Below are positions 1 through 64,000 of a stretch of 64,000 nucleotides of DNA, piece after piece. How positions within the stretch are numbered: the first letter of the stretch is position 1; each line of letters begins with the position of its first letter. The notes under the pieces were generated by a model, which had not been told where the DNA came from, did not search any database, and saw only the letters and a program-made list of their open reading frames with translations. The stretch lies in the NCBI GenBank assembly GCA_963422465.1, contig OY730175.1:1116001-1180000 (forward strand), in the 5' to 3' direction. The position numbers and the translations under genes are program-made. Source of the stretch: Lichina pygmaea (Eukaryota > Ascomycota > Lichinomycetes > Lichinales > Lichinaceae).

Positions 1-374
1 ACCTAAGCCTAAGTACTTTTCAAAGTTGACCAGGACAGATGTGTCATAAATCTTGGGGGTATCACACAGCACACATTTCTCAGTCGCATTTTTTTTTTGT
101 CGCATCCAGTGCCTAGCTCTACTTTACTTCAGTCAGACCTTGATTTTGATGTCATTCATGGCATTTGTGGGGGTATGGAGACTCCATCAGCTGTGTGGAG
201 TTTGGCAGTCGGGGCATGGAAGGCTGACTTGTCAATAGTTCTGGAGTACTTATGCTCCCTAGGGATCTTCGCTAATTTTGAGGTACCCCGGTACGTACCC
301 TTAGCTGAGGGGGGCATTGAAGTAAGAAGGGGGGTGGGGTAAGTGAAAAGTTGCATAGAGGGGGGCATCGCATT
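1..374. other. Left-edge stretch without a gene
   Basis: I see no gene here. The stretch has a 10-base T run near 90 and several G-rich strings between 305 and 365, with AGGGGGGCAT occurring twice. It borders the first foldback element and may be older transposon debris, but I could not match it to anything else in the window. Confidence 0.4.
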
Positions 375-375
375 A

Positions 376-1190
376 ATTGTCCGCCAACATAATGACCACC
401 CCAACGTACTGTAACATGGTCGCTTTCACCTAATCCACACTTCTATAACTCCACAACGCAACAACTAAATTGAAAAGTCATGTGCTCATTAGATTTCTCT
501 ACTTCCCTACTATAATCCATGAGGCTGTAGACTTCTCCTAATTTTTGCGGCATTGCTGAGAAGCTGCCATAGCTACACCACGAAAAGTAGCTCTTTGATA
601 GAACCAATCTCAAACACCTGTAACTCCACAGCACAACAATAAAATAGTAAATATTATGCGCCCATCTGATTCCTCTACAACTGTACTATCATCCCTGAGC
701 TTGTAGACTTCTGTTGACTTCTGTGGTGTTGTTGAGAAGCTGTGGTAATTGCTATACCTGCCTTAGCTACCACGAGAAGTGAAGCATGCAGCCAAGACGG
801 CAGCAGCAAAGACAAAGGGCACAGTAACTTCTACAGCTTCTCAACAACACCACAAAAATCTTGAAGAGTTGACAGAGTCAGTGATGATAGTACAGATATA
901 GGAGAATCAGATGGACACATCATATCTCCTATTCTTTCTATCAAGGATCTGCTTTTTTGTTCGGTTGCTATAGTGGTATCTTAACAACACCACAAGAACA
1001 GGAGAACCCTGAAACTTCACAGATTATAGTAGAGAGGTACGTATGTAGATGAATCTAATAAGCACATCAGATTCTATTTTAGTTGTTGTGGTGTGGAGTT
1101 ATAGAACTGCAGACTTGGTGAGAGTGACCATGTTACCTTTGTACGTTGGGGTGGCGTGGGTGGTCATTATGTTGGCCTGGTGGACACCCT
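376..1190. mobile_element. Foldback/MITE-like DNA element A, about 815 bp
   Basis: The two ends form a long inverted repeat: the left arm from about 384 (CCAACATAATGACCACCC) reappears reverse-complemented up to about 1176, followed on both sides by related strings down to ACTCCACA. TA dinucleotides at 374-375 and 1191-1192 would fit a TA target duplication, as expected for Tc1/mariner/pogo elements, but the outermost bases align less well. Inside are two degenerate copies of a module (roughly 450-560 and 600-755) containing TGTGGTGTTGTTGAGAAG, and inverted copies between 830 and 1120. The same module occurs in elements B and C below although the terminal repeats differ. There is no transposase frame, so it is non-autonomous. 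Confidence 0.65.
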
Positions 1191-2378
1191 TACGGAGAAA
1201 GGGGGTCCCGACCGAGCTAGCGAGGGAAGGGGACGTACGGCAGTACCTCCTCGGCACGGGTGATCCGGCAAAGGAAGTAGCGAGAAAAAGGCAACGCAAG
1301 GAGGGTCGGCCGGGAATGTGGGGTCGAGAAGCGAACCGGAACTTCGCGAAAACGGCGCTGCGTCATAGCATCGTGAGATTTAGCCGAGATGGACACCGCC
1401 GGCAGGAGTCAGTCCTCGATCCTCGGGGACCGTGTGGTCGTGTTATATATCGAAGTGGCGCGACTCCACTCGGCGCTGGTCTTGGTGGCTCAATTGTTGC
1501 CTTCTGGAAGACACTTCAGCACCCGCTCGAAGTCGGAGGAAAGAGGGCAGCACGTGATGACTTGTGCATCGTACTCTGATTTTGTCCGCATCGAGCTGGC
1601 TGAGTCACAGTTTCTTTGTCAGCAACATGATTCGTGCCCACCCGTAACGTTGTACGTACGTACGGAGTACTCGTAGTAGATTAGTATGCCGAAAACTCGG
1701 CGACTGAGTCAAAATACGGAGCCACCCACTCACCGAAGCACACCAGCCAAACTCCTCTTGTCAGCCAAGTATGGATCAGATCCCTGAATTCTTCGACCAT
1801 CCAGCAGCTCCAAAGTGACAGCAAATGACTTGAGATAAGCGTCTGCATGCTCAGCACCAAGCAGTCACTGATGGCAACATGGGTAACACTGGTATTGAAG
1901 TGTTTCTACAGAGGTAGATGTCTTGAGAATTGTGACGATGCGGCTCTGCAACTAACTTTTGCTTGTACCGTATGGTACGTACGTAGTACGAAGTAAGTTA
2001 CTGTAATGTTCACCCACATCGTACTGTACAATTAGTAGGTCTGAGAGTTTGGGGAGAAGGATATTTGTTCTGTCGCCAAGCTACTCCTTGAATCTTTTAC
2101 CAAGAGCATGGCATTGACTCTACGTATTACAAAGAGCCAATCAACGGTCAGTCCCTTCGCATATTCGATCTTCCGAAAGTTGTCACGTGGTCGCGATCAT
2201 TTTTGATGGAGCTCTAGGAGTTCTCTGGACGGCAGCCATGGCGATGTTGTAGGCAGACCGCCAGTTCCTGGCGCGAGACTTTGACGAAGAAGGTCCTGCT
2301 TCATTGCGTCCAAGTGTATATGTACGTACGTACATACGTACAGCATGCGCATAGAGAGTATCGTCTAGTTACTCCAAG
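1191..2378. other. Intergenic DNA upstream of the HeLo gene
   Basis: No convincing gene. The open frames here have no recognisable motif and lie over each other on both strands. GTAC-palindrome strings occur at about 1650-1675, 1975-1995 and 2320-2342, the last about 40 bases before the start codon of the next gene. No clear TATA box is visible. Confidence 0.4.
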
Positions 2379-3986
2379 ATGGAAGCCGCCGGATTCGCGA
2401 TCGGCGTCGTGGGCGCTGTAGGCGTGCTGGGTCACGTCTTTGACGGCTGCATGAAAGCCTACTCATATTTCACCGTCGCCGCGAGTTTTGGCAGGGATAG
2501 CGAACGTCTGCTTTGCAAAATCCGCATCGAGGAGATGCGACTGCTGGTGTGGGGTCGCGAGTGGGGCGTCAAGGAAGGCAAGCTCGAGGCGCATCTGGCC
2601 GCGGTGAGCGGAGAGAACGACGGCTTGAAGAAGCTTGCCGAGACGATCTTGAGCCAGCTGTTGGACACAATCGGGAACAGCAAAAAGCTCAAGGAGCGAT
2701 ATGGGGTCAGAGAAGAGGCGCCGACCGGGAAGACGCTCAATCCGAGCAGATCTCCCGACCTGGGCGCCGGGAGCGGCTGGGGTGAATTCAAGATGAAAGC
2801 CAAGTGGGTCGTCGGCGACAAGGAAAAGTTCGAGTCGCTCTTGAAAGAGCTGAGAGACTACAATGATGGGCTGGAGAGGCTGTTCCCACCGGCGCGCATT
2901 GCCACGCTGCAGCGAACATGGACCAACGAGCTGCTGCAGACGGCGAAGAGAGACGTCTGTCAGCTCAATCTCCTCGAAACGGCATCCAGCGGCGTCTACC
3001 CGCAGTTGACCGCATGCGCCAGCCTCAAGCAGCTGCGCATCAACCTCGACGAGGAGGAGTCGAAGAGATTCAAGCCGACATCGGAGCTGAAGATCCCGAA
3101 GCACTGTGTCCACATCGACGAAGACGAGGAGAAGAGAGTCACCGGGGAGCACAAAAGGAGCGCGGACGGACTTGGAGAAGCCGTCGTCGTCGAGTGGATC
3201 ACGTACGAGCCGGAGATGGATCTGGATACGCGACTCGTCATCTACCAGAGGGTCGACAGCCTGGCTCGCATGGTGCATTCCGCGTCGAATCGACATCCGG
3301 ATCTCCATACGCTCGATTGCGTCGGCTACATTGACGACTCGGAGAAATCGAGGTACGGTCTTGTGTACCGCTGCCCCGCCCGAGCGGCGCAGTCACGGCC
3401 GGTGACGCTCGCGTCCTTGATCGCCAACCCTCAACTCCGCACGCCCGACCTGAGCGACCGCTTTCGGCTGGCGCACTCGCTTGCCGTCGCGTTGTGGTCG
3501 TTTCACTCGCTCGACTGGCTGCACAAGACCTTCTATGCCGGCAACATTCTGTTCTTCCACGCCGGCCAAGATCTGGAGCAGCCGTACGTGACCGGCTTCG
3601 AGAGTTCGCGGCCGGACTACCTCAACGAGATGACGGTGGCGTCGAAGAACGACACAAAGCAGGATCTGTACCGCCACCCGGACTCGCTCGGCATCTGGCG
3701 CGAGACGTACCGAAAGGCGTTCGACGTCTACTCGCTGGGCCTCGTCCTCCTCGAGATTGGGCTGTGGAAGAGCGTCCAGGACTTCCATCGGCCCAAGTAC
3801 ACGCCCGCGCTGTTCAGGGACAAGGTCATCCTCACCGGCATCGTGCCGAAGCTGGGAGGCAAGACGGGGAGGAGATACCAGGCCGTCGTCGAACGATGTC
3901 TCCGGAGCCACTTGGCCGAAGATCGTGACGAGGTCGAGAAGTCGATGGAGTGGATCGTCTTGACGCTCGAATCGCTACGGGTGTGA
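2379..3986 (+). CDS. HeLo-domain protein with a C-terminal pseudokinase-like domain
   Basis: This is one uninterrupted frame of 535 residues. Residues 1 to about 210 resemble the fungal HeLo (prion-inhibition and propagation) domain: the start MEAAGFAIGVVGAVGVLGHV and the following SFGRDSERLLCKIRIEEMRL, then LLVWGREW, are typical. HeLo domains are membrane-active helical bundles used in fungal cell-death and incompatibility systems such as HET-S. Residues about 290-530 look like a protein-kinase fold: a hinge-like region, WLHKTFYAGNILFF where the HRD catalytic loop should be, VTGFESS where DFG should be, and FDVYSLGLVLLEIGLW as the helix-F region. The HRD and DFG aspartates are not in place, so it is probably a pseudokinase. 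I infer a signalling or cell-death role from architecture only. No partner NLR or amyloid-motif gene is seen nearby and no C-terminal prion motif is evident. Confidence 0.8.
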   Translation: MEAAGFAIGVVGAVGVLGHVFDGCMKAYSYFTVAASFGRDSERLLCKIRIEEMRLLVWGREWGVKEGKLEAHLAAVSGENDGLKKLAETILSQLLDTIGNSKKLKERYGVREEAPTGKTLNPSRSPDLGAGSGWGEFKMKAKWVVGDKEKFESLLKELRDYNDGLERLFPPARIATLQRTWTNELLQTAKRDVCQLNLLETASSGVYPQLTACASLKQLRINLDEEESKRFKPTSELKIPKHCVHIDEDEEKRVTGEHKRSADGLGEAVVVEWITYEPEMDLDTRLVIYQRVDSLARMVHSASNRHPDLHTLDCVGYIDDSEKSRYGLVYRCPARAAQSRPVTLASLIANPQLRTPDLSDRFRLAHSLAVALWSFHSLDWLHKTFYAGNILFFHAGQDLEQPYVTGFESSRPDYLNEMTVASKNDTKQDLYRHPDSLGIWRETYRKAFDVYSLGLVLLEIGLWKSVQDFHRPKYTPALFRDKVILTGIVPKLGGKTGRRYQAVVERCLRSHLAEDRDEVEKSMEWIVLTLESLRV

Positions 3987-5737
3987 CAGTGTTCTGCCGC
4001 GGTCTCATTCCCGCGATGAAGCTGTCGGCCATATGTGTCTTCACTTCCACCGCTCTCTTGTCTTTTGCGTTCGAGTGATGACTTGGCACAACACAATCTT
4101 TGCACCTATACCCATCTCGATGACGTCTTTCTCTAGTCTTTACAACCAAGAACATTTCCTATAAGTATATTAAAACAGCGTTTTTCCCAATGGCACGAGT
4201 CCTACGCCTCTTTGACCCCCTTCCAGCCGGCCCACGTCCAAAATCTCGCCATTCCGAGTCCTTTACACCAACAATCCCGTCCTTTCAGTCAAGCCCTTTG
4301 TCTGTCTCTTCATCTCCCCACCTCATCTCCTCCTAGGGACTCATTAGGCCCAACCATTGAGCTCATCTATTCTGTTTCCGGCAACGCAAAGTCCGACAAA
4401 GCTTCATTTCATCAAGATCATGACTCCTACTCACGACAGGCAGTAACGAACGATACATGATAAAACGGGTCAAACTAACGAGTTGAACGACCAAGAGCTG
4501 CAACGACGTTTTCCTTCCGAGCAAGCAAACTGTTTCCTCGAGCCATCCATGGGAGGCATGCATCAGAGGCATGCACCAGAGGCATGCACGGAGGGTTGAA
4601 ATGTTTCAACGATAGATGATATCGATATGGTTCATGGTACATAATACAATGCATTCGCCAGCACTTGTCCTTTGTGGTAGGAGTTGTCCATTCCGACACC
4701 TTCCAGAAGACCTTTTGCTCCTTTTCTTTCGTCCTTCGATCCATCCTTCGATCCATTCTTCCTGCGTTCCTTCACTCCACCCATCTGTCTATCGTACTTG
4801 TCTTCCTCCCTTCCTTCCTTCTTCCGTTCCTCCTTCCTTCCATCCATCCGTACAAGCCACCACAAGCTCCAAACCGTACACCCGAACCAAGTCAATACGG
4901 TCACAATGAACCAACAATCACAATCAAGTCTGGTCGTTGAGAGGACGATCCGGTGGTTCCGCCTAGGGCTTCGGGTTTCTGGGGGCGCATGCAGGTCGAT
5001 TAGCTTAGTCGTCCTAGATGAGACCAGTCGTCTCCCTTCTCTCTCATTTCTCCGCTGCCTGCTCGTAGAGTTCTAGCTCGAACGAAATCGACATACCAAA
5101 CACCTTGTCCTGAAATTCACTTTTGAAAAAGGGTATGTAGGTCGGTGTGCTTGGTGTGAACAACATCTCTCATTCGGCCAAACCATTCACACGCACAGGC
5201 CGCTACACAGGCAGATAGACGAGCAGACAGACAGACAGACAGACAGAGATGGACCCTTCCGGGAAGATAGACACACTCGATACATAACCCCCAAGTGATC
5301 CCCTCTTCAAACACGGGTAAACAAGCATATTCGCACATATGTCCCCAGCATCTCTTCAGAATATGAGTGTCTATCAAGTCGACTGCTTGGTTTAGTGCTG
5401 TGCGTGACCGGCTAGCTGGCTGGTCTGGACGCTACGGTTCTAATATCGAACTTTCTCCGTGAAGGAGAAGAAGATGGAGCCATGCATTGTACTTCATTCC
5501 TTTGCTGGCCCAGGTGCCATCTGATTCTTCTGTTGGCGTAAATGATTCCAAGTGCCACTTGCTTCTACGAGGGTACGGAGGGGTACAGTAGGGGACGGTG
5601 GGTGTTGGACTTGTCTCGCCTCATTGAACCTTCATGTTGCTGACGCGGATGACGCAGCTGACGCAGTAGACAAAGCAGATGCAGCAGGCACAGTCCACAA
5701 ACACTCGAGTCATCCCGTCCAAACACATCACCCACCC
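3987..5737. other. Intergenic DNA between the HeLo gene and SAS10
   Basis: I see no gene. The stretch holds the presumed 3' ends of two genes that converge here. Simple repeats dominate: a pyrimidine-rich TTCC/CATCC tract at about 4725-4855 and an (AGAC)n run at about 5224-5250. A direct repeat AGAGGCATGCA lies near 4565-4590. Confidence 0.45.
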
Positions 5738-7781
5738 TCAGAGCTTGACGCTCTTGACCAGTTTCGTCTTGATGCCTGTCATCTCGCCCTGGTATCCACC
5801 CCTCTGCTCGCCGCCGCCGTACACCTGCCGGACGCTGCGCAGCTTCTTTTGCTTCTCGGCGAACTTCTTGCGCTTCTTGACGCGCGGGTTGCGCACGTCC
5901 TTCCTGCGGTGCGGCGCCAGGCCCTTGTTCTTCTCGATCTGATACGTGACCGCGCGTTTGCCATCCGGGCCAACGCCTTCGTCCTGGTCGTGGTAGGACG
6001 CGGTCGGATGTGCGTTCGACGGCCCGCTGATGTCGTCTGCCTTGCCGCGACGCTTCTTCTTGCTGGCGACGATGAGGTCGTAGTATTCTTCGTCGCTGTC
6101 CTTGCGGTCTTTGTTGGCCGGCAGGAGATCTCCGCCGTCCTCGTCATCACCTTCGCCGTTGGCCCTGCCGAGATTTTCTGAAGCATCGCCTGCTCCGTTG
6201 CGCATTCCTCGTTTCTCAGCCTCAGCGTTGAGCCTCGCCTGTCGATCTTTGAGCCGCTCTCTGTAGGGAAGATCAACGTCGCCTCCAGCGTCTCTGCCGG
6301 CGTTCGACCGTTTGTTGGCCTTCTGCGCGATCTGAGACGTGTAGAAACGGAGAGTCTTCTTTTTACGCGCCTTCTCGGCCGCATCAACAGGGTTGAGGAC
6401 CGACTCTTCGCCAAAGTCAGACAATCGGCCGGCGGCAGTGAGGGACGCGTCGATATCCTGGGTCTGCTGCGCCTTGATTCGGCTGGTAATAGCGGAGAGA
6501 CCGGCGAGCTCTTCTTCAGTCTGTCTGATCTTCTCGGCCAGACGCCTTTCAGCCTCAGCATGAGCGACTTCAAGCGCGGCTTGCCTCTTCCGGGGTCGTA
6601 GCTTGTTCCGGGGCTCGGGGTTCTCTAGGTTGTCACGGCTGTTTTTCCGAGCCTCTTTGTCGTCTTCCGCGACAGGCTTCATGATCATGGCATGCTCTTT
6701 GGCTGAGGCTTCCACATCATTGGGAACTGTCAGATCCTTGACGCGCTCCCAAAGCTGGCGACATGCAAGAAGGCGCTCCATGATTGGATGGTCCTTGAGG
6801 TCTGGCGGGCCTGTGGCCGCCGCCGAGCGCACACCAGCCTCGGCCGTCGAAGTAAGAATTGCAAAATACATGCTCAGAGCGCCGAGATATGACGTGAGCG
6901 AATGGAACTTCAGCGACAGAATGCTAGGAATGGAAGGTTGATCTGAATCCTGCTCAAACGAGGCCACTTTAGCGGTGTATGTCACCTTGAGATCGGCATA
7001 CAGAGGTTGGAGCCTGATAAACTCGTGTGAGAGAGGGCCAAACTCCGGATATCGAAGGTTAAGTATGCGTAATCTTTCTTGCGTCCCCATTGAGTCTGTG
7101 ATCTCCAGTTGAGGGAGTACTTCGGTCACGGCCCGGCCATCGTCCGCCCCCTGGCCGGCCTCGGCATCGTGTGGCGCGCCGTCGTCTAGCCATGCAGAAT
7201 CATCGAATCCAAAGTCAGCTTCTGTCTTATTCTTGAGTCGCTTTTGCTGCAAGCGCCGTGCTTCGGCTTCCTCTTCTGCTGCGTCTTCTTCGTCCTCAAT
7301 CTCGTCCTGGTTGTAGTAATCCCTTTTCGATGCGCCCCAAGTCTCCAGAGCGTCTTCATCGTCGGTACCTGCGCCATCTGCACTATCATCGATTCCGAGA
7401 TCCTTGGTTGCTTTCGACGCGGTTGATGCTCGCGGTTTCTTCTCCTTTTGCGCTTCGACTTCATGGTACTGATCCTCCGCCGAGGTCGACTCATATCCTT
7501 CGAGAACCTCCTCGTCGGAGAATTCTATGTACTGATCTGTATCGTTGTTCAGTTCTGTACCAGAGTTGCTCTGCGGGCGAAATGGCACCTTGGTCACGTA
7601 AGCCCTCATCTTTGGCGGTATCTTCGAGAAGAACTTTGTCCTGGTTGAGGAAGAATTCATCTTCGGAATCTGCAACGTCTTCGTAGGTCGTCAGCCGCTT
7701 CAATTTGCCGTCGGACCCCTTCTGCTGGGTCTGCTCTGGAACTGGCGGAGGTCGATTAGAGCGCTTCCGTTTTTTGCCCAT
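5738..7781 (-). CDS. SAS10: Sas10/Utp3 small-subunit processome protein
   Basis: Two exons are inferred, 7781-7598 and 7536-5738, joined across a 61-nt intron (donor GTGACC, branch-like CTGAAC, acceptor ATACAG), giving 660 residues. The start MGKKRKRSN followed by TYEDVADSEDEF is typical of the family. The first frame without splicing runs into an unrelated sequence, so the intron is needed. An acidic N-terminal third precedes a helical Sas10/Utp3/C1D domain around residues 240-340. The basic C-terminus (NKGLAPHRRKDVRNPRVKKR and KLVKSVKL at the end) is the conserved Sas10 C-terminal domain. The family acts in the nucleolus with U3 snoRNA in 18S rRNA processing. Its start codon lies only about 140 bp from transposon B. 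Confidence 0.93.
7537..7597 (-). other. SAS10 intron
   Basis: This 61-nt intron reads GTGACC at the donor and ATACAG at the acceptor, with CTGAAC near the 3' end. Removing it moves the reading frame by one base and joins the family-typical N-terminus (DKVLLED) to the acidic block (QYIEFSDEEVL). Confidence 0.75.
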
Positions 7782-8298
7782 GTTTGCGTCCTCTATCGGT
7801 GCTGTCGTTTGTGGGTGCCAAGAGTGGATGGTGTACGGAAGTATTGAGCCTTTTCACATGTGCGTAGGGCTGAGTCACATGATTTACGGATCGGAATCTA
7901 CAAGTACGGGGTACTACCGGTATACCCGTGCCACGGGGGGCTACACCCTCTCCTCCGACACCTTCGGTACGTCTGGAACACCTCTCCATCCGGGGAGGTG
8001 TCTAACACCGGAATGAAAGTATCAGCGGTATGAAAGGTTTTCAGTTGCAAGTCAGCTGCAACATCCATAACTTCACAACACAACGACTGAATTGAAATGT
8101 AACCGGCTTATTTGATTCTCCTACTTCTCTACTATCATCCTTGAGGATATAGGCTTCTCTAGATATTTGTGGTGTTGTTGAGATGTCATGATAGTCGTCA
8201 CTCACAGAACAGGCCATTGACAACATCAATTTGAAACACCTACAACTCCACAACTAGATGGACAAGTGATAACTTTTATGTGCCTATCTCATTCCCCT

Positions 8299-8311
8299 AC
8301 TCTTCTACTAT
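8299..8311 (+). repeat. Left target-site duplication of the LINE
   Basis: ACTCTTCTACTAT here is repeated exactly at 10156-10168. The two copies bracket the LINE and show that it inserted into element B. The sequence on either side rejoins into a continuous internal module of the host element. Confidence 0.9.
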
Positions 8312-10155
8312 ACCGTGATAAGGTGGCTACAGTCCTCAGCCTGGACATGGCAGCGGTGTTCCCAAACATGTCACACGACCCACTACTGCACATCCTCCGG
8401 CAAGACTGCGTACCGACAGCACTTCTCAGATGGACAGCCCGCTTCCTGAAGGATCGCCAAACCTCCCTAGTTCTGGGGTGATGGCAGAGTGACACTCACC
8501 AGGTGTCCACCGGCATACTGCAAGGGTCCCCAGTCTCCCCAATCCTTTTCCTATTCTTCAACAAGGATCTGGTCAACTTCTGCGCTCGAGGAACTGGAAA
8601 GGTGTCGGCTATTGGCTTTGTTGACAATGTCAACATCCTAGTGGTTGGCAACAGCACAGAAAGTAACTGCTGAATGCTCAAACACATCCACCACAGCTGC
8701 ACCACCTGGGCCCACCGCCACGGAGCCACCTTCACCCCACACAAATATGAATTGATGCACCTGACTTGTTCCCCAAGGTGATTCAACATGGCTGCAGGTG
8801 TCAACCTGGAGGGTATCACCAAGGCCCTGCAACCAACCCTCTGGATACTTGGTATCCTACTAGACCCGAAGCTCCGCTGGGGACTGCACGTGAAGTGCAC
8901 AGCTGAAAGGGCAACACAGCAAAGCTAGGCCCTCTCCACCATCACAGGATCCACCTGGGGAGCCACCTTTGACAAAGCATGGCTGATCTACAACACTGTG
9001 GTGCACCTGGTCATCACCTACAGAGTGACAGTGTGGAGCCTGCTAGACAGCCTCCTGAGGCCAGCGCAATGACACTGGATTGGAGATGCCCTTGAACAGC
9101 AGTAACAACACTGCCTTCAGTCATTTACTGGTGGCTTCAAGGCCACCAGCTGGAAGCAGCTCAAGGGCAAGGCCACTGTCCCACCCCTCCAGGCACACAT
9201 GGCACAACTGCAGCTACAGGTGTGCACCAGGATGGAAGCCTCTGGGGTCTGGACAGAGATTCAAGAGGCCTGTGAACAATTCAAGTGTCAGCTAGCCCGA
9301 AGACCAGGCTAATGTCACCACACCTACATCTCACCAGGCCAGGCTTAACACCACTGGGCAGAGTTGATTCTTTGGCCCCAGCAGACACTGGAATCCACCA
9401 AGGGCTCCCTGGGCCTGCCCCCGTGGGCTGACAGCCACCCCGCAGGCACTCCACCCCTAGGTACCCCCCCCCCATGAACAGTCTGGCAGGCCCACTTGCT
9501 ATCAGAGCAATAGTGCTGGGAACAATGGCACAAACTCCACAGTGGGCCCCCACCTCAAGTCCAGCTGCTGGACCCAGATCCTGGAGGGGGAGACAATTAG
9601 AAGCTGGATAAGATGCTGTACTGGGCGTCCCTCCGGCTTTGCCCCAGCCTATCCAAGGCCCAAAGCAGTATCCTAACACAGACGCGCACAGGTAAGATCA
9701 GGCTGGCAGCCTTCCTCTGCAAGTGACAAGTCCCCAGCTTCCTGATGCTGGCTTGTTGCTGCGGAGTGCAGTGGGAGACTGCCAAGTATGTTGTTCTAGA
9801 GTGCCCACACCTGCAGCAAGTACACTGCAGTCTTTACACTGCGACTGCTACCACTGACTACCAGATGATGATCTCACACCCATGGCCTGCCACCACCCTC
9901 ACCTTTTGGATCCTACACCACGGAGTTCTCTCCCAGTTCTCCTGGGCTCAGGAGCAGCTGGATACTGGTTACTAACCAGTCACCCCCCCCCCCCCCCCAT
10001 GTTCTACAGATTACTTGAGAGGATAGCGCTGCCTGAGGCGCTGCAGGGAGAGGTTTTTACTCTGTTGAGTTTTCCTAGCCTAATTCTATAGTTGACCCAG
10101 TGTAGCCTAGATACACTAGTGCTAGAATGGTGTAGGAATTCAATCAATCAATAAA
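8312..10155 (+). mobile_element. 5'-truncated, degenerate Tad-like LINE
   Basis: This 1,844-bp insertion begins inside the reverse transcriptase (LDMAAVFPNMSHDPLL, the motif-A region), then shows STGILQGSPVSPILF and a motif-C-like FVDN in place of FVDD. Further on are FTPHKYELMHLT, GILLDPKLRW and RTGKIRLAAFL. A C-terminal Cys/His-type region CCCGVQWETAKYVVLEC is typical of ascomycete Tad-clade elements. The 3' end is a short CAAT-repeat tail (CAATCAATCAATAAA) rather than poly-A. About ten in-frame stops occur, so it is not active; the start is a typical 5' truncation. A 16-base C run lies at 9983-9998. A related fragment sits at the right edge of the window. Confidence 0.88.
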
Positions 10156-10168
10156 ACTCTTCTACTAT
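10156..10168 (+). repeat. Right target-site duplication of the LINE
   Basis: This is an exact copy of the 13-base string at 8299-8311 and directly follows the CAAT-rich LINE tail. Confidence 0.9.
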
Positions 10169-10643
10169 CATTCCCGATGCTACAGGCTCTCCCAGATTCT
10201 GCTGGTATTGTTGAGTAAATACTGTGGTTACTATAACCACCTTAGCTACCTTAGAAAGTTGAGTCGCCCGCTTCGCTTCTCTCAGACATGCGATCTTTTG
10301 GTCACTCTTCCTTGTTTTGTAGATATATTACTTTCATGGCTTGTGAAAAGGCCTGCAACCTCAGAAATGATAGTGCAGAAGTAGAGGAATCAAATGGGCC
10401 AGTTATATTTTCATATAGTCGTTGTGTTGTGGAGTTATAGGCATTGCAGTTGGTCTATCAAGAAAACCTTTCATACCGCTGATACTTTCATTCCGGTGTT
10501 AGACACCTCTCTGGATGGAGAGGTGTTCCAGATGTAGTACCGAAGGTGTGGTAGGAGGGGGTGTAGCCCCCCGTGGCACGGGTAGCGCCAATCCGATATT
10601 CCGGGAAAATAATCTAAACAAGCTCTCATGCGGGGTTTAGGCA

Positions 10644-11839
10644 ATGGCCATGCCTGCGATGCCTTCGATGCTGTGGATCGTGCTATCTGCTATATTGGCA
10701 ATTGCAGTCGCAGTCTTGCTGGACATGCGTTTATTCAGTCGAAAGGATCACTTCCCTGTAGAGGGTCGAGTAAGAACCTTGATGCTAGTGTTGGACCTGC
10801 AGCTCTGCTAACCTTCAGCAGACCGTTGTGATTACTGGCGGCTCCCAGGGCATGGGCAGGGGCGTGGCCCGGCTTCTAGCGCAAAAAGGCGCGAATGTCG
10901 TGCTCGTTGCACGTGGTTTGGACAAGCTGGAGGCTACTATTGAATACATCCGTGTCAGTATTACGTTCCTCTGCTGTGTCTCTGACTTGGAGGCTGATGT
11001 GGTGTATGAAGGCCGCAGCAGCACAGCCCAATGACCAAAGGTTCCATTTTATAAGCGCAGATATGACAGACGCCTCTGAATGTACCAGAGTCGTAGAAGA
11101 GGTCAAAGCTTGGAATCACGATAGATCACCCGACATTGTTTGGTGTGTTGCTGGAGCTGCCTATCCTGAGCTGTTCATCCGCGTGGACGCCACGAGACTG
11201 CAAGACCAAATGAACCAGAACTATTTCTCCGCTGCCTTCATGGCTCATGCTGTGCTGCGAGACTGGCTTCAACCCGCCAACACCTCAACCACAGCCAAAC
11301 CCAGGCATCTCATCTTCACGTCTTCCTTGGCCGCCTTCTACTCGATGGTCGGCTACACAGCCTACACCCCCGCCAAGACGGCGCTGCGAGCACTATCGGA
11401 CGGTTTGGCACAAGAGGTCAAGCTGTATAACGGCGCCAAGAAGCACAAATCCGGCACCGGTCCTGCGGCGGAGGTGAAGATACACACCGTCTTCCCCGGT
11501 ACCATCTACACCGCCGGCTACGAGCAAGAGAAGCTCACGAAGCCGGGAGTCACCGCCAAGCTGGAGGAGGATGACACGGGTCAGACCGAGGACGAGGTGG
11601 CGGCGGCAAGTCTCAAGGGTCTACAGAACGGCGAGTACCTCGTTACCACAGCGCTCCTGGGATCCATCATGCGAGGGGCCGCGTGGGCGAGCAGTCCAAG
11701 GCACAATCCGCTCGCGGACACCGTTGTCAGCTTGGTCTCGAATGTGGCCTGGCTTTTCGTTCAGCCCGATCACGATGCCAAGGTCACTAAATGGGGAGCC
11801 GAGCACGGTCACCCAGCAACGTATAACGGCGGGGGGTAG
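10644..11839 (+). CDS. TSC10: 3-ketodihydrosphingosine reductase
   Basis: Three exons, 10644-10769, 10819-10953 and 11012-11839, give 362 residues. Introns are GTAAGA...TTCAG with branch GCTAAC, and GTCAGT...ATGAAG. The enzyme reduces 3-ketosphinganine to sphinganine with NADPH on the cytosolic face of the ER. A hydrophobic N-terminal anchor (residues about 8-27) is followed by the Rossmann motif [11 protein letters not shown] (about 47-57). The SDR active site is TSSLAAF with Y205 and K209 (YTPAK). A second hydrophobic patch lies near the C-terminus. The fold, the membrane anchor and the motif spacing fit Tsc10/KDSR rather than a generic SDR. The first ATG is only 61 bp from the end of transposon B, so its promoter must largely be transposon sequence. 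Confidence 0.92.
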
Positions 11840-12240
11840 AGTCTCTGCGTGTATTTTTATATGTAATCGCGGTAATGAGCCATTGGCTACGGCCAGCCAT
11901 GGTGGTGGAGGGGGGCAAGACATCCTGAGGGAACACCGATATAGATTCTATGTCCCTGATAGCACAGCACAGGACAGTCATAGCTGGAGCAGCGTATATA
12001 CCCATTCGGTCATATGCATTGAGGCCAGACTTGTTTCACTTGTCTGGTACCCTGTACACCAAGCATTGATGGAAGTAAAAGAATACTTGGGACTAGATGA
12101 TATCTACAGCATCCGCTTTCTCATGCTTCTCCAAAACAGCCAGTTCTTTCATCTTCCACGAATCTAGGTCTTCTCAGTTGTGCCACTTTGCCTGGCCCAG
12201 TCATCAAACTCCTTTCTCTTGGCCTACATTGAACTCAGGA
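11840..12240. other. Convergent 3' region between TSC10 and EMC5
   Basis: About 400 bp without a gene. Both flanking genes end here, so it should hold their 3' UTRs. Short open frames overlap the end of TSC10 and have no recognisable motif. Confidence 0.5.
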
Positions 12241-12799
12241 TTAGCCATATTGTGGTCTGGATGATTCACTGCCATCCTGTGACTCCAGACGAAGGCTCAC
12301 CCTAATATCCCAGAACCCCACTCTACTGTCCAGAGTCGCAAACGGGTTAAACACCGGCGCCTTCCCAGCACCGTCGTAAATCCCGTCCGCTCGTTGTCCG
12401 TTCTTCCTCGTCTTGCTCTCCAGGCTTCCGGCCCACACACGCCAACTGATGGGTCGTAGAGGAGGACTTGCTAGCACGAGACCGATGCAGATGATGAGGA
12501 CAGAGACCAGCGTCTCAACGACGATGTCAGCTGGCAGTGAAGCATCGCTGGTGATTGTTATCGATGCTGATGACGATGCCGGTGAGCCGGATGGCGATGC
12601 GTGCGGGGCTGAAGAGAGACCGGGATCGATGACAGACGATCTAGAAAGCGAGGAGTGCTCTTGTGCGGAGTAGCATCTGGAGGAAAGCCGTTGGTGAGTC
12701 ATATTTTTGATAAGCGGCGGACGGGGAGCGACGAGCGACTTACGCATGAGCAAGTAGAAGGGCACCGAGAGCTGTGAGCAACTTAGGAAGGAGAGACAT
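12241..12799 (-). CDS. EMC5: ER membrane protein complex subunit 5 (EMC5/MMGT family)
   Basis: Two exons, 12799-12744 and 12676-12241, give 163 residues; the 67-nt intron reads GTAAGT...CTCCAG. The protein starts MSLLPKLLTALGALLLAHAC, the first transmembrane segment, then YSAQEHSSL. A Ser/Pro-rich loop follows, then a second transmembrane segment ADIVVETLVSVLIICIGLVL, and the family signature LRPISWRVWAG. The C-terminus has FATLDSRVGFWDIR, as in fungal EMC5. EMC inserts membrane proteins into the ER; the subunit has also been described as a magnesium transporter. The Ser/Pro-rich loop between the two helices is longer than in most relatives. Confidence 0.88.
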
Positions 12800-12958
12800 T
12801 ATCTACAGGTAGAGACGGGGTTTGAATTTGGAAGGTATCACTGGTGAGTTCGCATGATGTCGAGCCTAACGTCGTCAGTGGCTGACAAATTCAACGCTGG
12901 CCTGATATAGGATTTCTTAAAGTCACGATTAAGCTACAGCACCCCCGCATCCGAGAAA

Positions 12959-14601
12959 ATGCCGTCGCGATCTGAAGTTACCTACTTCAGCCCCGGCCCG
13001 GCGGCATTGCCCACCGAGGTAGTAGAAGCCGCGGCGCAGGCGCTTGTGAACTACAAGTCGACCGGCATTGGCCTCGCAGAACATTCGCACCGGTCTGCCC
13101 TCGCGAACGATGTCCTTCATGTGACGAAGACACGCTTCCGGACGCTCCTCGACATACCGGATGACTATGAGGTTTTGTTCATGCAAGGCGGTGGTAGCGG
13201 GGAATTCAGCGCGGTCGTATACAACCTGGTCGGTGTATGGGTTGAGCGGCGGAGAAGGAGGTTAGAGAGGGAGATCACGACGAAGAATCCTGAAGCGGCG
13301 AAGGACGACGTCGATGCGAAGGTCCTCGAGCACTTGCAGGGGCTGGTGCGCAGCGAGCTGAAGGTCGACTACATCGTCACCGGTTCCTGGTCGCTCAAGG
13401 CGTCTCAGGAAGCTGCGCGTCTGATCGGGTCGGAACATGTTAATGTCGCGGTCGATGCGCGCAAGGCTGGCGATGGAAAATTCATCGAGATCCCGGACGA
13501 AGAGACGTGGCAGCTGACGCCTAGCAAGAAGGACGGCGGCACAGGCGCGGCATACGTCTACTACTGCGACAACGAGACCGTCGATGGGGTCGAGTTCCCC
13601 TCGTCTCCCAAATGCCTCGAGCAGAAGAATGGTGGTGGCGATGTCGGAGAAGAGGAAGACGATGAGCGTATCGTTGTTGCGGACATGAGCTCGAACATGC
13701 TCAGCCGGCAGGTTGATGTCCGCAAGTACTCGGTCATCTTTGTGAGTTTGCCCGGCGAGGTCGGGGGTTGCCCCTGGCGCCACACATGGAACGCATTTAA
13801 CGTCTCAGGAAAGGCAGCTGCACAGAAGAATGTCGGATGCACTGGTTTGACGCTGGTCATCGTGCGCAAGTCACTACTACCGCCGGCCACAGCCGCTCCG
13901 TCGGCGGATCTGATGCGGCGTCTCGGGCTTCCCGTGGCGCCGGTGATTTTGGACTACGGCGTTATAGCGAAGAACAACTCGCTGTACAACACGCTCTCGA
14001 TCTTCGACGTGTGGGTGGCCGGTGAGGTGATGGGTCTGCTGCTCGCCAGCCACGGAGACAAGAAGGTGTCCGGCGCCGAGGAGGTCGCTACGGCCAAAGC
14101 AAACCTGCTATACGACGCGCTCGAGAAACACCCAGATGTCTACCAGATCGTGCCGAGTAAACGCGTGCGCAGCCGCATGAACCTCTGTTTCAGGGTCGCC
14201 CACGGAGACCCGGACGTCGAGAAGCAGTGGCTGGCTGGAGCCGAGGAGAGAGGCCTGCTCGGGCTGAAAGGTCATCGAAGTGTCGGTGGAATCCGCATCA
14301 GTAACTGTGAGTCATCCACAACCCCCCTCCCCTCCCCCCTGCCTTGTCTTGAATTGAAAGCAGCTCCCCCATCTCCTATCTTTTCCCCATCGTCTCCTCA
14401 GGATTCTCAAGATTCTTAAAAAGGAAACATCCCCCCACCCCCTTTGCTCAATACAATGTGCCAGTCTTGATTTCGGACGCCGTCTTATTGATTCCTGCTC
14501 CACTTCGATCAGATAATCCCATCCCGTTGGAGGGCGCACAGAAGCTAGCCCTTTACATCGAAGACTTTGTCTCGAACGAGCACAAGGCTACAGCTCTCTA
14601 G
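12959..14601 (+). CDS. SER1: Phosphoserine aminotransferase
   Basis: This PLP enzyme converts 3-phosphohydroxypyruvate and glutamate to phosphoserine in serine synthesis. The N-terminus VTYFSPGPAALPTEVVE and FMQGGGSGEFSAV are SerC-type motifs. I infer exons 12959-13741, 13814-14306 and 14513-14601, giving 454 residues. The last intron (206 nt, GTGAGT...GATCAG) is required to reach the conserved end RISNYNPIPLEG. The first, GTGAGT...GGAAAG (72 nt), is in frame and would restore VIFAAAQKNVG, with K266 as the PLP lysine; if retained it adds 24 residues just before that lysine. An acidic insertion (GEEEDDERI) precedes VVADMSSN. Family assignment is firm; the 13742-13813 intron is probable. Confidence 0.92.
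13742..13813 (+). other. Probable in-frame intron of SER1
   Basis: The 72-nt stretch has a GTGAGT donor and a TTTAAC branch-like site. A CTCAG at 13808 would break the frame, whereas AAG at 13813 keeps it. Removing it restores the normal spacing between the strand VIF and the PLP-lysine motif AQKNVG. Confidence 0.65.
14307..14512 (+). other. Terminal intron of SER1
   Basis: The 206-nt intron begins GTGAGTCA and ends CGATCAG. It is longer than the other introns in the window and holds a C-rich tract. Splicing produces the conserved C-terminal strand and a stop at 14599-14601. Confidence 0.75.
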
Positions 14602-14895
14602 TGTTCACCTTCGAATACCTGGTCACGCCATGTTTGCTACGATGGCGGTAGTCTCGCCATTTTTAAACTCGTTCGTTTCGTCCAGCCCGTAGATCACAAC
14701 ATGAGTTTTACATGCTATCACAAGCAACGTCGTTGATTCAGGTGACCAGTCTTTGAGATCTAGAATGATTTTCATGCTCATCTACAGTCGATCTGCAATC
14801 AGAGACAGTAGAAGCACATTTCTGCATCAGTTCCATGATCATCAGATGGTGACCCAGAGGGAATGGCTTTTCGTGCATGTTGTTGAGGTTCTCGT

Positions 14896-15968
14896 CTACA
14901 GCTTTTGCATGGCAGCCTGTGTGTCCGAGTTAGGCGACTGTGACCCCTTCGAGAGAGGGAAGGACCCGCAACTTACGACATCAGTAGACTGCACGTGGTC
15001 CTCGTCAGACTCGATCCGCTGCTGGAGGTCATCCAGTGACACCTTGTCGTCCTCGATGACCAGATTGATCTGCAGCTTCTTGATGCCGAAGCCAACGGCG
15101 ACAAACTTCGACGCGCCCCACACAAGGCCGTCCATTTCGACGGTCCGCACATTCCCCTCCAGTTCCTTCATATCGGTCTCATCGTCTGGCCAGGTCAGTT
15201 CGGTAGGGCAGTCGGCTGGTTTTGATATGAATACGGTTGCTTACCCCATGGTTTGACGTCCAAGGTCACAATGGACTTGGCTGCTGGCTTAGTCTTACCC
15301 TCCTTCTTCTTCTTGTATTCTGCCAAGCGCTCTTCTCGAACCCGCTCCGCCTCGGCATCTTCTTCATCGTCGCTGGCAAAGAGGTCGACCTCATCATCGC
15401 CATCGCCCTTCTTGTCCGCTGGGACTTTTGCTGGATTGACGGTCACCTCGCTCGACTCAGGGCCGTAAGCGGTGTGAGACTTTGATGGGTCGCCGGACAA
15501 CGACGAGAACTCCGACTCGAAGCTAGAGATGTGCTTGTACCAGCGGTGGGCATAAGGGTACTTCTCCGCACATGGAGACTCTTTCGTCGCCTTATAGCTG
15601 GTGACATCGGCCTGTGAAGGAGCGTATCTAATAATTATCAGCCGCGTGTTATCCTACCAAGAGATCCAGCCCAAACGCGATCAACCGAGCCAAGCATCAG
15701 ATATCCAAGGTGAAAATGCGAGTAGTCATGTGCGGGGTCTTAAGCCGCTTCATAAACACGGACGCATAGTTTGATCATCATGCAGTACTTTGAAAAAATG
15801 GAATTGATAGAACGTACCCAACGATGTAGCTCCGACTCTTCAGCCAGTTGTTCAGCACTAAGACCGCTGTCAGTCGGTCCTAGACGGACAAGGACGGTGT
15901 GAACAACAAAGACGGCCTGTTGACTCACTGGTAAGACCAGCATCTGAGACTAGATCGGTGAAGCCCAT
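14896..15968 (-). CDS. EFB1: Translation elongation factor 1-beta (eEF1B-alpha)
   Basis: Five exons are read on the minus strand: 15968-15929, 15857-15818, 15627-15245, 15185-14977 and 14916-14896, totalling 230 residues. All four introns have GTRNGN donors and YAG acceptors, and each junction keeps frame. The N-terminal GST-C-like domain has [12 protein letters not shown] and [21 protein letters not shown] linker with [15 protein letters not shown], the usual phosphorylated acidic stretch, follows. The C-terminal guanine-exchange domain contains [32 protein letters not shown] and ends AAMQKL. It recharges eEF1A with GTP. The small first exon and tiny last exon (7 codons with the stop) are typical of this gene in fungi. 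Confidence 0.93.
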
Positions 15969-17747
15969 GGTGCTTGATCGATACGGGTTGAACTTGGTAG
16001 TGAGCCTTTGAGGATGTTGATGTTGAGACAAACACGGGGTAAGTTAGAGGTTGAGAGGTGATTCGGCGTTTGTGCATTTGGGGAACTGTCAAGTCAAATC
16101 ACGTGGTTAGTACGGAAAAGGTTCATCCAACACCCATCGTTCAATAGCGGGGCGGTAACGTAGCCTATCACGTGACTATCGATATCAGGTAGCGAGTGAT
16201 AAATGCAGCCTCCTGCTTCAGAGCGCTTCTGCTCGAGGACTCTTGGGCTTGCACGTGTTCTCTGCAAACTTCTACGCGCAGCTTTATATACGATATTTCT
16301 GATCACCTAATCAGGGCTGTCGGGTCTTTTGGCTGACTTGGCTGGGCCCTTTTCAGCGCTTTATTGCTTGTAGCTAGGTCCTACTATCATGGGTCCTAGC
16401 AAGCAGGTTCAGATAGGAGGGGCCACTTCTCAACTTGAATCATGCTGGATCGCCTAAAGGATCAGTTGCACTGGCCAATAATACTCTGTGATGCAAAGGA
16501 CAGTATCTACAGCTGCCTGACATGTTCCTTATCACAGCACCACCGGCTTCACCATACTCGGACTCTACACCGGCACACTCTGATCCTTCTACGTATGTAG
16601 GATATCTGGGAACACGACTCACAGCCTGTCGTCATCTCGACCACGAACGCCCCTCTCTCGCCTGTCACTAATCAAGTCGGTGTTTGAAGTGGCTAATAAC
16701 CACACACCATTACTGACAGTATTTTCCTATCCGGCCGGGAAGTACTTCTAATTCACTGTGGGCGAAATTGTCTTGTTCAGGTCATCGTGGCATTTACGTA
16801 TGATTTCTTTTCGATCTATCCAACTGCTTATCTACGTGAGCTTGGCTATCTTCCTTCTCCTTGCTATGACTATCTGCTAAACAGATTTTTGTGATTTACA
16901 GGGTTACGTACCAGCCGATACCCGCGTCGGAGATTATTGTCCCGCTAGGCTACCACTGGCTGGATCGAGAAGGGCATGATCTGCGGGTCCGAAAGCTCAA
17001 GAACAAGCACAATGAGGTTACTCGAAACCTTCAAATCCATCGTGCGGAGGATATACGAAACCTCCAAAACCAGCACACCACCAACATACAAAGCCTCGAA
17101 GACAGGCATGTCATCATACGACGAGGTGATATAAGAAGCATGCTAGGATAGCCAACAAGCTCAAAATAGAGCTACCGCAAAACTCTTGAGCTTAGCTCTA
17201 GTTGGCCAAGAACAGGAGACGAGAGGGGGAGGGTGGAGTAAGTCACACCAACAACTTAAGATTAAAGCAAGAACTAATGTTTCAAGTATAGGTGTTATAG
17301 CATCGTTTTCCAAGAGAATATGTAAAGATAAACTGTGTGATTATGTCCTAGTGCTTACAGGGAGCTTGTAGTAGCTACTTTGTGTGTGGCTTCATCTTTC
17401 TAGTAGTGGCCTTGGGTTGGGAATGATTTTTGAAGTCTACCTAGACTTGTTGCTGTGAGAAGTGGAGAGGGGGGATAAGAGAGGAAGATTGGGAAGTGAT
17501 TGGTTGCCAGTGAGCCCTATTTGGCGACAAGTCATTCCGGCATTGGTTGCAGGCCTCTCACTTCCCACGCTTGTTCTCCATCCATCAAATCCCCACACCC
17601 CCCCCCCCCCCCCCCCCCCCCCCCGCGGGGAGATTGGCCCGTTGACACTGTCAATGCTGTGCTCCTAGATTATGCACGGGGCTCGGCCCCTGACGCTGCT
17701 CTCAAGGCTGTAACTATTCTCTCACAGTAAGTCGACTGGCCAGCAAC
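15969..17747. other. Intergenic DNA between EFB1 and MSH5
   Basis: No supported gene. A small open frame at 16891-17151 (86 residues) contains a heptad-like series (NKHNE, NLQIHRAE, NLQNQHTT, SLEDRH) but no known motif. A 27-base C run lies at 17598-17624. The region is less GC-rich than the flanking genes and may hold decayed sequence. Confidence 0.4.
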
Positions 17748-20700
17748 ATGAATCGAAAACGGACTCGAAACAAATTGTCGGAATCAATTGAGTTGTCTAG
17801 CAGTCGATACTCCTCTGTAAGCAGACCTGCAGTGCATGAAGACCCGCCTGCTGACTCTTTGCTTAGAGAAGGAGAACAGACAACGAGCAAGTGTATTCCT
17901 CAGCACCTCCAGGCTCTGTCGACCGAGATGGCCGCGTGGAACGGGCTGATGAGAGCGCTGAGCTCGGCGTGGATGAATACCTCGACGATGTCATCATGGC
18001 GGTGGACGTCAAGGGAAGAGACACAATCGGATGCTGTTACTATTTCGCCAGAGAAGAAAAGCTGTGTCTCATGAAGGACGTCAGGCTGGGCAGCCTCGAC
18101 ATGATTGATATTCGTGAGTACCCAGAGGGTCGACTGCTTGTTCAGTGACTCTTCTGACATGATTGATCAGTGAAGATTTATATTCAGCCTACCATCATCA
18201 TGCTGTCTACTCGTGTGGACGACGAGGTGGACGCAATGCTTCAGCCCGAAGATTATAGTGCTGGTGAAGTCCACGGCCGCAGTGAGTGGGATGTTTCAGA
18301 CCTTGCTCTGCGCCGAAAATTGCTTATCCCGTTCGCCTTTCAAGTGCCGAGCGTGCATTTACCTTATGTCTTGGAGAGACGGCCGTCTTCCGAGTTCAAC
18401 TATGAGGTAGCGCTGGATAAGCTTATTCAGTTGCGTGTTCATTCCGACGATGGGCCTGATACCGTGATGGTCATGGCCAGCGAGCATGATGCAGGAGATG
18501 ACGTACCAAGGGAAGATGGGGTCCGTGTCGGGGGACGCCAAGCGAAGCTGTTGCGACTGGCTGGGGTAGTCGACCTGGATAGCCGTGTCACTGTGAGGTC
18601 TACTTGACTTATTTTGACGATGACTCATCGCTGATTTCATTTGCAGGTTGGATGTGCGGGAGCCGTCTTGACATTCCTGAAACGGAGAAGAACTGCGGAG
18701 TTTCTTCCTGGAGATGAGGCTGTAAACTCCTCTCTCCAGGTGAGGGAATTAGAAATGTTTAGCATGGCGGATATGATGTAAGTCGAAGATCTCGTTGGAC
18801 TCCTAGGCTATTAGGCTCACCTCGGTGGACAGGTATGTCAATTCCGAGACCTACTCGTCTCTCCAAATCATTCAGTCGGAAAGCCATCCGGCATCCCACA
18901 ATCAAGGCCCGACTACTTCGCCTTCCGGGTCCAAGGAGGGACTGTCAGTCTATGGCCTCTTCCAGCCCTTTGCTCACTCGCCTCAGGGCAAGTACAAACT
19001 TCGGCAGTATTTTCTCCGCCCAAGCCTGGAGAAGAAGCTCATCAACGAACGTCTTGACACGGTCAGCATTTTTCTGCGGCCCGAGAATCAGACTGTACTC
19101 GACGGTGTGATGAAGAGATTGAAATCAGTCAAGAATATGAGCACCGTCATCATCCACCTGCAAAAAGGAGTAGGTAGCACTGCCGAGACCGGTGGGGGGA
19201 TTAGGAAAAGCGTCTGGCGGAATCTCAGCCAGGTACGTTGTCAGCTTCTGATCCACAGATACGTAGACGTCCTGGAATGGCTGACGATGCTGTAGTTCAC
19301 CTTAAGTGCTCTGAAAATAAAGGATCTAGCCTCCGAGATCGCAAACTCTGGGAGACCCCCCGTTGTCCGCAAGGTATGCATACAACGCTTGTCTAGCGGT
19401 GTAGAGCCGACTTTCTCACAGACCGGCCAGGTGCTTCGAGATTTTCATGTACGTCACTTGGCCAGTATTGGAGAATGGATCAAGGACACGGTAATATCGT
19501 GCTAATTGGGGTTTGAAGCGTGTCTTTGCTGATTTTAATTCTAGATTGACTTCCAAACCTCTGCTGACCAGCATCGTACCGTCGTCAATGTCGGTGTCGA
19601 TGATGAGCTTGACACCATGCGTCACAGATACGATGGTCTGGACTCCTTGCTGTCAGAAGTGAGAAGGAGATTGCTCGCTTCGTCCGCCGACGAGACCGGC
19701 TCGGACCTCAACGTCATCTACTTCCCACAGATTGGCTTCCTTATCCTCCTTCCGCTCGACGAACAGACCGGACGAGGTCTGAGCGAGGACTTGTTGGATC
19801 CTGACGGCGCTTGGGTGCGCATGTTTTCCACCGAAGCGGAGGTGTACTACAAGAGCAATGAGACGCGCGAGATGGACGAACATTTCGGAGATATATATGG
19901 AATGATATGTGGTACGCCTGTGTCAATTCCGAAATTGAACGGATCCCAATGTCTAAACGCGAATGCAGACAAAGAAATCGAGATCATCCACAACCTGGCC
20001 CAGAGAGTGCTGACTCACCAGGATCTCATCAAAACCTGCTCAGATATTTGTGGGGAGCTAGACAGGTGCGATGGCCGACACGAAAGTAGAGCATTGCTGA
20101 TGTGGTGTAGTTTGTGTGCTTTGGCTCAAGGCGCCAAGACACACAGTCTTGTGAGGCCAACTATCACAGAAGAAAACCTCATTCGCATCAAAGGTGGCAG
20201 GTATGTCTATCCCCGTCTAGAGATCTCCTCAGCTGGCTAAGGCAGCCAAGACATCCCCTCCAAGAGCTCGCTGTCAGCGCATTTGTGTCCAACGACACGC
20301 TCTTGGTTGGGGGAGCTGGCGAAGACACCGAAACATATGTGACCCGTGGTGTAGCAACCTCGCCCAACCATACACAATCTGCCGCACATCTAAGAAGTGG
20401 CCCGAGCATGCTGATGATGACGGGGCCAAACTATTCTGGCAAAAGCGTGTACTTGAAGCAAGTAAGAGCCATTACGTTGCCAGTCTGTCGACTCGGTGCT
20501 GATTTTCTACTCCTCAGGTGGCCGTCATTGTCTATATGGCTCATGTTGGCAGGTCAGCATTGTCGTGCGGTTCTGTAGATTTCTCTGACCAGCTCTAGCT
20601 TTGTACCGGCGGAGTATGCGAGGATCGGACTTACAGACAAGCTTCTCACACGCGTCTCAACTAGGGAAAGCGTATCCAAGGTGAGTAGTCTGCCACGTAG

Positions 20701-21829
20701 GCTGACTCAACATAAGTCTAATCCCGATAGATGCAAAGCACTTTCATGCAAGATCTTCAACAAGTGTCTCTCATCATGAAGCTAGCAACCAGAAAAAGCC
20801 TGGTGGTCATAGATGAGTTTGGAAAGGGAACCGATGCCAGCGGTAAGCTATCCGTTAGGATCTGTGGTACTAATTGCTGACCTGTTGCTGGTGTGCAGAC
20901 GGCGCCGGTCTGGCCTGTGGCGTGTTCGAGCATCTCCTCAGCCTAGGGAACGAGAGACCCAAGGTATTAGGAGCCACGCACTTTCACGGTGCGCAGCCAT
21001 GACCCAAAGTGGCTCCAGAATGAAGCCTCTAACGTTGTGCAAGAGATCTTCGAGAATGGGTTTCTCAAACCTCGTCCATCCTTAGCGTTTGCGCACATGG
21101 AAGTCCAAGTTGATCGATCTGCCAGCGCAGTTGAAGACCAAATCACATATCTCTACAAGTATTGTCCCGTCGTCTATGACTTGGATGCCTTTTATTCTAC
21201 ATACTAATACTATCTCCTTTACTAGTTTCCGACCCGGCCGTAGCACTTCTAGCTTTGGAACCGTGTAAGTGTATTGAAGTTGGAGAAGTCTCAGGGCCAT
21301 TAGCGCCAAAGACGTCGCTGATCGATGGATGATGACGATGACACCAGTTGCGCCGCGATCAACGGCATTGATCCCGCCATCGTCAAACGCGCAAATGAAC
21401 TCATCTTGCTCGCTGCACGGGGCGAGGATATCGTCACCGCATGCGCCACTCTCACGGAGGCGGAGACCGTTGAGCTGTCGCAGGCTGTACGTGTTCCTTC
21501 CTACCAGCATGACCACCTTTGCCAGTCGATATCACCTCAGGCCGTGATTTTGCAAGAGCCCCACTCTGTTCTTGTCCCTTCTCTCCCTTCTTGTCTCTCT
21601 CAGCATCTCCCCTCAACCCCCACTCTATCATCGATACAATATCATATCCCAAACCCACGCTCACCGAAAGAAACCAACCCCCCGGTAGGAAACCATCGCC
21701 AGGCGTTTCCTCGAGCAGGACCTACCAGACCCACGGCGAACAACTTATGACAGCAGCCCTGACCAAACCGGCACGCAGTCGTCGACGTTCGATCCCCGAA
21801 GATTGCTTGATGAAGTTGTTCGATATTGA
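17748..21829 (+). CDS. MSH5: Meiotic MutS homologue Msh5
   Basis: I assembled 20 exons by splice signals and frame: 17748-17816, 17867-18113, 18171-18281, 18345-18592, 18647-18777, 18833-19232, 19296-19373, 19422-19490, 19545-19911, 19969-20065, 20111-20200, 20251-20461, 20518-20552, 20599-20680, 20731-20842, 20899-20988, 21044-21158, 21226-21264, 21348-21486 and 21689-21829. Together they encode 956 residues with every junction in phase. The core shows SKEGLSVYGLFQP and FLRPSLEKKLINERLDTV. The ATPase has Walker A GPNYSGKSVYLKQ (about 692), Walker B LVVIDEFGKGTD (about 768) and ATHFHEIFENGF. The basic N-terminal extension (MNRKRTRNK) is poorly constrained. Msh4-Msh5 stabilises meiotic recombination intermediates and promotes crossovers; no mismatch-recognition domain I is seen, as expected for MSH5. 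An intact frame implies a functional meiotic gene. Confidence 0.93.
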
Positions 21830-23688
21830 CGGCTGCCGTGGACTTTTATCTCCTGCCGTCCTCCCTTGGGTGTTTCGCTGTACCGGGACGAGCGGCATCA
21901 CCGGCCTTCCCAACTTTCTATGAGTTGCTCGCGTGAGACTCTACGACGGTGACGTGTGATGTTTCTATTTTCGTTGGGGGTACTGGCTGTCATCACTGGG
22001 CTTCTCCTTCTTCTTCTTCTTCTTTTTCTCCGCCTCCTTCTTCTTGTTCTCCGAATCTGCTCATGAACGTTGGGAAAGCACGTCACGGGTCGTGGGTGGC
22101 GGTTCGAGAAGGCGATCTGCTCACACATCTTGATGTAAGATGATCCCCTACTGCCTACTGTACTGTAGTTGGGCGGCCCGTAGTTGAGCCAGGCTCTTAC
22201 CGTACAATAGCTGAACTAAGCCGATGTACAGTACCTCCGTACTTCCGTACGCTCCGTGCTGTTCCTCACATTACTGTCCCATCATCCTTCTCTCTCCTCT
22301 CTTCTTGTCCTATCATTCACCCAACTTTCGCTCTTCTGTCTTGCCCCCCGCCCCCCCTCTTTTGTTCCCTCCTCCTTCCTGAAACCCCCCCCCCCCCCCC
22401 CCTCTTTTGATCAAAGTAAATCAATGCATAGAGCGTACCTTCGTACTGTACGGAGGTAGGATACTTTGAGCCACGACTTGAGGAACCAAAGCGGACAATC
22501 AAAATGGGAGTTTGTACTTCCGTACCCATACGTAGAGCGGCTACAACTGCCGGAACAGGCGGCAGCTTGGGAACCGGGAAGACGTGGGAGATGGACGATG
22601 GAAAATAGATAATGTGAGAGATGGATAGTTGGACACGCACACAAGAAAGACGCTGGTGTGGTTTCCACGTCACGTGACACCCCACGTGGCTGCTAGCCTA
22701 ACCCTACTTAGGCGCTTCTATCCCGCACAAATGAATCGGCTTCGCATCTACTGTACACTAGGGGCTCGACGGATCCAGCCTACAATAGGCATAGGGTGAT
22801 GAGATAGACCTCCAACTTCTAGACACAACTCTGATGGAGCTCCCCTACCAGGATCTACAGCCAGACCTCACAGAGAACTCTAGACTGAGTCAATAGAGCT
22901 CTATTAGCCTCCTACAGTAGATTCCTAGTCAAGAAGAGAGAATCCCACGACATCTTGAAAAAGTAAAAAAGCTTCTTGTTATACGGTACGGTAGCCTGTG
23001 CCCTCGGCTGAAAACCCTTTTCTCCATGGCTGATTTGTCATCCACCCTTTGACGTGGATGATGTGAATGGTGTGAAAGGTGGTAGGTAGTCTGTTTAATC
23101 TACGTGTGTACATACGTACTCCGTACATGGTGTACGTATTGTGTGTAGTATGTCTGTAGAGTGGATTGACTGATAGAGCAGTACTGAATATAAAATGTGC
23201 TTGAGCTCGTCCTACTTCTTTTAACCTAGCTTACCAGTGTCACGTCCCAGCCTACTGTGCTTCTATACGTTAGTAGTCTGTGTCGACATCATGTGCCTTC
23301 TACGCTCTTTTATGCCTTACATGGGACGACGAAGAAGAAGACAGACTAGACCAGTGAAAGAGAAATCACTTGGCAGAAGACGATTGTCATTTCTGAAGAA
23401 ACTAAAAAACTTCTATGAGACCAAAGGCCTGAATCAAATGGGTATCTTGTAAAGCAATGCAAGCAAAAGACTCCCCTGTCCGCGCTGTTTTATGGTGCTG
23501 AGATCGCTCGCTCGCTATGCAATACCCATGCCCATGTAAATGCTGACAAAGAACTCGATCGGAGAGCTGTGCTCATAAAGAAAGTGGTCCGTCGGGAGGA
23601 TGAGGATGATGGACGACGAGGATGCTCGAGATAGTAGTTGTGATTGTGAATGAGGCGGATATCAACGCTAACGAAAGCCGTCTGTGAC
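21830..23688. other. Intergenic DNA between MSH5 and the tandem array
   Basis: No firm gene. It contains a TTC-repeat tract near 22007-22030, an 18-base C run at 22385-22402, and GTAC/TTCCGTAC strings at 22228-22255 and 22440-22540. A small basic open frame lies at 23237-23452 and is listed separately. Confidence 0.4.
23237..23452 (+). CDS. Possible small basic protein or gene fragment
   Basis: This 71-residue frame has a hydrophobic start (LLCFYTLVVCVDIMCLL) and a strongly basic second half, GRRRRRQTRPVKEKSLGRRR then LSFLKKLKNFYETKGL. The basic part has a faint resemblance to the N-terminal helix of MADS-box/SRF factors (RRRxxFxKK), but too little is present to call a domain. It may be a fragment of a decayed gene or a chance frame. 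No intron extension was found. Confidence 0.2.
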   Translation: MSRPSLLCFYTLVVCVDIMCLLRSFMPYMGRRRRRQTRPVKEKSLGRRRLSFLKKLKNFYETKGLNQMGIL

Positions 23689-23689
23689 C

Positions 23690-25440
23690 TGACGACGAGA
23701 AAGCTAGCCATTCGGTATGACGGGCCGATGACAAAGCTGCGATGAGGAAGTAAGGAAGTCGGTATGGCGGGCCGACAACGGTCAGTCAGGCACGAAGCGC
23801 TGATGACGAGAAAGCTAGTCAATCGGTATGGCAGGCCGATGACAAAGCTGCGATGAGGAAGTAAGGAAGTCGGTATGGCGGGCCGACAACGGTCAGCTAG
23901 TCAGGCATGAAGCGCTGACGACGAGAAAAGCCAGTCAGTCGGTATGGCGGGCCGACGACGAAGCTGCGATGAGGAAGTAAGGAAGTCGGTATGGCGGGCC
24001 GACAACGGTCAGTCAGTCAGGCATGAAGCGCTGACGACGAGAAAGCTAGTCAGTCGGTATGGCAGGCCGACGACGTTGCTGCGACGAGGAACCTGGTCAA
24101 TCGGTATGGCGGGCCGACGACAAGGAAGTGGTCAATCAGGCATGAAGCGCTGACGACGAGGAAGCTAATCAGTCGGTATGGCGGGCCGACGACGTTGCTG
24201 CGATGAGGAACCTAGACAATCGGTGTGACGGGCCGACGAAAAGGAAGTGGTCAATCAGGCATGCAGCGCTGAAGACGAGGAAGCCAGCCAGTCAGTATGG
24301 CGGGCCGACGACGAAGCTGCGATGAGGAACCTGGTCAGTCGGTATGACGGGCCGACAACGAGGAAGTTGTCAATCAGGCATGAAGCGCTGAAGACGAGGA
24401 AGCCAGTCAGTCAGTATGGCGGGCCGACGACGAAGCTGCGATGAGGAACCTGGTCAGTCGGTATGACGGGCCGACGACGAGGAAGTTGTCAATCAGGCAT
24501 GAAGCGCTGAAGACGAGAAAGCCAGTCAGTCGGTATGGCGGGCCGACGACGAAGCTGACAACGAGGACGCTGGTCAGTCGGGCACGAAGCACCGAGGACG
24601 TGAGAGCTTGTCAGTCGGTATGACGGGCCGAGGACGAAGCTGGTCAATCGGGCAAGAAGCGCCCGACGACGAGATAAGCTAGTCAATCGGTATGACGGGC
24701 CGACGACGTTGCTGCGATGAGGAAGCTAGCTGAGGACAAGAAAACTGGTCAGTCGGGCATGAAGCGCCGAGGACGAAAAAGCTGGTCAATCGGTATGACG
24801 GGCCGAGGACGAAGCTAGTCAATCGGGCACGAAGCGCCGACGATGAGAAGAGCTAGTCAGTCGGTATGACGGGCCGACGACATTGCTGCGATGAGAAACC
24901 TGGTCAGTCGGTATGACGGGCCGATGACGAGGAAGCTGTCAATCAGGCAAAAAACGCCGGACGACGAGAAAAGCTAGTCGATCAGTATGACGGGCCGACG
25001 ACGTTGCTGCGATGAGGAAGCTAGCTGACGACGAGAAAGCTGGCCAATCGGTATGACGGGCCGATGACGAAGCTGACGACGACAAGAAAGCTGGTCTATC
25101 GGGCAAGAAGCGCCGGACGACGAGAAAAGCTAGTCGATCGGTATGACGGGCCGACGACGTTGCTGCGATGAGGAAGCTAGCTGACGACGAGAAAGCTGGC
25201 CAATCGGTATGACGGGCCGATGACGTTGCTGACGACGACAAGAAAGCTGGCCTATCGGGCGAGAAGCGCCGGACGACGAGAAAAGCTAGTCGATCGGTAT
25301 GACGGGCCGACGACGTTGCTGCGATGAGGAAGCTAGCTGACGACAAAAAGCGGGTCGGTCGGTATGACGGGCCAACGACGACTCTGATGACAGCTGTCCG
25401 TGACATGCCGACAAGAAAGCCGGGGGCGGTGGTCGTGACG
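23690..25440. repeat. Tandem minisatellite array, units of about 111-120 bp
   Basis: About 14-15 degenerate units run head to tail. The string GCTGCGATGAGGAA recurs at about 23739, 23850, 23966, 24080, 24200, 24319 and 24438, a spacing of 111-120 bp. Each unit has two related halves: one with TCGGTATGACGGGCCGACG, the other with TCAGGCATGAAGCGCTGACG or TCGGGCATGAAGCGCCGA. The half-units carry short inverted arms (TCGG...CCGA or TCAG...CTGA). The right half of the array (after about 24700) has a variant with TTGCTGCGATGAGGAAGCTAGC. Long open frames across it on the minus strand are products of the repeat. It ends about 100 bp past the stop codon of GLE1, so its transcript may run into it. Confidence 0.9.
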
Positions 25441-25547
25441 GCGGACGAAGCGACGACGTTGCCGACGATGATGCGTCTGTGACCTGACGACCAACGTGGC
25501 GGGGTCGGACGAGGAAAAGTGGAAGGACGATGGACGGCCGTGATCTC

Positions 25548-28010
25548 TCATCTGTACTGAGTCCACTTCGGGTCGTTGCCTCCGATCTGAGTGCTTCCAA
25601 TGCGCGGTCCTGCGAGCGGAATGCCTCCAAGCGGGACGCCTCCAAGAGGAATGCTTCCGAGCGGAGAGATTCCAATGTGGCTGCTTCCGAGCTGGATGCT
25701 TCCAACCCGCGTGTCCGTGTCGTCGACTTCCATCGCGGAGCCGGTGTCGAAACCCGTGCCCATGCCGATGCCCAAGCCCAAGCCTAGGCCCAAGCCCATC
25801 CCAGGTGCCATGCCGCTGCCGTGGTCCATGCTGGCGGTCATGCCGGTGCTCGCGTTCGCGCCCAGGTCCATGTCCGTTCCCATGCCATCGATCTGCATGA
25901 CCTCGTCCTCGATGCCGGACCCTGTGTCAAAGGGCGGCTGCGGGAACGGGAAGTCAGTCGTGCCCTGGAAGCCCTGGCTGGCGTTGCCGTCGACCGGGTG
26001 AATCGGGGACGCAGTCGGGACGTTGTCCTCCATCCACTGGTCCCTGATGCTGCGAGGGCTCGGACAAGAGAGGGCGGGCGTGAAGACCATGCGATCGTAG
26101 GCCTCGTCGTCAAGATGCAGGTAGTTGCTTCGCTCGAGCTGACTCGCCAACAGCCTGACCTCGCGCACGCAGTCCGTTCCGGGCGGGGCTCGGTTCGGGA
26201 ACTCGATGAGCGCGACCCTCAGCGCCATGAGCGCAGCACTGCCGAAAAGCTCGAGGAAACGCGGCTCGAAACCGTCGACCAAGGCCTTCAGCATGACGTT
26301 GTGCCCGCCGGTCAGGCGCTGCGCCGGCACGGCCAAGATCCAGTGGAACGTCGCCCAGTACTTGTAGTTCGGGCACGGGCAGAGGAACCGCTCTCCCGAG
26401 AACTGCCGGAGACCGATCGAGGCGAATCCGCCGGCCAGGCCAGCCATGCGCTCGTAGTATCGGGAGACGGACTCCCATCGGCCTTCGGGCCCGTCGAGCA
26501 TCCATCCGAGGTCCTTCTTCCACCGGTCGGAGCCGCTCTCGGCCGTGCTGTAGACGCCGAACAGGATCGGGCATGCGACCTGGAACTTCGCGATGACGAT
26601 GTCGGTGAGGGGGCGGTCGCCCCAGCAGAAGTCGCGGTCGCCGAAGATGCGCGCCACGAGCAAGCCGATCGGGTCCGCCATCTCGGGGTCCGAAGCCGCC
26701 TCGGTCTGCAGCTGCGCGACGGCGGCCTTGCTCAGGATGTTGAGCGCGTAGACGAACAGCGCAGGAAGACGGGGGTCGGCCGTATTGACCACGGGGCTGC
26801 CGTCTGGGTTCGTCGCCGGCGGAACCCACTCCTCGACGATGTAGTCGCGCACGTCGATCCTCGGCGTCATCGTGTCCGCCCGAGCCTTGCGCATGACGGC
26901 CCGGAGGTTGTCGGTCGGGGCCTTGTTCGCCGCGTTGTCGAAGATCAGCTGCCCCAGGCACTTGCGGATCTCGCGGCGCGTGTCGCCGACGAGCGCCTTG
27001 AGCTCCGGCGTCTGCTTCGCGAACTCGCGCATGTCGCGGCGCAAGGTTTTGAGGCGCCGGTGCACCTCGAGGGACGGCTGCCGATGCTGGTCGGTCTCGT
27101 AGAGGGGGGCCCAGTGAGTCGCCGTGGGCGGGGCCGGGAGGACGTCGATGGTGACCGTGTGTTGGGTCACGGTCGGCTGCTGGACCGCAGCCGGTTGCTC
27201 GACGGCCGCTTGTCGCGCGACCGCGGCGGCAGCTTCGACGGCCGCACGCTCGGCGTCGGCCCTGGCCTTTTCGGCCTCTTCCCTCTCCGCCCTCTCCTTC
27301 TCCGCCTTCGCCGTCGCGGCCCTTTCGGCTTCTTCCTCCGCCGCTCTCGCCGCCCTCGCCGCCCTCGCCGTCTCCGCCGCTCTCTCCGCCGCCGCCGCCT
27401 GCTCTGCCAGCTCCGCGTCCTTGGCCGCCTTCGCCTTGGCGGCCTGCTTCTCGGCGGCCTTCGCGACCTCGCGGTGCTCGGCCTCGGTCTTCTTGCGGGC
27501 GTCCTCGGCCCGCAGCCGCACCGTCTCGACTCGGAGGCGCTCGGTCTCCGCCCGGATCTCCTCGGTCTCGAGCGTCTTCCGCTCGATTTCGGCCTTGATG
27601 GCCGCGATCCGCTCGATTTTGCGGTCCCGAGCGGCCTCGAGCTCTCTGGCCTCTCGGGAGACCAGTTCGAGCGCCTGGTCCTTCGCGGCCTTTTCGGCCC
27701 TCTCCCGCTCGAGCTCGGCCTCGACTCGCTCGAGGCCCCGGCGCTGCTCGCTCCTGGCTTGGAGCCGCCCCATGATGGCCTGGGCCAGCTCCCGAAGACT
27801 GTCACGCTTGGCGTGAGCAGCCTTCAGGGCCGCCGTGTCGGCCTTCTCTCGTTCTCGCACGGCCTCGTCCTGGCTCTTGCGGAATCTGATCTGGTTGATC
27901 AGATGGTTCTTCTTCGCCCGGTGGTAGGCGGCGGTGGGGGAATCATTGGGCTCGTTTGCCCTCCTCCCCAGCTTGGCCGCCGTGTTCGCACGGGCGAGAG
28001 AGAACAGCAT
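25548..28010 (-). CDS. GLE1: mRNA export factor Gle1
   Basis: A single uninterrupted frame encodes 820 residues. Gle1, with inositol hexakisphosphate, activates the DEAD-box helicase Dbp5 on the cytoplasmic side of the nuclear pore. Residues about 40-290 are a highly charged Ala/Glu/Arg-rich coiled coil, as in other Gle1 proteins. The C-terminal HEAT-like domain (about 330-680) shows TRREIRKCLGQL, LFVYALNILSKAAVAQ, DRPLTDIVIAKF, CPILFGVYSTAESG, YYERMAGLAGGFASIGLRQF and ALMALRVALIEFP. The tail beyond 690 is low complexity: GLGLGLGLGIGMG and 5-residue repeats of the type IPLGG. The first ATG after a TATA-like box at 28234-28240 is the one chosen. A 774-residue frame on the opposite strand is a codon-bias shadow. 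Confidence 0.92.
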   Translation of the reverse strand: MLFSLARANTAAKLGRRANEPNDSPTAAYHRAKKNHLINQIRFRKSQDEAVREREKADTAALKAAHAKRDSLRELAQAIMGRLQARSEQRRGLERVEAELERERAEKAAKDQALELVSREARELEAARDRKIERIAAIKAEIERKTLETEEIRAETERLRVETVRLRAEDARKKTEAEHREVAKAAEKQAAKAKAAKDAELAEQAAAAERAAETARAARAARAAEEEAERAATAKAEKERAEREEAEKARADAERAAVEAAAAVARQAAVEQPAAVQQPTVTQHTVTIDVLPAPPTATHWAPLYETDQHRQPSLEVHRRLKTLRRDMREFAKQTPELKALVGDTRREIRKCLGQLIFDNAANKAPTDNLRAVMRKARADTMTPRIDVRDYIVEEWVPPATNPDGSPVVNTADPRLPALFVYALNILSKAAVAQLQTEAASDPEMADPIGLLVARIFGDRDFCWGDRPLTDIVIAKFQVACPILFGVYSTAESGSDRWKKDLGWMLDGPEGRWESVSRYYERMAGLAGGFASIGLRQFSGERFLCPCPNYKYWATFHWILAVPAQRLTGGHNVMLKALVDGFEPRFLELFGSAALMALRVALIEFPNRAPPGTDCVREVRLLASQLERSNYLHLDDEAYDRMVFTPALSCPSPRSIRDQWMEDNVPTASPIHPVDGNASQGFQGTTDFPFPQPPFDTGSGIEDEVMQIDGMGTDMDLGANASTGMTASMDHGSGMAPGMGLGLGLGLGIGMGTGFDTGSAMEVDDTDTRVGSIQLGSSHIGISPLGSIPLGGVPLGGIPLAGPRIGSTQIGGNDPKWTQYR

Positions 28011-28233
28011 CTTGCCGCGGAAGCAACGGCAAGGACTCGCAGCCTTGATGAACGGCTGGTACTCGGCAGGACGTCCGGTTCAAGGACGTCGGCGCAGTCG
28101 AAGGAGAGGGTTGTGATGGAGATGGATTTGTGTCGATGGATGTAAGAAGTGAGCGGTGGGAGTGAGCCGTGTCAAGTTGGAAGATTGAAGAAGGAAGTGG
28201 TTTGGTTTGGGATTTCGGAGGAGATGGGGTCAT

Positions 28234-28240
28234 ATTTATA
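28234..28240 (-). promoter_or_regulatory. TATA-like box of GLE1
   Basis: The minus strand reads TATAAAT about 225 bp upstream of the GLE1 start codon. No other ATG occurs between about 30 bp downstream of it and the chosen start, which supports that start. The leader between is pyrimidine-rich. Confidence 0.45.
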
Positions 28241-28834
28241 GGGGGCTGGGAAGTGCCACTGTCATCGTGTGCAGCAGAGCCCTAAGTCCAAGTGACGGGC
28301 CATGAGTGAATGCGTTGTTGGAGAGAAATAACACGCTGCCCACAAACACATGTCGTCGCCGATGTGTTCGTCCTGCCTCCGCCCAAAAACACATGCTGCG
28401 GCCTCTTTGCGCCGGCTGCAGCGATTGGACAAAGCTGGTGCTTACTAATAGCTGTCGTCCGAACCAAGCTTAGCTCCCGACTTCCGTCTTGGACGGTCGC
28501 GCCGGCGGATTCCACAAGTTTTGCGCAGCTGATGACGCTACTCGCTCTATTACTTTTGATGCAGACTCGCCGGCGAGACCCAGATATGTCACACTGTTCA
28601 TTGACGATAGGCGTTTACATGTACGGAGTAAACAGTAGTACTGTACTGCACGGCACTAGCAATCCCCTGGAACCCATTCCCTCCTTCTGCCCAACAATTG
28701 ATGCTTCTATTGCTCCCATCGTCGTGACCGGTTCCGTGCAGCTGCTTCAGCTAGACCTATGATACTGTTTCTACTATCCTGTAATTGTACGTACATACCG
28801 GAGTACGGAACGTACAAGTGTTCGCATTCGTGGG
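28241..28834. other. Intergenic DNA upstream of GLE1
   Basis: No gene is evident. The frame at 28310-28762 has no known motif. Near 28617-28640 and 28786-28815 are GTAC-rich strings leading into transposon C. Confidence 0.4.
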
Positions 28835-28836
28835 TA

Positions 28837-29649
28837 CCCGTGCGGTAGGGTGATACCCCCCTCTTACCGACCTACGGTACGTCCAGAACACCCCGTCCCA
28901 TGGAGGGGTGTCTGACAGTCCAACGCCGGATTCGGTTCAACGCCGGATTCTCGACAACTTCAAGTTTACATATCTATAGCTCTACACCACAACAACTAAA
29001 TCAACATCTAACCAGCTCATTTGATTCCGCTACTTCTGCTCTATAATCCCTGAGATTAGACTTCTTCCAATTTTTGTGGTAGTGCTGAGAAGTTGTGATA
29101 GTTATTACTCAAGGATAGATTTTCAACAGCGTCAATGTGAAATGCCTGTAAATCTATAGAACAACGACAATATAGCAATTCGGATGTGCGCATCTGAATC
29201 CCCTGCTCTTCTAGTACAATCCCCTAAGTTGCAAGCTTTTCCTGATTTTTCTGGTGTTGCTGAGTTGCTTTCGCAGCCTGACTGGTCTGGATAGTGGTCT
29301 AGTGTCGCCTTCTCACGAGAGCTCACTTCTCTGACTAATACACCTGTTTTCTCCTCTCAAAGTCATTGTGCTGGAACATCAAGATTTTTGGCTAGCTTTG
29401 AGATAGTAGCTTTCTTGTTGTTGGGGATAGAATCTATGGCCTTGATAATGCAGGCCTCAACCTCCACGTACGATTTCACCATGTTGTTGTGGGGTTGTGG
29501 TGGATTGAAACTGACAACTATCAACAGATTTGTTAGCCGGCGTTGAACCGGATCCAGCGTTGGACTGTCAGACACCCCTCCATGGGACGGGGTGTTCTGG
29601 ATATACTGTAGGTCGGTAAGAGGGGGGTATGCCCCCCCATTGGCACGGG
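28837..29649. mobile_element. Pogo-like inverted-repeat element C, about 813 bp
   Basis: Both ends start CCCGTGC and are flanked by TA (28835-28836 and 29650-29651). The inverted repeats extend about 115 bp and are very similar, including CCCCCCTCTTACCGACCTAC and a shared end GGTTCAACGCCGG. They are a diverged relative of the element B termini. Inside are two copies of the same module as in A and B (about 28975-29110 and 29140-29290). The right part carries a transposase N-terminal remnant on the minus strand. The element is non-autonomous as it stands. Confidence 0.87.
29366..29491 (-). pseudogene. N-terminal remnant of a pogo-like transposase
   Basis: Starting at an ATG on the minus strand, the frame reads MVKSYVEVEACIIKAIDSI and then NNKKATISKLAKNLDVPAQ before a stop, about 39 residues. 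This looks like the psq-type helix-turn-helix that opens fungal pogo/Fot1 transposases. The catalytic DDE part is absent. TA target duplications of the surrounding element agree with a pogo assignment. I infer that the element is an internally deleted derivative of an autonomous copy located elsewhere. Confidence 0.5.
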
Positions 29650-29651
29650 TA

Positions 29652-31160
29652 CCTCTTTACGGAAGTAGTCGTTGAGGTGGGGAGCTCTTCCGTTCGATAA
29701 AAAGTCGTAGGACTCCTAGAATTATACATCACGCAAGTCTTGTGGAGCAACGCGACATATTCAGTCGGTATCGGCGGCTACGGGTACGAGGGTACATCCT
29801 CAGCCGACCGGAGAATCATTTCGCCTGGTCCCGAGTGTGGGGATGGGGAAGAGCCGCATTGCGGTCGCTCTTAGGTGCCAGCTGAGCAACTACGGTGAGG
29901 CACAAATGCTCGAGCGCTTTCTGTTTCCCTGACTTGTACGGAAGTACCTTTGTACGTTCCGTACGTACGTACGTAGTACGTACGTATGGGTAGACGGGGG
30001 GCCGTGGGGCTAAAGGAGTTCGAAGTACAGAAGTACATACGTTCGTACGTACGGAAGTACTGTACTCCGTACATACGTATGTATTGTGTACATACAGTAC
30101 GTACCTTCGTACTGTACAAGTCCAGCAGTCGAGGGGACGTTACAATCATCAATATTGCACGGAGACGTATTTCGCGGCAGCTCGATCAAAGATAGTGTTA
30201 CTCCGCCAGCCTGTTTTACCCCTAAAGGTCACTGACTTCCTCCAGTCGGGTCCCCCCTTTCAGAGAAGACTGAGCTTACTGTGTATACAGTGCGTACGTA
30301 ACTTCAAGTACGTTCCACTTGTCCCTGGTACATATGCAAAGTGCGTATCTCGTGGTGAACAAGACGTACCAAGCACTTGGCGATAATCCTTACTAATGAA
30401 CGTTCTCCACCTTGAAAGGTTAGGGGTGGCTTCCGCTATTACATGTGTACCGCACTCGACCCTTTCTTCCTGCCATCTTCTCGGTCTTCACCGCACACTC
30501 TCGGTCCTTCTTTCTCTTCCTTCCTTCCTTCCCTCCTTCCTTCCTTCCCTCCACGCTGCTTCTTCATGCCTTCTGGCCTCTACTTGGCTTTCGTCGTCTC
30601 TCCCTGTTCGGTGATCCAACTTCGACCTCTTGCACATTTCGAACGTCGATGACAGGATCGCTCTCTTTGATCGACGCCTGAGTGGCAGGCTCGCTGTGAA
30701 GGGAAGCGCCCCCGTGCCCGGTACGTACGTACTGCACTTGGCCTCGGTTCCCCTTCTCACCGGATCCATTGAATCTCTACCGTCTTCTTCGCCGGTCTTT
30801 CGAAAGGACGACCCGGAGCACAAATGCACAGCGCTCTTTGAGACAGAATCGGTCAGACAAGACAACTTCTGCTCGTCCATATCAAACCGTCACGGAAGAA
30901 GAGACGTCCGTTCACTAGCCACGTCCCTCGAACCAGGCCACGCTGGCGGGTTCTTCGGCTTTCCTGGGCGAAACCACAAAAGGCATCATTCTAGACCTCA
31001 AAACGAAACGGATTGGGTTCGCTTGTGTCTCGGTTAAGATCTGTGGCACCGCTTAGCCCAGAGGTCAAGACGCAGAGGGCTTTTTTGGGGGCGGGGAGGC
31101 GACGCCGTTGATATTAGATCTTCTGCTCGACCGTCAAAATCATCAGATCGACCATCAGAT
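29652..31160. other. GTAC-rich intergenic DNA and presumed SSD1 leader
   Basis: No gene is supported. Between 29935 and 30115 the sequence is dense in GTAC palindromes (GTACGTACGTAC, GTACGGAAGTAC). A CTTC-repeat tract lies at about 30505-30560. Further GTAC strings occur near 30300 and 30720. SSD1 genes often have long leaders, so part of 30.4-31.1 kb may be transcribed. Confidence 0.4.
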
Positions 31161-32699
31161 ATGGATCAGCAGGAGACTACGAACGCCGCCGCTGCGGCAG
31201 GCGGACGGCGGATCCACATCGCCCATCGGAGAAGCCCGTCGGAGATGACTCCCTTGATTAGTATGTTCTCCCCGACTGAAGAGCTCGGTCCCTCGGTGGG
31301 GCGATGGTTGCAGCCGCTGACGAGCGCTGCCTGAGCCGTGAACAGGTCAGCAGTTGGCCATCCAGCAACAATTGGAAACTATCAATCAGCAACAGCAGCA
31401 CTTAACATATACTTATCAACAGTATGCGAACCTGGGCATGCTCCCACCCCAGCAACATCTCGGCCCAGCCACGGCCTTCACAGTTCCCGGCCAAATGCAA
31501 GCCCAGCTTCCTGGCCTCTCGCCGAATCTGAACGCTTTCCAGTTTCCCGCACAGCAACAGCAACAGCAACAGCAGCACCAGCAGGGCCAGTCACAAGGTC
31601 ACCTGCACGTTTCTAACCAAGCTGCGTCCCATCGCCGTAACCAGTCAGCTTTGCCGAACGTGAATATGGGCCCGCCACCTGCCCCGTCTTCGGGCACTGC
31701 CCAGGGTTTTGGAGATTATGGTCAAGCTGTCGGTGGCGGATCCCACCGCGAGAACGACGGACCTCGAGGAGGAGGAGGAGGCCGTGGAGGTCACGGTGGA
31801 CACAGCGGGCCACCGGGTGGGGGTCATCAGCGGCGTCATTCGCTGGCCTTGCCCGAGGCCAAGAAGGCCGCCGAGATCGCGCAGCAGAAACGGACGACCA
31901 CTGGCTTCCAGTTTCCAATTCCGGGTGCCATTAAGACGGCGGCGCCGAGCGCGAATGGCAAGTCCATTGATCTGAACGCGTCCGAGTCGGATGACAGGGT
32001 CAATGAGGTGCAGCCGCCCAACGGTGGCAATGCCCATCCTCAGGTTGGTCTCACCGCCCGGAGCGGGAACAGTCGTTCAACGCATAACCGAAGTCAGACC
32101 GTGGCCATCGGCTCCAACAACGGCCGCGCCGGCGGACACGGCCGAAACGCGAGCGGCTTCCAGTTCCCGGCGACGGGATCCGCGAACGACGCAGGTGCCG
32201 CGTCGTCCGGTCCGACTGGCGGCCAGCAGGACTTCTCGCGTCGCGGCAGCGGCGGTCACGCGCGTGCGGCGTCGAGGAACTTCGACGGCAACTGGCGACA
32301 GCAGGCCAACAATCACCAAGGTCAGCATCAGCACCACCAGAGCCAGAGCCAGAGCCAAAGCCAGAGCCAGGACCAGCCAATGCCGATGGGCCAGTTCAAT
32401 CAGGCCCAGAACCCGAACCTGGCCGCCATGACCTCGTTTCAGCCTGGCCATCGCGTGCGGGCCTCGATGGGCCAATCGATCGGCTCGATTGGGTCCTTCC
32501 AGTACGCGGCCCAACCGCAGATAATCCAGCTGCCGAACGGCCAGGTGGTGCTGCAGCAACAGCCGCAGCTGTTCCCCGGCCAGCAGTTGAGCCAGCTGCA
32601 GCTGAGCCAACTCTCGGCGCTGCAGGCCGCTCAGCTCAACGGGCAGCAGCTTGCCGGCCTACCACACGGTCAGCATCTCGGAGCGCCCATGTCGCTGCC

Positions 32700-32744
<45 letters not shown>

Positions 32745-35700
32745 CAAGACGCTGTTCACACCGTACCTACCGCAGGCGAGCTTGCCTGCGCTGCTGGAGG
32801 ATGGCAAGGTCGTGTTCGGCGTTCTGAGGGTGAACAAGAAAAATCGCAGCGATGCTTACGTGGCAACGCTCGAAGGGCTGCTTGACGCCGACATCTTCAT
32901 CTGCGGCAGCAAGGACCGCAATCGCGCGCTCGAGGGCGACCTCGTCGCTGTCGAGCTGCTCGAGGTCGACGACGTGTGGAGCCAGAAGCGCGAGAAAGAG
33001 GAGAAGAAGAAGCGTAAGGACACGACCGACTCCCGAAACGGCGGGGGTGGTGCTAGCGGTGCCGGCGGGGCCACCGCATCGGCGGACAAGGCCGACGGCG
33101 ACGCGAACGGCCAGAGGTCCGGCCCGGCCGAGGGAGGCATCCGCCGACGCGGCAGTTTGAGGCAGCGACCGACGCAGAAGAAGAACGACGACGTCGAGGT
33201 CGAAGGCCAGAGCCTGCTCCTCATGGAGGAGGAGGAGGTCAACGACGAGCAGAAGCCGCTGTACGCCGGCCACGTCGTCGCCGTCGTCGAGCGCATCGCC
33301 GGCCAGACCTTCTCCGGGTAAGTCCCTGTCCGCCGCTACGAACGAGACTTGGGGGCACAGACCACGACGCGTCGGCATCATGTGATGAGGATCGCTGACC
33401 GAACCTTGCCGCCGCCACAGCACCCTTGGGCTCCTGCGCCCCAGCAGCCAGGCGACCAAGGAGAAGCAGGAGGCCGAGCGCCAGGCACGCGACGGCGGCA
33501 ACGGCCGACACGGCCACGAGAAACAACATCCGGACAAGCCGAAGATCGTGTGGTTCAAGCCGACGGACAAGCGGGTCCCCCTCATCGCGATCCCCACCGA
33601 GCAGGCGCCGCGCGACTTTGTCGAGCGGCACCAGCACTACGCTAACCGCATCTTCGTGGCCTGCATCAAGCGGTGGCCCATCACGTCGTTGCATCCGTTC
33701 GGCACGCTCGTCGAGCAGCTGGGCGAGATGGGCAACCTCAAGGTCGAGACCGACGCCCTCCTCCGAGACAACAACTTCGGCCCGGACGACTTCTCCGAGG
33801 GCGTCTTGCGCAGCATCGAGGACGTCGAGAAGTGGTCGCTGGAGCAGGAGGACGAGGCCGTCCTGGCCGCTCGCCGGGACTTCCGTGACGAGGACACCTT
33901 CACGATCGACCCGAACGGCGCCGACGAGCTGGACGACGCCGTCCACGTCAAGCACGAGGCGGCCGATCGGGTCGAGATCGGGGTGCACATCGCCGACGTC
34001 ACCCACTTCGTCAAGCCCAACTCGATCGTGGATCGCGAAGCGAGGAAGCGGGCCACCGGGGTCCAGCTGACCAACCGCACCGTCAAGCTGCTCCCTCCGC
34101 AGCTCTCGGCTCACGTCCTGTCGCTGAGCCCAGGCCAGGACAAGTTCACCGTCAGCGTCGTGTACAAGGTGAACCCCGGAACCGGTCGCGTCTACGACGG
34201 AGAGACCTGGATCGGGAAGGGCATCATCCGGAGCTCGGGCAAACTGAGCTACAAGGAGGTCGATGCCGTGATCGGCGGCCACGACGGCGCTCCGGCCGAC
34301 GCCGAGGTGGCGCAGCGGGTTCAGACGCTGCAGGTAGGACACCTCACCCTCCCCCTCCCGGAAGGAAGGCCACCGTGACTCGTCTAACTGACCGGACCGT
34401 CGTAGAAAATCGCCAGCCTCTTCCGCGCCGAACGCTTGGGCACGACCGTCCCGAACACGCCGCCGCCGCTCACGCTGTGGCATCTGCTCGACGACGAGAA
34501 CGTCCCCGTCGAGCACAACATCTTCGACTCGAGCCCGGCGCGCGAGCTGGTCGAGGAGCTGACCCACAAGGCCAACGTCTACGTCGCGCAGAAGATTGCG
34601 GCAGGCCTTCCCAACAAGGCCGTCCTCCGTCGACAGGCGCCACCGAACCCGCGCCGCCTGCGCACGTTCGCGGACCGCATCGGCCGGCTGGGGTACACCG
34701 TCGACGCTTCCACCAGCGGCACGTTGCAGGACGGTCTGTTCAACATCGACGATGACGGCATCAGAAAGGTAACGTTTCCGTCGCTGGATCTCGTGAGCGA
34801 ACCCCACCTCGCACGGGGTGGACTGACGACTCTCTCGCCAGGGCATGGAAACGCTGCTCGCCAAGGCCATGCGGCGCGCTCAGTACTTCGTGGCCGGCAG
34901 GGTGCCGGAGGACACTTACGCCCATTACGCGCTGAACGAGCCTCTCTACACGCACTTCGCCAACCCTTCTCGACGATACGCCGACATCGTCGTGCATCGC
35001 CAGCTCGAGGCGGTGCTGTCCGAGGGCCGGGCCGACTTCCCGGATGAAGTGGACTCGCTCGTCAAGACCATGGAGCACTGCAACCACAAGAAGGACTCGG
35101 CCATGAACGCGCAAGAGCAGAGCGTGCACATCGAGGCCTGTCGGGCCTTGGACCGCAAGCGGCAGGAGCTCGGCACGGACCTGATCAGCGTCGGCGTCGT
35201 CATCTGCGTCTACGAGTCGGCCTTCGACGTCCTCATCCCGGAGTACGGCTTCGAGAAGCGCGTGCACTGCGATCAGCTGCCGCTCAGGAAGGCCGAGTTC
35301 GACAAGAGCAAGCGCGTCCTTGAGCTCTACTGGGACAAGGGCGTGCCTTCGTCGGCCTTCGTGCCCGAGGACGAGCGACCGAAGGCGGACTCGTCGCTCC
35401 GACGAGGACCGGGCGCCGGGAGGGCCGACGCGGCCGAGCAGCGAGCGGCACGGGAGCGGGAGGAGGCGCAGCGCCGACAGACGGAGACCGGCACCATGTC
35501 GGCCGCCGACGTGGACGCGCTCTTCGACGACGAGGACGACGCCGCCTCGGAGGCGGCCGACATGATGGCCGGCGTGTCCCTGAACGCCGCGACGGGCTCG
35601 GACGCCGCCGGCCTAAGCTCGCCGACCTCGCCCGCGACCGACGCGGCGACGTGCAGCGACCAGCCGCAAGCCGGCTCTTCCCACGCTCGATCGGACCCGA

Positions 35701-35956
35701 GCAAGCTCGAGGGCCCCGAGGCGAGCCTCAGCAACAAGGAGAAGTACCTGAAAATGTTCGCGCTCCGGGAGGAGAACGGGCAGCACGTCCAGGACGTGGT
35801 GGAGATGAGCCGCGTGCCCGTCATCCTGAAGACGGACCTGACCAAGAGCCCCCCGTGCGTTTCCGATCCCTCGGGCTCCGCTCAACCACGAACCTCTGCT
35901 AATCTGGCGACACCAGGTGTTTGACCATACGTTCGTTGAACCCCTACGCCCTCTAA
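31161..35956 (+). CDS. SSD1: Ssd1-type RNA-binding protein (RNase II fold)
   Basis: Six exons, 31161-31260, 31346-33317, 33421-34333, 34406-34768, 34842-35854 and 35917-35956, encode 1,466 residues. The start has GRRIHIAHRRSPSEMTPLI and the end SPPCLTIRSLNPYAL, both hallmarks of Ssd1/Sts5. Residues 34-490 are Gln/Gly/Asn-rich and disordered, with a (CAG)n-encoded glutamine run near 485. Cold-shock domains follow (FGVLRVNKKNRSDAYV; EGDLVAVELLEV), then an RNB domain around 850-1190 with TIDPNGADELDDAVHV and GVHIADVTHFV. Family members bind mRNAs and control translation and cell-wall integrity; yeast Ssd1 is known to be catalytically inactive. The repeated RRHS/RRNQS-like serines (HRRNQSAL, QRRHSLAL) may be Cbk1-type phosphosites. 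Several acidic and disordered stretches follow the RNB domain. Confidence 0.95.
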
Positions 35957-37801
35957 GGGTGCCGGTGGATCGCTTCGAGCCGACGCTGCTCCGCAGTCTT
36001 ACGTGTTCCTTTGGGCCGGGAGGTGCATGTCGATCACCGCGACCGAAGCTCGGATCCGGAAGCAGTAATCTTTCAACGGCCGTCGAGAGTCCCAAACGGA
36101 GCAGGATCAGTTTTCGTCGGGCCACTGCGGTATCGCTTCAAGCTACCGCAACCGCCAGATGCCATCTCGGTCAACTGCGGGGTGGGAGGAAAAGAACTTG
36201 TACGGCTGGGCATCGTCGTCGAGGGACGAGCACTGCTAGCATCAGCACCACTCAACGTCGGTCCAGCACAGGTGTTTCCTATTTCCACGTGAACGGTCCA
36301 TATTCTTTGTCGATATTGGGACCGCTCCTGCAGAAGGCATTGACTTTGGACTATCTGCTAGTAGTAGTGCATATGACGACTGACTTCCAACCCCAATTGC
36401 TGTACCATCCTGCGTCTCATCTTCTCGGTTGCTTGCAACACGAGAGACGAGTTGGGCTGTCGTGGCCGTGGTCGAGTAGTTCATGAAGGTGACGTGAGTA
36501 GGGTACCACCTTAGGACGTAGGCCAGGACGTCGGTCCCATCACAGCACCGTGATGTACCATACCGTAAGCTACCTACCATCGAGAACTTTACTGGGGTAT
36601 ATTAACCCCCCCCCCTCCCGTCCCTTCGGTACTGTAGAACAATGGGGTGAGCGCACCTGACCTGTAGGATCACACATGTTCGCAAGAAGGGGTCGACAGT
36701 ACGGAACGAACGCTGGCTCTAGTCAGTCATTATACTTGTGAGCATGGCAAGTTAGGCTACATATGTACATGTGAAGAGACTTCTTGAAAACTTTCAATCT
36801 GATTCTCGGGTCGAGGGTATTGATCCAATGATACAACTCGGCTGGGTTAGTGTTCACGATACGTAATCATTTGGTCAATCCAATCCAGGAGGAGACATGC
36901 CACCCTTGGAGGAACTTGCCCCTGTCAACGCCCTTGTGGTGCTCTTCGGTATGGAGGTACTGGTACAAGGGTACGCTGCCCAACGGTACAATAGCACGTG
37001 AGAGTACGGAGCGTACTATGGAGGTACGTACCAAGATACGCCCATACGAGGTACGAGTACGCGCAGGTATCCTCTCACGTGCCTCCCTCTCCTTTCCAAC
37101 GAACACGTCATGCCTGTGCCGCCAGTCGCGCCCCAGAAATCTATAAGCAGGCTCACCCATGATTCTGGTCAGAACTTTTGTTTATCGTGCGACAACACAG
37201 CCGATGATGCCAAAGTGACGAGAACGTCAATGACTTTTGGGGCCCGACCTGTACGATACGTACAAGTACGTAACGTACAGCACGACGGAGAGTCATTTCC
37301 TCTTCTGGTCCGTTTCTCGCTTAGCCCCGTTGGCTTTTTTTTGGGGGCGCAGGGGTGGCCGGCGTGGCGGGCTTTCTTTTTCTGTCTCTCTCTCTCTCTC
37401 TCTCTTTCCATCCCTCTCGCCTTCTCTCTCTCTTCGTCTCCGCTCCTTCTTTCGTTCCATCTACAGTACACCTTTTCTTTTCTTTCCTGGTACTTCCCTT
37501 GTCGCTGGTTCTCTACGTATAATTACCTAGGAAGGAAAGCTTCAAACGAACATACACCCCACGCTCGTTGATCTGGTTCCTACCTTTTGGCCGTGACCTC
37601 ACGTCGCTCTTCCTTTCTTGACCGACCACGTCCCCCCTTTTTCATCTGTTGAAAAAGTATCACGCAAGCATCAGGTTAGACGTCAACCTGTTTGCTCCGC
37701 CTCGACGCCTACTGGTCTGAAGTTTGCCTGCTATAGTCCATCTTCGCCCGTGAGAGGATTCGTTCGACGCTACCCTACGATCATCGTCATCACCGTCGAC
37801 G
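35957..37801. other. Intergenic DNA between SSD1 and the GH17 gene
   Basis: I see no gene. Features are a C run near 36607-36615, GTAC strings near 36955-37060 and 37245-37275, and a (CT)n tract at about 37380-37410 that probably belongs to the promoter or leader of the glucanase gene. Confidence 0.4.
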
Positions 37802-38889
37802 ATGCATCTCGCGACGTTGCTTCCGCTGGCTCTCGCCCTCGGCGCTGTCGCCGAAAAGGGCCGTCTCGGATATGCCCTTGGTACCAAGCTTCCGAGCGGC
37901 GAGTGCAAGACTACGGCCGACTACGAGGCGGACTTTGACGTGCTCAAGGCCACCAGCACCTTGGTGCGTGGATATGCCGCCGACGACTGCAACTTTGCCC
38001 AGCAGGCGCTACCGGCGGCCAAGAGCAAGGGCTTCCAGATCACCCTGGGAATATGGTGCGTCTCGTGTTCTGCTGTCCCGTCTGCTACGTGCTTCTCTTG
38101 CGCGTGGATGTTGACCGCCGATGCGGTAGGGCCGATACCGATGAGGGATACAACGGTGGCAGGGCCGCCGTCCAGCAGTACGGCCTCCAGTACAAGGAAC
38201 AGGTCTACGCCGTGACGGTCGCCTCCGAGGCTCTCTATCGGGGCAACTTCACCGGCGATGAACTCGCCGAGAAGATCCTGGAGGTCAAGAGCGAAGTTCC
38301 CGACTTCAAGGTCGGGACGGCAGACAGCTGGAACAAGTACGCCGATGGCACGGCCGACCCGGTCATCCGGGTCGCTGACATCCTGTGCGTAAACGGCGTC
38401 TTCTGCGTGTGGGCGATGGGCTGACGCGTCGATCCAGCCTCGTCAATGCTTTCCCGTACTGGCAGGGGCAGGACATCTTCAACGCCACCGCCACGTTGAT
38501 CGATGATATCATGCAGGCTCTCGTTCGGATCCAATCCGTCAAGGGCTCTTTCGACGCTGTCGAGGTGCAGGTGGGCGAGACCGGTACGGTCTTCCCGATG
38601 AGATGTGGCGCGAGCGATCTCGAGGCTGACCCTGACGTGCGACCACCTAGGCTGGCTCACCGACGGCGACAACTACGGCGCGGCCGAGCCCGGCCTCGAG
38701 AATGCCGAGCGGTTCTTCAAGACGGGCATCTGCGCGATGCAGTACTGGGGACTCGACGTCTATGCGTTCGAGGCCTTTGACGAGCCGTGGAAGCCCGTCA
38801 GCATCGGCGACAATGGCGAGGAGAAGGACGAGAGGCACTGGGGCGTGTACGGGGCCGACCGACAGATCAAGTACGACAACGTTTGCTAG
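37802..38889 (+). CDS. Secreted GH17 beta-1,3-glucanase or glucanosyltransferase (Bgl2/Scw-like)
   Basis: Four exons, 37802-38055, 38130-38384, 38438-38583 and 38651-38889, encode 297 residues with all junctions in phase. A signal peptide (MHLATLLPLALALGAVAE) leads into LGYALGTKLPSGECK. The TIM-barrel family signatures are VRGYAADDCNFAQQALP, ITLGIWADTDEGYN, VASEALYRG with the likely acid/base E118, and VEVQVGETGW with the likely nucleophile E217. PYWQGQDIF, MQYWGLDVYAFEAFDEPWKP and WGVYGADRQIKY complete the fold. Such enzymes act on cell-wall beta-1,3-glucan. No GPI signal or Ser-rich tail is seen. The exact subfamily (Bgl2 versus Scw4/10-like) is uncertain. Confidence 0.9.
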
Positions 38890-41723
38890 GCCGGACCTCG
38901 TACGCCTGGGCCGAGGCTCGGACGAGGCGTTTTCCGCATGTGCAGACCTTGACGCGCTATCCATCATCGACAAGCGCAACGCGTCAGAACGTGCCTCGCT
39001 TGTCGTCTTCGGGCCTTGACTTGACTCCTTGTCTCGTCCCGTCCTGCCCTGTCATACTCCTTTCTCTTTTCGCCTGCTGCTGCGATCCATACACAACGCT
39101 TTGGTCCTGCACTTAGTCCAACAATCCATCCGTCTTCAGCCAACATCCTATTCTATAATTGATCAGGACCTGGTTCCATTCCCTTCTCCATACAAAAAAA
39201 GATTTTTTTCCTCTTCGGGTGACAAGAAGGGCTTGATCCTTTGCGTAGTAAGAGAGCGCGTGAAAGAGTGTGACTCTGCGAGACATCTACCCGAACGGCC
39301 ATTTAGTTGGCTACATATCAGGTTAGCTGCATGAAAGCAAGTGCTTCACGGCAGAAAGTACTTCACCTGTTCATGGGATAGGTTTAGACATTGCAATCAA
39401 AGGTGCCAACAACTCCTTTTTTTTTCATTTGTATTTTATTTATTTTTTGCGGATTGGTAGATCACATGCCTTCTCTACCAACATCAAGAGATGGGCCTTG
39501 TCCGTCTCTTTTGAGCTCATCAGCTACGTACGTACGTACGTACGTACCGTACAGTACACATGCCCCCGCGTGCCCCCGGAAGTCCCAAGCATGGAAGGGA
39601 GGAGAAGATACTTCGGTCGAATCTAGGAATCGGTGGTAAGGATCCCGAGGATACTTATCTTCCACCACGAGTACTCCCGTACAGTACAGTACGTACAGCG
39701 CACAATGGTTCAGCAGCTCAAAAGACTACTGGCAACTCGGTGCTCTTGTACATCTGTGGAACAAGACTATATGTAACCCTGCTGGGACCTATGTGGACAA
39801 AGCATTGCGAGCTACCAGCTCCGACGAGACTTGAAAGTATGTACTGTACGAGGTGTTCCAGATGCTGTTCATCTGCACATGATTATTTCTGCTTGTTCCC
39901 CTGTGATGCAGCTGTGGCTGTTGCCGGTCTCACGGGTGACCGTCTCTATACTGACGCATTGTTGGCTTCTCCCGTCGGGCTGTACTTGAGGTCTTGTAAT
40001 GCTGGCTGCTGCTGATTGTTGCTCCGCGACTTGGGCTGGTTCGGTGCTTGTGTTTCGGCACCTCTCCTAGGTCGCGGTACTGGACAGGTGATGTCACGGT
40101 GAAAAGCGATTCATGCATCCTAAACAGCCCATGGAGGTGAGATCACGCAAGAGCAACGTATGGCTTCAACTGTCTCTGTTTGGAGGACGGCAGTAATCCA
40201 CCTCTCTTGAGCTTTACGCTCCCAATCAAAGCACAGTCGAGCGCAATCCTTGTCTCGAAAACGTTGCGAGATGATCTCAGTGGCGCTGACGAGGAAGCCC
40301 AGAGAAAGTGCGGGAGCCAGGAGAGCCCAGTGTCGACCCCTGAGGACCATCTGGCTTGGTCCGGCAAGCTGCGGCGGGGATTGAAAGCCATTCTTCTCCC
40401 AACTATTTTAACGCTTTGGATACAAGGACAGGAGCGTTATGGAGGCTCGATGAAGCGAAGCGGACGAGGACCAAACAAACAATCATAACTCCGCGATGAC
40501 ACAGCTATGAGATTGATTCAAGTAGCAGACGACCTGTTAAGAAACAGAGACTCAGACTAATAGATTCCCCATGACAGTGATGGGTCCTTGAGCACGAAAA
40601 GAACTGGAAGAAATGCCACTTAAAGAGGAAAGAGCGCGAGAAGAGCACGGTGAGCAGTGTTCACTCCACAAAGACAACCGCATGTTCTCTTTGTGTGACA
40701 ACAAGGCTTGAGTCTGACCGACTGGCAACCACTTTCAACACTGCCTGCCACCGTACCATCCTAGCAGCAGCTATGATCCAGCACTGTTGAAGTTGAAGCT
40801 TCCACCTTTTCAGCGAGAAAAGGTTGAGCAGGTTCAACCGTGTCTGCCAAGGAATCATGCTGACATGGCTGATAAACACTAGCTACTCTGGAGCTGTATC
40901 GTGTCAATACGATACCGGTACCGTAGAGCTTACGGTACCCAGGGCTTGTCGTGATGCGAGCCGGTAATCACAACGTCATCGTTCAGCTGTACGGTACCGG
41001 TACGTATGAACATAGGTAGTGGTCTTGCAAGTAGGCCAGGGTGACTGGATGCTTAGGGTCTGAGCCTAAAGGGGGGAGCTGTTGGGCTGCTGTGTATCAC
41101 GTGACTTGGTCTGCGCTCAGGAAGAAGGAAAAAGTCGGGACTATAGAAAACAACGCTTGGACGCCCATACGAAAGCCTACCCGGCTGGGGACGAAGCCGA
41201 ACCCCTTTAAAGAGAATGCGTTGACAACGGTCAGCTGTGTCGTCGAACTCGATCGCCCTGGACCGAAGGCATCGTTGCGCGTGGCGCTCCTGCCGATACG
41301 GTAGCAGCTTGGCGGTGAGCATTGTGATTGCCGGAGTCACGTCCTTTGTCGAGCGCTAACCTCAATCCCGAATGAGCAGGCGTCGGTGGTGCTTCAAGAG
41401 CAAAGTGCATGACCCTTTGTTCGATCTGTCGTCCATGATCTGTGCTCGACCCGGCGTGTCCTCAATCATTTGCTCTGTGTTGGACCTCTAGGCCGGTCGT
41501 CGAAGCTATGGTGCCGGGATTGGCTGTGGAAGCAGCGACATCCTGATCGACAGACACCTGAAGCGCCCGCCGGAACTCGGCCACCGCTTTTCTGACGTTG
41601 GTCTCCGCTCCACCCCAACCTGGACTATTCATATCGTTGCGGTGATCAACGAGGCATCGTTTCCGGTCCACTGTGCCGCACTCTTTTCAACAAGACAATC
41701 ACACGACACCGTGACAGTTCGAG
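38890..41723. other. 2.8-kb intergenic stretch without a recognised gene
   Basis: Open frames here are short and none shows a known motif. A T-rich run lies near 39416-39427, (ACGT)n at 39526-39550 and GTACAGTAC strings near 39678-39695. Around 40910-41005 are palindromic GGTACCG strings. A CACGTGA lies at 41098-41104. Confidence 0.4.
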
Positions 41724-44700
41724 ATGCACGCAACGCAAGAAGCCAGCTCGCCGAGTTCGATGCCTCCCCGCGCCGCAGATGGTGATGCAGCAGGCTCTTC
41801 TTCGGCCGAAAGGGATCCGCGACAAGATGGCCTTGAGCCGGAGCCGGAGAGGCCGTCCGGCGCGCAGAGTTCCGAGCCTAAGGAGGCAAACAAAGGTCAC
41901 GGGCGGACCGCCTCGCTGGCAGCAAAACCCCGAGGCGATTCGAAACCCGGCGCGCAACGGAAGGTCTCGTCGGTCAGCAGTCGAAAGCGGCTGAATTGGA
42001 GGGGAAAGAACTGCGTGATCTACCCACCCTACAATGATGACCGCGGCAACGATAAGGACAAGCCGCGGCTTCTCTCGCGCAAGGAACGTTCCGAGAGACT
42101 GCAGGCGTGGGAGGATCAAGGGTACGACACTCGCGGATTCGGCTTCTGGAGGCGCCCTGATACGGGCGAGGTGCTGGTGATCGAGGGGCAAGGTCGACCA
42201 ATCTACCCTAGGGCCGAAGATATGCACAGCGAATGGCTCGAGAAGGAGTACAAGATCAGCATCCCGGACCTTGACAGTGGGTACTTTCTGGGCTCGCAAC
42301 AGTATCGTCTGTCGAGATCGTCCGGCTAACGGAACGCCTCGCAGAATGGCAGGCCTACGTGACCCAGCTCAAGGAGGAGAAGCTCCAAGCTCTGGGCGTG
42401 AGCGCCGGCAACGAGAGCAAATCGGGCCAGGCGACACCCTCGAGCGCGGCGATGAGCAGACAGCCGTCCGCGCGGAATCCGCTTCTGCAGCCGTCTCTCT
42501 CCCCACCGCCGCTCACAACCTCATCCGTGAGCAACCAGAGCGGACAGCTCTCGAATCCGTTCTCGCCCCCGCTCCTTCCTGCCGGCATGCTCGCTGCTGG
42601 TCTGCAAGGGGGTCCGTACGCTCTGGCTGGTTCCATGTCCGCCGCCGTCCCTCCCCTGCGCGTACCCGACCACGTGGACGTGCACGAGTCTCGCTCCGCA
42701 GGTGCTCTGGACGGTGGGCTCCGGTCACCGCTCGGACCTCGGGGCCTTTGGCAGAATCTGAACCCGCCAATCGTCTATCAAGCGGCCGGGGCTGGTGGGC
42801 CGGGGAACCTGCCTCCGCTGGCCCCCATCCTCCGTCGCACCTCGTCCCTCGACCAACACGTGGCGGCGCAGCTCTCTGAAGTCGTCGTGGCGGACGCGAC
42901 GAAGCAAGAGCGAGACCCCGCGGCCGGGGGCGGAACGGACGCAACGCCGCGACCGCGACCCCAGCGCGTCAACAGCGATCTGCTGTGGCATCGCAATCCT
43001 CGCCCCGGCCTTGGCGACCAGGCAGGACCTCACCGAGAGAACTCGCCGTCGCATACGGCGATGGATGTCTCAACGGGCCAGCGCAGCAGCAGCGGAGGCG
43101 CCCGTCGAGATCTACAGGGCAAATTGCACGACGCCGAGTATCACTTGGAGGCGTCCATCGAACGCCAGATGGCCGAAGGAGACGACTCGCGGATGGATGA
43201 CGCCTCGCCGTTCGATTCGGAAGACGTCATTCCGCACTTCAACGACATCGTTTCTCAGGTCGGCGAGCGCCAAACGTGCACGCGCTTTGTGCCAATGCCG
43301 TCCGCCGACCCTGGTCACGACATGCCTCTCATCTCACCCCAGCCTCGGCGCAGGCAGCATGCATTGTCCAACAGTACCACGCACGACAGGCACGCGAGCG
43401 CCGGGTCCGTGGATGCAATGAAACCCAGCGCCATCTGGCCCTCCCGCGTTGCTACCAACATCGACCAGACCGATGAAGATCAACGTCACACCAGAGCCCC
43501 ACACGTCAGGCATGCCTCCGCCACGGCCGAGGCGCAGAAGGTTCTCGGCCTCGTCGACCCTGGGACACAAAAGGGAGCCAGTCAAGCCTCCGGAGCTTCG
43601 CGCTGGAACGTCGAGGCCGAAGAATTTAAATTCGAGCCTGGGCGCGCTCTCCTGTCGAATGCGTTCGCCTTCGACCCTCGGGCTTCGAAGGCCGGCATGG
43701 CGCCAGCAAGGGCCACGGGTGGTAACGCCCAGGTCCCTCAGGCACGCCGCTCAAACGCCGGCGCTCCCATCGCTCCTGGCACGAAGCTCAATGTCCAGGC
43801 GGCAACCTTCATGCCGCGTGATCCGACCGCCATGGACGTTCCGACGGCGGATTTCAGTTTCTCCTCGATGAGACAGCCTGTGTGGCCCATCTGGCCGAGC
43901 CGGCCGTCCCTCTCAATCGACCATCGTCGGAACAACAGCGAGGCCGCGGGTCATGGCTATGCTGTTCGGCCGGATGCGTCATCGAGGATGCAGAGTAAGA
44001 TCTTTGATCTTCCGAGACGTGTCGAGGCACGCAGCCGGTCGAAAGCAGTTCCGATCCTTGCTCCGGACCACCGGATGCGGACGACGCGCCCCGATGATGG
44101 CGACGAGGAAGATGAGTCGGGCCATATCACACGAGGCCAGAGCTGGGACAAGAAACCGCGGCGAACTGGTAGGGACGTTGATGAGCGAGCCGAGCAAGCA
44201 TCTTATTCGCGTTCCAAGGCCGAGATTGTGCAACCACAAGGATGGCAGGACGATGCTTCCAGGAATTTCGATGCGGTTCCGATCACGCAGACCAGATCTC
44301 CATCGACGACAGGAGTGGCAGCCACGCCAGTGGCCGTGGGCGTAAAGGGCTTGACGTCCGACAGCGCAAATCCTCCTGAGGAGATTGGACAGGCTTTCTC
44401 GCCTCCGCAGAAAGCATCGGAATCTTCAGAGTCTTACTATACAGCGACGACCACTGGAGCCGGCCAGTACATCACCGACACGAACCGGAGGCCTCCCGAT
44501 CATGCTTGGTCGCAAACGGGCGACGCAACTCTCACGCGGCCAGTTGAAGCGACTAACGGCCAATCGGGCATAGGTAGCCGCCGAGACAGTCTAGGGTTGG
44601 GCGTCACCAGCGTCGCTGCTTCGGTCGCTGACAACGTGGAGTCTTCGACGCTGGCCACCGGGCCGGCCCAAGAGAGCAGCGGGTATGGACTCTCCGGGAT

Positions 44701-47700
44701 GAGGCCGCTTACCTTGGTGACTAGGCAAGAGCGAGAAATAGCACACCTGAGGAGTAATTCCAGGTCCAGAGCGGATCTTGCAAATAGAATGTCCTGGCCG
44801 ATGACCGGCAGTGCTGGAACTAGGCTTACCGTGTATCGAGGTACAGCTTCGGAGGGGAACAACGACAGCAAATCGCAGCTGGACAAGAGCGGATCCGATC
44901 AGGACGACAGCCGCTCACTTGGTCTCTCTCAAGCTCCTACGACGACTGGAGCCTTGACCGAAATCCCGGATCATCCAAGTCCTCTGCAAGAGAAGCGGTC
45001 CGATGGGTCCTCGTACGGCCAGGGTCCCAGCCCGAGCTCTACGTCGTCTTCTCGCGGATCTCAGACTCTCCTGAGGCGTCGAAGCAGGATCGAGCCTCCA
45101 TTCGTGCGTCGTCACACGAGTGGGACGCCAGACCTAAGCCGTCCACATTCGTTCCGGCCTCGTCATCGACCTTCAGCCTCAGAGATCGTACCCTCCTCGA
45201 CGGTCGAGCGTCCCGCCTCTCCGTCGGGCGACATGAAGTTCCAGTCCCCAAGTCAGTTCCTCGAAGGCCACTTCGATCGACTTATCCAGCGCTTGCTAGA
45301 TCATCGGCTGTCGCCTCTGGGAGAGTCCATGGCAAAGATTCAGGAGTCCATGGCCGTCGTCGCTCAGACGGCGGTCACGTCCGGGAAACAGCAGGGCGGG
45401 TCGTCGAAGCAGCCATCCAACAGCGACGCTGACGATGAAGATGATGACTCGTCCAATGCGAACGCTGCTCCACCCAAGTCTCCACGGCGTGACCCGAGGC
45501 TGGAGAAGTTCAAGGCTGCCATCGCAGAGAGCCTAGAAGCTCATACCAGCACCCTACAGGCGCTCGATTTAGCCTCCGAATTATCGGCGATCCACCAGGT
45601 GCTTCTGGAGATCAAGGCCTCGTCTGGACGTGAACCACGGCGGGACCTACCGGACGTGAGCTTGCTTCGGTCAATAATCAAGGAGACGTTCGTCAATGGC
45701 CTGGAGTCGCACCGGAAGGCTCTGGGTCAGTCTAATGTCGTTAACCTCGGAGAGTCGCAGCGGCTGGTATCGGCGCTTGAGCAGTTGATAGGCAGAGCTG
45801 AGCAGAGCTCCAAGGTTCAGATACACATGCGGGCAGCTAACGAGGAGGACGTCAACGAGCTGCAACGGCAACGCCGCCTGTCAGCGGTCGAGGCAGCTCA
45901 GCAAAGATCCCTGGCAGAGGTCAAGCAGCGACAGCTGCAGACGCAAGAGGAGACCCACCGGCAGAGCACGCTCAATCTCCGGGCTCAGCTCGACGGGGCG
46001 AGATCGGAGCTGGAACGAGTCACGACCGACCTATCGGCCGCGAATGCCTCCTTGAAGGGACAGCTGAGAGAGGCGCTCCTCGAACGGTCATGCCAACGAG
46101 AGGCTGCGGAAAGGCTGACAAGCACGCAAGCGGGCTTGAACAGCACCATCAAATCTCTGGAGGACAAATTGGAAGACGGTGCGAGGGCTCGTGCAGAACT
46201 GGAACGGAAGTGCACCAGCGCAGAGGAGGATCTAGGTCGCGCCATGGCCCGAGCCGAGTCCGGTCATACCGCCGTGCATCACAAGGACGAACAGCTGAGA
46301 GCGCTTGAGATCTCGGCTAGCGAGACACTGAGGGCAGCGGCCAGCGTCGAAGAAAGGTTGGAGAACGAAGTGAAGAGGTCCGAGAGAGAACAGCGAGAGG
46401 CCGTAAGGATGGAGATGAAGTGCGAGGAGCTACAGAGTGCTCGCGAACGGCTCGACACATTGATCGAGAAAATGCGGGTCGAGAATCTGGACCTGCAGAG
46501 GGCGAGCGCGCGCTTGCAGGGTGAGCTCGACGAGGCAAAGGCGACAGGACAAGCCGAGGTTCGACGCACGAAGATTCTTCTGGAGGCCGAAATGGACGCA
46601 ACACGCCGTCAAGCAGAACAGACACGGGCCGAGCTCGAAAGCGATCTAGCGCGGGCTCGGATGGACGTTGAGTTCCACAAGCTCGAGCACGAGAGCGCGA
46701 CGGCTCGCGGCCAGATTCAGCTCGAGGAAGCGGAGAAGGCCAAGACAGACAGCATGAAGGACGCCGCCCAGGCGCAGCAGAAGGCATGGCGGGAGCAAGA
46801 GGAGTCACACCAGCGGCAGCTGAACGACGTCTGGTCACAGCACGAGCTGGCCCTCCAGAGGGCAGACGGCGAGAAGCAGCGAAACGCGGAAAACTCGCTC
46901 GAGCGGCTGAGACTCGCCGACGATAAGACGACACAACTGCAGCAGCGGATCGAGCTTCTTGAGAGGACTGCCGCCGAGGAGAAGCAGCGGGCGGGGGAGA
47001 ATCTGCTCGAGCGCATCCAGATCTCGGAGCAGAGGAACCGGCAACTGCAGGAGCGAGCCGACTTTCTGGAAAGGTCTGCGGCCGGCGAGAAGCAACAGGC
47101 AGAGGACCGTTTGCTCCAGCGCCTCAGCATCTCCGAGGAAGGGAACACACAGCTGCGAGAGAGGATTGAGGTTCTGAAGAGCACCGCGGCTGAACAGCAG
47201 CAGCGGACCGTAGTAAGCTTCACCGAGCGTCTGCACATGTCCGAGGAGAGGAACGATCTTCAGCAGGAGAAGGTCGAGCTCTTGGAGGAGAAGCTTGAGA
47301 TTGCTCGGTCGGCAGCCAGTGCGGCGGCGCAAGCAGCGCAGCAGGCCAAGACCAGCACGGCATCGGGCGGGTCACCCGGCGCCGACGGCCCCGTGAAGTT
47401 GTCCCCGCAGGCTCTGCGCGAGTCGATCCTCGTGCTGCAGGACCAGCTTCAAGAGCGCGAAGGCCGGATCGAAGCGCTCGAGCAGGACCTCTCGCAGGTG
47501 GACGGCGGCGCACCGGCCAAGATCAAGGAGCAGCAGGTCGAGATCGGGTGGCTGCGGGAGCTGCTGGATCTGCGGATCGGCGACCTCGAAGACGTCATCC
47601 AATGCCTGTCGACGCCGGACTTTGACCGCGACGCCGTACACAACGCCGTCATTCGCCTGAAGGCGAACCTCGAGATGGAGCAGCAGGAACGCGAGAGGTC

Positions 47701-48322
47701 GACGATGGGAACACGCACGCTATCCGCTTCGCTCGCCAGCGTTTCGTCGTCGCTGTCGACGCCCAAGGCGGTCTTGCCGCTCGCCGCCGCATGGGGCAGC
47801 TGGCGCAAAGCGCGCCGCGACAGTTACTCGGCGGAAAGTCGAACGCCTTCGCGACAGTCGCCGTCGCCGAGCGTCGGCTCCAGGGGGATCTTTGCCGGCC
47901 TCTTGACGCCGCCAGGCACGCAGACGCGTCCCGACAGCGGCAGGAAGGCTCCCAGCGCAGCACCGATCTCGCTCACACGACCCGCCACGGGCCACGTCCG
48001 AACGCCCAGCCAAGCCAGCGACGCAAGCGATCTTGATCGGGATCGTGCGTCTCAGAAGATGGTAGTGAGCATGGCGACGCGCGACACGCAGACCATGGAC
48101 GCACCGGGACCCAGCACACCGACCATGCCGACCATGCCGACCATGCTGCAACGCGAGGCATATGACGACGACGCGACAAGTCAGCATCTCGGCGACAACA
48201 GCAGTGGATCAGTGGATGGTGAGTCTGGGCATGAACATGGGCCTGGACATGATCTTGAGCTTGAGCATGAGCGCCGTGGTCATCATTCTTGGCATGCAGA
48301 TCTGCATGAAAGTGCAGTGTGA
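41724..48322 (+). CDS. Large conserved fungal coiled-coil protein
   Basis: Two exons, 41724-42276 and 42345-48322, encode 2,176 residues; the 68-nt intron reads GTGGGT...CTCGCAG with branch GGCTAAC. Residues 88-200 form a compact box I recognise as conserved in Pezizomycotina: LNWRGKNCVIYPPYNDDRG, then RLQAWEDQGYDTRGF, RPIYPRAEDM, KISIPDLDKW and YVTQLKEEKLQALGV. About 1,000 disordered Ser/Pro/Arg-rich residues follow. From about 1,360 to 1,850 is a long coiled coil, including four near-identical 36-residue units (46883-47314). After it come LRIGDLEDVIQCL, STPDFDRDAVHNAVIRLKAN and LAAAWGSWRK, also conserved. The function is unknown; a scaffold or cytoskeletal role is only inference. A GTGAGT at 48219 could open a further intron near the end. 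Confidence 0.82.
46883..47314 (+). repeat. Four 108-bp in-frame repeats within the coiled coil
   Basis: Units begin at 46883, 46991, 47099 and 47207, exactly 108 bp (36 residues) apart. They share the pattern xxExxLERLxxSExxxxQLQ followed by ERxExLERxAAxEKQQ. The exact phasing and the conserved residues indicate internal tandem duplication; the last unit is the most diverged. Confidence 0.85.
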
Positions 48323-49450
48323 ATGCTTGTGCAGTATGTCTGCAAGGCGTGATAGCAGTATGGGGGGGGGTGGTAGCAGCACAGGGGAGATGAGAGGAGA
48401 GGAATTGCCAAAGCTGAACATATATCTTCTGTGTGTGTGCGCGCGCTTCAAGACATACTTGAATACATTCAGCACCCCACCTTCAGCAGCCCATTCTCTT
48501 TTTATTCATGTATTTTGCATGTTCATACTTTGCTCACCTACTTATTCTTAATTGTTGATAGACATGGGGAGTGCTGTTTGTTTGTACTGGTACATCATCA
48601 TTTCAACATCATGTTACTCCAACATCACAGATGAGAGTACTTACACTGAGTAGTCAGTTGTAGTATCAATCATCTTGCTCTAATACATCTAGTGAGTTCT
48701 TGGTGGACTGAAGATATCATCAGTGAAAAGCTGGTTTGATACTTGGGCCAGCTAGGGTAGGTATGTATATAGGTTGTAGACCTTGCCAGCTATAATTCTT
48801 CTTGCAGTTAGCTGATTACATATATCCCAGCTCTACTATTGTTGATTGAAGAGAGGAGTATAGTGATTACGTAGTTGATTCATCACTCTGCTGAACATGA
48901 CAACAGGAAATCTCTATCACACTTGACTGTGTACAGTACTGTAGGCTGGCAACTTTCTTCTTCCTTCACTTTCTGGACTGTGATGCACCATGACATGCCA
49001 CCACATGTGTAGCTACAAGGAAGACACTACAATAAAGAAGAGACGGTGGAGTAACCAACTTCCTTGATCAATCAATCAACAAATTAGGTGTACTGTATAC
49101 AGCTTCCCTCGATCCAATAAACAAGATGCGGTCAAGCCATAATCACCGAACTCTTCCTCCCAGCAACTGTGTGTGCCCTGTACAAGTCATTGCCCGACCG
49201 ACGCCCATGGAGCACACTTACCTGCTTGGATGTACGTATGTATATCACTCGAGTCAGGGCTACATATTCAAGAACATCTGTACAGTACGTGGATCTTGTG
49301 CTTTGAAACGTGTCCAGGGGTAGAGCAGCTTTCTTGTTTCTGTTGTCTGTCTTTCGATGGTTCTACATGCGATCATCTTGGCTGTATATATAGAACAGCA
49401 TAGTCAGAGCCCGGGTTCTGGTCTTGGACTATCCAGTTCGCAGACTAGAC
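48323..49450. other. AT-richer intergenic stretch
   Basis: I see no gene. The composition is visibly less GC-rich than the flanking genes, with many ATC/GAT and TGTA strings, and it leads into the LYS1 pseudogene. It may be the margin of a decayed, repeat-affected segment. Confidence 0.4.
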
Positions 49451-50050
49451 ATGTCGACAACGGTGCTCCATCTATGTTCGGAGATCAAGAGTCTTGAGTG
49501 TCGCTCTGCGTGGGGATAGATCTGCAACCTTATAGTATGGAGCTACTGCGGAGCTGCTGCAGAAGCGTCATACAACTCATGAGTAGAGCAAGTAGCGCCA
49601 ACTGCGACCGAGGCCAGGCTCGATGCAAGCTCCACGGTCAACATCAAGCAGAGCAAAGGACACATCTTCGACGACCAAGACTTTGCTGCTGTCAGAGCTA
49701 CCCTTGTCTCCGAAGGTTCTTGGGTTGAAGCACCACAGGGCCACGTTATTGTCGGACTGAAGGAGCTTGCGGAAGCTGACTGTGCAGACCCGTATTTTGG
49801 ATTTGATCTGTGGAATCGGTCACTAAATGCCCTAGTCCCTCTTCACAACGCCCCTGTTTGATCCAGTCACTGCTACATACAGCATGCAGGCTCGGAGCAC
49901 TGCCCTGCTTCCAACATGGTCACGGGGTTCTCTATGACGTTGAATACCTGACCGATGCCTCTGGCCGACATGTCGCCGTGTTCGGATACCACGCCGGCTA
50001 TGCTGGTGCAGCTGTTGCTCTTGGGACATGGTCGAAGCAGCCGTGGAGCC
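49451..50050 (+). pseudogene. LYS1: Saccharopine dehydrogenase (L-lysine-forming) pseudogene, 5' part
   Basis: The start MSTTVLHLCSEIKSLECRSA matches the Lys1 N-terminus (HLRAE..PLEHRSA), then breaks at a stop. It resumes near 49601 with PTATEARLDASSTVNIKQSK, GHIFDDQDFAAV, LVSEGSWVEAP and HVIVGLKELAEAD. A well-formed intron (GTGCAG...CCCTAG, 49768-49829) leads to FPLHNAPV, a stop, and SHCYIQHAG. After a one-base frame change it continues LYDVEYLTDASGRHVAVFGY and HAGYAGAAVALGTWS, then stops matching. About a third to half of the protein is present. With at least two stops and one frameshift it is not functional; a working copy should exist elsewhere. Arg-to-Cys and Pro-to-Ser changes in the start are C-to-T-like and could reflect RIP. 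Confidence 0.85.
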
Positions 50051-50142
50051 CGCAGTCACTTCGCTCCGTGCCGAGCCACGCTTGCGAAGACAGTCTCTAG
50101 GCCAGGCACGCCAGAGTGGGGGCTGATGTCTGTGTAGCCACT

Positions 50143-50589
50143 TCACGGAGCAATGGACGGATGCCGCGTGTGCTGGTCATGGCTGCTCACCGACGCTGCG
50201 GCTCTGGCCCGGTTGAAGCCAGCTTTAGCAAGGGCCCGGCGAATCGTCGCTGCCGACACATCCCAACCGAGTTCTTTGGGGATATCTTTGAGCGGCATCA
50301 GTCGAGCACGTTGAGAGGACTGGACAAACCCAATCAACTCCTCCAGCTGGCTGGGAGAAAGATGACGAGGTCTCCCGGATCGTTTGCCTGGCGTTGCGCG
50401 ACCGGTACAGGCGACTTGGATTGATCGTTCGGTTTTCCCTAGGTGACTGGCAATGTCCCGGTATCGCCAACCAAGATTGCGGAGGTGCTGAGCATGCAGA
50501 CGCTGATCTCGAGTCATCTGCTGTCGCTTTGGGGTTGCTGGAGTCTCGGGGGCTTGATCCTTCGCTGAAGTTTCGGGGACCTGATCCAT
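50143..50589 (-). pseudogene. Tc1/mariner transposase N-terminal fragment
   Basis: This 148-residue frame begins MDQVPETSAKDQAPETP, followed by a helix-turn-helix RLHAQHLRNLGWRYRDIASH, a GKRSGRPRHLSPSQLEELIG linker and a second helix-turn-helix WDVSAATIRRALAKAGFNRA. This tandem DNA-binding layout is that of fungal Tc1/mariner transposases. The sequence then leaves the family and stops, so the DDE catalytic domain is missing. No inverted repeats could be defined around it. It lies tail-to-tail with the LYS1 pseudogene, about 90 bp away. Confidence 0.8.
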
Positions 50590-51615
50590 GGCTAGCGCCT
50601 ACTGTGGCCGGGCGTGCCGAGTTAGTCCAGTGTCTATGCAGGGCAAGGTCCTCAGACAAGCCTGTCCGAATGAAGTTGTTGTTTGTACAACAATAACTTA
50701 CCGAAGACTGTCGTCCGCTCATTGATGGTAGTGAACTGGTCTTTGAAGCAAAACACGACAGCCCACGAGCCTTATCCTCAGGCGATACGCTCTCACGTGA
50801 CCAAACAGTTCTTTCTCGTCATCAATATCAGAGCTCAGATCTGAGCTACGTGCGAGTACTCGTACTGCCCCCAGCAGTCGGTGTGGCGGACATCAAGGTG
50901 CCTCTCTGTAAACATATCCTGTCGCGTGCGCGCGCGCACGCGAAGAAAACGCGAAAATTGAATGTTTCCGGCGCAAACTCACTGATCAGGTCTAGCGCCG
51001 GACGCGGACGCGTCTCTTTGACCTCGCCTGCGCAAAGAGACTTTTTATTTGTGTACACACAACCACAGCCGACCGCTTGCGACCATTTACCCACGCCTTT
51101 TCGTGCGCGCCGGGCCCGACAGGTCGGTCAACATCTCCATCCGTTGATTCTTATAGGCCCAAGTCCATTCAACGCATTGCCCCCCCACGCGTGCGACACC
51201 TCTCCGGTTATCATTTTGATCGGTCATAAACAAACACTCGCGCTCATTGTGGAATAGAATCCCTACTGCACCGTACCAAGAGAACTACGGGTATAAAGAA
51301 CAGGACCGGACCTGGGAAAAGAAGCCGTCGCACGCGGGTCTCATCCTTCTTACCTCCTTACTCGTACACTGGACTTGATCAGGCTGTGTGCTGGTCGCGG
51401 CGCAACTGCTTCTTGTCGCTTCACATCACATCAGATCACGCTCTACGCTGTCGCTGTCTGCCTTGTGAGACTGCTGTCTACGTCCCTACCGCGCTGCGCA
51501 TCGTCAGAAAAGACGCCCCGCTGGCCTCGCTCTCACTTGGCTCCGCAGACAGAACTACTCGCGACCGAGCGGGAGGAGAGCTAGGCTTTTCGTTGATCTG
51601 AAGGTGGCAGTAGGG
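50590..51615. other. Upstream region of the E2 gene
   Basis: No gene. It holds a perfect alternating purine-pyrimidine palindrome at 50923-50942, a TATA-like box at 51292-51297 and a pyrimidine-rich stretch before the start codon at 51616. Confidence 0.45.
51292..51297 (+). promoter_or_regulatory. TATA-like box upstream of the E2 gene
   Basis: TATAAA lies about 320 bp upstream of the chosen start codon in a CT-rich context. A leader of nearly 300 bp is within the fungal range. No experiment supports it. Confidence 0.35.
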
Positions 51616-53781
51616 ATGAAAGACGTGATGGTGAGTACAGCCCTTGTTGGACTGGTCTTGGCTATGGATATGCGCCGTCACCGCCGAGCCCGATCGGCGG
51701 CGGCCCGGATCAACCAGTCAAGTAATCCCTGCTGACCTCCCGTCCCCCGGCTGTCGCAGAAACACACGGCGCTCCGCCACTTGGCTGCTGAGCATCGCGC
51801 TCTCCACACCTCTCCGCTGCCGCCAAACTACCTCTTCCCAGACGCAACTTCGTCGTCGGCCGCCCTCTCGGCCGATATCACGCAGCTAGACATCCTCCTC
51901 GCCGGGCCGGACGGCACGCCGTACGCAAAGGGCGTTTGGCGCTTGCACCTCAAGTTCCCCGGAGACTACCCGGCGAGCCCACCGAAGGCGAGTTTCCGGA
52001 CCAAGCTGTGGCATCCGAACGTCGACGAGTCGACCGGGAGCGTCTGCGTCGACACGCTGAAGAGGGACTGGGCATCATCCTCAACCTCGTCCTCTACCTC
52101 GGCCTCGTCGACGTCAAAGTCCAAGACCGACGACCTGCGGCTTCGCCACATCCTGGTGACGGTCTCCTGCCTGCTGATCCAGCCGAACCCGGATTCGGCG
52201 CTGAACGGCGCCGCCGCCAAGCTCTTCCAGGAAGACTTTGCGACCTTCAGGAGACAGGTCGAGCTGATGACGTCGATCCACGCCGGCGTGCCCTTCCGCA
52301 TGCGGAAGGCGGTCTCGGAGGCCAAGGCTCGAGGAGAAGATCCCGGCCGCCCGAGAGCTCGATCGGCCTTCGAGGACGCCATCTTCAAAGACGAAAGTGT
52401 CGATGCCTGCGTGTACGAAGACGCTGGAAATCACATCCACCAGGACGAGGACGATGATGAGGACGCGCTGGGCTGGAGTATGGAGGGTAGCCAGCCGAAG
52501 AGACGACGCACGGAAGCGCCTCGGTCTCTGCCGATGAGCATCCAGATGACGTTGCCTCAACGGCTCGCTGGCGGCAGCTCGACCGGTCTTCCGCAGCACG
52601 TAGGCTCTCATCGGGGCACGAGCGGACCGACAGCGATGAGCCGCTCTCCCTTCGCGGTTAGACCGCGCATCGAGACGTCGGCGACGACAAACATGGGCCA
52701 TCAGCACCACCAACGTGATCAGCGACAGCAAGAAGCCCCGAACGACGACGACGACGACGACGACGACGACAACAGCGAGGATGAAAACGAAGAGGAGGCC
52801 AGCAAGGAGAATGACCCCTCGATATCTCCTACGCCGGTGACATCCCCCCCGCGACTCGTGCCCTCGACGTCGGACACAGCCAACCACAAGCGCAAGAGAC
52901 CGCTCTCGGCGATTCCGATCCCTCTGGCGGTTCTGTCGGCGGCGATGCCTCCGCCTGCTGCTCTCCCGGCGCGTGCGGCAGCGCAAGTATCGAGCGGCGG
53001 CGGCGGCGGCGGTGGTCTCGCAGCGGCCGCGTCGAATGGAATCGGCGCCACAAGCCACAGCCAACGTTCTCACGCACGGCCGAAGCGTGGCAAAGGCGCA
53101 AAGACGAACAACGGCGGTGCGACCGCAGCCGGTCCGACGGGCCTCGCCATCAGAGGCGTGAACATCCCTCCTGGCATATCGAGCCAAGGACACCACCGGG
53201 ACCACCGTGACGCTGAAGAACATCGACTGTCACACGACATCACCACCACCACCGACGAGGATGACGACGACGACGACATGGCGCACGACGCCGACGACAT
53301 GACGATCATGATCAGAGAAGACGCCGACGACGACGACGACGAAGCGGCTGTCGATGACCGCGAACGCAATACCGAGGGCCACGGCGGCGGCGACAAGCAC
53401 CACGACGACGACGCCTGGGCTCGTGGCCTGCAGGGGCGGTTCGACGCACGATTGGGCGTGCAGGGCAAGATCGTCGGCGATACCTGGGGCGTCTTTGCCG
53501 AGCGGCACCCTACCTCTATCTCTACCTCTACCTCTGTCCGGACGGCGTGCCCGTCGACAAAAGTGTTGACGGCGTCGACCGCGGCGAAGACGAACGCCTC
53601 GAGCGCTGTTGGCGGCGCGGCACCGGCTACCGGCGCCACAGTCACGTCGCTGTCCAAGGCGCACTTGATGTGCAAAGCAGGGCCCACGGGCGGTGCCACA
53701 GGTCCCACGGGCGGCGGCGGCGGCGCACCAGCGAAGAGGAAGGCTGTGGTCAAGGCGCGGGTCGGGCTGAGGAGGCTATGA
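51616..53781 (+). CDS. UBE2S-like ubiquitin-conjugating enzyme with long disordered tail
   Basis: Two exons, 51616-51630 (five codons) and 51760-53781, encode 678 residues; the intron reads GTGAGT...TCGCAG with branch GCTGACC. Residues 6-165 are an E2 fold: ADITQLDILLAGPDGTPYAK, FPGDYPASPPKASFRTKLWH, PNVDESTGSVCVDTLKRDW with catalytic C101, and HILVTVSCLLIQPNPDSALN. The TLKRDW and LLIxPNPxSALN motifs point to the UBE2S group, which in animals extends Lys11 chains with the APC/C; the fungal role is not established here. A Ser-rich insert (STSSSTSAS) follows the active-site region. The remaining 500 residues are disordered, with acidic runs (ten or so consecutive Asp, DEDDDDDDMAHDADD), NLS-like KRRR and HARPKRGKGAK, and Gly/Ala-rich parts. 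Confidence 0.88.
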
Positions 53782-54040
53782 GAAGAGTAAGAGAGGACGA
53801 GGCTTGACGAAGGGCTCATGACGGGAAAAGGGGGGGGGGGGGGGGGGGGGGGGTTCATGCATGGTCGCGGTATATAAGACGGCTATTATGTGTGTACTGT
53901 GCACTTCTTTCAGACAATGTTACCTGCTGCGTGACGGCTAAAGAGATTAGAACTTGATTGACTGGTGTGGATGGATTGATGGATGGAAACATGGACTGGC
54001 AGATATTGCGAAGCAATGACGATGGTGGTGGTGGTGGTGG

Positions 54041-54072
<32 letters not shown>

Positions 54073-55157
54073 GTGCTTGTGCAAAATCCATCTACCAGCT
54101 GCAAGATCAGGCAAGACATGCTTTGAAATAAGCCGACCTTGGCCCAACACGCTCTGATGATTGGTGAAGTACTTAGTATGCAAGATGTTATTATTGTGTA
54201 AAGCTCAGATGGTTCTCTTTCACTCTAGTAGCTAGGGACCAATGGCCAGTGATTGGTGGTGGTGATTGGTGGTGGTGACTGGCGGTAGTGTTAGCAAGAG
54301 TAGAATGTCGAGGAGAATCTGTATTCACGCCATCGTCTGCCTGTCTTTGCCCCGACCTCCCGCAGACAGCTCAGGGGTCGTCATGTTCAGACAACACAGC
54401 TTCGTCCCATGTTCCCATTCCGACCAACACTGTTCAACAGGAAGTACTCCAAAACATATAAGGGAAGTGAAGAGGCATAGTCTGACACTCCAAGTTGAGG
54501 ATAAGAGAGAGGGGGGATAAGAGAGAAGGATGAAAAGAAAATAGTAAGACGGAATGAAAGGTGAGGGACTAGTAGAGGAAGAATAGTCGATGACAAGTGC
54601 TTTATGGACTCCAGCCCCAAGCGTCTTTCAGGTCTTGAACAGGAATAAGCTATCCAGATAGTTTCTTCCAAGGTCCAGCCCCGATTGACAATCTAGAGTG
54701 AAGCTCGTGTTTGGGGCGTGACACAAGCGAGATATATGGTTGGACAGCTACTCAGCAAGTGAAATTAGATTCATATAAAAAGTGAAGTATTATCTTTTCA
54801 GAGATAAAGGTCTTCTCAGAAGTGTGGATGGATATAGTGATAGTAGAATAGATTGATCGATTCTGGAGGCACAGCAGAAGAGGATGAGTGTCGACTGTTG
54901 TTGATTAGGGAGAACTAGCTAATCATCTATATGTAGATACGGAGCTGATGTTTGCCTTAGGGCTGGCAGAAGGCTCTAGAAGGCACGAGGCAGATACATG
55001 GCGGATCCATGCAGGGTCAGCGGCCTAGATGCATGGGGCAAGAGCAAACATGACGGTGCTTAGGGTTCCGGGCTCCACACCCACAACGTCCAACATCCAA
55101 CATAGATAACCTGCCTCGGAACAGACCATATCTTCTTTATTCGTCAAGATGTTGATT
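53782..55157. other. Intergenic DNA with a long G run and trinucleotide repeats
   Basis: No gene is supported. It includes a 24-base G run at 53830-53853, (TGG)n followed by (TGA)n at about 54024-54072, and TGGTGGTGAT repeats near 54252-54282. The zinc-finger gene ends at the right boundary. Confidence 0.45.
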
Positions 55158-56863
55158 TCATGTTTCGGCCGGGGGCCCTGGACAAATATATTCGTTGCAG
55201 CTTGGACATTGCATCGCCTGTCGTCCATAGAAATCCGGATGATAGTCGCGAATATGTCGTTTCAGATTATCCGTACGGCTAATCACCTTGGAGCAGTTCT
55301 CGGTAGGGCAGATGAATTTCTGGCCAAGACCAGTCTCGGAGTGTTTCCCCATATGTCGGATGTAGTCTTTGAAAACCGAGAAGTCGCGGTCCGGGCAGAT
55401 ATGGCACTGCCAAAATAGTACCCTCGGGGGTTGCCTTGTTGGGAACGATATGCCATGGTGAGCCGTCGCCAGAGAAGGGGAGGGGCTGGGTTGTGGCATG
55501 AGTAGCTCCGGAGCAAGAGCGCTAAGAGGAGACAACAACATACCGTGACACCGGCTCTGGCAATGCACTCTTCCGAGAGTTCTTAGACCTTTGCTTTCTA
55601 CCGACCTTCTTGTTGCAAGCTTTAGCTGGTCGAGACTCGGATCTGGACGAACATAACCGTATGAGCCGGGTGGATTGGCCGAAGAGAGGTGATGGCTGAA
55701 ACCTACATCGGTGGCTGCACTGCTATCGCCGGGTTCTCAGAAGTACCCGATTGGGATACTTCCATGGCTGAAGCTTGCCCTGGGACAGTGCTATCAAGCC
55801 ACGCCGCGCCGCCTCCACCAGTGTCACGAACAGCTCGTAAGAGTGGCCCGTTCCACAGACCCAGCTCAGCTGGATTGTCCTGGCGAGGGCCACTGGCCTC
55901 GTTGGCCTGGGTCGATCCACAATCGCTTAGCTTATGGCAACTCGGACCAGGAACCGACTGGGTACCGCTAGGAGTGACAACAGGTATCCCGGCGCAGTCG
56001 TATCCATACGTGGAAGGATGGGGTAAGTCCGCCAAGGCGGCATCACCGCCCACGACTGCCGGGATTTGCAGTTGTTCGTGAGCAGACCAGTTGGACCTCG
56101 ACACGGACTCAAAAGCGATAGGGTCCTGCACTCTTGGCCTAAGGGGGATAAGCTCTCCCCACGTGGGCACGGGTAGGGAGCTTTCCTCGGCTATCGTCGC
56201 CATGCCAGCTTGGTAGTTGGTGCTGCGAGTCACCTCGGAAGAGGCCGCCCTATCATGAAGAAGTTTCCGCGCGACGGCCGCCTCAACCGGGCTCAACGAG
56301 CCAATCCAGCTCGCCAACTGGAAGTAGAGCGCGTCTGCGTTCGGGGGTTGTGCTGGGAACTCGTGTGGTCCCTGGATTCCGGCCACAGATTGCATTTCCT
56401 GGACCGGCTCTGAGACTGGGACCGTAGTAGGCTCGGCCTGAGAGATATCGTGATCCTGGAAAGTCCGGGAGCTACAGGAGATATAGCCCTGCACGACCTG
56501 ATCCTGGCACTGGCTCGAAGAGAGCATCGTCGAAAGGTAGTGATCTATAGGTAGCTTGGCGGTCCCGGTCGACTTCCGGTCACAGATATACGTCCATATC
56601 CTCGCAGGGACTGTTCTTGGGATACTCCTAGGGCGGTTTCTCAGAAGGCAGGTTGGTTGGAACGACGTCCGACTAGGCTCGATCCCGTTGAAGTCCCAGT
56701 GGAATACTCGGCGATGTCCTTCCTCCTGCGACTGGTGGGCTCCCCCAGAATCAAGTTGGCAGGCTAGGTCGTCGGTGTGATCGAGGTACGGGAGTCCATC
56801 AAGGCTGTTCAGCAGACGAAGGTCGGGGTGAGAGTAACCGTTGCTATCCGGGCCTCGAGACAC
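55158..56863 (-). CDS. C2H2 zinc-finger protein, start not defined
   Basis: Three exons are inferred on the minus strand: about 56863-55707, 55642-55544 and 55434-55158. Introns are GTAGGT...GTCCAG and GTATGT...AACAAG. The last exon holds two zinc fingers, WQCHICPDRDFSVFKDYIRH (C-X2-C-X13-H-X3-H) and FICPTENCSKVISRTDNLKR with HIRDYH (C-X4-C-X12-H-X4-H), then a half finger QCPSCNEYIC. Exon 2 supplies a basic stretch (KKVGRKQRSKNSRKS). Exon 1 encodes about 385 disordered residues rich in Ser, Pro and Gln. The frame is open beyond 56863 without an ATG until a stop near 57065, so the true start lies in an unseen upstream exon or at an internal ATG (near 56530). Nuclear DNA binding is likely. Confidence 0.65.
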
Positions 56864-58028
56864 GACGACGGATTGGTAGCTCCACGAGGCGAGAAGATAT
56901 GTAAGAATGCAAGACGGGGGACCAAGTCTCCATTTGAAGGTAGTACATCCAACGACACCTTCGGTAGATGGGAATAGTAGCGGCGCAGCGTGTTCACGAC
57001 AGCGGGCCTCTCGGATTGCTTGATCTCTGCCTCGACGAAGTGGGCGAGTGCGATTCTGTATCTAATTCCAAGAGAGAAAGACTGGATCTGAAGCGGATTG
57101 GGTGCGATGAGATAGGTATAAGATCTATGGCAGTGAAGGCGTACTTCCGTACGTCAGCCTCCATCTCGACGTCTCGGAGGCCACCAGCCTCCCCATACTT
57201 CCGACTTTTTAAAAACAAGGCGCGAGAGGGAGTAAGACAACAGAAGTTGTTGGAAAAGTAGCCGCTACGTCGGGCAGCAAGGCAGGAACGGCTCAGGCCT
57301 CCCTGGCGAGGGCGCGATACGTAATCGAGTACGTAGGCGGTTCCGGAGCCAGCTGTACGGAAGTACGACGGTACGGTACGTAACGTAGGATACGTACGTA
57401 GTACGTACGTACTGTACATACGTACCGTACATCAGAACGGGTGATGCGGCTCTGCACTACATACGTAGTATAGCCTCTAATTATAACAAATGCGGTGTTC
57501 ATTGCGTACAGTACTTCCGTACGTAGCCAAGGCTTGCAGACGAGGCGTCCATACGGAGGCCCTTCGAGCCAAGGAGGCACGGGGAGGAAAAGCGACGACC
57601 GGCCGAGAAGCCGCTGGTTGTAGCACCGCAGCACCGCAGCACCGCAGCATCAGCTGGTTGCCTTAAACATAAGGCTCCGGGACTTGACTGGCGCATGCAT
57701 CGATCATCTCGGATTCCAGACGCCGTGAGACCGAGCGTGTAAGGTGGTGGGCCTCGAGAAAGAAGGAAGGAAAGAAGGAAAAGAGAGAAGCCCTCCGCCC
57801 CCGCTAGTGGTGGCTGGAGGCAGGGAGATTCAGCATGTCGAGGACAAGACATCCAGTGTGCGCACGGGTGGAGGCCCTCCTCGACGCCATTCCCACCGTC
57901 GAGGAGGCCCGCCGGTCGAAGGCCTCCCACGCGCCGGCGTAAGTTCGTTCGGAAGCCCGTATCGTCCCTCGGCCTCGTCGTCGAGGCCCGGCTCCGCCTC
58001 GCGTCAGGCAGACCAGACTCGGGTCAGG
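56864..58028. other. Intergenic DNA with a GTAC island
   Basis: No gene is clear. A dense GTAC/TACGTA island lies at 57320-57540, with ACGTACGTAGTACGTACGTAC near 57392-57412. Three tandem CAGCACCG units occur at about 57625-57650. The rest is GC-rich without recognisable motifs. Confidence 0.4.
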
Positions 58029-58248
58029 CTACTGTACCTTTGGCCGGGTGCTCCTCCGAGGGCGCGGTCGCTCCCGCCGCGGGGGCGGCGGGGGATCGTA
58101 GCAGTCGGCACATTCGGTCTCGATCGGGATACTCTGCCAGATGACACAGCGCCCGCAGCACGTCCGCGTCATGGCCGCGCCGTTGCAGAAGGCAGCGAAG
58201 ACCAAGGCCTCGTGGCCACAGCTCCATCGATGCTGATAGTAGCGGCAC
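58029..58248 (-). CDS. Small Cys/His-rich, probably zinc-binding protein
   Basis: From an ATG at 58248 the frame encodes 72 residues beginning MCRYYQHRWSCGHEALVFAA, then FCNGAAMTRTCCGRCVIWQS and ETECADCYDPPPPPRRERPR. The pattern C-X7-CGH-X7-C, with later CCGRC and CADC, matches a type of small conserved protein found in Pezizomycotina genomes that has no assigned function. A (GA)n tract of about 38 bases lies just upstream on the coding strand, as in many fungal leaders. The frame is open further upstream, but that part reads through the GA repeat and is not credible protein. Confidence 0.55.
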
Positions 58249-58259
58249 ATGTCTGCGCG

Positions 58260-58300
<41 letters not shown>
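58249..58300. repeat. (CT)n/(GA)n microsatellite
   Basis: An almost perfect CT dinucleotide run covers about 58262-58300 on the + strand, directly upstream of the small Cys-rich gene on the other strand. It may be part of its core promoter or leader. Confidence 0.8.
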
Positions 58301-58301
<1 letters not shown>

Positions 58302-58538
58302 CCCTCTCCTCGACGAAGCTGGTCTGGACCAGACGATACGACCTGGTGCAGGCCTAGACCAAGGAACATCAGCAACACATCCAAGACGCAGGCCGCGCGA
58401 CGCCAGACGCACCGGTACCGCCCGAGCGATGTCTGAGGCCGCTGGCGGACTTTTGCGTGCCAAGAGAACGCTCTCGTCGACCGACGGTGGCTCGGTCGAG
58501 GCAGGACCATCGCGTTCGTCGGACGGGTATTTGAACCC

Positions 58539-59030
58539 ATGGGCTTCGGTATGGACGCCGTCGACCCAGATCGTCTGCGGGCCCTTCTCCCTGACATGTT
58601 GACATGTTATGGAGCGATGGACCAGACAGCCGACGCCATACGATGGGAATGTGAGCGTCGCCACGATGCATCCCCTCCCGTTTCGAACGTGGAGAGGGCC
58701 ATGGCCCGTCGCCTTCGGACAGCAGCCGGGTCTGCGCCCGTCAGATTGGCCGGGACGGAGGTCGATGCTTGGTCGAAGACATCAGCCGCATCGACAGCGA
58801 CGCCAGGCCCGGCGCCGCGGCCCCAGGACACCCACGGCGGAGGGGGCGTTTCCAATGACAGGTCTGCCGGCCAGATCCTGTCGAGAACGCAGCAGGGCCC
58901 GTTCTCATCGTATTTGGCGGCGAGGGTGCCCTTGCTCGAACCAGAGCCTGGAGCCGGACCACACGTAATATCTGATCTGACGTGGACCCCCGTCGGAACA
59001 TCGCTCCTTTGTCTCTTGAAGTGGCACTAA
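58539..59030 (+). CDS. Possible small helical protein
   Basis: This open frame of 163 residues starts MGFGMDAVDPDRLRALLPDM and continues LTCYGAMDQTADAIRWECER, a plausible amphipathic helical stretch of about 60 residues, before turning into low-complexity sequence. It would be divergent from the small Cys-rich gene. I do not recognise a family, and GC-rich DNA gives chance frames of this size, so it is weakly supported. Confidence 0.2.
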   Translation: MGFGMDAVDPDRLRALLPDMLTCYGAMDQTADAIRWECERRHDASPPVSNVERAMARRLRTAAGSAPVRLAGTEVDAWSKTSAASTATPGPAPRPQDTHGGGGVSNDRSAGQILSRTQQGPFSSYLAARVPLLEPEPGAGPHVISDLTWTPVGTSLLCLLKWH

Positions 59031-60667
59031 TCAGCGCGCAGCCTCTCCGGTCGGGCTCTCTCCTGGTCGATCCGACGGTGTATCATCGCATCCAAGGTTG
59101 TCCCTGGAACCGTCCGGCGAGACGGAAGGGCCGGCCCATGGCAAGGCGTCGTCCCACACCGCCTTTTGCAACCTTCCCCCCGTCGTGCGCCAAGCTGAGA
59201 AACGATCCGACAGCTCTCCATCTCTCTCTCTCTCTCACTCTCTCTTTTTCTCTCTCAGCAGCACCTCAGCCAGCGGCTGGGGCTCGGTGAATGGAGACGC
59301 TGCATCCGTCGAGGTCAAAACAAACAGCCATCATCGCGACCGCATTGCCGCCCCAGGATGAAATGACAGCAGTTGGGCCGAGACGAAGCTGGGATGCGCT
59401 GCTGACGTGATCATCCTCTCGACGCTAGCCGCTTTTGGCCTCTTCGGCCCTGGAGATTTTCGGATTTTCCGTTAATGTACCTGGCGCGGCCGCGAGAGGG
59501 AACCCGACGTCCGAATTCGGTGGCCGAGACGAGAATTCTCAGCCAATCAGATAAATACCAGGAGGCGAATTGCCGCATCGGGACATGATTTCCGTCGAGA
59601 CTCTTCTGCCGTTCCCTGTGACGGCGTTGGGCGACGGGGACAGCTGGCGGCTTCGACAGGAGCGTCGACGTCGAGATGCCGGCCGCGGACGAGAAGGGGC
59701 CTGTTGCCAGCTGGCGCCTCCAGACGCCACAGGTCTTGCGTACGGTGCGTATGTACGGAAGTACGGAAGTACCGACGTCCTACGTACGTATCGTACGAAG
59801 GGTACGTAGGTACGTATGGACGTACCACCATCGTCGGCTCGTGTTTCGTCTCGGATCGATGCAACAGCCGTTCGCGCAGGAAAAGGACTTACGAGGCCAG
59901 ACGAAGGTCGTGCAAAGTCTCAGGCTTGCCGGTGCGTCCGTCAGGGCCCAAAGCCGCCTACCCGCTGCCGCTAACCCGCTGCGCCCAGAGACGAGCGAGA
60001 AAAAAAAAAAATTATAGGACGCCACTACGGATCTACTTCAGGCTTGATCGGCCAGGGCGTCGTTTAGAGCTTGAACACGTAGCTCTGCATCATGCAGGAC
60101 CGTCGCTCTTCTCCACCGCCGCGACACTACAATTCGACCAGGCTGCGCCGAACCGGTCGTCACCTCTCTTCCGTTGTCGTTCGCTGTCGCTGTCGCCGTC
60201 GCCGTCGCAGCCTTGCGCTCCGCCTGGGAACAGCTCCCCCGCCTCGGACGCCGCCGTCGCAGCCTCTTTCGCGATTGGGACGCGCGGTCCTGAACGAGAC
60301 GACAGCCATTGAGGCCCGATCGTCGTTCCTCCGTCCTTCGTCGTCGTTGAACGAGGCCGAGTCGGAGCGGGAGAGTCGCTGTCGAGCGGATCAGGTGTGG
60401 TGGTCGAACGCGCAGGAACCTTCGTCGGCGGGCGCGGCGCCGCGCGCCAGGACCGATACCCGAACGGCAGTCCCTTCGTCTGAGTTCGGGCCCGGCGATC
60501 TGCGCCGCCAGGTATCCGGTGGCGCGTCGACAGCGAGCCGGGGCCCAGGTCTGGCCTTTGATGCTCTCGGACGTCATCAGCCCCGGCGGTCTGGCCGTGT
60601 CCCTTGCGGCCGGCTCTTGTAGAAGTTTTCGTGCGCGCGCATCGATGCCGACGACGACAACAACGGA

Positions 60668-60718
<51 letters not shown>

Positions 60719-61509
60719 ATGCTCATCGAGGTCCTGTCTCTCTCCTTGGCGCTGTTCGGCAAAGACCATTGGTGAATTGGGCATTGGCCGGCTCTCGGAC
60801 AGGTCGGCGCAGCCGGTCGCCTGAACGTCGCCGTCATTGGCCTCCCTCTGCTCAGACGAATGGAGCTTTCTCGCCGGATGCGTCCCCGTCGAAGAGGTGA
60901 GTCGATGCTGCCGGCAGATCAGCCCTACGACGAAGCTGCCGCTTACTTGTCGGTACTTCCGGCCAGTACGCATATCCTCCACCTACATCGCGGCCTTTGC
61001 CGCACCGTAACAACTCCCCGTTGAACATTTGCCGGCCGCTTGCGGCGACGCATCCGTAAGTGTTGATGTTGTCGTGCCCTGTGCTCAGTTGACTGCTGAG
61101 ACGTCCCGAGCAGTGCTCGTGACGCCACGACCGAGATCTTGATCGAGCAACGAGCCTGGACGACCCTGCATCCCTGACGTCACCTGAGCCGTACCAGCAC
61201 GGACGACGGCGACGAATCCGGGTCCGATGGTTGCGGTCCCCTTGCCTGCACGGTGAGGAACTCCGTCACGGAAGTCTGCTTTTCCACGACGCTGATGCTT
61301 TTCTCGGTGGCAGATCCACGACGCTCGCCATCGCTCCCGTCGGACCGCCTTCACTTGTCGCCCGTCGGGAATTCACCGGTTGACGTCCCGACAAGACCCA
61401 CTCGTTCGGAGGCCGCCCCGAGATCCCAACCCACCTTGAACGGCCCTTTCGCGTCCCCCCGTGGCCGCCGGCTGGGTGCTGCTTGGTACACCCGGATTCG
61501 CCCGTGTTG
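59031..61509. other. GC-rich stretch without a confirmed gene
   Basis: Many overlapping frames exist but none has a family motif. Included are a (CT)n tract at 59221-59260, a GTAC island at 59740-59825, an 11-base A run at 60001-60011 and a (CGA)n repeat at about 60650-60718. The last few hundred bases are presumably promoter and leader of the 14-3-3-like gene. Confidence 0.4.
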
Positions 61510-61973
61510 ATGGCCGCTTCGGATGTCGATCAGAAATTCCTGGGCCGGTTCGCCAAGCGCAGCGACGATGAGAACCCATACCTCGCCTCGATGCTGTACA
61601 AGATGCTCGGGCTCTCGGTCGTGCTCGCCAAGAAGCTGGTGCGAGCGCGCAGGCTGCGCAAGCTGGACACGACCAGGGACACCAAGTCCCTGCAGCTCTA
61701 CCACCACATCATCTGGCTGTCCCGCGAGGGCCTCGTCATCGTGGAGCAGTACGTCCTGCCCATGGTCGAGAACTACGACGACGGGCTCAAGGTGCTCTCG
61801 TACAAGCTCCGGGCCAGCTTCCACCACATCTTTGTGCTCTTCCACAACTACCCTCCCGTCACCCAGTCCGCCATCCCGGCCATGGGTGGCGGAGGCGGCG
61901 GGAAACGGCCCAGGTCCTCACCGCAACGGGTCGACGGCACCAGCTCGCCGTCCCCGCTGATGAACGGCGGGCC

Positions 61974-62004
<31 letters not shown>

Positions 62005-62514
62005 GGGGCCTTACCCCCAGGCCTCGGCGCCCCGTCGTTCCCGAAGCCGACGAGCAGTTTCCTGCTGCCGGCGACGAACTTCGTTCCCAACGCGCAGGCG
62101 AGCTTCGAGGAGGTGGGCGCCATGGCGGACCGGCTGCTGCCGGGCAGCCATCCGATCCGGCTCAGCGTCAAGCTCGAGTACGCCGCCTTCGCGTACGACT
62201 GCCTCAAGGACGCCGACGCGTCGCGCAGGATCGCCAAGCACGCCATCACCGACGTCTACAACGCGCAGGAGGAGATGGACGACGACTCGTTCGAGGACGC
62301 GGCCGAGCTCGTGCGCACCCTGGCTCGCATGGTCAAGAGGGGTCCCAGCAGCACGCCGGGCTCGACCCCCGGCGGCGGCTCTTCCTCGACGCCAGGGTCG
62401 CGCACCACGCCGAATCCACATCCACCTGGCGGCGGTGGTGGTGCCGTCGATGCCGCCCCCGTCTCGACCCTGCTTATTCATCAAACACCACATTCCCCGA
62501 TGCCGTTCATCTAG
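61510..62514 (+). CDS. Divergent 14-3-3-like protein
   Basis: The first ATG of the open frame is at 61510 and gives 334 residues. The N-terminal half has MAASDVDQKFLGRFAKRSDD, LYKMLGLSVVLAKKLVRARR and KLDTTRDTKSLQLYHHIIWL, an all-helical region I recognise from a divergent fungal 14-3-3-like family. The second half has HPIRLSVKLEYAAFAYDCLK, then DADASRRIAKHAITDVYNAQ and DDDSFEDAAELVRTLARMVK, which parallels the last helices of 14-3-3 (SVxxYEI...A...AFDDAI...L). A Gly-rich loop (GGGGGG and a run of ten Gly) separates the halves, and a Gly/Pro/Ser tail follows. The canonical phosphopeptide-binding basic residues cannot be confirmed. No intron is needed. Confidence 0.75.
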
Positions 62515-63837
62515 CTTTTCTCCTCTCACGTGTCGTTTCGTCCTCAGTGACTCGCATCCTCTTATTCTCCCCTCCCCGCTCCACCTTTTCCACCATCAAG
62601 ACCTCGATACCTGGACACGACTCTAATGGTGTCTCTCCCATCTCCTTTCCCATCTCCACCGCGACCAACAGAACCCGACAACCTACCTTCACAGGAGCCC
62701 AGCATCATCCTCATCCCCATCATCCTCGTCCTCATCTCATCGTCTCGTCTGCTCTCCAGCCAACTGACTGCACTCTATCATCTCTCCCGTGATCAGGAAA
62801 CCCCATTCCTGCACAGAAGCCTAGCATAATCTCTAGTTTTCTTTTTCTCTTCCCGGCCAGAGTATGTTGCTACTATCGACAGGGCCTTCGTGTCTGCGTC
62901 GCATCTCGGAAGTGTTGCTCTCTTGCGTTCTTTCACTTCTGTCATACCACCATCGTCAACACCTCAACGCTTGTGTCGGAGCCTACCGTCCGCGTTTGGG
63001 GGGGTTTTTTTTGGAGTTTTTGTATGCTGTCGTTGCGGCCGTGTAGTTCTGCGTCTGGTCATCCATCCGGTTACCCATCTGGTCATTCGTCAATCTATCA
63101 ATTCGCCCATCAATCCATCAATTCATCATCCACCATCCGTCAATCCACCAACCCGTCAATCCATCAATCCGTTAATCAATCCATCCTTCTACACTTCTCT
63201 GCTTCTGTGCATTCATCTAAACAACAATTACCTACCCCTTCGTTCAGTCGTAACATGGTCTGTCCATCCGGCCGTCCATCTACGCAAATACTCCTCTGAT
63301 CTAATCCACTCATGCGGACGGCTATCCATCATCCATCCACCCAACCCTCCGCTCTACTTTTGCATCTCTTCATCCACGTTCCCCACCATCTACCAACAAT
63401 CATCGTCCAGCATCGTGCGTCATCCACGTATCTATCAAGTCGCCTCTCTGTCCCTCTCCATCCCTCTCTCTCGACCTCTTCGTCTCACCTAAGCATCCAT
63501 CCACCCCATCCACTTCCCGATCCATCCAACAACCCGTCCATTCACCTCCCGAATCACCGTTGACACCTTCGTCCACCCATGTAGATACATCTCTTTTAAT
63601 ATGCTTCAACCATGGCTTACAACCTGATGATTGTGTCTGATAGTTCCTAGAGGACTAGCATCCATCTGATATTCTCTCCGCCACTGATCATCCCATTCCT
63701 CAAGATGGTTCTGGTACCGATATTTCTACAGCATGCCGGCATGTCCGTGTGCCTGCGCGCCTGCCAGTACGTGTCGATGCGTCCACATATCCGTATATTC
63801 ATACACCCATATATGAGTCTATGGCTCCCTTCCGCGA
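62515..63837. other. Low-complexity 3' region
   Basis: There is no gene. The stretch is pyrimidine-rich and, from about 63060 to 63560, dominated by degenerate (ATCC)n/(CATCAATC)n repeats. Frames through it encode Ser/Pro/His/Ile repeats only. Confidence 0.5.
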
Positions 63838-64000
63838 TCAGTTTGGCAGGCGTACCAGCTGGCAGAACAATGATGCTAGGAGCGCTGGCACCAACTGCAT
63901 AGAGGCCCCCCCCGCCAACAACACAGATGCTGGGCCCGGACCCCGGAGGCGGAGACAACTGGAAGCCCAGCAAGATGCCGTACCGGTCGGCTCTCCGGTT
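63838..64000 (+). mobile_element. Fragment of a Tad-like LINE, cut by the window end
   Basis: The stretch aligns by eye with 9480-9655 of the LINE inside element B, for example GTTTGGCAGGCGTACCAGCT versus GTCTGGCAGGCCCACTTGCT and GGAGACAACTGGAAGCC versus GGAGACAATTAGAAGCT, at roughly 70% identity. It has the same orientation. It covers the region before the RTGK motif and runs off the window. Its left limit is approximate. Confidence 0.7.

Follow-up and report, generated by a model that had tools for sequence, protein, structure and literature searches.

A HeLo-pseudokinase gene and its surroundings

The window, by which we mean the whole 64,000-nucleotide stretch of Lichina pygmaea DNA analysed here, carries an uninterrupted open reading frame of 535 amino acids that begins with ATG (Table 1). 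Base shuffles of the same interval (n = 200) yielded a longest stop-to-stop frame of at most 324 amino acids (mean of the longest frames, 157) and we therefore do not regard the frame as a product of chance. GC content at the three codon positions is 0.60, 0.41 and 0.81, which is how a protein-coding gene of a GC-rich fungus would be expected to look. As read from its sequence, the predicted protein consists of an N-terminal HeLo domain, of a kind known to act against membranes, followed by a C-terminal kinase-like domain lacking the catalytic residues, which is the layout of MLKL, a cell-death protein of animals.

A Sas10/Utp3 gene lies downstream on the minus strand (5741-7690), and a Pfam scan of every frame in the window with 330 amino acids or more (15 frames) gave further matches above cut-off to a class V aminotransferase, GLE1, a DIS3L2-like RNase, a ubiquitin-conjugating enzyme and a 14-3-3 protein. 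Frames resembling a sugar transporter and a phosphotransferase were noted by eye within the 10 kb upstream. The window also holds an open frame of 2,015 codons (42275-48322, plus strand), which has no Pfam match at E ≤ 0.01. Positions 1171-1261 are occupied by a repeat of ~90 bases with at least 40 other matches in the genome, several copies of which form inverted pairs 0.8-3.1 kb apart, an arrangement that would fit inverted repeats at the ends of a DNA transposon. A 79% copy of the same repeat is found upstream of the paralogue C2 on contig 2 (L043:3531-3611).

Table 1 Features of the HeLo-pseudokinase gene, with positions in the window
Feature	Window position	Amino acids	Strand	Evidence
HeLo-pseudokinase gene	2379..3986	535 aa	+	Uninterrupted open reading frame; longest frame of 200 shuffles 324 aa
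N-terminal hydrophobic segment, where HET-S has its buried membrane segment	2385..2441	3-21	+	Kyte-Doolittle mean 1.94
HeLo domain	2406..2975	10-199	+	PF14479, E 3.9e-40; HET-S/s structures, E 9.7e-10 and 1.8e-33
Kinase-like domain (N-terminal border uncertain)	3120..3986 (DUF7580, 3246-3929)	~248-535	+	DUF7580, PDB profiles, hhalign
Lysine-free beta3/alphaC region	3156..3344	260-322	+	Lysine positions
HKTFYAGN for the catalytic loop HRDxKxxN (Asp and Lys lost, Asn kept)	3522..3545	382-389	+	hhalign, paralogue alignment
GFE for DFG	3594..3602	406-408	+	hhalign
YRHPD for APE	3669..3683	431-435	+	hhalign
DVYSLG, kinase alphaF motif (DxWSxG)	3723..3740	449-454	+	hhalign

The N-terminal half is a HeLo domain with HET-S/s as nearest solved relatives

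An earlier note, made from the letters of this DNA alone, had read the N-terminus as a HeLo domain, and profile searches bear this out: Pfam HeLo (PF14479) matches at 138.3 bits against a cut-off of 23.2 and covers positions 3-205 of its 205. The nearest solved relatives in the PDB are the HeLo chains of HET-S/s, which were reached both by the single protein and, far more strongly, by a profile of the window protein and a HET-S-like HeLo gene from contig 3, the latter entered as two pieces from different frames in separate alignment rows (E values in Table 1).

HET-S is described, in the excerpts of the literature on which we draw, as having a hidden segment of ~34 residues that is exposed to membranes (PMC3531502), and the most hydrophobic 19-mer of the window protein lies in the corresponding place. 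Inactive HET-s carries a proline at position 33 (H33P; PMC10197012); counted along the alignment from the PDB search, this position falls on Ser36 of the HeLo-pseudokinase. We saw nothing in the sequence of the domain that would contradict an active HeLo. Two plain patterns, GxQxG and NxGxQxGxN, were the only amyloid-motif patterns tried, and neither occurs in the protein.

The C-terminal half is kinase-like by profile comparison

The HMM search returned HeLo above cut-off, as the earlier note had anticipated, and DUF7580 (PF24476; E 1.4e-10, 41.8 bits against a cut-off of 27, amino acids 290-517) where it had anticipated a protein kinase family. Searched singly against the PDB, the protein reaches kinases only at E ~0.9 (CDK12). 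A profile built from the window domain and three paralogues of the same genome (C1, C2 and C3, described below) matched 227 distinct PDB sequences at E ≤ 10, and the 60 listed were all protein kinases, with Pto best (E 1.3e-4). Leaving out C3, which aligns poorly in the motif columns, gave a three-member profile with 396 PDB matches; the 60 listed were again all kinases, with IRAK4 best (E 1.6e-4) and MLKL (6vc0, E 0.0069) among them.

We also compared the domain with ten canonical kinases of the same genome, picked for wide coverage and freedom from internal stops from 30 loci out of 147 genome matches. Using hhalign, the window domain with two paralogues aligned to these kinases at 98.5% probability (E 3.4e-15, score 107.9), whereas none of 60 column shuffles scored above 25.2 and the score of the reversed alignment was 15.4. 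Inclusion of C3 gave 98.0% (score 96.6), and the window domain alone 95.3% in local and 79.8% in global mode. By these comparisons and their controls, the C-terminal half is a kinase-like domain as judged from profiles. The earlier note had claimed as much and had named a C-terminal half that is not kinase-like as the outcome that would overturn it; the PDB profiles and the separation of hhalign from its shuffles contradict that outcome.

Single-sequence AlphaFold2 models were of low confidence, with a mean pLDDT of 34.7 for the full protein and 40.1 for amino acids 251-535. Foldseek with the latter model returned 302 matches at E ≤ 10, 0 of them at E ≤ 0.001, and among the 50 listed a few kinases stand beside unrelated folds. 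Strands and helices follow one another in this model much as in a kinase N-lobe, an observation that carries no evidential weight at a pLDDT of 40.1.

The PDB matches suggest one possible role, in which the kinase-like domain would serve as sensor or decoy by mimicking a kinase attacked by intruders, so that binding or damage would trigger the HeLo domain. The immune kinases Pto and IRAK4 are among the best PDB matches listed, and non-self recognition is a role of fungal HeLo proteins according to the excerpts of PMC12881547 and PMC10197012. However, the Pto and IRAK4 matches are weak (E ~1e-4), and the domains of PERK, GCN2, IRE1 and JAK score alike. We consider a decoy unlikely, and the idea overlaps with the self-restrained executioner proposed below.

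Four catalytic residues are lost together

The earlier note had also claimed that the aspartates of HRD and DFG are missing, and hhalign places the replacements as it had described, with HKT (382-384) in the position of HRD and GFE in that of DFG, while Asn389 of the catalytic loop is retained. Further along, the sequence replacing APE is shared as YRHP by three of the four family members in the genome. There are zero lysines across amino acids 260-322, and so the VAIK lysine is absent in any register. E272 was considered as the replacement of the beta3 lysine and dropped, since the register there differs between MAFFT and hhalign (V270, E272 or T275). With the beta3 Lys, the HRD Asp, the HRDxK Lys and the DFG Asp lost together, phosphotransfer is very unlikely. 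The loss of the beta3 Lys, the identity of GFE with the MLKL motif and the presence of paralogues in the same genome had all been missed by the earlier note.

Paralogues confirm the motif register and complicate the function

The paralogue C2 (contig 2, 991 kb) aligns with amino acids 47-513 of the window protein at 25% identity (E 2.1e-25). It matches DUF7580 at 31.5 bits (cut-off 27) and HeLo at 23.1 bits, just below the cut-off of 23.2 (E 7.5e-5). Its motifs read HQDVTSNN and SFDVF, and the HRD Asp is retained in the column of the window Thr. Because the HQD of C2 occupies the same column as the window HKT, the HRD register is confirmed; a misplacement of the motifs, which the earlier note had allowed for, is contradicted by this column in the sole paralogue with HQD.

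That the catalytic loop of C2 has retained HQD and the Asn is also what could be said for a kinase-like domain with an unorthodox catalytic activity, and kinases with displaced catalytic residues do exist. The window copy, however, lacks the beta3 Lys, the HRD Asp, the HRDxK Lys and the DFG Asp all at once, and we regard such an activity as extremely improbable.

No hydrophobic stretch was found in the first 90 amino acids of the C2 frame (best 19-mer, 0.54), and upstream minus-strand frames, inspected by eye, contained neither a HeLo-like exon nor a hydrophobic stretch. Not every member of the family can therefore be a membrane killer, and a protein with both domains and no membrane segment leaves room either for a family that does not kill or for C2 as a regulator. 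Along these lines, the HeLo domain might be a module for membrane binding or self-association only, with the pseudokinase as a recruiting scaffold and no killing at all. C2 retains HeLo from helix 2 together with the kinase-like domain and lacks the preceding hydrophobic segment, and the domain pair has thus been kept where pore formation looks impossible. Against a mere scaffold stands the window copy itself, in which the hydrophobic segment is still present and HeLo is matched strongly, and we rate this alternative as rather unlikely. Past the kinase-like domain, the C2 frame (contig 2, ~990-993 kb) runs on for several hundred residues that include Gln-rich and acidic stretches.

C1 (contig 1, 264 kb) was picked up through its similarity to the window protein, with which it aligns over amino acids 230-464 (E 8.4e-14). 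It carries the motifs HKNIRTNT and SWT and has a hydrophobic segment at its start (1.98), and it has no Pfam match above cut-off (DUF7580, 18.3 bits against 27). A frame resembling a reverse transcriptase was seen by eye ~2.7 kb from C1 (contig 1, L044:7946-9001). C3 (contig 3, 2984 kb) scores above the DUF7580 cut-off and higher for this family than any other locus of the genome, and it has lost the motif columns. The column of GFE reads SFD in C2 and SWT in C1, and GFE is therefore not fixed in the family even within one genome; its identity with the MLKL motif may be a matter of convergence.

Searches with the single protein returned no match from viral contigs; from prokaryote genomes they returned 10 pattern matches, none of them a relative. 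A locus on contig 2 (788 kb) holds the sole PF17111 (PigL_N) match in the genome at E ≤ 0.001, with no kinase-like frame seen by eye in the 3.4 kb inspected.

No NLR domain match lies close to the gene

Among fungal HeLo effectors, those studied best are partners of NLRs and are triggered through amyloids. A six-frame search of the genome (E ≤ 0.001, best candidates) found 25 NPHP3_N, 6 NACHT and 3 NB-ARC matches, none of which lies within ~630 kb of the HeLo-pseudokinase; the single match on contig 7 is ~630 kb away. In contrast, an NPHP3_N/NACHT frame is found on the other strand ~0.5 kb from the HET-S-like HeLo gene of contig 3. As the HeLo-pseudokinase has no nearby NLR domain match, unlike both HET-S and the contig 3 gene, a built-in receiver domain is plausible. 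The contig 3 gene (L045:1818-4508) spans two overlapping reading frames, reflecting an intron or a frameshift, and at the end of the second frame lies a hydrophobic, membrane-like stretch with no obvious amyloid motif.

A proposed executioner under a dead kinase switch

We put at about even the chance that the protein is a soluble, self-restrained HeLo executioner switched by its dead kinase domain. In such a protein, the kinase-like domain would have given up phosphotransfer and would act as the receiver. A partner, a ligand or phosphorylation would change its shape, and this change would release the HeLo domain and allow it to oligomerize, much as the MLKL pseudokinase acts. The hydrophobic N-terminal helix of HeLo would then be exposed and would permeabilize the plasma membrane, as that of HET-S does. 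The earlier note had likewise suggested a death effector released by ligand binding or phosphorylation. The two domains, their order, the residue losses, the hydrophobic segment and the want of a nearby NLR domain match are observed; that the protein kills, that it is held in check and what sets it off are inferred.

In favour of the executioner are a HeLo match far above cut-off with HET-S/s as nearest solved relatives, the segment at amino acids 3-21 and Ser36 where inactive HET-s has Pro. Also in its favour are the kinase-like domain seen by profiles with controls, the loss of the four catalytic residues while Asn389 and the alphaF motif stay, a GFE like that of MLKL and the distance from any NLR domain match. 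Against it, C2 lacks the hydrophobic segment, the MLKL bundle is out of reach of the HeLo profile, the beta3 Lys of human MLKL is absent here, and the structure models are of low confidence; C2 is the main doubt.

A bolder version of the executioner would make the protein a working fungal counterpart of MLKL, a HeLo executioner held by its own pseudokinase, perhaps nucleotide-free and dispensing with the amyloid-NLR pair. The window copy, which has the segment, or C2, which lacks it and has more of the catalytic loop, could then switch or damp the other. We offer this version tentatively and think it doubtful. A HeLo-pseudokinase with no adjoining NLR would mean that the solution of MLKL, a switch made from a dead kinase, is also found in fungi, through descent or convergence. 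It would provide a genetically simple system for the restraint of a membrane killer by a pseudokinase, and the pairing of GFE with a missing beta3 Lys would serve to test the importance of nucleotide binding for such a switch.

Comparison with MLKL and other known systems

The closest solved relatives, HET-S/HET-s of Podospora anserina, share with the window protein a HeLo domain with a hydrophobic N-terminal segment. HET-S, as described in the excerpts of PMC10197012, has a C-terminal amyloid domain and a gene adjoining that of the NLR that triggers it, NWD2. The window protein differs in having a kinase-like domain in the place of the amyloid domain and in the distance, noted above, from any NLR match.

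Animal MLKL resembles the window protein in having an N-terminal helical domain followed by a pseudokinase, in the loss of the HRD Asp and in GFE for DFG, with killing by HeLo putative in the fungus. The excerpts on MLKL report GFE for DFG and HGK in the catalytic loop of the human protein (PMC5104457), GFE as the motif of MLKL orthologues and a human beta3 Lys implicated in ATP binding (PMC6013482). MLKL keeps its VAIK Lys (K230), whereas the window protein has no beta3 Lys, and the catalytic loop reads HGK in MLKL and HKT in the window protein. Among PDB sequences, the HeLo profile matched six at E ≤ 10, none of them MLKL, and the four-helix bundle was not reached by sequence; the three-member kinase profile scored MLKL no better than other kinases (60 listed of 396).

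Descent of both proteins from one ancestral fusion of a HeLo or four-helix-bundle domain with a pseudokinase could account for the same domain order, for GFE in both and for the presence of MLKL among the 60 listed of the 396 matches. Yet IRAK4, PERK, GCN2, IRE1, RAF1 and Pto outscore MLKL in that same list, and no MLKL is found among the 60 listed of the 227 matches of the four-member profile. SFD and SWT in place of GFE in the paralogues, the failure of the HeLo profile to reach the MLKL bundle and the different status of the beta3 Lys also count against common descent, which we hold to be highly improbable.

The MLKL family of seed plants is said to resemble animal MLKL and to have a HeLo-type domain (PMC9950082, excerpts), a likeness to the window protein that comes from the description of the plant family. 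In the excerpts available, MLKL-family homologues of Glomeromycotina occur with Sel1 repeats (PMC8778642) and basidiomycete NLRs have MLKL-like N-termini (PMC9815663); these sequences are described there with Sel1 repeats or NLRs and not with a pseudokinase, unlike the window protein. DUF7580, which the C-terminal domain matches above cut-off, is a domain of unknown function, and its name was found in no paper of the mainly open-licence literature searched, exclusive of preprints. No paper listed from that literature was recognized as giving a mechanism for a fungal HeLo-pseudokinase, in line with the earlier note, which knew of no fungal HeLo-kinase fusion with a worked-out mechanism.

The layout is shared by fungal proteins mentioned in a 2025 review, where some HELL domains are found in kinase or pseudokinase proteins, like MLKL (PMC12881547, Fig. 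6 legend); the domain named in the legend is HELL rather than HeLo, and it comes with no sequence, motif or mechanism. The MLKL-like layout proposed in the earlier note stands as to the domains and their order, while as an arrangement in fungi it is already in print in general form. What the window protein adds are the motifs of its kinase-like domain and its paralogues.
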